Source: a virus
Length of the DNA stretch: 36,177 bases
Reading direction: 5' to 3' (one strand)
IMG/VR virus record: IMGVR_UViG_3300002140_000223
Coordinates: 1-36,177 of that record
Shown: one piece after another, positions 1-36,177 of the stretch
How the letters are laid out: the number at the start of each line of letters is the position of its first letter
How positions within the stretch are numbered: position 1 is the stretch's first letter
The notes under the pieces: model-generated
What the model was told of the DNA's origin: nothing
What the model saw: only the letters and a program-made list of their open reading frames with translations
Databases searched by the model: none
Program-made: the position numbers and the translations under genes

Positions 1-139
1 TATTTTTGCATGGACCTCAAGCGCGAATAATTTAGTTGGTTGGGAATGGTGTAGTCTATATTTTGAGCAATCTTGTCAAAATTGGCGCGGGGGCGCCAGT
101 AGTAAGTCAACGACTATTTTTTGAATGCTTGCCGGAGAC

Positions 140-168
140 CTATTAGCACATCTCGAGCAATATGTCAA
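140..168 (-). promoter_or_regulatory. Leftward promoter candidate
   Basis: On the minus strand, TTGACA (168-163), a 17-bp spacer and TAATAG (145-140). The -35 is perfect and the -10 is weak. It faces out of the window to the left. It resembles its neighbour at 220-248 in orientation and spacing. Confidence 0.4.
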
Positions 169-219
169 GTCTTATTTCTATGTTGCTAGCAATCTCCACG
201 AATTATTTCAAAGGCGCCG

Positions 220-248
220 ATTTTACAGTGCGCAAGCGATTTTGTCAA
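220..248 (-). promoter_or_regulatory. Leftward promoter candidate
   Basis: On the minus strand, TTGACA (248-243), a 17-bp spacer and TAAAAT (225-220). It is the best of the tandem leftward promoters. A third TTGACA (79-74) further left has no clear -10 at 17 bp. Confidence 0.5.
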
Positions 249-315
249 GTACTATTTATAAGTATCGGAAATTAGGGGTAGAAAGACCTAGTCTGAGATA
301 ATCGGGGCGGGTGCA

Positions 316-370
316 GGGAAATTTGGGCAAATTGAGGCAAATCCTGGATAATTTTGGTAGATTGAAGCAA
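316..370. repeat. 10-bp phased tandem repeat
   Basis: Six degenerate units of the type GGCAAATTnn start every 10 bp: gggaaattt, ggcaaattg, ggcaaatcc, ggataattt, ggtagattg, agcaaaaaa. A 10-bp period places one unit per helical turn, as in intrinsically curved DNA or a multi-site protein-binding array. The role is unknown. Confidence 0.5.
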
Positions 371-447
371 AAAAGTCTTGACATCCAATTCGCAACGGCC
401 TCCCGGAATTAAAATCCGCATGCAGTGCAATGTTTCTTAAAAAGTTA

Positions 448-476
448 TTGACAACACGCTCAAGTGGGCGTATAAT
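448..476 (+). promoter_or_regulatory. Sigma-70-type promoter
   Basis: TTGACA (448-453), 17-bp spacer, TATAAT (471-476). It drives the first rightward operon. Predicted start is near 483, about 24 nt before the ATG at 507. Confidence 0.85.
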
Positions 477-506
477 ACTTTCATAAATTAAAGAAAGGAA
501 GAAAAC

Positions 507-710
507 ATGAGCGTCACACTGAACAACTGGCAAGTGCAGTATGAACCCGAAGAATCAGGCTGGGTAATAGGCCACTACGTTGGTGGTGAAGAGTACTTTA
601 TCTATGACGATGCCACATATCAGTCAGAGATAGAAGCAAAGACTGCTGCTAATGTACTAAACGCTATTGGTGGCACTTATGACCACGACACAACAGGTTG
701 TTATAACTAA
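507..710 (+). CDS. Hypothetical small protein (67 aa)
   Basis: I do not recognise this protein. It is 67 residues, acidic, rich in Tyr, Gly and Glu, with no membrane segment or motif I can name. The ATG follows a good Shine-Dalgarno (AAAGGAAG, 494-501) and is the first gene after the strong promoter at 448-476, so early expression is likely. It heads a row of short acidic proteins (507-1203) whose order suggests an early host-interaction cluster, but no specific role can be read from the sequence. An opposing open frame at 288-533 is judged a shadow. Confidence 0.75.
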   Translation: MSVTLNNWQVQYEPEESGWVIGHYVGGEEYFIYDDATYQSEIEAKTAANVLNAIGGTYDHDTTGCYN

Positions 711-724
711 ATTAAGGGGAAAAT

Positions 725-916
725 ATGAAAGTAGTTACGTTTGATATATCTTCAACTGAGTTTGTAATCTATACTGAAAATGCTTGGAACGCTCAGATAC
801 AAGAGTGGCGTGAAGAGCTTAGCGCTTTGGAGGAATACTCTGAGTGGGGCGAAGAAGATGTTGTAGAAGCTATGTGCGGTGATGAGTTCTTCTATGAAAA
901 GGTAGAAAGCCTATGA
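725..916 (+). CDS. Hypothetical acidic protein (63 aa)
   Basis: Unrecognised 63-residue protein, strongly acidic in its second half (several Glu/Asp runs around a WGEEDVVEA stretch). The N-terminal half (MKVVTFDISSTEF) looks like alternating beta-strand. AAGGGGA lies 4-10 nt before the ATG. Its stop overlaps the next start (ATGA at 913-916), so the two are translationally coupled. Small acidic early phage proteins are sometimes DNA mimics or inhibitors of host enzymes; that is a general possibility only. Confidence 0.7.
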   Translation: MKVVTFDISSTEFVIYTENAWNAQIQEWREELSALEEYSEWGEEDVVEAMCGDEFFYEKVESL

Positions 917-1203
917 GTTCAGCATTAGTAGAAGTAGTGTTAGAATGCTTGGAAGAGGGTAATGTAGTAGACTATGGAGTAGACGAAGAAAATGGTGTAT
1001 GCTACACAACTATAAGAACTAATAGCACATTGGAAGAAGTAAGGACAATTATCAGAAGGGAAGAGATGGATGGGTTTGGTAGCTGTAACCACCAGTATGA
1101 TTGTTGCGGTTGTTACTTTCTAAGCATGGTATTTGTTCTACCTATGTTCCAAGACCAGAAAGACTACTATATTATTAAAGAAGTATGGAGTAGAAACGTA
1201 TGA
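913..1203 (+). CDS. Hypothetical Cys-rich protein (96 aa)
   Basis: Unrecognised 96-residue protein. The N-terminal half is acidic. A middle segment around residues 55-70 holds a Cys/His cluster (SCNHQYDCCGCYF) that could bind a metal, although spacing does not match a named zinc finger. It is coupled by ATGA overlaps to the gene before it and to the 32-residue membrane peptide after it, so these are one operon from the promoter at 448. Confidence 0.7.
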   Translation: MSSALVEVVLECLEEGNVVDYGVDEENGVCYTTIRTNSTLEEVRTIIRREEMDGFGSCNHQYDCCGCYFLSMVFVLPMFQDQKDYYIIKEVWSRNV

Positions 1204-1298
1204 TGGATCATGATATGTTACGCTTATTGATAATCTTAGGTTGGACTGTAATAGGTTTTGGATTAATAATTATGTTTACTGATAGATCCAAAAAATAG
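1200..1298 (+). CDS. Small membrane protein (32 aa)
   Basis: Short frame starting with ATGATG that overlaps the previous stop by four bases (ATGA), the usual coupling in this genome. It encodes a short N-terminus and one hydrophobic helix at about residues 7-25 (LRLLIILGWTVIGFGLIIMF), then a basic tail DRSKK. The pattern is a single-span membrane peptide with its basic end inside. No function is assignable. It ends just before the next promoter. Confidence 0.6.
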   Translation: MMDHDMLRLLIILGWTVIGFGLIIMFTDRSKK

Positions 1299-1301
1299 TT
1301 C

Positions 1302-1330
1302 TTGACAAGTACCAAATAAAAAAGTATAAT
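1302..1330 (+). promoter_or_regulatory. Sigma-70-type promoter
   Basis: TTGACA (1302-1307), 17-bp spacer, TATAAT (1325-1330), followed by ATGTTTTC, the downstream pattern shared with most promoters here. The ATG at 1331 lies inside the promoter/start region and cannot be the start of the following gene. Confidence 0.88.
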
Positions 1331-1363
1331 ATGTTTTCAAAAATTGAAAAAGAGGAAATAAAA

Positions 1364-1681
1364 ATGACGGATAAAGCGGTTAATTACACAGAAGAAATGT
1401 TAGTAGACATCTTAGACACATACAAAGCTAACCCTAGCCGTCAAACGGTAGATGTGTTGGCAGTAGAGTACAACAAAGCACCACGTTCTATTATTGCTAA
1501 ACTGGTTCGTGAAGGCGTATACAAAGCAGCAGAACGAGTAACTAAAGCTGGTGCTCCAATTGTAAGAAAAGATGAGATTGTAGCAAACATAGAAAATGCA
1601 GTAGGTGTGGTTCTGCCCAGCCTAGTAAAAGCATCTAAAGCTGACTTGGAAGCACTAAATAAGTACTTTCTAGGCAGTTAA
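1364..1681 (+). CDS. Helix-turn-helix (Myb/SANT-like) protein, paralogue 1
   Basis: 106-residue protein with an N-terminal Myb/SANT- or HTH-like segment: NYTEEMLVDILDTYKANPSR, then a second helical pair ending in RSIIAKLVREGVY. A second domain (residues about 66-106) begins KDEIVANIENAV. Both halves are matched by the product at 2734-3051 and, more distantly, by the one at 13126-13572. The start is ATG 1364 after GAGGAA (1352-1357); a frame from 1331 would begin at the promoter. Probably a DNA-binding protein; target and regulatory role are unknown. Confidence 0.8.
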   Translation: MTDKAVNYTEEMLVDILDTYKANPSRQTVDVLAVEYNKAPRSIIAKLVREGVYKAAERVTKAGAPIVRKDEIVANIENAVGVVLPSLVKASKADLEALNKYFLGS

Positions 1682-1900
1682 GATAAACCCTACCTTTCAA
1701 GGGTACTAAGGTGAAAGGGGTTATAGCAGTTCCGGTACTGTGAATTGGGGACGCATTGGCGATTATCGGCAGTAAACTTTATCCCTCCCTGTCCAGCCCA
1801 GCTACTCAGGTTATAAAAGAGTAGTGGTTTATAGTGATCCAAAACTACGGTAGGTGTTCGGATGTTGGGAAGGTAGGAACCTAGCATCATTTTATTAATT
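1682..1900 (+). ncRNA. Candidate structured non-coding RNA region
   Basis: About 220 bases without a rightward gene lie between the stop at 1681 and the terminator at 1901. Inverted repeats are visible: CTTTCA/TGAAAG near 1695-1718, CTACTC (1802-1807) / GAGTAG (1819-1824), and CCTACC near 1689 with GGTAGG copies near 1850 and 1872. The terminator would give a defined 3' end. A leftward 66-codon frame (1690-1890) has no Shine-Dalgarno and no promoter. This may be a leader, a small RNA or just spacer. Confidence 0.3.
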
Positions 1901-1922
1901 AAGCCTCTTCGGAGGTTTTTTT
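1901..1922 (+). terminator. Intrinsic terminator (UUCG loop)
   Basis: Stem CCTC (1904-1907), loop TTCG, GAGG (1912-1915), extended by AAG/TTT pairing and followed by seven T (1916-1922). It ends the transcript from the promoter at 1302. Confidence 0.8.
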
Positions 1923-1943
1923 ATGCGTGACATTAAATAAATC

Positions 1944-1972
1944 TTGACAATTTTTGTTCGGGGGTATATAAT
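1944..1972 (+). promoter_or_regulatory. Sigma-70-type promoter
   Basis: TTGACA (1944-1949), 17-bp spacer, TATAAT (1967-1972), directly downstream of the terminator at 1901. It drives 2005-3051. Confidence 0.87.
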
Positions 1973-2004
1973 ATTCATATAAATTTCACAGGAGGATAGC
2001 TAAA

Positions 2005-2196
2005 ATGTCAGTAAAAATTATGGTAGAACAGGATGGAGTTAAAAGCGAGGAGTTCTATGCTAAAGCAATGGACTTAGCTAAACAGCAGGAAAAGGGTCTT
2101 CTGAAGGATATCAGATTCTTCTGGCCTAACAGTGACACAGAGCTATTTCTTATTCAGGTCTACGGGCGTGATAAACTAGGCAGATATGAGGTTTAA
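2005..2196 (+). CDS. Hypothetical protein (63 aa)
   Basis: Unrecognised 63-residue protein with no named motif; a helix around EEFYAKAMDLAKQQEKG is followed by a beta-like C-terminal half. A strong AGGAGG (1991-1996) sits 8 nt before the ATG. It is the first gene after the promoter at 1944, and its stop is followed immediately by the next ATG at 2197. Confidence 0.72.
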   Translation: MSVKIMVEQDGVKSEEFYAKAMDLAKQQEKGLLKDIRFFWPNSDTELFLIQVYGRDKLGRYEV

Positions 2197-2619
2197 ATGA
2201 AAGTAATAAAGTTTCCTGATACTAAAGTTTCTAACTATAGAAAAGATTTATTTAAGAAAGCAGAAGAGTTAGAATCCTACTATGTAACTCTGGATAGGAT
2301 TCATCAGGAACTACATGAGCTAGAACAGCACACATATGAGCTAGAACAGGCATATAACGTAACTCTGGGAGAATATGCAGCATTAATTCCTCACAACGAT
2401 TTGGAAGTAGTATTGCTAACCTATAGTACTAGAGCAATTGTGGTGGATAATGTAGATGGGACTTATTCAATCAAGTGGGGAGAAGAAGGTACCCCCGTAC
2501 TAATGCACCCAATAGATGAGGATGATGAAGATTACGACGAGGATGAAGCTACTATGTTATTTAAAGAGCGAGCACATCTATACTTAGTAAACCCTGAAGA
2601 AGATGAGGATAAAACATGA
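2197..2619 (+). CDS. Hypothetical coiled-coil protein, acidic tail (140 aa)
   Basis: Unrecognised 140-residue protein. Residues about 15-55 are rich in Glu, Leu and Tyr (ELESYYVTLDRIHQELHELE) and look like a coiled coil. Residues about 70-95 look like beta-strand (VVLLTYSTRAIVVDNVDG). Near 105-120 is a very acidic run (DEDDEDYDEDE), and the C-terminus is acidic again. The acidic tail resembles DNA-mimic or SSB-type tails, but the fold is not recognised. It starts directly at the previous stop and is coupled (ATGA) to the next gene. Confidence 0.72.
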   Translation: MKVIKFPDTKVSNYRKDLFKKAEELESYYVTLDRIHQELHELEQHTYELEQAYNVTLGEYAALIPHNDLEVVLLTYSTRAIVVDNVDGTYSIKWGEEGTPVLMHPIDEDDEDYDEDEATMLFKERAHLYLVNPEEDEDKT

Positions 2620-2747
2620 GAATGAAGGAAGCAATAGCAGAAAAAATAGAGGAAGGATGGACTTTACAGCAAATAGCCAAGTACTACAACACTACAGTAG
2701 AATTGGTTGAAGAAATAGTAGGATGTGATATACATGAATTACACTGA
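2616..2747 (+). CDS. Small helix-turn-helix protein (43 aa)
   Basis: 43-residue frame overlapping the previous stop by ATGA (2616-2619) and running into the next gene. The middle reads KIEEGWTLQQIAKYYNTT, a compact helix-turn-helix of the kind in resolvase or sigma region 4-like domains: helix, G-W-T turn, QQIAKYY helix, turn, VELVEEIV recognition helix. Probably a DNA-binding peptide or a domain working with the paralogue encoded next to it. Confidence rests on coupling and the HTH pattern. Confidence 0.6.
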   Translation: MRMKEAIAEKIEEGWTLQQIAKYYNTTVELVEEIVGCDIHELH

Positions 2748-3051
2748 GGAAGAAACAAAGTATATGGTAAGTGAGTATACGAGTAATCCGACGAGGGATA
2801 CCGTAGAGGCACTAGCATTATTGATGATTAGAAGTACGAAATCAATAATCGGTAAGTTAAGCAGAGAGGGAGTATATCAGAGAGCTGCTTATAAGTCAAA
2901 AAGTGGGCATGAACCAGTGACTAAAGTTGAATTAGTCAACACCATAGCGAATAACCTTGACTTAGAATTGGAGATCCTCGTTGGATTAGAGAAAGCTCCA
3001 AAGCATGTACTAAAACACCTTGAACTCGCTACGGGTGCTCAAAGGGATTAA
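2734..3051 (+). CDS. Helix-turn-helix (Myb/SANT-like) protein, paralogue 2
   Basis: 105-residue paralogue of the protein at 1364-1681. It has NYTEEETKYMVSEYTSNPTR where the first has NYTEEMLVDILDTYKANPSR, then KSIIGKLSREGVYQRA against RSIIAKLVREGVYKAA. A C-terminal domain begins TKVELVNTIANNL. I chose ATG 2734 (AGGA at 2720-2723) because it gives the same N-terminus as the paralogue; a GTG at 2725 is possible. It overlaps the HTH peptide upstream by 14 bases. Likely DNA-binding; target unknown. Confidence 0.8.
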   Translation: MNYTEEETKYMVSEYTSNPTRDTVEALALLMIRSTKSIIGKLSREGVYQRAAYKSKSGHEPVTKVELVNTIANNLDLELEILVGLEKAPKHVLKHLELATGAQRD

Positions 3052-3082
3052 AGAAAAAGAGTAGAAATAACATAATAAAGCA

Positions 3083-3107
3083 AAGCCTTCTCTACGAGGG
3101 CTTTTTT
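3083..3107 (+). terminator. Intrinsic terminator
   Basis: Stem AAGCCTTC (3083-3090) / GAGGGCTT (3096-3103) with one G-T pair, loop TCTAC, then a six-T tract (3102-3107). It closes the operon 2005-3051. Confidence 0.88.
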
Positions 3108-3632
3108 GTATCTAGGATAAACCAGCATGCCAAGGGAGAAACTCTTCTTCAAATTCGGTAAAATTACCGGAAACAGTAATAAAACAACGGAAAGAAGCGG
3201 TTGGCGTAAATGGTCCGATTGGGTGTTATTGTAGTAAAGGGTTCTTGGACCAGGGAGCTTTGTTTTTGCCTTTCAGACCCGTATAAGTCATAGTAAATTA
3301 TCAAGGTCATTAGCAATTGGTCAGAAGGTGATGTATTAAAGCTAATTTCTTAGCGGTTTGTGCAAAAGTAAATTTCACTGTAGATAATATTGTGGATTCG
3401 AACATCGGAAGCTCCTTTTATCCGCTTCCAGTTCAATTGCACAAATATCTAAAGAAATTGATTTTGCTTTTGGTTGTGAAGAATCTCTACTAGACCTTAG
3501 TTCCTATCAATTTAGTATTTATTATATCATGAAACCTCATAACACGCAAGCGAAAAGATACATTATTTTTCTATCCACTTGAAATTCCTCATAGAATTGG
3601 GGGAATTATGAAGAATCCCATAAAAATAATTC
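3108..3632. other. Intergenic region with possible sORFs
   Basis: No gene is firmly supported in these 525 bases. Rightward, ATG 3127 opens a 35-codon frame to 3234 without a clear Shine-Dalgarno. Leftward, ATG 3405 with AGGAG eight bases upstream opens a 31-codon frame to 3310. Another leftward frame from 3291 reads 21 codons, a TAA, then 37 more open codons, as a broken small gene might. The centre (3338-3470) is a nested inverted repeat listed separately. Just downstream is the promoter at 3633. Confidence 0.4.
3338..3470. ncRNA. Nested inverted repeat, candidate structured RNA
   Basis: Several inverted repeats are nested in order: AAAGC (3338-3342) with GCTTT (3466-3470); AATTTCTTAG (3344-3353) with CTAAAGAAATT (3449-3459); TTTGTGCAA (3357-3365) with TTGCACAAA (3437-3445); GAAC (3400-3403) with GTTC (3431-3434); GGAAGC (3407-3412) with GCTTCC (3424-3429). 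One RNA could fold into a long interrupted hairpin. The coding strand is uncertain. It is not a tRNA: a GTTCGAATCC match on the minus strand has no T-stem. Confidence 0.5.
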
Positions 3633-3661
3633 TTGACTTTCATAGGTAAATACTGTATAAT
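3633..3661 (+). promoter_or_regulatory. Sigma-70-type promoter
   Basis: TTGACT (3633-3638), 17-bp spacer, TATAAT (3656-3661). It drives 3684-4087. Confidence 0.86.
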
Positions 3662-3683
3662 TACTTTCATTAGGAGATAATTT

Positions 3684-3962
3684 ATGTGGTCAGAAAAAGA
3701 TATACAGTTCCTTTACGATAATCCAAATATGAGTCTAATAGACTTAGCTAAGTGCTTAAAACGCACAGTATCCTCAGTAAGAGGAAAGCGTTCAAAACTG
3801 CAGATATCCACGGTGAGAAATAAATATTGGACTAGAGATGAAAGGCATATACTACAGTTAAATTACGGAAAAGAAGGAATACAAAAACTACTGCCTGGAA
3901 GGACTTTAGCTGCTATACATAACCAGGCTGCCTATTTAAGAAAACGAGGATGGAAACTATGA
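3684..3962 (+). CDS. Tandem Myb/SANT-like DNA-binding protein (92 aa)
   Basis: 92 residues with two helix-turn-helix repeats: WSEKDIQFLYDNPNMSLIDL followed by RTVSSVRGKRSKL, then WTRDERHILQLNYGKEGIQK followed by GRTLAAIHNQAAYLRKRG. Each repeat starts with Trp and an acidic helix, as in SANT/Myb-type domains. The second repeat closely matches the leaderless protein at 7173-7343 (LPGR…HLRKRG versus LPGR…YLRKRG). AGGAGA precedes the ATG. Probably a sequence-specific DNA-binding protein. Coupled to the next gene by ATGA. Confidence 0.8.
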   Translation: MWSEKDIQFLYDNPNMSLIDLAKCLKRTVSSVRGKRSKLQISTVRNKYWTRDERHILQLNYGKEGIQKLLPGRTLAAIHNQAAYLRKRGWKL

Positions 3963-4087
3963 TAGAACGAGAAACACTGCGGGCTTTGATTTTACTGACA
4001 AAGAGAACTAGAGAGATGGAAAAGGAGATGGCAGCCCTGAAAGCAGAATTGGAGAAAATAAAGGTTAAGTACCCAACTCATTCATAA
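3959..4087 (+). CDS. Hypothetical coiled-coil peptide (42 aa)
   Basis: 42-residue frame starting in an ATGA overlap with the gene before it. It is almost wholly helical and charged (REMEKEMAALKAELEKIK), a short coiled coil that may pair with the upstream DNA-binding protein. It ends at 4087, inside the 3' end of the convergent leftward gene (overlap 4065-4087). No terminator separates the two transcription units here. Confidence 0.6.
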   Translation: MIERETLRALILLTKRTREMEKEMAALKAELEKIKVKYPTHS

Positions 4088-4376
4088 ACTCTAGGTCTTC
4101 GCCTAGAAACTTATAATATTCCTGTTCAATGAAAGTCTTATTCTTCGCAGTATACTCTTGATAGGATATAGCAGGGTCGCCCCAAGCATCTCGCTCTTCT
4201 ATGTTCTGAATATACAACTCTTTCGTAAATTCCTGTAAATCTTTCATGTGTGCCCTCCTAATACTAGACCTGTTAGTTGCAGTATATGCACGAAGGGAAA
4301 GAGGAGGCTCCCCTAACCCCAATCCCTGACGAGCATCCTCCCATAACCTTGTAGCAAACCTGTCGAAACTATTCAT
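4065..4376 (-). CDS. Hypothetical protein with internal duplication (103 aa)
   Basis: Unrecognised 103-residue protein built of two related halves. The first has PLSLRAYTATNRSSIRRAH then LQEFTKEL; the second has AISYQEYTAKNKTFIEQEY then LEFMNELGT. Shared pattern: P/A-x-S-x-x-x-YTA-x-N-x-x-x-I, then a helix ending E-F/M-x-x-EL. It is the last gene of the leftward block, overlaps the MazG-like gene upstream by 8 bases and the convergent rightward peptide by 23 bases. Function unknown. Confidence 0.7.
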   Translation of the reverse strand: MNSFDRFATRLWEDARQGLGLGEPPLSLRAYTATNRSSIRRAHMKDLQEFTKELYIQNIEERDAWGDPAISYQEYTAKNKTFIEQEYYKFLGEDLEFMNELGT

Positions 4377-4770
4377 CGTAAAAGCCGTAAAAGAGAACTG
4401 ACTTCAAGTTAGGTGCATAGTAATTAGCCCCTTTCAGCACCTTACCGTCTTCGCGGTAAATCGGCTGTCCGTCAGCACCTAGCTTTGACATATTGCTACC
4501 ATGTACTTCAGCGAAACATTCATCCAAATCAATACCAAACGAATGCCCAGCACCATAGATAACATAAAGAAGGTCAGTAAGTGCATCAGCTACTTCAACA
4601 ATATCATTATTTGCGATAGCTTCCTTCAATTCGTCTAACTCTTCCTCAATCAATGATACTCGTAAATCCATAGTATCAGAGTCAGGCATACGAGGGTCAA
4701 GCTCTACGATCTGTCCGAAGACCTCCATAAAGTCTCCTACTAGCTCAAAATTAGTACCGCTCAGTTCCAT
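4369..4770 (-). CDS. MazG-like nucleotide pyrophosphohydrolase
   Basis: 133-residue all-alpha NTP pyrophosphohydrolase (MazG/HisE superfamily). These enzymes hydrolyse (d)NTPs to NMP and pyrophosphate with Mg2+. The metal-binding pattern is visible: IEEELDELKEAI (residues 41-52, with Glu 43/44/47) and VEVADALTDLLYV (58-70, with Glu59, Asp62, Asp66). The C-terminal third (GADGQPIYREDGKVLKG) is typical of phage versions. It overlaps genes on both sides (1 and 8 bases) in the leftward operon from 5286-5314. Probably shapes the nucleotide pool or lowers ppGpp during infection; substrate not readable from sequence. Confidence 0.85.
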   Translation of the reverse strand: MELSGTNFELVGDFMEVFGQIVELDPRMPDSDTMDLRVSLIEEELDELKEAIANNDIVEVADALTDLLYVIYGAGHSFGIDLDECFAEVHGSNMSKLGADGQPIYREDGKVLKGANYYAPNLKSVLFYGFYDE

Positions 4771-4937
4771 TATAACTCCTCAGGTTGGTCTAGCATTGAT
4801 TGGTAGCAGGCCATCTGCTCTACAGACAAATTAGCCACGCTTCGAATTTCTCTAATCACGTTCTTCAGTCTTTCAATATCCCCTGCTTGCCTTTTTATTA
4901 TTTGCTCACAGGCAGCTATGTACTCTTCTGACCTCAT
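4770..4937 (-). CDS. Hypothetical small helical protein (55 aa)
   Basis: 55-residue frame lying exactly between two coupled genes: its ATG shares ATGA with the stop upstream, and its TAA overlaps the next ATG by one base. The sequence is helical and charged (CEQIIKRQAGDIERLKNVIR) with no motif I recognise. Its fit in the operon is the main evidence that it is real. Confidence 0.65.
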   Translation of the reverse strand: MRSEEYIAACEQIIKRQAGDIERLKNVIREIRSVANLSVEQMACYQSMLDQPEEL

Positions 4938-5260
4938 TTAGAAATCTCCTTTGATATCTTAAAAGTTTTGGCAACCATTCGGTCAAGTAGAACTTCTTTA
5001 GAAACGTCGTACTGTTCTCCTAAGAGTTGGATGCAAGCCTGCACATCCGCCATCTCTTCTCTTAGGTTGTTAAGATGCTTCTCCTCTGAACCACCATGTC
5101 TAATAAGTTTACTGCAAGCTCTAATTAGCTCTCCAGCCTCTTCCATAGTGATTGTGAGAAGCAAATTCTTCTCTATCCTCGCTTCCTGAAAGTTCCAGGC
5201 AGCTCGTGCAGATTCTACATCATGTGGAAAGATGAAAGTATTCCATTCTTCAAATGTCAT
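4934..5260 (-). CDS. MazG-like NTP pyrophosphohydrolase (second)
   Basis: 108-residue all-alpha NTP-PPase, distinct from the one at 4369-4770. Motifs: TMEEAGELIRAC (residues 38-49, Glu40/41/44) and REEMADVQACIQLL (about 67-80, Glu and Asp), the paired E-x-x-E / E-x-x-D metal sites of the superfamily. Family members remove non-canonical or excess nucleoside triphosphates. First gene of the unit from the promoter at 5286-5314, with AGGAAA before the ATG. Two such enzymes in one operon suggest different substrates. Confidence 0.82.
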   Translation of the reverse strand: MTFEEWNTFIFPHDVESARAAWNFQEARIEKNLLLTITMEEAGELIRACSKLIRHGGSEEKHLNNLREEMADVQACIQLLGEQYDVSKEVLLDRMVAKTFKISKEISK

Positions 5261-5285
5261 TTTATTTCCTAATTTTTAAAAAGAT

Positions 5286-5314
5286 ATTATACCTTCCTTT
5301 GAGCTTCTAGTCAA
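5286..5314 (-). promoter_or_regulatory. Leftward sigma-70-type promoter
   Basis: On the minus strand, TTGACT (5314-5309), 17-bp spacer, TATAAT (5291-5286). Drives 5260 to 4065. Confidence 0.86.
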
Positions 5315-5317
5315 GAT

Positions 5318-5662
5318 TTATTTAAATAAGACAGCGCTTCTAACGTATCTTCCAGTTGGTGCCCACTGAGGGCCAGGAATAGCTCCTGCTTTAAACCATC
5401 TAAATAAGGCGTGGTCAGTCTCACACTCCACTAATACTATAACCTCTGAAGGAAGTGGAACCCGAAACGCCTTATCAATAATATCACTCTTTGTATCATG
5501 AACTGAACGAGCAAGAATGCTACTAGCAGCAATGCGTTTCCAGCATCCTAGAATGTAGTATTCAACAATGTCATCATTATAAGCGTGCATGAGCAATTCG
5601 TCAAGTGATGAGACGATTTTGTAGTTCTCTTTTGATGTAGGCCATAACTCAGTTTGTTGCAT
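5318..5662 (-). CDS. Hypothetical protein (114 aa)
   Basis: Unrecognised 114-residue soluble protein with mixed alpha/beta character: a helix-rich first half (SLDELLMHAYNDDIVEYYIL) and a hydrophobic strand near residue 75 (SEVIVLVECET). The ATG lies 14 bases inside the preceding gene after AGAGGAAG. It is the last gene of the unit starting at 6936; the next promoter's -35 sits just past its stop. Confidence 0.68.
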   Translation of the reverse strand: MQQTELWPTSKENYKIVSSLDELLMHAYNDDIVEYYILGCWKRIAASSILARSVHDTKSDIIDKAFRVPLPSEVIVLVECETDHALFRWFKAGAIPGPQWAPTGRYVRSAVLFK

Positions 5663-5846
5663 CTTTCTTCCTCTTTAAATTATGTCTTAGTTCATGTGTG
5701 AAATCCTCGTCAAAAGCAGATATGAATTCATACATCAAATCCCAATCATGCTTTAGATTCTCAAGCTCATTTGCACGGAATATAGCATCCCAGTTACTAT
5801 TAAACTTAACTCTATCCACTTTTCTAGCTCTATCACCCTTACCCAT
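5649..5846 (-). CDS. Hypothetical basic protein (65 aa)
   Basis: 65 residues, starting MGKGDRARKVDRVKFNSNWD, a basic N-terminus that I associate from memory with small conserved phage proteins of unknown function. The rest is helical. Its ATG follows the preceding TAA with no gap, which supports coupled translation. No catalytic motif is visible. Confidence 0.68.
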   Translation of the reverse strand: MGKGDRARKVDRVKFNSNWDAIFRANELENLKHDWDLMYEFISAFDEDFTHELRHNLKRKKDATN

Positions 5847-6362
5847 TTAAGTCCACAACCCCTCATAATATTTACCAAACAGTCGGAAACCGTTAGTAAT
5901 TCTTTCTTGTTCGTATTTTTCTACGAATGTTTCATTTCGTTTGCTTTCAAAGGCAAACAACATTTCACCAAGTACCCACTCCCAACCTTCTGCATTATAT
6001 TCGTATTCAAAGTGTTCTTCCTCACGTAGATACTCTGGAATATCCTCTAAATCTACTCTTGAGATAGTCTGAAGGTCATCTAGCATTTGTTCCAGCATAG
6101 GTACTACAATATGGGCTAAGGTAACATCCATAGAGTTAGTATCATAAGAGTCAATATGAACAGACACCTCTTGACCTTGAGCTACGCTTATCTTGTTAAT
6201 AGTTCTATTGTAAAACTCTTGTACTGCATTCTCTATCTTCTCTAGGAAGCGTTCTCCCCTGCTCTCTACCTCAGGGTATTCGCCGTGGTACTTAGCCTCC
6301 ATGTATCTAGTATAGATGTTACAAGTGGTGAAGACAGGGTATGGCCCAATATATACTCTCAT
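5847..6362 (-). CDS. Conserved phage protein of unknown function (171 aa)
   Basis: 171 residues. I recognise a family widespread in T4-like cyanophages and other marine phages, never given a function. Signature segments: an early IGPYP, HIDSYDTNSMDVTLAHIVVP near residue 70, DIPEYLR, a GWEWVLGEMLFAFES helix and a C-terminal NGFRLFGKYYEGLW. The strong conservation of His, Asp and Trp suggests an enzyme or a structured binding site. It is coupled by ATGA to the 50-residue gene upstream. Family recognition is from memory. Confidence 0.75.
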   Translation of the reverse strand: MRVYIGPYPVFTTCNIYTRYMEAKYHGEYPEVESRGERFLEKIENAVQEFYNRTINKISVAQGQEVSVHIDSYDTNSMDVTLAHIVVPMLEQMLDDLQTISRVDLEDIPEYLREEEHFEYEYNAEGWEWVLGEMLFAFESKRNETFVEKYEQERITNGFRLFGKYYEGLWT

Positions 6363-6511
6363 ACTACATCCTCCTCTCTTGGTATACTGTACCCTACGCC
6401 TCGCAGGAAATTAATCATAGCTTGCATATGCTCACTCCAGTGTCCATCACCGTTATGCTCGTGAGTTATCTTGGATACGCCATCATCATAAGTTATAGTT
6501 ATTTTACTCAT
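6359..6511 (-). CDS. Hypothetical small protein (50 aa)
   Basis: 50-residue frame joined to both neighbours by four-base ATGA overlaps, strong evidence that it is a real gene. The N-terminal half looks like a beta-hairpin (SKITITYDDGVSKITHEH) with several His, followed by a helix (SEHMQAMINFLRGVGY). Its AGAGGAGG near the 3' end is the Shine-Dalgarno for the next gene. Function unknown. Confidence 0.68.
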   Translation of the reverse strand: MSKITITYDDGVSKITHEHNGDGHWSEHMQAMINFLRGVGYSIPREEDVV

Positions 6512-6936
6512 TTCTTGCTCCAAAAAGTTTTATATAAATAGTCTTCTCTATGGTAGGCTTCCACTTCCCAAGGTTGCTCCCAGTAGTTACACTCAGAATA
6601 ATCTATCTTTTTCCAAATGTAGTCTGTAGAGTTGATTTCTCCTAAAATAAACTGTTTAGCGTGTACTAATTCGTGAGCCAGGTTCTGAGCCATTTCGTTA
6701 AGAGTGAGGCGTTTCATAGTACCGTCCTCCAACTCCTGAAACCTAGCGATATCAACAGTAACTTCGTTAGTATCACCAATTGCTTGGCCTGTGTTCTCGT
6801 TTTTTAAGTGTTTTTTGAATCGAATTAGTAAGTCCACATCCTTTTCAATAGGATACGGAATTAAGTGATTAAGACAGTTCTGAATATACCTATCGAACTT
6901 CTTTGAGGACTTTCCTTTTACTGAGTAAATTATCAT
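6508..6936 (-). CDS. Zinc metallopeptidase, SprT-like
   Basis: 142-residue protein with a clear gluzincin motif: LAHELVHAKQF, with His88-Glu89-x-x-His92, and a likely third zinc ligand in EQPWEVEAYHRE about 35 residues downstream. The HExxH followed by a distant Glu matches SprT/IrrE-type peptidases. Other phages encode similar proteins; possible targets are host regulators or DNA-protein crosslinks (SprT kinship), but neither is shown. First gene of its unit, with AAGGGAGG before the ATG and a promoter at 6963-6991. Confidence 0.8.
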   Translation of the reverse strand: MIIYSVKGKSSKKFDRYIQNCLNHLIPYPIEKDVDLLIRFKKHLKNENTGQAIGDTNEVTVDIARFQELEDGTMKRLTLNEMAQNLAHELVHAKQFILGEINSTDYIWKKIDYSECNYWEQPWEVEAYHREDYLYKTFWSKK

Positions 6937-6962
6937 CTAAAACCTCCCTTATTTATGAAAGT

Positions 6963-6991
6963 ATTATACGCAATTTTAACTACTCTGTCAA
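6963..6991 (-). promoter_or_regulatory. Leftward sigma-70-type promoter
   Basis: On the minus strand, TTGACA (6991-6986), 17-bp spacer, TATAAT (6968-6963). The -35 overlaps the 3' end of the bS21 gene. Drives 6936 to 5318. Confidence 0.87.
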
Positions 6992-7176
6992 GATTTAGTT
7001 TCTTGACGCTTCCGTTCCCGCATACGAGCTGCAGCCATCTTTCGTTGTCTTTTTGCTGATTTCTTCTCAAAGAATTCTTTTTCTCGAACAGTGTTTAGTA
7101 TACCACTATCCATTGTTTTACGCTTAAATAGACGTAAAGCTCCTTCTACATTCGTACCTCTTACGGTTACTTTCAT
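6988..7176 (-). CDS. rpsU: Ribosomal protein bS21 (phage-encoded)
   Basis: 62-residue homologue of small-subunit protein bS21 (71 residues in E. coli). Shared features in order: a short N-terminal strand, VEGALRLFKRKTMDSGIL matching the conserved ALRRFKR…AG(V/I)L helix, VREKEFFEKKSAKRQRK matching VRRREFYEKPTxxRKR, and a very basic C-terminal tail. bS21 sits near the 3' end of 16S rRNA, exchanges easily, and affects mRNA binding at initiation. Phage bS21 genes are known in marine phages. Coupled by ATGA to the leaderless DNA-binding protein gene. See the initiator tRNA at 10749. Confidence 0.92.
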   Translation of the reverse strand: MKVTVRGTNVEGALRLFKRKTMDSGILNTVREKEFFEKKSAKRQRKMAAARMRERKRQETKS

Positions 7177-7343
7177 TTAAATTTTTGCCCTCTTTTTCTT
7201 AGGTGCGACACCTGTTTATGTATATCATGCTCTACTCTTCCTGGAAGCATATCCATCAGTTCCTCTATAGCGGCATGGTAATACATTAGGGCAAGAACTT
7301 TGTTCTCACGATCCGTCCAACCTTGCTTTTTATCTTTTTTCAT
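7173..7343 (-). CDS. Myb/SANT-like DNA-binding protein, leaderless (56 aa)
   Basis: 56-residue paralogue of the second repeat of 3684-3962: WTDRENKVLALMYYHAAIEE, then LPGRVEHDIHKQVSHLRKRG. A longer frame reaches 7427, but a near-perfect promoter (7350-7378) lies inside it. With that promoter the transcript should start at about 7343, the A of this ATG, so the message would be leaderless or nearly so. It shares ATGA with the bS21 gene and forms a two-gene unit with it. Likely a small DNA-binding regulator. Confidence 0.75.
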   Translation of the reverse strand: MKKDKKQGWTDRENKVLALMYYHAAIEELMDMLPGRVEHDIHKQVSHLRKRGQKFK

Positions 7344-7349
7344 CTGCGT

Positions 7350-7378
7350 ATTATATAAGAGTTTAGGTAGTCTGTCAA
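7350..7378 (-). promoter_or_regulatory. Leftward sigma-70-type promoter (leaderless)
   Basis: On the minus strand, TTGACA (7378-7373), 17-bp spacer, TATAAT (7355-7350). The expected start point coincides with the ATG at 7343-7341. Drives the DNA-binding protein and bS21. Confidence 0.85.
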
Positions 7379-7420
7379 GAAATATTTTTGTAAGAGCTAT
7401 GAGGAGCGGAAAAATTATTC

Positions 7421-7449
7421 TTGACATAAATCCCTATTTATTGTATAAT
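7421..7449 (+). promoter_or_regulatory. Sigma-70-type promoter (first of a tandem pair)
   Basis: TTGACA (7421-7426), 17-bp spacer, TATAAT (7444-7449). Divergent from the promoter at 7350-7378 and 68 bp upstream of a second promoter. Confidence 0.85.
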
Positions 7450-7488
7450 CCACCTTATAAATGTTTTAAAGTTATGGGAATAAAAATC

Positions 7489-7517
7489 TTGACAACAGGC
7501 TTAAAACCATGTAGAAT
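7489..7517 (+). promoter_or_regulatory. Sigma-70-type promoter (second of a tandem pair)
   Basis: TTGACA (7489-7494), 17-bp spacer, TAGAAT (7512-7517). The -10 departs from the usual TATAAT by one base. Leads to the gene at 7548. Confidence 0.75.
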
Positions 7518-7547
7518 AGGTTATTAAGAAATTAGGAGATAAGCTCA

Positions 7548-7697
7548 ATGGATATACAAGTTTTGGCTATATTTGTATTTAGCATGCTAGGATGTGGCAT
7601 TAGTTGCTATGCTATCGGTAAAAAAGAAGGAATACAGGCAACAATTACGCACCTAGTGAGCGTAGGATTATTAACTTTAGATGACTCTGAGGAGTAA
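7548..7697 (+). CDS. Small membrane protein (49 aa)
   Basis: 49-residue frame after AGGAG (about 7534-7538). Residues 4-22 are a hydrophobic helix (QVLAIFVFSMLGCGISCYAI) followed by GKKEG, the pattern of a signal anchor. The C-terminal part is soluble and ends acidic (LDDSEE). No function is assignable. Its stop lies two bases before the next start, and its end supplies that gene's GAGGAG. Confidence 0.6.
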   Translation: MDIQVLAIFVFSMLGCGISCYAIGKKEGIQATITHLVSVGLLTLDDSEE

Positions 7698-7699
7698 CT

Positions 7700-8281
7700 T
7701 TGAACTTATTTTACCTAGATTCCGATCTTGATAAGTGTGCAGAGTACCATGTAGACAAGCATGTATCTAAGATGATTTTAGAAGCTGCACAAATACTTTG
7801 TACAAATATGTGGATAGATAAGTATATTGGCTTTGTGCCTAGGAAGCTTACTTCTGAAGAGTGGGCAGTACTAAAAGCAGAGAAAACTAAAGAAGTTAGG
7901 GACTTTCCTTATCTTCCTACAATGTATAATCATCCTTCTACTATATGGGCACGTTCTTCACTAGATAATTTTGAGTGGACACACTGTTATGCTAATGCAC
8001 TTAACAGCGAGTATCACTACAGATATGGTAGAGAACATAAGTCAGCAGTAGAAGTAATAAATAAACTACCTGACCCAGAGAACATAGAAAGACTAGGATT
8101 TACAACATTTGGCTTAGCTATGCCAGATGAGTTAAAAGACTATAATGACCCCATAGAAAGCTATCGTAGGTATTATCATTTGGATAAAGCTACCTTCGCT
8201 AATTGGAAACACAGAGAAAAACCGCACTGGTGGTCAGAAGAATTTGCGGATTATGAAACTAGAATAACTAGACGAGCATAG
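7700..8281 (+). CDS. Conserved phage protein of unknown function (193 aa)
   Basis: 193 residues. I recognise from memory a family common in cyanophages and other marine phages, without a function. Hallmarks: MNLFYLDSDLDKCAEYHVDK at the N-terminus followed by HVSKMILEAAQIL, NHPSTIWARSS near residue 77, a YRYGREHKS segment, AMPDELKDYNDPIESYRRYY and a final KPHWWSEE. Conserved His and Asp suggest an enzyme or metal site. The start is TTG 7700, with GAGGAG five bases upstream; no ATG or GTG fits the conserved N-terminus. Confidence 0.78.
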   Translation: MNLFYLDSDLDKCAEYHVDKHVSKMILEAAQILCTNMWIDKYIGFVPRKLTSEEWAVLKAEKTKEVRDFPYLPTMYNHPSTIWARSSLDNFEWTHCYANALNSEYHYRYGREHKSAVEVINKLPDPENIERLGFTTFGLAMPDELKDYNDPIESYRRYYHLDKATFANWKHREKPHWWSEEFADYETRITRRA

Positions 8282-8304
8282 CTCAAGCTAAAATGGAGAA
8301 AAAA

Positions 8305-8406
8305 GTGAAACTTTTAGAGAACAAAGCAGTATGTGTATTTTGTGATACATTTACGTTGATTAGTATATTATTACTACCCTTTACCGCGATTTACCTCGCA
8401 CTATAG
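8305..8406 (+). CDS. Small membrane protein before endolysin (33 aa)
   Basis: Short frame with one hydrophobic segment (TFTLISILLLPFTAIYLAL) at the C-terminus and a charged N-terminus. GTG 8305 has GGAG six bases upstream; an in-frame ATG at 8293 overlaps that site and would give 37 residues. Its place directly before endolysin and holin suggests a lysis role (holin accessory or pinholin-like), but this is inference from context. Confidence 0.5.
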   Translation: MKLLENKAVCVFCDTFTLISILLLPFTAIYLAL

Positions 8407-8419
8407 ATAGGAAATAAAG

Positions 8420-8869
8420 ATGAACAGAGACCGCGTAAGAGAACAGCTAGAACAAGATGAAGGTGTAAAGTATCATGTCTACAGAGACCATTTGGATTAT
8501 AAGACTTTTGGAATTGGACACCTTGTACTACCATTTGAACCTGAGTGGGATTTACCTGTAGGACACGCAGTCCAGGCGCAGCGAGTAGAGCAAGTATTTA
8601 ATACAGACTTAGATGTTGCTATTAAAGAATGCTCTATTCTATATGAGAACTGGGATTTCTTCCCAGAAGAAGTACAAGAAGTATTAGTAAATATGTTGTT
8701 TAATCTAGGGCGTCCACGCCTTAGTAAGTTTAAAAACTTTAAAGTTGCTTTAGATAAAGGTAACTGGAAACTTGCCGCTACTGAAGGAAGGGATTCTCTA
8801 TGGTATCGTCAAGTAAGCAATCGTGCTGAGCGATTGATGGGACGACTAGAGAATGTCAATAATAGCTAG
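8420..8869 (+). CDS. Endolysin, T4-type lysozyme (GH24)
   Basis: 149-residue muramidase cleaving the MurNAc-GlcNAc bond of peptidoglycan at the end of infection. The catalytic triad of T4 lysozyme is present with the same spacing: Glu14 (EQDEGVKY), Asp23 (YRDHLDY) and Thr29 (KTFGIGH), separations 9 and 6 as in T4 E11/D20/T26. Later family features include VLVNMLFNLG and RAERLMG. There is no signal peptide, so export should depend on the holin encoded next, whose start overlaps this gene by 17 bases. Confidence 0.93.
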   Translation: MNRDRVREQLEQDEGVKYHVYRDHLDYKTFGIGHLVLPFEPEWDLPVGHAVQAQRVEQVFNTDLDVAIKECSILYENWDFFPEEVQEVLVNMLFNLGRPRLSKFKNFKVALDKGNWKLAATEGRDSLWYRQVSNRAERLMGRLENVNNS

Positions 8870-9257
8870 CTTAATTGGACCAGTAACTGGTCTATTAGAT
8901 AAATTTATTGAGGACAAAGACCAGAAAAATGCTTTAGCTCACGAAATTGCAACCATGTCGGAGAAGTATGCGAACGAGCAAGTTATAGCACAGTTGGAAG
9001 TCAATAAAACTGAAGCAGCTCATAAAAGTTTATTTGTTGCAGGATGGAGACCTTTCATCGGTTGGGTGTGTGGCCTAGGAATGGCGGGTAATTTTATAGT
9101 TATTCCCTTTGCCAACTTCGGACTAGCACTATTTAAACTAAGTATAATTATACCCCTAGTACCTCTGGAAGAAATGATGCCAGTACTTATGGGTATGCTT
9201 GGATTAGGGGCAATGCGAACCTATGAAAAGGCCAAAGGAGTGCAAAGAGAGAAATGA
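8853..9257 (+). CDS. Holin, three-TM GTA-type
   Basis: 134-residue protein resembling the 3-TM holin family known from gene-transfer agents and phages. An N-terminal helical region (GLLDKFIEDKDQKNALAHEI) and a soluble charged stretch are followed by the family's FVAGWRPFIGWVCGLGMAG, which enters membrane segments at about residues 66-85, 88-103 and 108-122. It should permeabilise the inner membrane and release the lysozyme. Overlaps the lysozyme gene by 17 bases and the next gene by ATGA. Confidence 0.85.
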   Translation: MSIIASLIGPVTGLLDKFIEDKDQKNALAHEIATMSEKYANEQVIAQLEVNKTEAAHKSLFVAGWRPFIGWVCGLGMAGNFIVIPFANFGLALFKLSIIIPLVPLEEMMPVLMGMLGLGAMRTYEKAKGVQREK

Positions 9258-9688
9258 ACAAAGACGACGCAGTAAGACAGCTAGCATCCTGCTACACCTA
9301 TGTGTATGATAAGAACCAATATGATTCTAGGGATGCTTGGTATGTAATGCGGCCTAAAGCTCCTTTGAATCATGACTATAGGGGAGATTGTGAGGACTTT
9401 TCTCTCACTCTACTATTCCATATTAGTGATAATAGTTGGAGAAAATTCTGGTGGAACCTAGTAAGTCGTAAAGCAAAGATTTGTTTTTGTGAAGTACGCG
9501 GTGGTGGACACGCAGTTCTTCGGTACGAAGGCATGTACGCTGACAACATTCAGCAAAAGTTTGTTACGCTAGAAGAACTACAGAATAAAAACTATGTATT
9601 TTCTAAAATTTTATTTATACCATACATGGTTGCAGTTAAGCTGTTGGTGGGTAAATATATCAAATGGAGATTGTCAAAGAAATCGTAA
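9254..9688 (+). CDS. Transglutaminase/papain-like cysteine peptidase
   Basis: 144-residue protein with a Cys-His-Asp triad of the transglutaminase-like superfamily: Cys46 in YRGDCEDFSLTLL, His86 in GGGHAVLRYEG and Asp97 in MYADN. A hydrophobic helix near the C-terminus (about residues 115-132) followed by basic residues suggests membrane attachment. Bacterial relatives (BTLCP type) process surface proteins; here it is the last gene of the lysis cluster, so a role in envelope disruption is plausible but unproven. Its last codons lie in the first copy of the 75-bp direct repeat. Confidence 0.8.
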   Translation: MNKDDAVRQLASCYTYVYDKNQYDSRDAWYVMRPKAPLNHDYRGDCEDFSLTLLFHISDNSWRKFWWNLVSRKAKICFCEVRGGGHAVLRYEGMYADNIQQKFVTLEELQNKNYVFSKILFIPYMVAVKLLVGKYIKWRLSKKS

Positions 9689-9750
9689 ATTAGTTCTTGA
9701 CTACTTGCTCAAACGATAGTATAATATCTTTTCTAAATTGAAGAAGGGTA
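9676..9750 (+). repeat. 75-bp direct repeat, left copy
   Basis: Identical to 10515-10589. It contains the last four codons of the peptidase gene, a complete promoter and the Shine-Dalgarno AAGAAGGG. The two copies bracket the HNH endonuclease gene. Confidence 0.97.
9697..9725 (+). promoter_or_regulatory. Sigma-70-type promoter (left repeat copy)
   Basis: TTGACT (9697-9702), 17-bp spacer, TATAAT (9720-9725). Drives the HNH endonuclease gene. Exact copy at 10536-10564. Confidence 0.88.
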
Positions 9751-9755
9751 TCTTA

Positions 9756-10532
9756 ATGAATTACATGAAACATTATAATGCGTTAATAGCTAAGGCTAAA
9801 GACGCAAGCCTGCTAAAAAATCCCAAGGAAGAGTACTGTGAGAAGCATCACATACTTCCAGTATGTTTGGGGGGTTCTAATGATTCTAGTAATTTAATCA
9901 ATCTTACAGCTAAGCAGCATTATATAGCTCACGCATTATTGTGGAAAGCGCAGGCTCCTGGCACCGCTGCTGCTGGTAAACTAGCAGCAGCTTTTAGGAT
10001 GATGTCAGTAAAAGGCGTAGGTCAGGCGGATAGAGAAAAGAAAATTACCAGTCGCCTTTATGAAGCAGCTAAAAAAGATTTTAGTAAGCATATGAGCGTA
10101 AATCAGACAGGTGAACTTAACTCTCAGCACGGAACCTGTTGGGCGTACACTTTTGATGATATAGACCCAAACGGTACTTTGGTTAATAGGAAATTCCCCG
10201 CAGGAGCTATACCAGAAGGATGGTTTGCCGGAAGACAACTTACCTCCTTTAGAATCTGCAAAGGGGAATTTTGCAACAAAGTACTTACAAATAAGTCTAG
10301 GCTTGCAAAGTATTGTGGAACGGGGTGTTCCAGGCCAAACCAAATACAAAAGAACAAAGTAAAGTTTATGGAGCATTACCTAAGTAACAATTATAATATG
10401 AACAAAGCTTGCATACACATAGGTATCAAATACGGGTGTGCGGGTGATAACGTTAAATACTGCAAAGATGTAATTATAGCTGAAGGGTATGGGTATACAC
10501 TAGAGCTAAACGCAAAAGAAATCGTAAATTAG
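9756..10532 (+). CDS. HNH homing endonuclease
   Basis: 258-residue HNH endonuclease of the phage homing type. The HNH core is near the N-terminus: KHHILPVCLGGSNDSSNLIN, then LTAKQHYIAHALLWK. Further on are a CxxxxC pair (ICKGEFCNKV) and a C-terminal helix-turn-helix-like DNA-binding segment (NMNKACIHIGIKYGCAGDN). ATG 9756 follows AAGAAGGG; an upstream TTG in frame lies over the Shine-Dalgarno. The last six codons come from the right copy of the 75-bp repeat, read in a frame different from the peptidase gene's. No intron is apparent, so it looks free-standing and mobile. Confidence 0.9.
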   Translation: MNYMKHYNALIAKAKDASLLKNPKEEYCEKHHILPVCLGGSNDSSNLINLTAKQHYIAHALLWKAQAPGTAAAGKLAAAFRMMSVKGVGQADREKKITSRLYEAAKKDFSKHMSVNQTGELNSQHGTCWAYTFDDIDPNGTLVNRKFPAGAIPEGWFAGRQLTSFRICKGEFCNKVLTNKSRLAKYCGTGCSRPNQIQKNKVKFMEHYLSNNYNMNKACIHIGIKYGCAGDNVKYCKDVIIAEGYGYTLELNAKEIVN

Positions 10533-10589
10533 TTCTTGACTACTTGCTCAAACGATAGTATAATATCTTTTCTAAATTGAAGAAGGGTA
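10515..10589 (+). repeat. 75-bp direct repeat, right copy
   Basis: Exact copy of 9676-9750, offset 839 bp. It supplies the end of the HNH gene and the promoter for the downstream genes. Confidence 0.97.
10536..10564 (+). promoter_or_regulatory. Sigma-70-type promoter (right repeat copy)
   Basis: TTGACT (10536-10541), 17-bp spacer, TATAAT (10559-10564). Drives the unit that includes the small Cys-rich protein, tRNA, thyX and iscU. Confidence 0.88.
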
Positions 10590-10597
10590 GTGAATAG

Positions 10598-10741
10598 ATG
10601 GATGAATCATGTCCTGTTTGTGGAGAGTACCTTTATGGTGATGGCTACGGAATGGCTATTCGCTGCCCTAACGCTTCAGAAGAACGCTGGTGGTATGAAG
10701 CCCCAGACTCTGGCCCATATTATTGTTTAGAGGAAGAGTAG
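10598..10741 (+). CDS. Small zinc-ribbon-like protein (47 aa)
   Basis: 47-residue frame with CPVC at residues 5-8, a Cys-Pro near residue 23 and another Cys at about 43, a Cys4-like arrangement that could bind zinc. It is rich in Trp, Tyr and acidic residues, and ends seven bases before the tRNA. AAGGG of the repeat lies about 10 bases before ATG 10598, a rather long spacing. Such small ribbon proteins are common in phages without a known role. Confidence 0.6.
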   Translation: MDESCPVCGEYLYGDGYGMAIRCPNASEERWWYEAPDSGPYYCLEEE

Positions 10742-10748
10742 AAGTTGA

Positions 10749-10825
10749 TGCGGGGTGGGGCAGTCTGGTAGCCCGACGGGTTCATATCCCGTAGATCGTA
10801 GGTTCAAATCCTACCCCCGCTACCA
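10749..10825 (+). tRNA. Initiator tRNA-fMet (CAU)
   Basis: Full cloverleaf with encoded CCA, 77 nt. D-stem GGGC/GCCC, anticodon stem ACGGG/CCCGT with loop TTCATAT (anticodon CAT), T-stem GTAGG/CCTAC with loop TTCAAAT, acceptor pairs at positions 2-7. Three marks separate it from elongator tRNA-Met: position 1 (T) cannot pair with 72 (T), three G-C pairs close the anticodon stem, and position 11-24 is purine-pyrimidine (G-C). The overall sequence follows the E. coli initiator closely, except that E. coli has C1/A72. It lies in the transcript from the promoter at 10536. Confidence 0.93.
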
Positions 10826-10846
10826 CTAATTATGAAAGGAAGTATA

Positions 10847-11026
10847 ATGACTAAGAAAGTGAGAATCCCTATGAAAGGAGGAGATGAGTTTGATGCTCTT
10901 ACCTCCGCTCGTAAGTTTTACCTGTACCTTACACGTTCAGGAGCTGTTAAAAAGATCAAACAACAATACAATAAACGATTTCGAAAAGTTGGAAAGCAAG
11001 AGATTCAGAACGGAGAAGATATATGA
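10847..11026 (+). CDS. Hypothetical basic protein (59 aa)
   Basis: 59-residue, strongly basic protein (KKIKQQYNKRFRKVGKQE near the C-terminus), possibly nucleic-acid binding. The N-terminal part has KVRIPMKGGDEFDALTSARK. I chose ATG 10847 because AAAGGAAG sits before it; an in-frame ATG at 10832 would overlap that site. Its stop shares ATGA with thyX. It follows the tRNA by 21 bases. Function unknown. Confidence 0.7.
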   Translation: MTKKVRIPMKGGDEFDALTSARKFYLYLTRSGAVKKIKQQYNKRFRKVGKQEIQNGEDI

Positions 11027-11685
11027 GTAGTGTAAATCTAATAGCTTTAAGTAAGCCAACGGCTTATTCAGAGTGTAATAGTGCAGAACAGCTAGTAGCT
11101 TATGCTGCTAGAGTAAGTAATCCTGCTAACCAGAACAACACTAAGACTTCTGGCAAATTAGTTAGCTTTCTAATTAAAGAAAACCATTGGTCTCCACTTG
11201 AAATGGTTCATTTAACTATGGAAATCAAAACCACAAGAGACATTTCTAGGCAGATTTTAAGGCATAGGTCTTTCTCTTTTCAAGAATTTAGCCAGCGTTA
11301 TGCAGTAAGTGAGAATTTTACTACTCGTGAAGCTAGACTACAGGATAAAAAGAATAGGCAGAACTCTTATGCTACGGATAATAAAGCTCTAGCAGAAGAG
11401 TGGAGCATGAAGCAAGCCTCTGTAATTAACAAAGCAAAAGAAGTCTATGAGTGGGCATTAGATAGTGGCATTGCGAAAGAGCAGGCACGAGCTGTACTAC
11501 CAGAAGGAAATACAGAGACTACACTGTATATGGCTGGCAGTCTGAGATCATGGGTACACTACTGTGACTTACGAATGTCAAATGGCACTCAGAAAGAGCA
11601 TATGGATATAGCAAGGCAGTGCTGGGAAATTCTGTCTCAGCACTTCCCAGACATCGGGAAAAGTGTTGAGGAGCTAAAAAGCTAG
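11023..11685 (+). CDS. thyX: FAD-dependent thymidylate synthase ThyX
   Basis: 220-residue flavin-dependent thymidylate synthase, making dTMP from dUMP with methylene-THF and NAD(P)H. The ThyX signature RHRxxSxxExSxR is present as RHRSFSFQEFSQR at residues 80-92. The C-terminal ARAVLPEGNTETTLYMAGSL and LRSWVHYCDLR segments carry family residues for dUMP and FAD binding. Length is normal. Common in phages; it supplies dTTP beside NrdAB. ATGA overlap with the gene before it; iscU begins 11 bases after its stop. Confidence 0.95.
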   Translation: MSSVNLIALSKPTAYSECNSAEQLVAYAARVSNPANQNNTKTSGKLVSFLIKENHWSPLEMVHLTMEIKTTRDISRQILRHRSFSFQEFSQRYAVSENFTTREARLQDKKNRQNSYATDNKALAEEWSMKQASVINKAKEVYEWALDSGIAKEQARAVLPEGNTETTLYMAGSLRSWVHYCDLRMSNGTQKEHMDIARQCWEILSQHFPDIGKSVEELKS

Positions 11686-11696
11686 GGAGAATAATT

Positions 11697-12095
11697 ATGG
11701 CATATTCTGATCAAGTCATGGACCACTACAACAATCCTCGTAACGTAGGTAAGTTAGATAAGGATTCTGATGCTGTTGGCACAGGCATGGTCGGAGCACC
11801 CGCATGTGGTGATGTAATGGTACTCCAGATACAAGTAGATGATGAAGGTCTCATCTCAGATGCTAAGTTTAAAACCTACGGATGTGGGAGTGCTATAGCG
11901 TCTTCTTCTCTTCTTACTGAATGGATAAAAGGGCGTACCCTAGATGAAGCCGGAAGTATTAAAAATACTGAGATCGCAGCAGAGCTTGCTCTACCCCCAG
12001 TTAAGATTCACTGTAGTGTCCTAGCGGAAGATGCGATCAAAGCCGCAATAAGGGATTATCGTAGCAAACATAGGAATATTGATGAGCGAAGGTAA
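11697..12095 (+). CDS. iscU: Fe-S cluster scaffold IscU
   Basis: 132-residue full-length IscU, on which Fe-S clusters are assembled. All key residues match E. coli IscU at the same numbers: Cys37 and Asp39 (GAPACGD), Cys63 (KTYGCGSAIASSS), the HscA-binding LPPVK at 99-103 and Cys106 (KIHCS). From memory of the E. coli protein, most of the chain is identical, so recent acquisition from a gammaproteobacterial host is likely. No IscS, HscA or ferredoxin is in the window, so it must work with host partners. Shine-Dalgarno AGGGAG overlaps the thyX stop. Unusual phage cargo. Confidence 0.95.
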   Translation: MAYSDQVMDHYNNPRNVGKLDKDSDAVGTGMVGAPACGDVMVLQIQVDDEGLISDAKFKTYGCGSAIASSSLLTEWIKGRTLDEAGSIKNTEIAAELALPPVKIHCSVLAEDAIKAAIRDYRSKHRNIDERR

Positions 12096-12537
12096 AAAGT
12101 TTGATAGTGAAAAGCCTAAGATGTATTTATTACCTCCAAAGGCTACTGTTGAAGTAGCAAAAGTATTAACTTTTGGTGCAGCAAAGTACGACGAAGAGAA
12201 CTGGCGTAAGCTAGATAATCTTCAGAATAGGTATACGGGTGGCGCATTAAGGCATATATTCGCTCACATGGATGGAGAGGATATTGACCCTGAAACTGGA
12301 TACAGTCACTTAGCACATGCAATGTGTTGTTTATTATTTAAATTGGAGGCACAACTTGAGGAAACAAGTAAAGAAGAAAGAGTACGAGAACTTATCGCCC
12401 TCGAACGTTCAAAAAGTCATTGGCCTCCTAAACCCCCAGGATTCTTCAGTGAAGCCAATCACAAAGAAGGAAGCGTGCGAGGTCTTAAATATAGCGTACA
12501 ATACGACCCGCTTGACACTGATAATCCAAAATCATGA
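12082..12537 (+). CDS. dATP/dGTP diphosphohydrolase-like protein
   Basis: 151 residues. The first 95 match the phage family described as dATP/dGTP diphosphohydrolase, N-terminal (formerly DUF5664): KKFDSEKPKMYLLPPKATVE, VLTFGAAKYDEENWRK, GALRHIFAHMDGEDIDPETG and SHLAHAMCCLLFKLEAQ. Conserved Glu, His and Asp suggest a metal-dependent MazG-like hydrolase. The remaining tail (Pro-rich, basic) does not look conserved and lies where the next gene is coded in another frame. Start ATG 12082 after AGGA; a TTG at 12079 is less likely. Probably part of dNTP pool control. Confidence 0.8.
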   Translation: MSEGKKFDSEKPKMYLLPPKATVEVAKVLTFGAAKYDEENWRKLDNLQNRYTGGALRHIFAHMDGEDIDPETGYSHLAHAMCCLLFKLEAQLEETSKEERVRELIALERSKSHWPPKPPGFFSEANHKEGSVRGLKYSVQYDPLDTDNPKS

Positions 12538-13066
12538 AGAGCAGAAAGAGTATGTAGCAAAACGTAAATCACAGAACCGAGGCAAAGCTGCTAGTGATGC
12601 TGAGATTTGTGAGGCAGTAACAGATTATCTCCAGGGTTCCACTGTTAGTGATATCTCTAGGAGATTGTATCGGTCCGCTGGGTTTGTAAAAACTCTACTA
12701 GAAAAGGTAGGTGTGCCCCACCGTCCGAGTAACGAAGAAGAGAGGAGAGAGCTAGAGTACTTCCCCGATGAGTGTGTATCCGAAGACTTTGATGTTGGTG
12801 AAATAGCATGGTCTTCAACTTATCATAGCACTGTGATAGTTGATCAAAAGTTGACGAAACAGTATATTAGTGACAAGTCTGGACTTCAGGCTTTTGACTA
12901 TGAAAGGAAGTATGGAACACACTGCTATTCAGTTTATGTTCTACAAAAAGTTCAAACCGAAGATTTAGATATTCAGACCGGTGGTTTTAGTGCATATGTT
13001 CCAGCCTACGAGTTAGGTAAGCTAGAGCACTTGAAAAAATATGGACTTGATTTATCAAGGATATAA
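12356..13066 (+). CDS. Conserved phage protein, helix-turn-helix (236 aa)
   Basis: 236 residues. The middle contains a helix-turn-helix (DAEICEAVTDYLQGSTVSDI then RRLYRSAGFVKTLLEKVGVP) and the C-terminal half a compact domain with ECVSEDFDVGEIAWSSTYHS, KYGTHCYSVYVLQKV and YELGKLEHLKKYG. I recall similar proteins in other phages without a function. Start TTG 12356 has GGAGG six bases upstream; an ATG at 12317 has none. The first 182 bases overlap the preceding gene in a different frame, an unusually long overlap. Confidence 0.75.
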   Translation: MRKQVKKKEYENLSPSNVQKVIGLLNPQDSSVKPITKKEACEVLNIAYNTTRLTLIIQNHEEQKEYVAKRKSQNRGKAASDAEICEAVTDYLQGSTVSDISRRLYRSAGFVKTLLEKVGVPHRPSNEEERRELEYFPDECVSEDFDVGEIAWSSTYHSTVIVDQKLTKQYISDKSGLQAFDYERKYGTHCYSVYVLQKVQTEDLDIQTGGFSAYVPAYELGKLEHLKKYGLDLSRI

Positions 13067-13076
13067 AAAATATTTC

Positions 13077-13105
13077 TTGACGCGTAGCTCAAATTCTCGT
13101 ATAAT
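13077..13105 (+). promoter_or_regulatory. Sigma-70-type promoter
   Basis: TTGACG (13077-13082), 17-bp spacer, TATAAT (13100-13105), then ATCTTTTCTAAATTG as in the 75-bp repeat promoters. Drives 13126 onward. Confidence 0.86.
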
Positions 13106-13125
13106 ATCTTTTCTAAATTGGAGAT

Positions 13126-13572
13126 ATGAGTTTGGGCGACCGATTTTATCAACAACAGATAGACGCCACTGGGTCTTGCCCAGGGTTAAAAAACACTACT
13201 AAAAGGAAACGAAGAATGGCTTGGGATGACGCAAAGAAAGAAAAAGCAGTAGAAATGTATGAAAATGCAGAACCAACTCCTGAAAATTCAATGGAGATTG
13301 TTAAAGATATCGCAGAAGACTTAGATGAGTCACCAAACGGTGTTCGTATGATTCTTACTAAAGCTGGTGTATACGTTAAGAAAGCCGCAGCCTCTAAGTC
13401 TGCTGCTAGTGGTGGCACACCTAGTGCTAGTACTCGTGTATCAAAAGCTGATGCTATTGAAGCCTTGAGTGTAGCTATTCGTGATGCAGGTCATGAAGTT
13501 GACGAAGAGATTGTCTCTAAGCTGACTGGTAAAGCTGCACAGTACTTTACTACACTGCTTGCATCGAATTAA
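13126..13572 (+). CDS. HTH (Myb/SANT-like) protein, paralogue 3 (148 aa)
   Basis: 148 residues. A 30-residue N-terminal stretch ends in a basic cluster (TKRKRR). Then a SANT-like segment, WDDAKKEKAVEMYENAEPTP, is followed by ESPNGVRMILTKAGVYVKKA. A low-complexity Ala/Ser linker leads to a C-terminal domain starting RVSKADAIEALSVAIRDAG. The two-domain plan matches the proteins at 1364 and 2734. ATG 13126 has GGAG close upstream; an internal ATG at 13216 could start a 118-residue form. Likely an abundant DNA-binding protein. Stop overlaps the next ATG by one base. Confidence 0.8.
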   Translation: MSLGDRFYQQQIDATGSCPGLKNTTKRKRRMAWDDAKKEKAVEMYENAEPTPENSMEIVKDIAEDLDESPNGVRMILTKAGVYVKKAAASKSAASGGTPSASTRVSKADAIEALSVAIRDAGHEVDEEIVSKLTGKAAQYFTTLLASN

Positions 13573-13886
13573 TGGCGAACTTCAAGGAACACGTTAGAGG
13601 CGCTATAGCCTCTAACGTAATAGCTAACTACTTAATGAGTAAAGGTTATGAGGTTATAAAAGAGGGGACTTCACAAGGTTTAGTAGATATTGTCGCTATT
13701 AACACTAAAACAGGAAAAACCTACTTTGTAGACTGTAAATGCCTAAGTAGAAGAGCTAACGGTACTAGGGTAAATAGAGTACTTAAACAAGCACAAAAAG
13801 ATTTATCTAGTGCTTCTGGTATAGACTTTATTTTAGCATACGCAGATACTGACACTAATGAGGTAGAAATACCTAAGCTAACATAA
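13572..13886 (+). CDS. Small PD-(D/E)XK-fold nuclease
   Basis: 104-residue protein with a PD-(D/E)XK nuclease pattern: an N-terminal helix, GYEVIKEGTSQGLVDIVAIN giving the first catalytic Asp, then KTYFVDCKCLSRR giving the D-x-K pair, and a later VLKQAQKDLSSA helix. Size and layout resemble small resolvase-like or restriction-fold nucleases. A role in recombination or host-DNA breakdown is possible. ATG overlaps the preceding stop (TAATG). Confidence 0.7.
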   Translation: MANFKEHVRGAIASNVIANYLMSKGYEVIKEGTSQGLVDIVAINTKTGKTYFVDCKCLSRRANGTRVNRVLKQAQKDLSSASGIDFILAYADTDTNEVEIPKLT

Positions 13887-14025
13887 TTCCGCAGTCCGCC
13901 TAGGGGCCGCCGGAGTACGCAGGAGGAATAACGCTGCCTGCGAAATCAAAACAACGGCGTTATCTTTAGCCTTTTATAGACAGCACAGTAATAAATATTG
14001 CTAAACTGCTACTAAAGGAGCTACA
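13887..14025 (+). other. Non-coding segment with alternative hairpins
   Basis: This segment is GC-richer than its surroundings at its 5' end. Two mutually exclusive stems are visible: CGCAGG (13918-13923) with CCTGCG (13937-13942), and ATAACGC (13928-13934) with GCGTTAT (13957-13963). An AGGAGG (13921-13926) lies in the first stem without a normal start codon behind it; CTG 13934 opens only 11 codons. It may be an mRNA leader element or processing site. Confidence 0.3.
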
Positions 14026-14298
14026 GTGAAAAAGCAAGAACTAACGTACCTAGTGCGTGAATATGGTGATGCCATAATTACTTATCGTAGTGAACAATCA
14101 AATAAGTTAAAGTACAACGTCTGTACGCTCGACTTCTCCATACCTTATATTCAAGGTAAAAAGAACAGAGCAAAAGAGACTGAAGATACTTTACTATTTT
14201 TCTGTTGGGATACAGACTCTTATCGTCTACTTAAACCGAGTAGTGTATCTAGCGTATTACCTCTCTCCTCTATTCTTAAAAATGAAGGTAGAAGATAA
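14026..14298 (+). CDS. Hypothetical protein (90 aa)
   Basis: Unrecognised 90-residue protein with a beta-rich pattern (DAIITYRSEQSNKLKYNVCT, then DTLLFFCWDTDSYRLL) and a basic C-terminus. GTG 14026 has AAAGGAG six bases upstream. Its TAA overlaps the next ATG by one base (TAATG), so the two are coupled. Function unknown. Confidence 0.7.
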   Translation: MKKQELTYLVREYGDAIITYRSEQSNKLKYNVCTLDFSIPYIQGKKNRAKETEDTLLFFCWDTDSYRLLKPSSVSSVLPLSSILKNEGRR

Positions 14299-14597
14299 TG
14301 GAGCTTTTCGAAGCCCCAGAGGCTTATTCGCGTGTAATACACTACGACGAAGTTAAAGAAGTGCAGGTTCGTCTCACTATTAATACTTTCCGAGGTATAG
14401 AATATATTCACCTCCGAAAGTACTATATGGATTTTGATGAAGAGTGGAAGCCAACACCAGAAGGTGTAGCTATGCCACTTGACTTTAATAATTCAAGAGA
14501 GCTGTTCGCAGGTCTTATAGAGATACTTTCTCTAGCAGAGTCCAAATCTGTACTAGAGGAACATTTCTTGGATTTAATTCAAGACTTGTATAAATAA
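14298..14597 (+). CDS. Hypothetical protein (99 aa)
   Basis: Unrecognised 99-residue acidic protein. It looks like a small alpha/beta domain: strands around KEVQVRLTINTF and GIEYIHLRKYYMD, then helices (RELFAGLIEILSLAES, LEEHFLDLIQDLY). Coupled to the gene before it. The next promoter (14601) starts just past its stop. Function unknown. Confidence 0.7.
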   Translation: MELFEAPEAYSRVIHYDEVKEVQVRLTINTFRGIEYIHLRKYYMDFDEEWKPTPEGVAMPLDFNNSRELFAGLIEILSLAESKSVLEEHFLDLIQDLYK

Positions 14598-14600
14598 ATC

Positions 14601-14629
14601 TTGACTAATAGCTAAAACTGACGTATAAT
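14601..14629 (+). promoter_or_regulatory. Sigma-70-type promoter
   Basis: TTGACT (14601-14606), 17-bp spacer, TATAAT (14624-14629). Drives the first ligase subunit gene. Confidence 0.87.
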
Positions 14630-14653
14630 ATCTTTTCAAATTTAGGAAAACAT

Positions 14654-15592
14654 ATGCGAAGCCTTTTAGACAATGCGAGTAAGTTATACTATGAAGGTTG
14701 TCCTATCCTTTCGGATAATGACTTTGACCTTCTTGCTGCTAAACACAATTATCATACTGTGGGATACACTGTTACAGATGCCATAGAGCACACATTTCAG
14801 ATGTATAGTCTCCAAAAGTATTTTAATTTAGCAGATGCTCCATTGCTTCACGGATACATATGTACACCTAAACTTGACGGAGCTGCTGTATCCCTTCTAT
14901 ATATAGACGGGACATTCCAGTTAGCTCTGACACGAGGTGATGGCATTCAGGGTCGCGACATCTCAGATAAACTTAGGCTTATCGTCCCTAGTAGTATATC
15001 TACGAAGGGTGTAGTCCAGGTTACTGGGGAGATCGTTTCTCCTAAATCCATACCTAATGCTCGTAATTACGCTGCGGGTGCATTGAATCTTAAGGACTTG
15101 CAAGAGTTCAAGAGTAGAGATGTGACCTTCGTAGCTTACGACATGGTTGGGCACGATATGAGTACCTTTGAGAGAGTTATGGCTGAATTAAGCCAGGACG
15201 GGTTCAATGTTGTTACCTCATTTGATGCTAGTAACTATCCTACTGATGGTAAAGTGTTTCGCATTAATTGCTATAATACTTTTCATGAGATGGGATTTAC
15301 TGCTCACCACCCTCGTGGGGCGTTCGCTCTTAAGGAGCAAGCGGCCGGTATTGTTACTACCTTGTTAGACGTTGTCTGGCAGGTTGGTAAGAGCGGGGTT
15401 GTAAGTCCAGTAGCTATACTAGAACCAGTTACGATTGGGGAAGCAACTGTTGGGCGTGCAACTCTGCACAATATTCAGTATATTAGAGAGTTAAATTTGG
15501 AGATAGGCTGCCAAGTGGAAGTTATACGTTCAGGGGAAATTATACCTCGCGTAGTTCGACGTATAAATGTTAGTCTACCTGAAGAAAAATAA
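14654..15592 (+). CDS. ligA: NAD+-dependent DNA ligase, N-terminal subunit
   Basis: 312 residues covering the N-terminal part of bacterial LigA. Domain Ia: LYYEGCPILSDNDFDLL (11-27), which binds NMN. Adenylation domain: catalytic Lys73 in KLDGAAVSLLY, LTRGDGIQGRDI, TGEIVSP and RNYAAGALN. OB-fold: WQVGKSGVVSPVAILEPV and TVGRATLHN. Zinc finger, HhH and BRCT domains are missing but encoded by the next gene. The same split into ligA and ligB is known in T5. The protein seals nicks using NAD+. Its own promoter precedes it. Confidence 0.92.
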   Translation: MRSLLDNASKLYYEGCPILSDNDFDLLAAKHNYHTVGYTVTDAIEHTFQMYSLQKYFNLADAPLLHGYICTPKLDGAAVSLLYIDGTFQLALTRGDGIQGRDISDKLRLIVPSSISTKGVVQVTGEIVSPKSIPNARNYAAGALNLKDLQEFKSRDVTFVAYDMVGHDMSTFERVMAELSQDGFNVVTSFDASNYPTDGKVFRINCYNTFHEMGFTAHHPRGAFALKEQAAGIVTTLLDVVWQVGKSGVVSPVAILEPVTIGEATVGRATLHNIQYIRELNLEIGCQVEVIRSGEIIPRVVRRINVSLPEEK

Positions 15593-15595
15593 TTC

Positions 15596-15624
15596 TTGAC
15601 AAAGATGTTTAAAAGCCGTATAAT
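15596..15624 (+). promoter_or_regulatory. Sigma-70-type promoter
   Basis: TTGACA (15596-15601), 17-bp spacer, TATAAT (15619-15624). Lies between the two ligase genes and drives the second. Confidence 0.88.
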
Positions 15625-15650
15625 ATACTTTCAATTTCAGGAGATACCAG

Positions 15651-16403
15651 ATGATAGCAATCCAAGCCCCAACACATTGCCCAAGTTGCAATGCGGTTTT
15701 GGAAAGCGTCAACTATCTTCTGTATTGTCGTAACGCATCTTGCGGAGCGAAAATAGGAAAACTTATAGAACACTTTGCATCCTCTTTGAAAATCAAGGGA
15801 CTAGGCCCAGCCACTATACGAAAGTTAGACATTCAAGAATTGAATGAGCTTTATTCGTTTGGAAGCTCTATGGAGCTTTCTATTCTCCTTGGGTCAGAGA
15901 GACTTGCAAGTAAACTAGAAGAAGAACTACAGCGCTCACGAAATGCACCACTTAATGTGTTATTACCTGCTTTTAGTATTCCTCTTATTGGAAAAACTGC
16001 TGCACAAAAACTCGCGAAGGTCTGCAATACTATAAATGATATAGACTATGATAGATGTCGTGCTGCAGGTTTGGGAGAGAAATCTACCGCCAGTTTATTA
16101 AGTTGGTTAGAGCTAGAGTATCCTCTAGTGAAAGACTTACCTTTTAGCTGGGAGTTCGTAAAACCACAGAATACCTCTATAGTAAAGGGTATAGTATGTA
16201 TAACTGGCAAGTTAGTTAGTTATAAAACGAAAGCCCTTGCACACGAAGCCCTTCAAGAGAATGGCTATGAGGTTAAAAGTAGTTTAACTAGAGATGTAAC
16301 TATTCTAGTGAACGAAAGCGGAATTGAGTCCGCAAAAACTAAACAAGCCAGAGCTGCTGGCGTAACTATTGTAACTAATCTTTTAATTTTAACTGGAGAA
16401 TAA
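15651..16403 (+). CDS. ligB: NAD+-dependent DNA ligase, C-terminal subunit
   Basis: 250 residues matching the C-terminal part of LigA. A Cys4 zinc finger (Cys10, Cys13, Cys26, Cys31) comes first, then helix-hairpin-helix repeats (IKGLGPATIRKLD, FSIPLIGKTAAQKLAKV, AAGLGEKSTASLLSW), then a BRCT domain from about residue 178 (KGIVCITGKL … NGYEVKSS … ILVNESG). It should clamp DNA for the adenylating subunit, as in T5. AGGAGA precedes the ATG. There is no sign that a single gene was broken recently: each half has its own promoter and start. Confidence 0.9.
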   Translation: MIAIQAPTHCPSCNAVLESVNYLLYCRNASCGAKIGKLIEHFASSLKIKGLGPATIRKLDIQELNELYSFGSSMELSILLGSERLASKLEEELQRSRNAPLNVLLPAFSIPLIGKTAAQKLAKVCNTINDIDYDRCRAAGLGEKSTASLLSWLELEYPLVKDLPFSWEFVKPQNTSIVKGIVCITGKLVSYKTKALAHEALQENGYEVKSSLTRDVTILVNESGIESAKTKQARAAGVTIVTNLLILTGE

Positions 16404-16407
16404 ATAT

Positions 16408-17136
16408 ATGTCCTCATTACCAAAATGGACCGAAGAACGTACCGCCCAATTGACAACCTTTATCGGTGACGAAAGTCCCGTCTCTCAAGCTTCTGTAGCT
16501 GCTGCTGCTGAAGACCTTGAAACCTCTACTCGTTCCGTTTCTAGCAAGCTGCGAAAAATGGGCTTCGACGTAGACTTGGCTTCTGCTGGTGCTTCACGCG
16601 CTTTCTCAGAAGCTCAAGAAGACACTCTGTCTGCATTCGTGCAAGACAACAGTGGTGAATATACTTATGCTGAAATTGCTGGTCACTTTGAAGACGGCGC
16701 TTTCTCACCTAAGTCTATTCAAGGCAAGATTCTGTCTATGGAACTGACTGCCCATGTCAAACCTGCTCCTAAAGTAGAGAGTGTTCGCACTTACTCTGTC
16801 GATGAAGATGCTGTGTTTGTTAAGATGGTCGCAGACGGCGCTTTCGTAGAAGACATCGCTGCCGAACTCGGTCGAAGTGTAAACTCTATTCGTGGTAAGG
16901 CTCTGAGCCTCCTCCGCGCTGGTGAGATTGACGCTATCCCCCGTCAGGCAACTACCAAGTCAGCCGCTAAGGAAGACCCTTTGGCTGGTATTGATAACAT
17001 CGGCAGTATGACTGTTGAAGCTATCGCAGAAGCAATTGGTAAAACTGCTCGGGGTGTTAAGACTATGTTGACTCGTCGTAAAATCAGTGCTTCTGATTAC
17101 GATGGTGCAGCTAAGAGTGCAAAAGCTGCGGGTTAA
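16408..17136 (+). CDS. Multi-repeat HTH (Myb/SANT-like) protein (242 aa)
   Basis: 242 residues with about four helix-turn-helix repeats. Repeat 1: LPKWTEERTAQLTTF … TRSVSSKLRKMGF. Repeat 2: FSEAQEDTLSAFVQ … SPKSIQGKILSM. Repeat 3: YSVDEDAVFVKMV … SVNSIRGKALSLL. Repeat 4: TVEAIAEAIGKTARGVKTML. Each has an aromatic-acidic first helix and a basic recognition helix. It is the longest relative of the proteins at 1364, 2734, 3684, 7173 and 13126. Codon use is richer in C-ending codons than its neighbours, as in highly expressed genes. Perhaps a nucleoid-like or transcription-organising protein. Confidence 0.78.
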   Translation: MSSLPKWTEERTAQLTTFIGDESPVSQASVAAAAEDLETSTRSVSSKLRKMGFDVDLASAGASRAFSEAQEDTLSAFVQDNSGEYTYAEIAGHFEDGAFSPKSIQGKILSMELTAHVKPAPKVESVRTYSVDEDAVFVKMVADGAFVEDIAAELGRSVNSIRGKALSLLRAGEIDAIPRQATTKSAAKEDPLAGIDNIGSMTVEAIAEAIGKTARGVKTMLTRRKISASDYDGAAKSAKAAG

Positions 17137-17150
17137 TTCCTAGCAGTACT

Positions 17151-17193
17151 GTTTAAATAGCAGCCACTGGGTTTTACTCCGTGGCTGTTTAAC
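17151..17193 (+). terminator. Strong hairpin, probable terminator
   Basis: CAGCCAC (17161-17167) pairs with GTGGCTG (17181-17187); AAA/TTT and TT/AA pairs extend the stem past a TAG bulge. The T-tract is short (GTTTAAC), so it may be a weak terminator or an mRNA 3'-end protector between the HTH gene and the helicase. Confidence 0.6.
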
Positions 17194-17244
17194 ATCGAAT
17201 TTGGGAGAATTACGGTTAATATTGCAAGTGCATTAATAAATAAA

Positions 17245-18567
17245 GTGTTAACGCTTCAGGACTTTCAGACCTGGAGTGTTACTCATAGGCATTATCTGCC
17301 TGCTGAGTATCATGCACTTTATAATATAATTGATAAGCACTGCGAAAAGTTCCATGAAATGCCCTCATTCGATGATCTCAAGCTTGAGATTCGGGATAGT
17401 GCTACTAAAGAAAAGTTGTATGCAATTCAAAGCGTTGAAGTTGACGCTGATGCATACATGCTTCTTCAGTACCTAAAGAACGAATATGCTCAGAAAGAGA
17501 TACTCAACTCGCTCGAAGATTATATTGACAACAGTGTATCTTTTGAAGACGCACAAGAGTCAGTAGATCACCTACACCAGATTGTCCTAGACATTGAAAG
17601 TAAGGTTGATTTAGAAGATCCGCAAGAAAGTATGCAACGTATTGACTTGTTCGAGCCAGAAGAGGAACTAGAGAAGTATGTCCCTCTCGGTCTAAACGCT
17701 GAGTATGACTTATCAACACAATTCTCTCCCAGGGACTTGGTAATGGTAGGTGGTAAACGGGGCGCAGGTAAGTCTGTAATCTGTGCTAATATTGCACAGA
17801 ATGTATTTGCTAGTGGTAAGTCTGCTATTTATTTCACTATTGAGATGGATAGCAGAAATATCCTGCAGAGATGCTGTTCTATTGCGACTGGTGTTCCATT
17901 CAATAGATTAAGAACCAAAAATCTTAGTCTGACTGAGTGGGAGAAAGTCGCAGGTTGGTGGGCATCTAGGTTTAAAGGTGGGCAAGACCGTTTGAAAGAG
18001 TATAAAGTCGACCGAGACTTTGCTAAGTTTCATCATAATCTAACTAACAACTGTGAGCTTCTCCCAACTCAACAGTTAGACGTAGTTTATGACCCGTCAC
18101 TTACACTGTCCAAGATTAGGGCCGAGCTTGATAAAAAAGTGCGACCCCTGAATGTTGGTATTATCGTAGTTGACTATATAAACCAAGTAAAACGCTCTAA
18201 CCTACCTTCTAGAACAGGTGGCCAGTACGACTGGACAGAGCAGATAGAAGTGTCTAAGGCTTTAAAGTCTATGGCACAAGAGTATGACGTTACCGTCTTC
18301 TCACCGTATCAGACAGATGCTAGTGGAGAAGCTCGTTTCGCAAAGGGTATTTTGGATGCAGCAGACGCGGCATTCACGTTGGAGACCTGGGATCACGAGG
18401 ATAATTGTATTACCCTCAACTGTGTGAAAATGCGAAATGGTGCTATGACTTCATTTACATCAGTAGTAGATTGGGAAAGCCTGAAAATTGGCCCCGAGTC
18501 GGCTCTTACTCCGCAAGAGAGAGACGCCTCGGCTTCTAAAACTGGTGAAAGTATCAATGATATTTAA
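17245..18567 (+). CDS. Replicative DNA helicase, DnaB-type
   Basis: 440 residues as started at GTG 17245. A DnaB-type N-terminal helical part is followed by a RecA-like motor: Walker A GGKRGAGKSVICANI near residue 170, FTIEMDSRNILQR, Walker B VGIIVVDYINQVKR near 308, then SPYQTDASGEARF and a final KMRNGAMTSFTSVVDW. It should unwind DNA ahead of PolA and work with the primase encoded next. The frame stays open upstream, and GGGAG (17203-17207) precedes non-standard codons ACG 17212 or GTT 17215. Related proteins, from memory, begin in that region, so the true start may be non-AUG. Confidence 0.88.
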   Translation: MLTLQDFQTWSVTHRHYLPAEYHALYNIIDKHCEKFHEMPSFDDLKLEIRDSATKEKLYAIQSVEVDADAYMLLQYLKNEYAQKEILNSLEDYIDNSVSFEDAQESVDHLHQIVLDIESKVDLEDPQESMQRIDLFEPEEELEKYVPLGLNAEYDLSTQFSPRDLVMVGGKRGAGKSVICANIAQNVFASGKSAIYFTIEMDSRNILQRCCSIATGVPFNRLRTKNLSLTEWEKVAGWWASRFKGGQDRLKEYKVDRDFAKFHHNLTNNCELLPTQQLDVVYDPSLTLSKIRAELDKKVRPLNVGIIVVDYINQVKRSNLPSRTGGQYDWTEQIEVSKALKSMAQEYDVTVFSPYQTDASGEARFAKGILDAADAAFTLETWDHEDNCITLNCVKMRNGAMTSFTSVVDWESLKIGPESALTPQERDASASKTGESINDI

Positions 18568-18576
18568 AAAAAGTTC

Positions 18577-18605
18577 TTGACTTTCCTCCTCCACTCTAGT
18601 ATAAT
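18577..18605 (+). promoter_or_regulatory. Promoter with -10 in a terminator loop
   Basis: TTGACT (18577-18582), 17-bp spacer, TATAAT (18600-18605). The spacer forms the left arm, and the -10 part of the loop, of the terminator at 18585-18634. Transcripts begun here (about 18612) lack the left arm and cannot fold the terminator. Confidence 0.85.
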
Positions 18606-18634
18606 ATTGTTTCTAGAGTGAAGGAGGTTTTTTT
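18585..18634 (+). terminator. Intrinsic terminator overlapping a promoter
   Basis: The left arm 18585-18599 (CCTCCTCCACTCTAG) pairs with the right arm 18613-18627 (CTAGAGTGAAGGAGG) over 14 of 15 positions, with a 13-nt loop. Seven T follow (18628-18634). RNA coming from the helicase gene would terminate. Confidence 0.85.
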
Positions 18635-18665
18635 GGCTCCGTAAACGCAAAGAGGATTGTACATA

Positions 18666-19493
18666 GTGAACGTGGAAGAACTGCTAAAATCAAGGGATGT
18701 ATATTTTATACCTAAAGGTGGAGACTTCTTAGTTTCCTGTCTTAACCCTGAACATGCAGACAGAAATCCTAGTATGAGGATTGACCAAATCACTGGCATA
18801 TTTCAATGCTTTTCTTGTGAATTCAAAGGTAATTTGTTTACCTATTTTGGGGAAAAGGCAAATCAACTACAACTACGACGAGAACTTCTTAAAAAGAAAC
18901 TTAAAGATAAGAGGTCGGAAAGTATTGGTTTGTCTTTTCCCAAAAATAGCATAGCATATACTGGAACATGGAGAGAGATTAAGCCTGAGACATACAAAAG
19001 GTTTGAAGCCTTTCAACACTCAGACGGAGACTTTATAGGTAGGATTAACTTTCCTATTAGGGATATTTCAGGCAGAATAGTAGCCTTCAATGGCAGACAT
19101 ACTACAAACGGTACGCCTAAGTATATGATCTCGCCTGCGGGTGCAAGGATGCCTTTATTCCCTATAGTTAAGCCGATACAAGGTTGTGTTATCTTAGTAG
19201 AAGGTATATACGACATGATAAACCTACATGATAAAGGATTAACTAATGCAGTTTGTACGTTTGGCACAAAGAACATCAATGAAGATAAGCTACGAATGCT
19301 TTCTATACAGGGAGTAGACACTGTAGATATATTCTTTGATGGAGATGATGCAGGACAAACAGCAGCAGAAAGAGTTAAGATAATGTGTGAAGAGGCAGAA
19401 TTATTAACTAGAAATGTATGTTTAAAAGGCACAGACCCAGGAGCTTTAAAAGAAGCACAAGTAAGAAAACTAAAAGATAAATTATATAACTAG
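18666..19493 (+). CDS. DNA primase, DnaG-type
   Basis: 275-residue primase that makes RNA primers for lagging-strand synthesis. The CHC2 zinc finger is intact: Cys25, His30 (CLNPEHADRNPSM), Cys48 and Cys51 (CFSC). A TOPRIM domain follows with ILVEGIYDMINLHDKG, the FGTKNINEDK segment and FFDGDDAGQTAAERV holding the metal-binding Asp pair. It lacks the long C-terminal helicase-binding region of DnaG. GTG 18666 has GAGGA nine bases upstream; TTG 18657 is too close to that site. Confidence 0.88.
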   Translation: MNVEELLKSRDVYFIPKGGDFLVSCLNPEHADRNPSMRIDQITGIFQCFSCEFKGNLFTYFGEKANQLQLRRELLKKKLKDKRSESIGLSFPKNSIAYTGTWREIKPETYKRFEAFQHSDGDFIGRINFPIRDISGRIVAFNGRHTTNGTPKYMISPAGARMPLFPIVKPIQGCVILVEGIYDMINLHDKGLTNAVCTFGTKNINEDKLRMLSIQGVDTVDIFFDGDDAGQTAAERVKIMCEEAELLTRNVCLKGTDPGALKEAQVRKLKDKLYN

Positions 19494-19502
19494 AGGTTAT
19501 AC

Positions 19503-21773
19503 ATGACGAGCCCACGAGTCGCTCTAATAGAGACTAAGAGAAGTAAAACAAACTACAAATCTGAATTTGATCATGAGTTCGAATTTGACCAATATCAGCT
19601 ATGTTCTAATCCTACCATTACGAAAGTACTGAAACGAGATTGTGACATAGAAATTAACATTGATGCCTATGACTGGATTATTCTAGTAGGTAGTGATGCT
19701 TTGAAATACTTTACCAAAATTAACTCAGTTACTGAATATTCTGGTAAGAAGGTAGATGAAAAATTTCTTCCTGTAATTAACCCCGCAATGTTAGCTTTTA
19801 AGCCAGAGGCTAGAGGTACATGGGAAACTTCACGCGATAATATCATTAAGCATATTAAAGGTGAGATTGAAGATGTAACTATTACTAGTGAAAATGCGTA
19901 TGGCATTGAAAATACTGAAGAAGCTAATGCCTATATTCAAGCAGCAATTGATTCTCCTACAGAATATGTTGCTCTTGACTCCGAAACAACGGGTCTGTAC
20001 CCACGAGATGGATACATGCTTGGAATATCTTTGTCTTACCAAAGAGACAAAGGTGTTTATATTAATACAGAGTGTTTTGATGAAAAAACTGAAGAGCTTC
20101 TTCAGCAGCTATTTGATAAGAAGATAGTAGTATTTCATAACGCTAAGTTTGACGTTGCTTTCTTTCAGTACCACTTTAACTTTAACTTTCCTCAGTTTGA
20201 GGACACAATGTTGCTCCATTACCTCATAGACGAGAATCCTGGAGGGCATGGCCTTAAGCAGCTATCTATTAAGTACACTCCATACGGGGACTATGAAAAG
20301 CCCATGTATGAGTGGATGGATAACTATAGAAGGGAGCATGGCATACTAAAAGACCAATTTACTTGGGATAGTATTCCTTTTGAGACTATGAAGACATATG
20401 CTGCGATGGACGCAGTATGTACCTTCCTGCTCTACGAAAAGTTTGTAAAGATTAAGCAGAACAAAAGACTGAAGAACGTCTACGATAATATATTGATACC
20501 TGGGTCTAAGTTTTTAACTGATGTTCAGGATAATGGAGTACCTTTTGACAGGGATAGACTTATTGTCTCGCAGGAGTTAATGCAAAAAGAAATTGATGAG
20601 GCAATTGCTCAGTTGTATAAACATCCTGCTATATCAAAATTTGAGACAATTAATGGAAAAACTTTTAACCCTAATAGCACTGTCCAGCTTAGATCTCTTT
20701 TGTTTGACTTTCTTGGTCTACAGCCTACGGGAAAGAAAACTGGTACAGGAGCAGCTTCGACAGATGCGGAAGTTCTTGGAGAGCTGGCCGAACAGTCAGA
20801 AGTACCAAAACTTATCCTTGCCATACGACAAAAGTCGAAAATCAAGAATACTTACTTGGATAAAATCATACCGCAACTGGACAGAGATTCTAGGCTTCGT
20901 ACAGGGTTTAACTTACATAGTACTACTTCTGGTCGCCTTAGCTCTAGTGGTAAGCTCAATATGCAGCAACTACCTAGAGATAACCCTATAGTAAAGGGGT
21001 GTATTAAAGCTGCCCCAGGACATAAGATTGTAGCAATGGACTTAACAACAGCAGAAGTATATGTTGCAGCCATTCTAGCAGAAGATAAAGCACTCATTGA
21101 AGTGTTCCGTAGTGGAGGTAACTTTCATAGTAGTATTGCGAAGAGAGTATTTGGTCTACCATGTGATGTAGAAGATGTTGCAGAGTTGTACAAAGATAAA
21201 AGACAGGCTGCTAAAGCAGTAACATTTGGTATTATGTATGGAGCTGGCCCTAAGAAGATTAGTGAGCAAGTAACAAAGGATTCGGGCAAGTACTTTAGCC
21301 CGCAAGAGGCCACAGAAGTAATTACTGAGTACTTTAATGAGTTCCACAAGCTAAAAGAATGGATAACTAATAATCAGACTTTTATTGCGGCAAATGGATT
21401 TATTTATAGTTACTTTGGCCGTAAAAGGAGATTACCCAATGTCGGATCTACTGACGCAGGTATTAAAAGTCATAGTATTAGGTCTGGTCTTAACTTTTTG
21501 GTGCAGTCTGCTGCTTCTGATATTAACTTATTAGGCGCTATAGATATGGGAGCACACATTAAGGCGAAGAAAATGAAAGCTCGAATATTTGCTTTAGTAC
21601 ATGACTCTATTCTAGCAGAAGTGCCAGATGATGAAGTAGATTCATATGTAGAACAGTTACAGAAGTATATACAAATGGATAGAGGATTGTCTATCCCAGG
21701 TGCCCCAGTTGGTTGTGATTTTGAGATTGGGGATGATTATTCAATGGGTAAATTCGAGAAGATGTATGGTTGA
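19503..21773 (+). CDS. polA: DNA polymerase I-type (family A)
   Basis: 756-residue replicative family A polymerase with 3'-5' exonuclease but no 5' nuclease (encoded apart at 29379). Exo I: Asp159 and Glu161 in ALDSETTGLYPRDG. Motif A: Asp513 in VAMDLTTAEVYVAA. Motif B: R567 and K571 in RQAAKAVTFGIMYGAG, with Phe575 at the site equivalent to E. coli 762. Motif C: VHDSILAE, with His700-Asp701 but Ser702 in place of the usual Glu. All catalytic aspartates are present. AGAGG precedes the ATG, and its end overlaps purM by 8 bases. Confidence 0.95.
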   Translation: MTSPRVALIETKRSKTNYKSEFDHEFEFDQYQLCSNPTITKVLKRDCDIEINIDAYDWIILVGSDALKYFTKINSVTEYSGKKVDEKFLPVINPAMLAFKPEARGTWETSRDNIIKHIKGEIEDVTITSENAYGIENTEEANAYIQAAIDSPTEYVALDSETTGLYPRDGYMLGISLSYQRDKGVYINTECFDEKTEELLQQLFDKKIVVFHNAKFDVAFFQYHFNFNFPQFEDTMLLHYLIDENPGGHGLKQLSIKYTPYGDYEKPMYEWMDNYRREHGILKDQFTWDSIPFETMKTYAAMDAVCTFLLYEKFVKIKQNKRLKNVYDNILIPGSKFLTDVQDNGVPFDRDRLIVSQELMQKEIDEAIAQLYKHPAISKFETINGKTFNPNSTVQLRSLLFDFLGLQPTGKKTGTGAASTDAEVLGELAEQSEVPKLILAIRQKSKIKNTYLDKIIPQLDRDSRLRTGFNLHSTTSGRLSSSGKLNMQQLPRDNPIVKGCIKAAPGHKIVAMDLTTAEVYVAAILAEDKALIEVFRSGGNFHSSIAKRVFGLPCDVEDVAELYKDKRQAAKAVTFGIMYGAGPKKISEQVTKDSGKYFSPQEATEVITEYFNEFHKLKEWITNNQTFIAANGFIYSYFGRKRRLPNVGSTDAGIKSHSIRSGLNFLVQSAASDINLLGAIDMGAHIKAKKMKARIFALVHDSILAEVPDDEVDSYVEQLQKYIQMDRGLSIPGAPVGCDFEIGDDYSMGKFEKMYG

Positions 21774-22599
21774 CCAAGCAAAGGCCAATGAATTAGCGGA
21801 ATACCTAGGATTATCTGGGTATGGTGCAGTAATTAATGTAGGCTCTTATAGAGACATAGTATTGTCTACAGATGGAGTAGGTACTAAGCTATTAATTGCT
21901 GAGTACTTTAATAAGTTTGATACTGTAGGTATTGACTTAGTAGCAATGTGCGCTAATGATATATTATGTGTTGGTGCTCGCCCTCACAGCTTTTTAGACT
22001 ATTATGCTACAGGTTCTCTGAACATGGATAAAAGTAAAGAGATTCTAGGGGGTATTATAAAAGGCTGTGAGTTAGCGGGCTGTAAGTTAGTAGGTGGAGA
22101 AACTGCTCAGTTAAACCCAATGTTCTTTAAGAAGGCTTGGTTTGATTTAGCTGGTTTCATCATGGGAGTAGTAGTACAAAGACTTCCTTCACCTTTCATA
22201 GCTGTAGGAGACTATGTTGTAGGTATTCCTAGTAGTGGAGTTCATAGTAATGGTTTTACCACTATTAGGATGAATGTAAAGGAATGGACAGAAGACTTGC
22301 TCACTCCCACCAGAATATATACCAATGAGATTATGAATAATCTGACTCATATTAAAGCATGTGCTCACATAACAGGCGGAGGTATTCATGGGAACTTGCC
22401 ACGGGTGCTCAACGGCTTTAACTATAGTATCGACCTTACACTTGACCCTTATTGGAAGAACCTTAAGAAATTAGTAGGAATGAGCACAGCGCAGATGGAG
22501 AATACGTTTAATTGTGGCTGGGGGATGTTATTAGTAGTAAGTGACCCAGATATGTTAGATATACCAGATGCTAAAGTACTTGGACGAATAGTACCATAA
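21766..22599 (+). CDS. purM: AIR synthetase PurM
   Basis: 277-residue phosphoribosylformylglycinamidine cyclo-ligase, the fifth step of purine synthesis (FGAM + ATP to AIR). Family motifs: STDGVGTKLLIAEY, GIDLVAMCANDIL, FLDYYATG, KLVGGETAQ, GIPSSGVHSNGF and HITGGGIHGNLPRV. It is shorter than the bacterial enzyme (about 345) mainly at the N-terminus. Start ATG 21766 overlaps the polA stop; a longer frame into polA is a shadow. A known auxiliary gene in cyanophages; here it should raise purine supply together with NrdAB. Confidence 0.93.
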   Translation: MVDQAKANELAEYLGLSGYGAVINVGSYRDIVLSTDGVGTKLLIAEYFNKFDTVGIDLVAMCANDILCVGARPHSFLDYYATGSLNMDKSKEILGGIIKGCELAGCKLVGGETAQLNPMFFKKAWFDLAGFIMGVVVQRLPSPFIAVGDYVVGIPSSGVHSNGFTTIRMNVKEWTEDLLTPTRIYTNEIMNNLTHIKACAHITGGGIHGNLPRVLNGFNYSIDLTLDPYWKNLKKLVGMSTAQMENTFNCGWGMLLVVSDPDMLDIPDAKVLGRIVP

Positions 22600-22643
22600 T
22601 AGTCACATATAAAACAGCCCATAAGTTAAAGTTTCCAGTATAT

Positions 22644-23090
22644 TTGTTACCCTCAGATAACTGGATGCTGGCTGATGGACTATTATTTATAGATAGTGCC
22701 TTATTAGATGACAAAAATATGCCAGGAGCTACTTTAGGGATTCGTAGAGCACAAAGCCCTCATAGAAAGCAGTATAAGTTAAAAAGTGCAGTATTTAGTC
22801 ACAATGGTATATTAAAGCAGTACACAAAGTATTTTATAGATAGTAACGGTATGCCCTTTATTTATGAGAAAACAAAGTTATTAAAGCTATCGTACTTACC
22901 AATTAAAAAAGTGATACAAAAGGATGTGGCTTCACTTTTATATGTGAAAGGGTCTAAAAGCCCTTTTACTATACCACGGCCTCCCGAACAAGGAATGACT
23001 TGGGCTGGCATTCTGCATCTAAATGGATTTCCCTGGATGCTATATGAGTATTCTGACAAGAAACTCAAAGACACTCATAGAAAAGTGTAG
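22644..23090 (+). CDS. Conserved phage protein near PhoH (148+ aa)
   Basis: At least 148 residues, function unknown. Recognisable stretches: LPSDNWMLADGLLFIDSALL, DDKNMPGATLGIRR, a KSPFTIPRPPEQGMTWAGIL stretch, and a C-terminal FPWMLYEYSD. From memory, relatives beside PhoH in other phages start earlier with a segment like VTYKTAHKLKFPVYLLPSDN, which is encoded here upstream of TTG 22644 as far as ATA 22596. That ATA overlaps the purM stop (ATAA). TTG 22644 has no Shine-Dalgarno, so the real start may be AUA 22596 or 22599. Confidence 0.72.
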   Translation: MLPSDNWMLADGLLFIDSALLDDKNMPGATLGIRRAQSPHRKQYKLKSAVFSHNGILKQYTKYFIDSNGMPFIYEKTKLLKLSYLPIKKVIQKDVASLLYVKGSKSPFTIPRPPEQGMTWAGILHLNGFPWMLYEYSDKKLKDTHRKV

Positions 23091-23096
23091 GAACTT

Positions 23097-23762
23097 ATGG
23101 CTAAAAAAAATCGCACAATAGCAGGGGCTAGTCTAGACCTGAGAGACATCGAACCTCTTACTAGAAATCAATTAAAGGTTTTTGAGTCAAATAAAAACCT
23201 AGTATTGCACGGACTAGCAGGAACAGGTAAAACTTTTATATCTTGTTATCTAGCATTTGACGATATGCTAAAGGATGAATACGACCGATTAGTAATTATT
23301 CGTAGTGCAGTACCAACAAGAGATATTGGCTTTTTACCTGGGAATGAGAAAGAGAAGTCTTCTGTCTATGAAGAACCTTACAAAGATATTTGTATTGATC
23401 TATTTGGACGGGGTGATGCATACCAGATACTGAAGACTAAAAATATTGTAGACTTTATGACAACTTCCTTCATTCGTGGTATTACGCTACGGAATGCAGT
23501 AATTGTTATTGATGAGTGTCAAAATATGTCTTTTCACGAGTTAGATTCTATTATTACTCGTATGGGTGAGAATTGTAGGGTTATATTCTGTGGAGACTTT
23601 AGACAGGCTGATTTGAAGAGTGGTCAGAGTGGTATGTTAGACTTTCTTCATGTTTTAAAACGCATGGAAGAGTTTGATTTTATCGAGTTCGAGGTAGAAG
23701 ATATTGTTCGCAGTAGCTTCGTTAAAAACTACATTATAGCAAAAAATGAACTAGGATTATGA
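23097..23762 (+). CDS. phoH: PhoH-like ATPase
   Basis: 221-residue PhoH-family P-loop ATPase. Walker A: LHGLAGTGKTFISCYLAF near residues 37-54. Walker B: AVIVIDECQNMSFHELDS. Family features RSAVPTRDIGFLPG, EEPYKDI and GDFRQADLKSGQSGM. PhoH is among the commonest auxiliary genes in marine phages; its biochemical role is unsettled (RNA helicase/RNase links have been proposed). ATGA overlap with the helicase gene that follows. Confidence 0.93.
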   Translation: MAKKNRTIAGASLDLRDIEPLTRNQLKVFESNKNLVLHGLAGTGKTFISCYLAFDDMLKDEYDRLVIIRSAVPTRDIGFLPGNEKEKSSVYEEPYKDICIDLFGRGDAYQILKTKNIVDFMTTSFIRGITLRNAVIVIDECQNMSFHELDSIITRMGENCRVIFCGDFRQADLKSGQSGMLDFLHVLKRMEEFDFIEFEVEDIVRSSFVKNYIIAKNELGL

Positions 23763-25045
23763 GCAAAGCAGTTATCAGCAATAGAATTTATATGGATTGT
23801 TCCCCTGAGTTGCAGTTAGAACTTGATAGGGAGCTTACATATACAATTCCATCATATAACCCTTTAGACCCGCCCCAAGTTATTAAAACTATGGGGCTGA
23901 TTAGAAGTGGTGTGGTATCGTTACCTATAGGTCGTACTGATTTAATACCAGCGCACTATAGAATAATTGATAACCGGCTTTTTAAGCCAGTAGAATTTCC
24001 TGAGTTTAGGTTTCCTCTACGGGATAGTCAACAGAAGGTTTATGATGAAATTGATGATAACGCTATAATTAATGCCTGGGTGAGCTGGGGTAAGACTTTC
24101 ACAGGTCTTGCTATAGCCGGTAAGCTAGGGCAGAAGACTCTCATAGTAACACATACTGTGCCTTTGAGAAATCAATGGGCAAAGGAAGTGGAGAAGGTTT
24201 ATGGGTTTACGCCAGGTATAATAGGTAGCGGTAAGTTTGAGATTGATAATAAGATTGTTATTGGCAATACTCAGAGCTTATACCGAAACATTCCCAAAAT
24301 TCGAAAGGAGTTTGGAACTATTATACTTGACGAAATGCACCATGTTAGCAGCCCTACGTTCTCTAAGATTATAGATACAAACTACTGTAGGTATAAGATA
24401 GGGTTATCTGGCACCATAGAACGAAAGGATGGAAAGCATGTTGTGTTTAGAGATTTCTTTGGTAGTAAAATCTTTAGACCTCCAAAGGAAAACTACATGG
24501 TGCCTAGCATTCATCTAGTAAAATCAGAAATACGATTTATGGATGGGGCTAGTATTCCATGGGCTAACAGAGTAACTAAATTATCAAATGATGAGGAATA
24601 TCGTCATACGATAGCAATGCTGGCAGCGGCCTACGCCGCAAGAGGGCATAAAGTATTAGTAGTAAGCGACCGAGTCGCATTCCTCAGAGCTTGCGCCGAG
24701 CTGACTGGTGACAGAGCAGTTTGTGTTACGGGTGAGGTATCGCATGAGGACAGGGAGAAATTGGTAGAAGAAGTACTAAGTGGGAATAAGAATGTACTAT
24801 ATGGTACACAAGCAATTTTCTCGGAAGGTATTTCTGTAGATAGTCTAAGTTGTCTTATTCTAGCTACACCAGTTAATAACGAACCTTTATTAACACAGTT
24901 AATAGGTCGCGTAATACGGAAAAGGGAAGGTAAGGTAGACCCTGTTATAGTAGACATACACTTAAAAGGCAAAACTGCACAGCGGCAAGCCTCTAATAGA
25001 GTGGGGTACTACTTGAAAGAAGGCTACCACATGAAGTACCTTTGA
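23759..25045 (+). CDS. Superfamily 2 helicase (UvsW/T5 D10-like)
   Basis: 428-residue SF2 helicase. Motifs: Q-like LRDSQQKVYDEI, motif I AWVSWGKTFTGLAI (first Gly of the Walker A is replaced), motif Ia TLIVTHTVPLRNQW, motif II ILDEMHH (DExH), motif III GLSGTIER, motif V YGTQAIFSEGISVDS and motif VI QLIGRVIRKREGK. Relatives T4 UvsW and T5 D10 unwind branched recombination intermediates. The gene sits between PhoH and recombination genes. Confidence 0.9.
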   Translation: MSKAVISNRIYMDCSPELQLELDRELTYTIPSYNPLDPPQVIKTMGLIRSGVVSLPIGRTDLIPAHYRIIDNRLFKPVEFPEFRFPLRDSQQKVYDEIDDNAIINAWVSWGKTFTGLAIAGKLGQKTLIVTHTVPLRNQWAKEVEKVYGFTPGIIGSGKFEIDNKIVIGNTQSLYRNIPKIRKEFGTIILDEMHHVSSPTFSKIIDTNYCRYKIGLSGTIERKDGKHVVFRDFFGSKIFRPPKENYMVPSIHLVKSEIRFMDGASIPWANRVTKLSNDEEYRHTIAMLAAAYAARGHKVLVVSDRVAFLRACAELTGDRAVCVTGEVSHEDREKLVEEVLSGNKNVLYGTQAIFSEGISVDSLSCLILATPVNNEPLLTQLIGRVIRKREGKVDPVIVDIHLKGKTAQRQASNRVGYYLKEGYHMKYL

Positions 25046-25055
25046 AAAATAATTC

Positions 25056-25084
25056 TTGACAATTACCCTAAATAGGAGTATAAT
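25056..25084 (+). promoter_or_regulatory. Sigma-70-type promoter
   Basis: TTGACA (25056-25061), 17-bp spacer, TATAAT (25079-25084). The predicted start (about 25091) abuts the TTG codon at 25092. Confidence 0.87.
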
Positions 25085-25091
25085 ATTGTTC

Positions 25092-25487
25092 TTGTATGAC
25101 TGGCAGAAGGTATATGATGAAGCAAAGGGCAGTGTTGCTTTATGTAATCGTATTATGGAAATGATTATAACCAAACGCATTCCAAAAAATACTTACGATC
25201 CAATATATAATCTTGCTACTAAGAATTTCTCAGGCGATAGTTTTCTGGTGCATCCAGACATACTATTGTTTGAGTCATATAAGTATTCGCACCGTGAGAC
25301 TGCAGAATACTATGCCCTAGCTTCACTGCGAAGTTTGGGGGAATATATCGTCTCTCGAAAAGTAACACTAGATTTACTGCATGTTCCAGTAGATTTGGAG
25401 TTTATAAACAATAATAGACTACTGAGTATGGATGAGCATTCCGTTCATTTCTTATACGAAGAAGTCACTAAGGAGAATATACACTAA
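25092..25487 (+). CDS. Conserved phage protein, leaderless UUG start (131 aa)
   Basis: 131 residues, function unknown. It begins YDWQKVYDEAKGSVALCNRI after the initiator, then ITKRIPKNTYDPIY, NFSGDSFLVHPDILLFESYK, a long helical stretch, VDLEFINNNRLLS and a final HFLYEEV. From memory, relatives beside phage SSB genes begin MYDWxKVY, which fixes the start at TTG 25092. The promoter's predicted +1 is at about 25091, so the message would be almost leaderless. ATG 25096 is out of frame. Coupled to the SSB gene by TAATG. Confidence 0.72.
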   Translation: MYDWQKVYDEAKGSVALCNRIMEMIITKRIPKNTYDPIYNLATKNFSGDSFLVHPDILLFESYKYSHRETAEYYALASLRSLGEYIVSRKVTLDLLHVPVDLEFINNNRLLSMDEHSVHFLYEEVTKENIH

Positions 25488-26122
25488 TGGCTATATCATT
25501 TAACAATCAAAAAGGTTCTGCACAAAAATCAAGCATGGATACTTTCGTATTCAAAGATGGCGAAAACAAGATGCGCATCGTAGGTGACATTCTTGCTCGT
25601 TATGTTTACTGGATTGAAGGCGAGAACGGTAAAAACCTTCCACTAGAATGTCTGTCTTTTGATAGAAACGCAGAGCGTTTTAATAATGCAGAGAAAGATT
25701 GGGTTCGTGAGTATTACCCCGATCTTAAATGTGGCTGGTCTTACGCTACACAATGTATCGACCCTAACGATGGTAAGCTGAAAGTTGTAAACTTGAAGAA
25801 GAAGTTGTGGGAGCAGATTGTGCAGACAGCACAGGATGGTCTTGGAGACCCTACGGATGTTGTAGATGGATGGGATATTTGCTTTAAGCGAGTAAAAACT
25901 GGCCCACTCCCTTACAACGTAGAGTATCAGTTGCAAGTACTAAAGTGCAAAAATCGTCCTTTGAGCGAAGAAGAGATTGAAACAATTTCAGAGCTGAAGT
26001 CTATGGATGATGTTATGCCTCGCCCAACACCAGACGCACAGAAAGAACTTCTGGATCGTCTACGAACAGGCAGTAAAGATAACGATGATGAAATGTTAGA
26101 GTCTGAGTTTAAAGTAGGATGA
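25487..26122 (+). CDS. Probable single-stranded DNA-binding protein
   Basis: 211 residues. The N-terminal part (FKDGENKMRIVGDILARYVY) and aromatic, basic middle with Cys residues look like a gp32-type OB-fold core. The C-terminus is a flexible acidic tail (DNDDEMLESEF), the hallmark of SSB and gp32 proteins, which recruits replication partners. Its place just before sbcD/sbcC fits. I cannot confirm the fold by sequence alone, so this is a probable assignment. The stop overlaps sbcD by ATGA. Confidence 0.7.
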   Translation: MAISFNNQKGSAQKSSMDTFVFKDGENKMRIVGDILARYVYWIEGENGKNLPLECLSFDRNAERFNNAEKDWVREYYPDLKCGWSYATQCIDPNDGKLKVVNLKKKLWEQIVQTAQDGLGDPTDVVDGWDICFKRVKTGPLPYNVEYQLQVLKCKNRPLSEEEIETISELKSMDDVMPRPTPDAQKELLDRLRTGSKDNDDEMLESEFKVG

Positions 26123-27078
26123 TTTTATTCACGGCAGATTGGCACATAAAGCTGGGACAGAAGAATGTCCCAGTAGCATGGGCATTAAATCGCTACAATC
26201 TATTCTTTCAACAAATCTATGATTTAGAGAAAGAGTGCAATATGCACATTATAGGTGGTGATTTATTTGATAGGCTGCCGAACATGGAAGAGTTGGAACT
26301 TTACTTTTCGTTTATTCGATCAGTAAAGATTCCAACCATTATCTACGATGGCAATCATGAAGCTACTAGGAAGAACAAGACATTCTTTACTCAGTTAAAA
26401 CAAGTATCAAGGGATATTAATCCTTTGATACACATTGTTGATATTTCTTATATTGATGATGATTTAGGCTTTGGTATTCTGCCTTACGCAGATCTACATA
26501 GAAAAGACAGTGTTGAACATTTTGATAAGACTAAAGCACTGTTTACACATGTACGAGGTGAAATACCTCCTCATGTAAAGCCTGAGATTGATTTAGAAAG
26601 GTTTTCAGAGTTCCCTGTAGTTTTCGCTGGTGATTTACATGCACACAGCAATTGCCAACGTAACATAGTGTATCCAGGCAGTCCTATGACTACCTCTTTT
26701 CATAGAAGTGCAGTAAAGACAGGATATATTCTCATTAATGAACACGACTGGACTTGGTTGTGGGAGGCTTTCAATCTTCCACAGCTAATTCGTAAAACAG
26801 TAAGTAGTCAAGATGATATGATATCTACGCCTTATGACCATACTATATATGAAATACAGGGCGACATTCAAGACTTAGCAGGTATTAAGAACTCAGACCT
26901 TCTTGATAAGAAAGTAGTAGTTCGAAAATCAGAAGCAAGTCTTATTATTAGTAAAGATATGACTGTAGAAGAGGAGCTGATAGAGTACCTAAGCTACATA
27001 TTAGAAATATCAGAAAATAAAATACCAGACATTCTAGGAACTTATAATGATTACGCTTCAAAAGCTGAAATGGGATAA
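26119..27078 (+). CDS. sbcD: SbcD/Mre11-like nuclease subunit
   Basis: 319-residue metallophosphoesterase, the nuclease partner of SbcC (T4 gp47, T5 D13-type). Metal-binding motifs: FTADWHIKLG (D-x-H), IIGGDLFDR (G-D), YDGNHEATRK (GNHE), LFTHVRGE (His) and FAGDLHAHSN (G-D-x-H-x-H). It processes double-strand ends during recombination-dependent replication. The 3' end overlaps sbcC by 32 bases. Confidence 0.92.
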   Translation: MILFTADWHIKLGQKNVPVAWALNRYNLFFQQIYDLEKECNMHIIGGDLFDRLPNMEELELYFSFIRSVKIPTIIYDGNHEATRKNKTFFTQLKQVSRDINPLIHIVDISYIDDDLGFGILPYADLHRKDSVEHFDKTKALFTHVRGEIPPHVKPEIDLERFSEFPVVFAGDLHAHSNCQRNIVYPGSPMTTSFHRSAVKTGYILINEHDWTWLWEAFNLPQLIRKTVSSQDDMISTPYDHTIYEIQGDIQDLAGIKNSDLLDKKVVVRKSEASLIISKDMTVEEELIEYLSYILEISENKIPDILGTYNDYASKAEMG

Positions 27079-28840
27079 TTGCTTTAGCTACGGCTCAGGC
27101 AATGAGCTACAGCTAGATGAAAACATAGTAACACAAATTATCGGTACTAACGGTATGGGGAAGTCCTCCATACCGTTAATTATTGAAGAGGTTCTATATA
27201 ATAAAAACTCTAAGGGTATTAAGAAGGCAGATATTCCAAATCGTTATATTAATAATGGCTATAATATCTACCTTTCCTTTGTCAAAGATGACGAAAGCTA
27301 TGAGATAACAGTAAATAGAGGCTCTACTATTAAAGTAAAGCTGGAAAAAGCTGGAGAAGATATCTCTAGCCACACAGCTACAAATACTTATAAGTCTATA
27401 CAAGATATTATAGGTATTGACTTCAAGACATTTTCACAGCTAGTATATCAGAATACGAATGCTAGTCTACAGTTTCTTACTGCTACTGACGCAAACCGTA
27501 AGAAGTTCTTGATAGATTTGTTGCACTTGGAACATTATGTCGAATTGTTCGAGATATTTAAAGAGGCATCAAAGCAATCAGGACTTAGTATTGCAAGTAT
27601 AACTTCTAAGTTATTGACCGTAGAAAAATGGCTCGAAGATAATAAATTAGGGGATACCAATATAGTACCCCTGTTAGATTTTGATATTAATACATCCGAA
27701 GATGAGAAGGCATTGGCTTCTTTGACGATAGAACTTCAAAATATCTCGGAGAAAAATAAAAAAATCAGTAAAAATAATCAATATAAGGCTATTATAAGTA
27801 CTATTGATATTGCAGCAATAACTGATTCTAGTGTTAAACAGTTAGAAAGCTATGATACTTTGCAGTCTGAAGTAGGTAGTCTAAACGCAGTCGCTGCGGG
27901 TGCTCAACGGCTTTTGAAAAAGCTGGAGGGATTGGGGGATACTTGTCCTACTTGTGAACAATCTGTTGATAATTCCTTCAAACAGGGTCTCATGGAGGCG
28001 GAAGTGGAGAAGAGTAGCTCCGCTAGTACTAAAATGAAGGAGTTGATGGATGAAATTGAAAGAATTAAAGCGAACAATAATGTCTACGCAGCTAATGCAA
28101 AGGCTAAGAAAGATTGGGAAGATTTGTACAGGTCTATTGACCACGGCTTACAAAGTGAGCCTGTGGACAAAGGACAGCTTGATAGTAGGATTTCTAGCTT
28201 ACAGGAGACACTACAAAACGCAAAAGACACTATATCGAAACTCTCGAAGGAGAATGAACTAAGAACTAAGAAGAATACTAGAATACAAGTAATTCAGGAG
28301 CAAACAGATGCGTTTATTGAACAATTAAATGCCTGCCAAGCCGAGTTGGATGATTGTGTTAAATTAGATAATAATTTAGAAGTATTAAAGAAAGCCTTTA
28401 GCACTAATGGATTGTTAGCATATAAGATAGAAAACTTAGTGAAAGAGTTAGAAGAGCTAACTAATGAGTATCTTGGAGAACTTTCTGACGGTAGATTCAC
28501 CTTAGAGTTTGTAGTTTCTAATGATAAGTTGAATGTGCAGATAACGGATAACGGTAATATAGTAGATATTCTAGCTCTTTCTTCTGGAGAGTTAGCTAGA
28601 GTTAACACTGCTACCCTTATCGCAATTCGCAAGTTAATGAGTAGTATTTCGAAGTCTAGAATCAATGTATTATTTCTAGATGAAGTCATCAACGTATTAG
28701 ATGATGCAGGTCGCGAGAAGATGGTAGAAGTACTATTAGGCGAAGACCTGAATACTTACATTGTATCGCATGGATGGACGCACCCACTTCTTGAGAAAAT
28801 AGAAGTGGTCAAGAACGGGAACGTTAGTGGATTAGAATAG
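27047..28840 (+). CDS. sbcC: SbcC/Rad50-like ATPase subunit
   Basis: 597-residue Rad50/SbcC-type ATPase (T4 gp46, T5 D12-type). The N-terminal Walker A IGTNGMGKSSIPLII is followed by a long coiled coil interrupted by the zinc hook CPTC (residues 300-303), then a second coiled coil. The C-terminal signature ALSSGELARVNTATL and Walker B RINVLFLDEVINVLD complete the ATPase. The coiled coil is short compared with E. coli SbcC (1048 residues), as in phages. It works with SbcD on DNA ends. Confidence 0.93.
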   Translation: MITLQKLKWDNCFSYGSGNELQLDENIVTQIIGTNGMGKSSIPLIIEEVLYNKNSKGIKKADIPNRYINNGYNIYLSFVKDDESYEITVNRGSTIKVKLEKAGEDISSHTATNTYKSIQDIIGIDFKTFSQLVYQNTNASLQFLTATDANRKKFLIDLLHLEHYVELFEIFKEASKQSGLSIASITSKLLTVEKWLEDNKLGDTNIVPLLDFDINTSEDEKALASLTIELQNISEKNKKISKNNQYKAIISTIDIAAITDSSVKQLESYDTLQSEVGSLNAVAAGAQRLLKKLEGLGDTCPTCEQSVDNSFKQGLMEAEVEKSSSASTKMKELMDEIERIKANNNVYAANAKAKKDWEDLYRSIDHGLQSEPVDKGQLDSRISSLQETLQNAKDTISKLSKENELRTKKNTRIQVIQEQTDAFIEQLNACQAELDDCVKLDNNLEVLKKAFSTNGLLAYKIENLVKELEELTNEYLGELSDGRFTLEFVVSNDKLNVQITDNGNIVDILALSSGELARVNTATLIAIRKLMSSISKSRINVLFLDEVINVLDDAGREKMVEVLLGEDLNTYIVSHGWTHPLLEKIEVVKNGNVSGLE

Positions 28841-29025
28841 TGGGAGCAGGTAGGAGAAGAGTTTGGTGGGCTTATGATGAGTGTAAACATCATGTAGAAG
28901 AAAACAAGTCATGTAGTTATTGTGGCAAGACAGAGGGAGATTATGGTAGATTCGAGAGCGAAGGGAGCGAGAGGGGAGTATCTAGTAAGGGACATGCTTC
29001 GAGAGTTAACAGGGCTGAAGTTTGA
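28840..29025 (+). CDS. Possible small zinc-knuckle protein (61 aa)
   Basis: GTG 28840 shares a base with the sbcC stop and opens 61 codons. The first 40 residues (VWWAYDECKHHVEENKSC then SYCGKTEGDYGRF) hold Cys/His spacing that could bind zinc; the remainder overlaps the resolvase gene in another frame and looks unconstrained. It fills a gap that would otherwise be about 100 bases. Plausible but unproven. Confidence 0.4.
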   Translation: MGAGRRRVWWAYDECKHHVEENKSCSYCGKTEGDYGRFESEGSERGVSSKGHASRVNRAEV

Positions 29026-29389
29026 AAGAGTTCCCGCCTCAGGAGCACTTGAATATTTGAAGGGAGACTTATATGTTCCTAATCAAAGAAACCATTTCTG
29101 CATAGAGGTTAAGAACTACAAAGAGTCCCCACTTAGTGATAAAGTATTTACACAACCAAAAACAAATGATTTAATTCGTTGGTGGAAAAAGGTAGTAGTA
29201 CAGGCAGACGGCGGAGACCAGAAGCCTTTATTATTTTTCAAATATGACCGCTCTAAAGTGTTTGTATGTACAGCCAAGAAACCAGAAGTATGCACAGAGT
29301 GGATGTATATCTCGTTTCTTGACTGCTACGCACTACTAGCAGAAGAATGGTTAAAGAATGAAGTAGTGGAGTTTATAGGTGGCTTTTAA
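28943..29389 (+). CDS. Holliday junction resolvase-like nuclease
   Basis: 148-residue protein of the PD-(D/E)XK class resembling archaeal Hjc resolvases: SRAKGARGEYLVRDMLREL at the N-terminus (conserved Glu), RVPASGALEYLKGDLYVP with the catalytic Asp, then FCIEVKNYKES with the E-x-K pair. It should cut branched recombination intermediates made by the SbcCD pathway. Start ATG 28943 has GGGAG close upstream; an in-frame GTG at 28922 is less likely. Ends inside the exonuclease gene. Confidence 0.82.
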   Translation: MVDSRAKGARGEYLVRDMLRELTGLKFERVPASGALEYLKGDLYVPNQRNHFCIEVKNYKESPLSDKVFTQPKTNDLIRWWKKVVVQADGGDQKPLLFFKYDRSKVFVCTAKKPEVCTEWMYISFLDCYALLAEEWLKNEVVEFIGGF

Positions 29390-30209
29390 TTTTAATGAGA
29401 TAGATGCAGGTTCAACACTTATAGTTGATGCTTTGAACTTAGCTTTTAGATGGAAACACGCAGGTAGAACAGACTTTCGACATGATTATGTTACAACAGT
29501 AAAATCTTTAGCAACGTCTTATAAATGTGGGAATGTGATTATCACAGCCGACTGGGGTTCGTCTAGCTACAGAAAAGAAATTTTACCCGAGTATAAGCAG
29601 AACCGAAAAGATAAATACGAGACACAAACAGAGGCAGAAGCACAGGCTTTCAAAGACTTTTTTGAAGAGTATGAAGAAACCTTAGAGTTACTAGCAGAGA
29701 GTTATAAAGTGATTCGTTTTCAAGGTGTAGAGGCAGATGATCTTGCTGCCCACCTAGTAAAACATAAGAACAAGTATAAATTAAATAATATTTGGCTAAT
29801 ATCTAGTGACCGAGATTGGGACTTACTAATCCAAGATGGAGTAAATAGGTTCTCTTATGTCACTAGAAAAGAAATAACAGTAGAGAATTGGTCTGAGCAT
29901 TACGGTGTTTCTCGTGAGGAGTATATATCCTTTAAGTGCCTAACTGGCGATAAAGGAGATAACGTACCAGGCATTAATGGTATTGGCCCAAAACGTGCAG
30001 AACAGTTAATAAAAGAGTATGGGGACGCTATGACAATCTATGATAGCATACCTATTCCAGGACATTACAAGTATATTCAAGAGTTGAATGCTAATGCAGA
30101 AATTTTACTCAAGAACTATGAGTTAATGGATTTAATAACATATTGCGACGATGCAATAGGGGCTGATAATTTGTCAGAAGTAACACGGAGAATGCTCGAT
30201 GCAGCTTAA
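29379..30209 (+). CDS. 5'-3' flap exonuclease (T4 RNase H / T5 D15 type)
   Basis: 276-residue FEN-family nuclease that removes RNA primers and 5' flaps, the activity missing from this phage's PolA. Metal-binding acidic clusters: LIVDALNLAF, ITADWGSSSYRKEILPEYK, GVEADDLAAHLV, ISSDRDWDLL and the helix-hairpin-helix CLTGDKGDNVPGINGIGPK. Start GTG 29379 overlaps the resolvase gene by 11 bases. Its own end overlaps nrdA by 11 bases. Confidence 0.92.
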   Translation: MAFNFNEIDAGSTLIVDALNLAFRWKHAGRTDFRHDYVTTVKSLATSYKCGNVIITADWGSSSYRKEILPEYKQNRKDKYETQTEAEAQAFKDFFEEYEETLELLAESYKVIRFQGVEADDLAAHLVKHKNKYKLNNIWLISSDRDWDLLIQDGVNRFSYVTRKEITVENWSEHYGVSREEYISFKCLTGDKGDNVPGINGIGPKRAEQLIKEYGDAMTIYDSIPIPGHYKYIQELNANAEILLKNYELMDLITYCDDAIGADNLSEVTRRMLDAA

Positions 30210-31968
30210 CTATAACAGGGATAAATACTTATCAGAATTTAGTATTAAAACACTAGAGGATAGATATTTGATTGAAGGGGAAACTTCTCCCCAAGACGCA
30301 TTTGCTAGAGCAGCTAAAGCCTTTTCTGATGATGAAGCACACGCGCAGAGGCTGTACGATTATGCAAGTAAATTATGGTTTATGTTTTCTACACCCATTC
30401 TTAGTAATGGCGGTACAAATCGTGGACTTCCAATTAGCTGCTTTCTAAACTACGTTGAAGATAGCCGACAAGGGCTTACAGGCCATTACACTGAAAATGC
30501 TTTTCTTTCAAGTGTAGGTGGCGGGATTGGGGGATGTTGGAATGACATTCGCTCAGTAGGAAGTAAAACCTCTGCGGGGTCAGAGAGTACTGGAGTAATA
30601 CCATTTCTAAAGGTAGTTGATGCAGAAATGTTAGCATTTTCACAAGGTGTAACTAGACGAGGTAGCTATGCAGCATATTTGGACATATCACATCCTGAGA
30701 TTGAAGAATTTTTGGATATGCGGAAACCAACAGGTGGTGACGTTAACAGGAAATCCACTAATTTACATCATGCCGTTACTATATCTGATGAGTTCATGAA
30801 TCTGATTGAACAAGCTACAAGAGTAGAAGGATTTGATGATTCATGGAACTTAATTGACCCACATACGCAAAAGGTAGTAAAAACTGTATCTGCTAAAACT
30901 CTTTGGGTAAAGCTGATTCAGAATAGAGTAGAGACAGGCGAACCATATATTATGTTTAAAGATACGGTTCAAGCGGCCCTTCCAGACTTTCAAAAAAAGC
31001 TTGGGCTACAAGTACATCACTCAAATTTGTGCTCTGAGATTACACTTGCTACTGATAATGAGCGTACAGCAGTATGTTGTTTATCTAGTGTAAATTTGGA
31101 AGAATATGATGAGTGGAAGAACAATGACCAATTCATTCCTGACCTAGTACGTATGTTAGATAATGTATTGACTTTCTTCATAGCAAATGCTCCAGCAGAG
31201 TTACACAGAGCAAAGTTAAGTGCAGAAAGAGAAAGAAGTATTGGTCTAGGAGCTATGGGCTTTCATGCTTATCTACAAAGACACAATATAGCTTTTGAAG
31301 GGGCACTTGCAAAAGGTGCAAACATTAAAATGTTCAGTAGGATTAAATCGGAGGCAGTTCGTGCAACAAAACAACTCGCAGTGGAAAGAGGTGCATGTCC
31401 AGATGATACTTCTGGCACTGTACGTAACGCTCACCTTCTTGCTGTTGCTCCTAATGCCAGCAGCAGTATTATATGTGGTAATACAAGTCCTAGTATCGAG
31501 CCTTACAGAGCTAATGCATTTACTCAGAAGACAAAAAGTGGTTCAAGCCTTCTTAAAAATGAGTATTTGGAATTCGCTTTGGATGAAATGGATAAAAATA
31601 CGGACGAAGTTTGGAAAAGTATAATCACAAACGGAGGCTCAGTACAGCATCTAGACTTCTTAGACGACTATACTAAAGAAGTATTTAAAACAGCAGTAGA
31701 GTTAGACCAGAGATGGCTTATTGAATTTGCAGCAGATAGACAAGTTCTTATATGCCAAAGTCAGTCTTTAAACGTATTTTTCCCTGCAAACATATCAAAG
31801 CAAGAGTTGCACGCAGTACATATGATGGCTTGGAAGAAGAAAGTAAAGACTCTATACTACTTGCGTAGTGAAGCGATGAAACGAGCTGAGAACGTATCAG
31901 ATGAAGTACTAAGACAATATTTATTGGAAAGCATAGACGATGAAGGTTGTCTAGCGTGTGAGGGGTAG
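30199..31968 (+). CDS. nrdA: Ribonucleotide reductase alpha subunit (class I)
   Basis: 589-residue class I RNR large subunit, reducing NDPs to dNDPs. Active site Asn276-Cys278-Glu280 in NLCSEITL; first redox Cys81 in LPISCFLNY with partner Cys in TAVCCLSSVN; radical-transfer Tyr pair in TLYYLRSEA; C-terminal redox pair in EGCLACEG. The N-terminal ATP-cone is absent, so dATP feedback through that domain should be lost, common in phages. Overlaps the flap exonuclease gene by 11 bases; nrdB starts two bases after its stop. Confidence 0.95.
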   Translation: MQLNYNRDKYLSEFSIKTLEDRYLIEGETSPQDAFARAAKAFSDDEAHAQRLYDYASKLWFMFSTPILSNGGTNRGLPISCFLNYVEDSRQGLTGHYTENAFLSSVGGGIGGCWNDIRSVGSKTSAGSESTGVIPFLKVVDAEMLAFSQGVTRRGSYAAYLDISHPEIEEFLDMRKPTGGDVNRKSTNLHHAVTISDEFMNLIEQATRVEGFDDSWNLIDPHTQKVVKTVSAKTLWVKLIQNRVETGEPYIMFKDTVQAALPDFQKKLGLQVHHSNLCSEITLATDNERTAVCCLSSVNLEEYDEWKNNDQFIPDLVRMLDNVLTFFIANAPAELHRAKLSAERERSIGLGAMGFHAYLQRHNIAFEGALAKGANIKMFSRIKSEAVRATKQLAVERGACPDDTSGTVRNAHLLAVAPNASSSIICGNTSPSIEPYRANAFTQKTKSGSSLLKNEYLEFALDEMDKNTDEVWKSIITNGGSVQHLDFLDDYTKEVFKTAVELDQRWLIEFAADRQVLICQSQSLNVFFPANISKQELHAVHMMAWKKKVKTLYYLRSEAMKRAENVSDEVLRQYLLESIDDEGCLACEG

Positions 31969-31970
31969 AG

Positions 31971-32930
31971 ATGAGTTTACTAGAAGAAAGAGAGTATTAT
32001 AAACCTTTTAATTACCCTTGGGCTTTTGAGCACTACAAAGCACAACAACATATGCATTGGCTACCTGATGAAGTTAACCTAGCAGATGATTTAAAAGATT
32101 ATAGAGAGAAGATGACTGATGGCAATAAGAAACTTATTGCTAATATCTTTAGATTCTTTACACAGGCTGATGTGGATGTATGTTGTGGATATGCTACGCA
32201 TTATCTACCTACATTCAAGCAGCCTGAAGTAAGAATGATGTTATCTGCTTTTGCAGCAATGGAAGCAGTACATCAAGAAGCATATTCATTATTGCTAGAA
32301 ACCCTTGGGTTTGGTGATGATGAATACCAGAAGTTCTTTGAACATAAAGAAATGCTGGACAAGCATGAGTACTTAAGTAACTTTGGTATGGAAACTAAGA
32401 TGGACATAGCTAAAACTATGGCTATCTACTCCGGTTTCACCGAAGGTGTGCAATTGTTTAGTAGTTTTGCAATTCTACTAAATTTTCCACGACATAACTT
32501 AATGAAGGGTATGGGGCAGATTGTAACTTGGTCTGTGCGGGATGAGAGTTTACATGTAGAAGGTATGAGCCGACTATTTAGGACTTTTATTCAGGAAAAC
32601 CCAGAACTATGGACTGATGACTTAAAGTACCAAATTTATTGTGCGGCGGAGCGTACAGTAGAGCTAGAAGATGCGTTTATTGACCTTTGTTTTGAAGGAG
32701 CTGATGTACCTGATTTAACTCCTGAAGAAGTAAAAGGATATATTCGTTATATTGCAGATCGCAGACTATTAGGACTAGGCTTGAAGAAGATCTTTGGAAG
32801 TGAGAAGAATCCTTTGGATTGGCTAGACTATATGTTAAACGGCGTTGAACACGCTAACTTTTTTGAAAACCGAGCCACCGAGTATTCTCGCGCGAGCACT
32901 ACCGGTAACTGGCAAGATATCTTTAAATAA
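31971..32930 (+). CDS. nrdB: Ribonucleotide reductase beta subunit (class I)
   Basis: 319-residue RNR small subunit that houses the metal cofactor. Ligands follow the class I pattern: Asp in TQADVDVCC, Glu and His in MEAVHQEAY, Glu in SGFTEGVQLF, Glu and His in RDESLHVEGM. The Tyr of EAVHQEAY lies seven residues after the Glu, like the E. coli radical Tyr122, so a tyrosyl-radical (class Ia/b-like) cofactor is expected. GAGGGG precedes the ATG. Works with NrdA. Confidence 0.95.
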   Translation: MSLLEEREYYKPFNYPWAFEHYKAQQHMHWLPDEVNLADDLKDYREKMTDGNKKLIANIFRFFTQADVDVCCGYATHYLPTFKQPEVRMMLSAFAAMEAVHQEAYSLLLETLGFGDDEYQKFFEHKEMLDKHEYLSNFGMETKMDIAKTMAIYSGFTEGVQLFSSFAILLNFPRHNLMKGMGQIVTWSVRDESLHVEGMSRLFRTFIQENPELWTDDLKYQIYCAAERTVELEDAFIDLCFEGADVPDLTPEEVKGYIRYIADRRLLGLGLKKIFGSEKNPLDWLDYMLNGVEHANFFENRATEYSRASTTGNWQDIFK

Positions 32931-32947
32931 ATAGGAACCTATATATT

Positions 32948-33181
32948 ATGGCAGAAGTAACAGAAAATGCAGTACAGACCATTACCTTCAACGACAAAGA
33001 GTATAAAGTCGATGAACTTAGTGAAAAAGCGAAGTATATCATTAGTCAAATCAGTGATCTACAGCAACAGGGGTCACAGTCTCGAGCTAGACTAGACCAG
33101 ATTGAGGTCGCTACTCGCGGCTTTACAGACCTGCTAGGTAAGGAGCTGGAAGCTCCCTTGGAAGGTGAGGTAGTAGAGTAA
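32948..33181 (+). CDS. Small conserved phage protein (77 aa)
   Basis: 77-residue acidic protein. The FNDKEYKVDELSEKAKYIIS motif followed by a Gln-rich helix (QISDLQQQ) resembles a small phage family sometimes found beside RNR or structural genes (DUF6447-like, from memory). Probably a short coiled coil. It is the last gene of the long rightward run, just before the bidirectional terminator. Function unknown. Confidence 0.7.
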   Translation: MAEVTENAVQTITFNDKEYKVDELSEKAKYIISQISDLQQQGSQSRARLDQIEVATRGFTDLLGKELEAPLEGEVVE

Positions 33182-33183
33182 AT

Positions 33184-33210
33184 AAAAAGGGGCTTTGCAG
33201 CCCCTTTTTT
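33184..33210. terminator. Bidirectional intrinsic terminator
   Basis: Perfect stem AAAAAGGGGCT (33184-33194) / AGCCCCTTTTT (33199-33209) with loop TTGC and T-tracts on both strands. It separates the rightward replication run from the convergent leftward tail-fibre genes. Confidence 0.93.
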
Positions 33211-33217
33211 ATGCTCT

Positions 33218-33514
33218 TTACCAGGGCAGGCCAGCTTGTGTTATCGGAGCCTTCTGAGCCTCTATCTGAGTTGACAAAGATGCTTCGGCAGCGTCCTTGT
33301 CCAGAGCTGCATAGACCCATTCAAGTACCTGAGCCTCCGTCAGGGCTTCAAAGGCTATAAAGCCTTCTGCTGTTGGGTCAGGTGTAAAAGAGCAGGTGCC
33401 GTATGAGCTGGCTGAGTATTCACCGTCGGAGAGTGTGGCTCTCCAGTGGGCGATAGTCACTCCACCATCTGCTGTGGTTCTTTCGAGTTGTGCGATTGTC
33501 CATTGTGTTGTCAT
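33218..33514 (-). CDS. Tail-fibre-associated small protein (98 aa)
   Basis: 98 residues. The pattern MTTQWTIAQLERTTADGGVT, then AHWRATLSDGEYSASSYG, LTEAQVLEWVYAALDKDAAE and a final LPW is that of a small phage family I recall next to tail-fibre genes (DUF7936-like). It may be a fibre or capsid accessory protein. AGGAGC lies before the ATG. Last gene of the leftward unit, ending at the bidirectional terminator. Confidence 0.7.
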   Translation of the reverse strand: MTTQWTIAQLERTTADGGVTIAHWRATLSDGEYSASSYGTCSFTPDPTAEGFIAFEALTEAQVLEWVYAALDKDAAEASLSTQIEAQKAPITQAGLPW

Positions 33515-33550
33515 ATTATTTTGCTCCTTTGAGGGTCATTTAAGTCTCCT

Positions 33551-34015
33551 TTATTGTGGTTTTGTTGGCCATACAATATTAAATGGAAATTCGGGCTGCT
33601 CGCTTAAGTCACGCAACTCTTGTCGGTACACTGTGTATATATTAGATATATCATCACTCACATCTTTAAATTGAGTCCAATCGCTTTCAACTAATAGACG
33701 ATATCGATTAGCTCTAACTTCTGCCGCATGTGTATCATACACTACTTGGACTTCGTCGGTGGTAAGTTCTTGAACTTCCCACTGTTGGGTCCAAACTCCC
33801 TCAATTAGAATTGGTTGCAGTTCGACACACTTTTGAAGCAGCGCATCGTATTCTGGACATTGAGTGGCAAAGACTCTATGAATCCCAAAGTCTATTAATA
33901 GTGAAAACTCGGACTCTATATTATTTGGAAAGCTAGTATTCGGGTTTTCACTATACACCAAATTTATGTTGTATGGATATACAACAAGCTCATTGTTATC
34001 AATTTTTAAAAACAT
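33551..34015 (-). CDS. Tail fibre assembly protein-like (154 aa)
   Basis: 154 residues. The C-terminal third, with RANRYRLLVESDWTQFKDVS, YRQELRDLSEQPEFPFNIVW and P, is the pattern shared by tail-fibre assembly chaperones and structural adaptor proteins (R-x-x-LL-x-x-sDWT … YRQ-x-LRDL … FP … WP). The N-terminal part is variable, as expected if it fits the partner fibre. It lies directly downstream of the fibre-like gene. AGGAGA precedes the ATG. Confidence 0.78.
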   Translation of the reverse strand: MFLKIDNNELVVYPYNINLVYSENPNTSFPNNIESEFSLLIDFGIHRVFATQCPEYDALLQKCVELQPILIEGVWTQQWEVQELTTDEVQVVYDTHAAEVRANRYRLLVESDWTQFKDVSDDISNIYTVYRQELRDLSEQPEFPFNIVWPTKPQ

Positions 34016-34031
34016 ATAATCTCCTTTTCGT

Positions 34032-36177
34032 TTAACTAGTTATTATTCTGCCGGTAAAGCCGACAGCACAGAGCTGAGTTCCTGTCCATGTAATATCATT
34101 AAATGAATCGGTCGTCCAGCTGGTTCTAGTAGTCCAGGTGATGCCATCGGGACTAGTTCTGATTGTAGCAGAATTACCAACAAGACAGAACTGAGTGCCT
34201 GACCAAGTGATAGCGTTCAGTGTTTGTGTTGTTCCGCTAGTTCTACTAGTCCAGGTGATTCCGTCAGGACTGGTTTTGATCATACCACTTTGACCGACAA
34301 AACAGAACTGTGTTCCAGACCAGACTACTTCATTTAATGTGCTTCCCGTTCCGCTAGTTCTGAGAGTCCATGTAACTCCATCAGAGCTGGTTATTACTCT
34401 TCCACTTGCACCGACAGCACAGAATTGAGTTCCAGTCCATACAACTCCATATAATGCTGAAGTGGTCCCACTTGTTCGAGTAGTCCAGGTGATTCCGTCA
34501 GGACTAGTTCTTATCGTACCACTAGCCCCAACAACACAGAACTGAGTTCCTGACCAAGTAACATCGTACAGTATTGCGGTCGTTCCGCTGGTTCTAGTAG
34601 TCCAGGTGATGCCATCGGGACTAGTTATGATCGTACCACTAGCCCCAACAACACAGAACTGAGTTCCTGACCAAGTAACGCTGTACAGTATTGCGGTCGT
34701 TCCGCTGGTTCTAGTAGTCCAGGTGATTCCGTCAGGACTGGTTAGAAGCCGTCCGAGCGCCCCGACAGCGCAGAACTGAGTGCCTGACCATGCGACGTTC
34801 TGAAGTGCCTGGTGAGTTCCGCTGGTTCTAGTGGTCCAGGTGATGCCATCAGGGCTAGTTCTTACTATGGTGCAGTCACCCACAGTGAGGAATTGAGTGC
34901 CTGTCCATGCGATTCCGCGAATATTTTGTGTATCCGTTCCGTAGGTATTGGTATTACCAAATCTAAGAGTCCATGTAATGCCATCGGGGCTAGTTATGAC
35001 CATACCGGAATAGCCATTATCTCCACCAACAGCACAGAACTGAGTGCCTGTCCAAGTAACATCGTATAATCCTCGAACGTACCCGCTTGTTCTAGTAGTC
35101 CAGGTGATGCCATTAGAGCTGGTTAAGGTTGTGCTCGCATTACCAATAGCACAAAACGTACTTCCAGACCAAGTGACGTCATTTAATGTTTCGCTGGTAC
35201 CGCTTGTTTGTGTTGTCCAGGTGATGCCATTGGTACTAGTTTTTATCGTACCGAGAGCACCAACAATACAGAACTGAGTTCCTGACCAAGTGACGCCATA
35301 TAATGTGCTAGTCGTTCCGCTAGTTCTAGTAGTCCAGGTGATGCCATTGGTACTAGTTCTTATCGTACCACTAGCCCCAACAACACAGAACGTACTTCCA
35401 GACCAAGTAACATCGTAGAATGTGCTAGTCGTTCCGCTAGTTCTAGTAGTCCAGGTGAGGTTATCGGGACTAGTTATGATCGTACCACTATTTCCGACAG
35501 CGCAGAACTGAGTGCCTGTCCATGTAATGCCCCTTAATGTGCTTGCCGTTCCGTTGCTCCTAGTAGTCCAGGTGATGCCATTAGAGCTGGTTAAGCTTGC
35601 ACTATTTAATCCTACGATATAAAACTGTGTTCCAGACCAAGTGACGCCCTTTAATGTGCTAGTCATTCCGCTAGTTCTAGTAGTCCAGGTGATGCCATTG
35701 GTACTAGTTTTTAGCGTACCACTATTTCCAACAACACAGAACTGAGTTCCTGACCAAGTGACATCGTTTAGTGTTTGTGATGTTCCGCTAGTTCTGAGAG
35801 TCCAGGTGATTCCGTCAGGACTGGTTTTGATCCTACCACTAGCTCCAACTAGACAGAACTGAGTTCCTGACCAAGTGACGCCATATAATGTGCTGGTCAA
35901 TCCGCTGCTCCTAGTAGTCCAGGTGATTCCGTCAGGACTGGTTTTGACCTTACCACTAGCTCCAACAATACAGAACTGTGTTCCAGACCAAGTGACGCCA
36001 TATAATATGCTGGTCAATCCGCTGCTCCTAGTAGTCCAGGTGATTCCGTCAGGACTGGTTTTGACCTTACCACTAGCTCCAACAATACAGAACTGTGTTC
36101 CAGACCAAGTGACGCCATATAATATGCTGGTCAATCCGCTGCTCCTAGTAGTCCAGGTGATTCCGTCAGGACTGGTT
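34032..36177 (-). CDS. Beta-propeller-like repeat protein, 5' end outside window
   Basis: At least 700 residues, open to the right edge, so the N-terminus is missing. It is built from about 18 units of 39 residues; a typical unit includes LYGVTWSGTQFCIVGASG then TSPDGITWTTRTSG. The S-P-D-G-x-x-W signature is an Asp-box (BNR/sialidase-like) blade motif. This many blades exceed one propeller, so several propellers or a long solenoid are possible. With the chaperone-like gene downstream it is probably a receptor-binding tail-fibre or adhesin. No pectinase or sialidase residues are evident. Confidence 0.75.
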   Translation of the reverse strand, partial: TSPDGITWTTRSSGLTSILYGVTWSGTQFCIVGASGKVKTSPDGITWTTRSSGLTSILYGVTWSGTQFCIVGASGKVKTSPDGITWTTRSSGLTSTLYGVTWSGTQFCLVGASGRIKTSPDGITWTLRTSGTSQTLNDVTWSGTQFCVVGNSGTLKTSTNGITWTTRTSGMTSTLKGVTWSGTQFYIVGLNSASLTSSNGITWTTRSNGTASTLRGITWTGTQFCAVGNSGTIITSPDNLTWTTRTSGTTSTFYDVTWSGSTFCVVGASGTIRTSTNGITWTTRTSGTTSTLYGVTWSGTQFCIVGALGTIKTSTNGITWTTQTSGTSETLNDVTWSGSTFCAIGNASTTLTSSNGITWTTRTSGYVRGLYDVTWTGTQFCAVGGDNGYSGMVITSPDGITWTLRFGNTNTYGTDTQNIRGIAWTGTQFLTVGDCTIVRTSPDGITWTTRTSGTHQALQNVAWSGTQFCAVGALGRLLTSPDGITWTTRTSGTTAILYSVTWSGTQFCVVGASGTIITSPDGITWTTRTSGTTAILYDVTWSGTQFCVVGASGTIRTSPDGITWTTRTSGTTSALYGVVWTGTQFCAVGASGRVITSSDGVTWTLRTSGTGSTLNEVVWSGTQFCFVGQSGMIKTSPDGITWTSRTSGTTQTLNAITWSGTQFCLVGNSATIRTSPDGITWTTRTSWTTDSFNDITWTGTQLCAVGFTGRIITS
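34060..36177 (-). repeat. 117-bp coding tandem repeat
   Basis: The repeat gene consists of 117-bp units. The units nearest the right edge are identical at the DNA level (35920-36036 equals 36037-36153, continuing to the end), while those further left have diverged. One unit is longer (near 34990) and one has a modified spacer. The gradient implies recent expansion at the N-terminal side. Confidence 0.85.

Follow-up and report, generated by a model that had tools for sequence, protein, structure and literature searches.

Two identical copies of a promoter segment flank an HNH endonuclease-type gene in a metagenomic phage contig

The T4 literature discusses as a real constraint how a free-standing endonuclease gene can enter a packed phage genome and leave its promoters and genes unbroken (PMC2988022). 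The locus described here raises this question directly: how could a gene for an HNH homing-endonuclease-type protein settle between two gene blocks and leave both of them intact? The locus lies on a metagenomic viral contig, a 36-kb IMG/VR virus record whose 36,177 nucleotides were analysed as a whole and are referred to below as the window. Our preferred reading, which we consider probable, is that a promoterless free-standing HNH gene recently entered the genome of a tailed phage, where it came to lie after the lysis/peptidase block and ahead of the small-gene/tRNA/thyX block, and that the 75-bp promoter segment at the insertion point was duplicated in the process.

A promoter segment on both sides of an HNH gene

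Table 1. Features of the locus, with positions in the window
Feature	Position	Strand	Remarks
Upstream gene, 144 aa	9254..9688	+	last three codons and stop inside the left repeat
Left 75-bp direct repeat	9676..9750	+	upstream gene's end, promoter and Shine-Dalgarno, ahead of the HNH gene and now serving it
Promoter, left copy (predicted)	9697..9725	+	TTGACT-17-TATAAT; motif
Unique inserted segment, 764 bp	9751..10514	+	from 5 nt before the HNH ATG to 18 nt before the ORF end
HNH homing-endonuclease-type gene, 258 aa	9756..10532	+	phrog_655; C-terminal tail KEIVN* from the right repeat
Right 75-bp direct repeat	10515..10589	+	HNH gene's final five codons and stop; promoter and Shine-Dalgarno for downstream genes
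Promoter, right copy (predicted)	10536..10564	+	motif
Small zinc-ribbon-like gene, 47 aa	10598..10741	+	first gene 3' of the right promoter; Pfam DNA_ligase_ZBD weak, below cut-off
tRNA-Met (CAT)	10749..10825	+	
thyX (flavin-dependent thymidylate synthase)	11023..11685	+	Pfam Thy1 5.6e-44; downstream synteny anchor

A sequence-only reading of the locus had claimed that the two direct repeats are identical, that each holds a promoter and a Shine-Dalgarno sequence, and that two different proteins end within the repeat sequence, each read in its own frame. Each of these claims was borne out. The copies match at 75/75 positions, and the bases just outside them differ (C versus A on the 5' side, T versus G on the 3' side). 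Both contain TTCTTGACT-N17-TATAAT, a predicted promoter recognized by motif, together with the Shine-Dalgarno sequence GAAGAAGGG. Codons read from the two copies give TC-A AAG AAA TCG TAA for the end of the upstream gene on the left and, in a different frame, AAA GAA ATC GTA AAT TAG for the end of the HNH gene on the right. In window positions 1-33000, this pair is the only exact repeat of at least 20 bp, and the longest exact repeats in 20 first-order Markov sequences of 33 kb each were 13-18 bp. The repeat pair is thus far beyond chance.

The same arrangement was found on a second contig (L008, IMGVR_UViG_3300002144_000282, 7769 bp), which carries both 75-bp copies and differs from the window by one SNP in 7769 bp, at window position 9200, outside the repeats. 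This bears on the possibility that a mixed population or a wrongly resolved repeat graph produced the structure and that the copies never stood in this order on one molecule. The window comes from a metagenome, a 75-bp repeat can surpass the k-mer length of an assembler, and the 839-bp spacing of the copies lies above typical short-insert libraries, all of which would make such an error easier. However, the second contig has its own SNP and different ends and still presents the same structure, although both contigs could share the fault. The HNH reading frame also enters the right copy cleanly and stops a few residues past the ends of its homologs. We therefore consider an assembly artefact quite improbable.

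Promoters of the same type are not rare in this phage: about 14 further occurrences were detected in the window and others in related contigs, often close to the 3' end of the gene before them or overlapping it. Over the 75 bp, the other copies that the repeat finder listed reach only 61-69% identity, so that the pair around the HNH gene alone qualifies as a genuine recent duplication; the same comparison (at most 69% identity over 75 bp) ruled out any of the window's other promoters as the source of the repeat. Both copies of the pair are presumably active, judging from their motifs. These numbers also bear on a more general explanation, namely that phages gain varied genes by recombination at promoter/RBS leaders and that the HNH gene is simply cargo, with the nuclease uninvolved. 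The dispersed promoter motifs could act as recombination sites for such events, but over 75 bp they are too diverged to have been the source. Moreover, the identical stretch includes the last codons of the upstream gene, which shows that a piece of this locus was copied rather than a generic promoter.

The 764-bp segment between the copies is essentially a bare ORF, without a promoter, Shine-Dalgarno sequence or stop codon of its own. The HNH gene is its only long ORF on the plus strand, and no transposase, integrase or recombinase was found in it. We found no inverted repeats at its ends, and an Rfam search of positions 9000-11400 returned no intron, group I introns included, the tRNA being the sole match. 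A transposon with a target-site duplication was rejected given that terminal inverted repeats, transposase and integrase are all missing. Complete ORFs lie on either side of the HNH gene, as expected of a free-standing intergenic endonuclease gene. The layout also agrees with the earlier proposal that the insertion gave the HNH gene a promoter while rebuilding one for the genes downstream: the left copy puts a predicted promoter and Shine-Dalgarno sequence ahead of the HNH gene, and the right copy encodes the end of the HNH gene and puts the same predicted promoter and Shine-Dalgarno sequence ahead of the downstream genes, so that no neighbour is disrupted.

A profile search matched residues 1-130 of the HNH protein to phrog_655 'homing endonuclease' (E 3.4e-38), and residues E29, H31, H32, N46, H55 and H59 were invariant across 26 aligned HNH relatives. 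The AlphaFold2 model (mean pLDDT 80.7, pTM 0.57) presents a strand-strand-helix core at residues 28-65 (strands 28-32 and 47-51, helix 52-65) and a helical C-terminal region. No significant match was obtained for the model with Foldseek against the PDB, nor any match in a sequence search of the PDB. Based on the profile and the conserved residues, the protein can be assigned to the phrog_655 family of HNH homing endonucleases. The homologs in Rhizobium phages LG08 and IC12, which are among the best-matching cultured phages, stop at the residue aligned with '...GYGYTLE' of the window protein; its LNAKEIVN tail is therefore extra and mostly encoded by the repeat. We did not observe a foreign base composition or codon usage in the HNH gene. 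Because both match the phage, a foreign origin is suggested by the rarity of the gene alone.

Relatives and the empty state

The upstream gene gave no significant match to Pfam, PHROG or NCBIfam. Its homologs occur in Vibrio and Aeromonas phages, where some are annotated 'peptidase', and two others (L009 and L010) share 48-50% identity with it and are located in other contexts. On the other side, the order 3' of the right copy is the 47-aa zinc-ribbon-like gene, tRNA-Met, a 64-aa gene and thyX. Syntenic relatives were collected using thyX and the holin as hooks. In L119, L122, L144, L036, L030 and L040, the lysis gene or genes are followed by accessory genes, if present, then by one promoter, DUF193 and thyX, and there is no HNH gene. 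Two further records fit this pattern in part, L143 with no thyX detected and L037 as a fragment without the lysis gene; in each of them the promoter precedes DUF193. The strict promoter motif was not found in the corresponding interval of L125. Because DUF193 of the window sits upstream of the lysis genes, the synteny with these relatives is partial.

In the syntenic relatives, many of which are fragments, the interval from the lysis genes to thyX contained no HNH gene. More broadly, phrog_655 was missing from 49 of the 50 records searched, and the single positive was a record that had been chosen for its HNH homolog. These comparisons, made with diverged and often fragmentary relatives, support an ancestral state with one promoter and no HNH gene. 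We also searched for the empty allele of this very phage. The exact 59-bp promoter pattern retrieved only the second contig from IMG/VR, and the DNA of the locus gave only short matches to phage records, mostly to single genes. Searching with the upstream gene led to L009 and L010 in their other contexts and to no homolog in bacterial genomes. Finally, no donor carrying the HNH gene was found.

The sequence-only reading had called for a relative without the HNH gene in which one copy of the repeat joins the flanking genes, and had described the locus as a recent, non-disruptive mobile-gene insertion. The first expectation holds in part: relatives without the gene exist, and they mostly have one promoter where the interval is complete. 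The second draws its support from the exact identity of the copies, which argues for recency, from the nearly bare ORF that was inserted, and from the syntenic relatives that do not carry it. For both points, the searches returned no empty allele of this phage itself. Overall, we regard the locus as a real and probably recent insertion that disrupts nothing; the gene is of a familiar type, and the duplication of its promoter is unusual.

A possible repair route and the fate of the recognition site

We reconstructed the putative empty site by joining the two flanks and compared its k-mers to the occupied window, a procedure that addresses the local site only and assumes that the joined flanks equal the ancestral empty site. 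All tested k-mers of up to 76 bp were still present, and the first absence occurred at k=77. With every stretch of up to 76 bp kept, a local recognition site of ordinary length would outlast the insertion. Classical homing, in which the insertion destroys the recognition site, is accordingly unlikely at this locus, where the 75-bp duplication restores the sequence of the empty site. The HNH enzyme would then either cut elsewhere or tolerate or nick its own site. The cut sites of free-standing phage endonucleases are usually hundreds to thousands of bp away, and HNH enzymes of the Mob type nick DNA (PMC2988022). The arrangement has a further consequence: a break in either 75-bp copy would favour loss of the HNH gene through annealing of the repeats. 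Since this enzyme cannot depend on the destruction of a local target, a question concerning nicking HNH enzymes becomes testable here.

How the duplication itself arose can be framed as repair provoked by an endonuclease or a nick during co-infection. Along one route, the right side would have been repaired homologously from a donor in which the HNH gene lay directly upstream of the same promoter, while the left side would have been closed by illegitimate joining within the leader. Along a second route, each strand would have been nicked once, the two nicks being offset by about 75 bp, and fill-in would have taken place around captured DNA. Both the one-sided repair and the offset nicks are compatible with the data. 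T4 intron homing provides observed cases in which one side was repaired illegitimately with microhomology (PMC2988022), and for other systems one study reports short tandem duplications where breaks leave overhangs (PMC8355091). T4-type phages also carry promoterless endonuclease cassettes, and in some of these the ORF itself contains the downstream gene's promoter (PMC2988022). We infer the recency of the event, the insertion of an ORF and the repair route from the present layout.

The same layout would also be expected if the promoter and HNH gene had been excised through the 75-bp repeats as a circle or tandem unit and re-inserted reversibly by a single crossover at the promoter: a repeat-ORF-repeat structure with perfect repeats is the exact product of such a crossover. 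However, neither a circle nor an empty site was seen, both contigs present the integrated form only, and the insert encodes no enzyme for integration or recombination. This explanation is very improbable in our view. Insertion with duplication of the promoter segment at the point of entry, the reading that we favour, would still predict an easy and precise loss of the HNH gene, since the duplicated promoter allows the repeats to anneal.

Known systems and duplicated edges elsewhere

The closest counterparts of the window gene are the free-standing endonucleases of T4-type phages (mobA-E and segA-G; PMC2988022). The resemblance includes the intergenic location, the orientation shared with the neighbours, the HNH type, the absence of a promoter of their own with use of the upstream one, and the embedding of the downstream promoter in the ORF. 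In contrast, the review of these genes contains no occurrence of 'duplicat' or 'direct repeat', whereas the promoter of the window is duplicated intact and is identical on both sides. A second parallel is found in the mORFs of fungal mitochondria (Allomyces atp6; Glomus atp6, atp9, cox2 and nad3; PMC3630166), where an endonuclease ORF lies at the edge of a gene, the edge is duplicated and the gene stays complete. The duplicated edges of mORFs may differ by mostly silent changes (PMC3630166), as they do in two of the phage contigs described below (L258 and L314). The mORFs differ from the window in being mitochondrial and in duplicating coding C-termini, probably from a foreign donor (PMC3630166), whereas the window duplicates a promoter and its copies are identical. 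By its sequence, the window presents an mORF-like duplicated edge and L258, L277, L314 and L291 have similar layouts, a likeness that concerns architecture only.

Two other phage systems share some of these features. Segmental amplification by SegB in T6/T4 (PMC13096335) also involves a phage endonuclease near tRNA genes, whose cutting, together with recombination, leads to repeated segments. SegB, however, is a GIY-YIG enzyme associated with tandem 718-bp units and immune selection (PMC13096335), whereas the window has one HNH gene and two short promoter copies. The phrog_655-type HNH genes of phages LG08, IC12 and Aeromonas phage phiA8-29 (L208, L209, L210) directly adjoin tRNA genes, and in the window (9756-10825 for the two genes together) the HNH gene lies about 215 bp from tRNA-Met. 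An association of such genes with tRNAs, as reported for SegB, is possible. In cluster K mycobacteriophages, the SAS/ESAS elements likewise place one leader sequence before several genes per genome (PMC3203893), but these are conserved dispersed motifs, whereas in the window two identical copies of recent origin enclose a single, presumably mobile, gene. A limited literature search returned no account of a phage HNH gene enclosed by intact and identical copies of a promoter. The perfect duplication offers a direct snapshot of one solution to the problem of entry, with copies that have not yet diverged.

HNH relatives retrieved from IMG/VR were then screened for direct repeats in their flanks, both in the DNA and in its translation, with other ORFs as controls. 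The window was by far the strongest case. Most related phage HNH genes had no flanking repeats above background, so the refuting case named by the sequence-only reading, an HNH gene with unrelated flanks, has to be applied with care. The duplication is a property of the window insertion, and the idea that flanking repeats characterize the HNH family as a whole was rejected. A few genes nevertheless presented duplicated edges. In L291 (2421-3281), an HNH gene located behind a Gp23-type capsid gene has a terminator-like hairpin of 36 bp on each side, the two copies agreeing at 35/36 positions. In L258 (2375-3260), the opening codons of a T4-like DNA polymerase (MSYISAITDRRRDAVIV), left as a truncated gene start, lie before the HNH gene, and the polymerase gene 3' of the HNH gene encodes these residues again at its start, with silent differences. 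The HNH ORF of L277 has a C-terminus of its own (YLKWLEEGNVPTPADK) that resembles the C-terminus of the gene that it overlaps. Finally, an endonuclease-like ORF in L314 (604-1272), with NUMOD3 repeats and an apparent GIY-YIG motif, lies upstream of a nifU/iscU-like gene and is flanked by two silently differing versions of the 3' end of the upstream gene (GTNDPITGNAYGRR*).

Under strict settings, repeats were found at 3/137 related HNH ORFs and 8-11/1642 controls (p 0.047-0.087 depending on the threshold), where the first count leaves out the window, L314 is among the controls and the thresholds were set after the first matches had been seen, so that the enrichment is suggestive only. These counts return us to recombination at leaders with the HNH gene as cargo. 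Similar promoter/RBS-leader duplications flank genes that do not encode endonucleases, namely a pair of 131- and 79-aa ORFs beside thyX (L057:2983-3714), a nifU gene (L095:671-1144) and a 281-aa ORF (L128:5773-6677), and the enzyme therefore need not be the cause. On the other hand, flank duplications are about 3-5 times commoner at endonuclease ORFs than at controls, with borderline significance. Taken together with the divergence of the other promoter copies, we consider that explanation unlikely. Under the preferred reading of an insertion that duplicated its own target segment, the duplicated edges at a polymerase start, a capsid-gene terminator and gene 3' ends suggest that this mode may recur. 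A more speculative extension, which we regard as possible but doubtful, is that free-standing phage endonucleases repeatedly insert at regulatory or gene edges and duplicate a promoter, terminator, gene start or gene end, sometimes with silent changes, in a phage-wide 'cut and rescue' parallel to the mitochondrial mORFs. If so, such an insertion would avoid harm to the host genome, and the window would be its freshest example.

Further gene structures were noted in other parts of the window. The NAD-dependent DNA ligase is found as two ORFs of 312 and 250 aa (14654-16403) with a phage promoter between them, at 15596, and the same split with a promoter occurs in L031, L033 and L037. At 12079-13066, two long ORFs (152 and 249 aa) share about 220 bp, each in its own frame, and both match phage protein families. 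Finally, a 700-aa ORF on the minus strand (34032-36134), which reaches close to the end of the contig, consists of tandem repeats with a unit of 117 bp (39 residues), arranged as two blocks that are separated by an irregular stretch.
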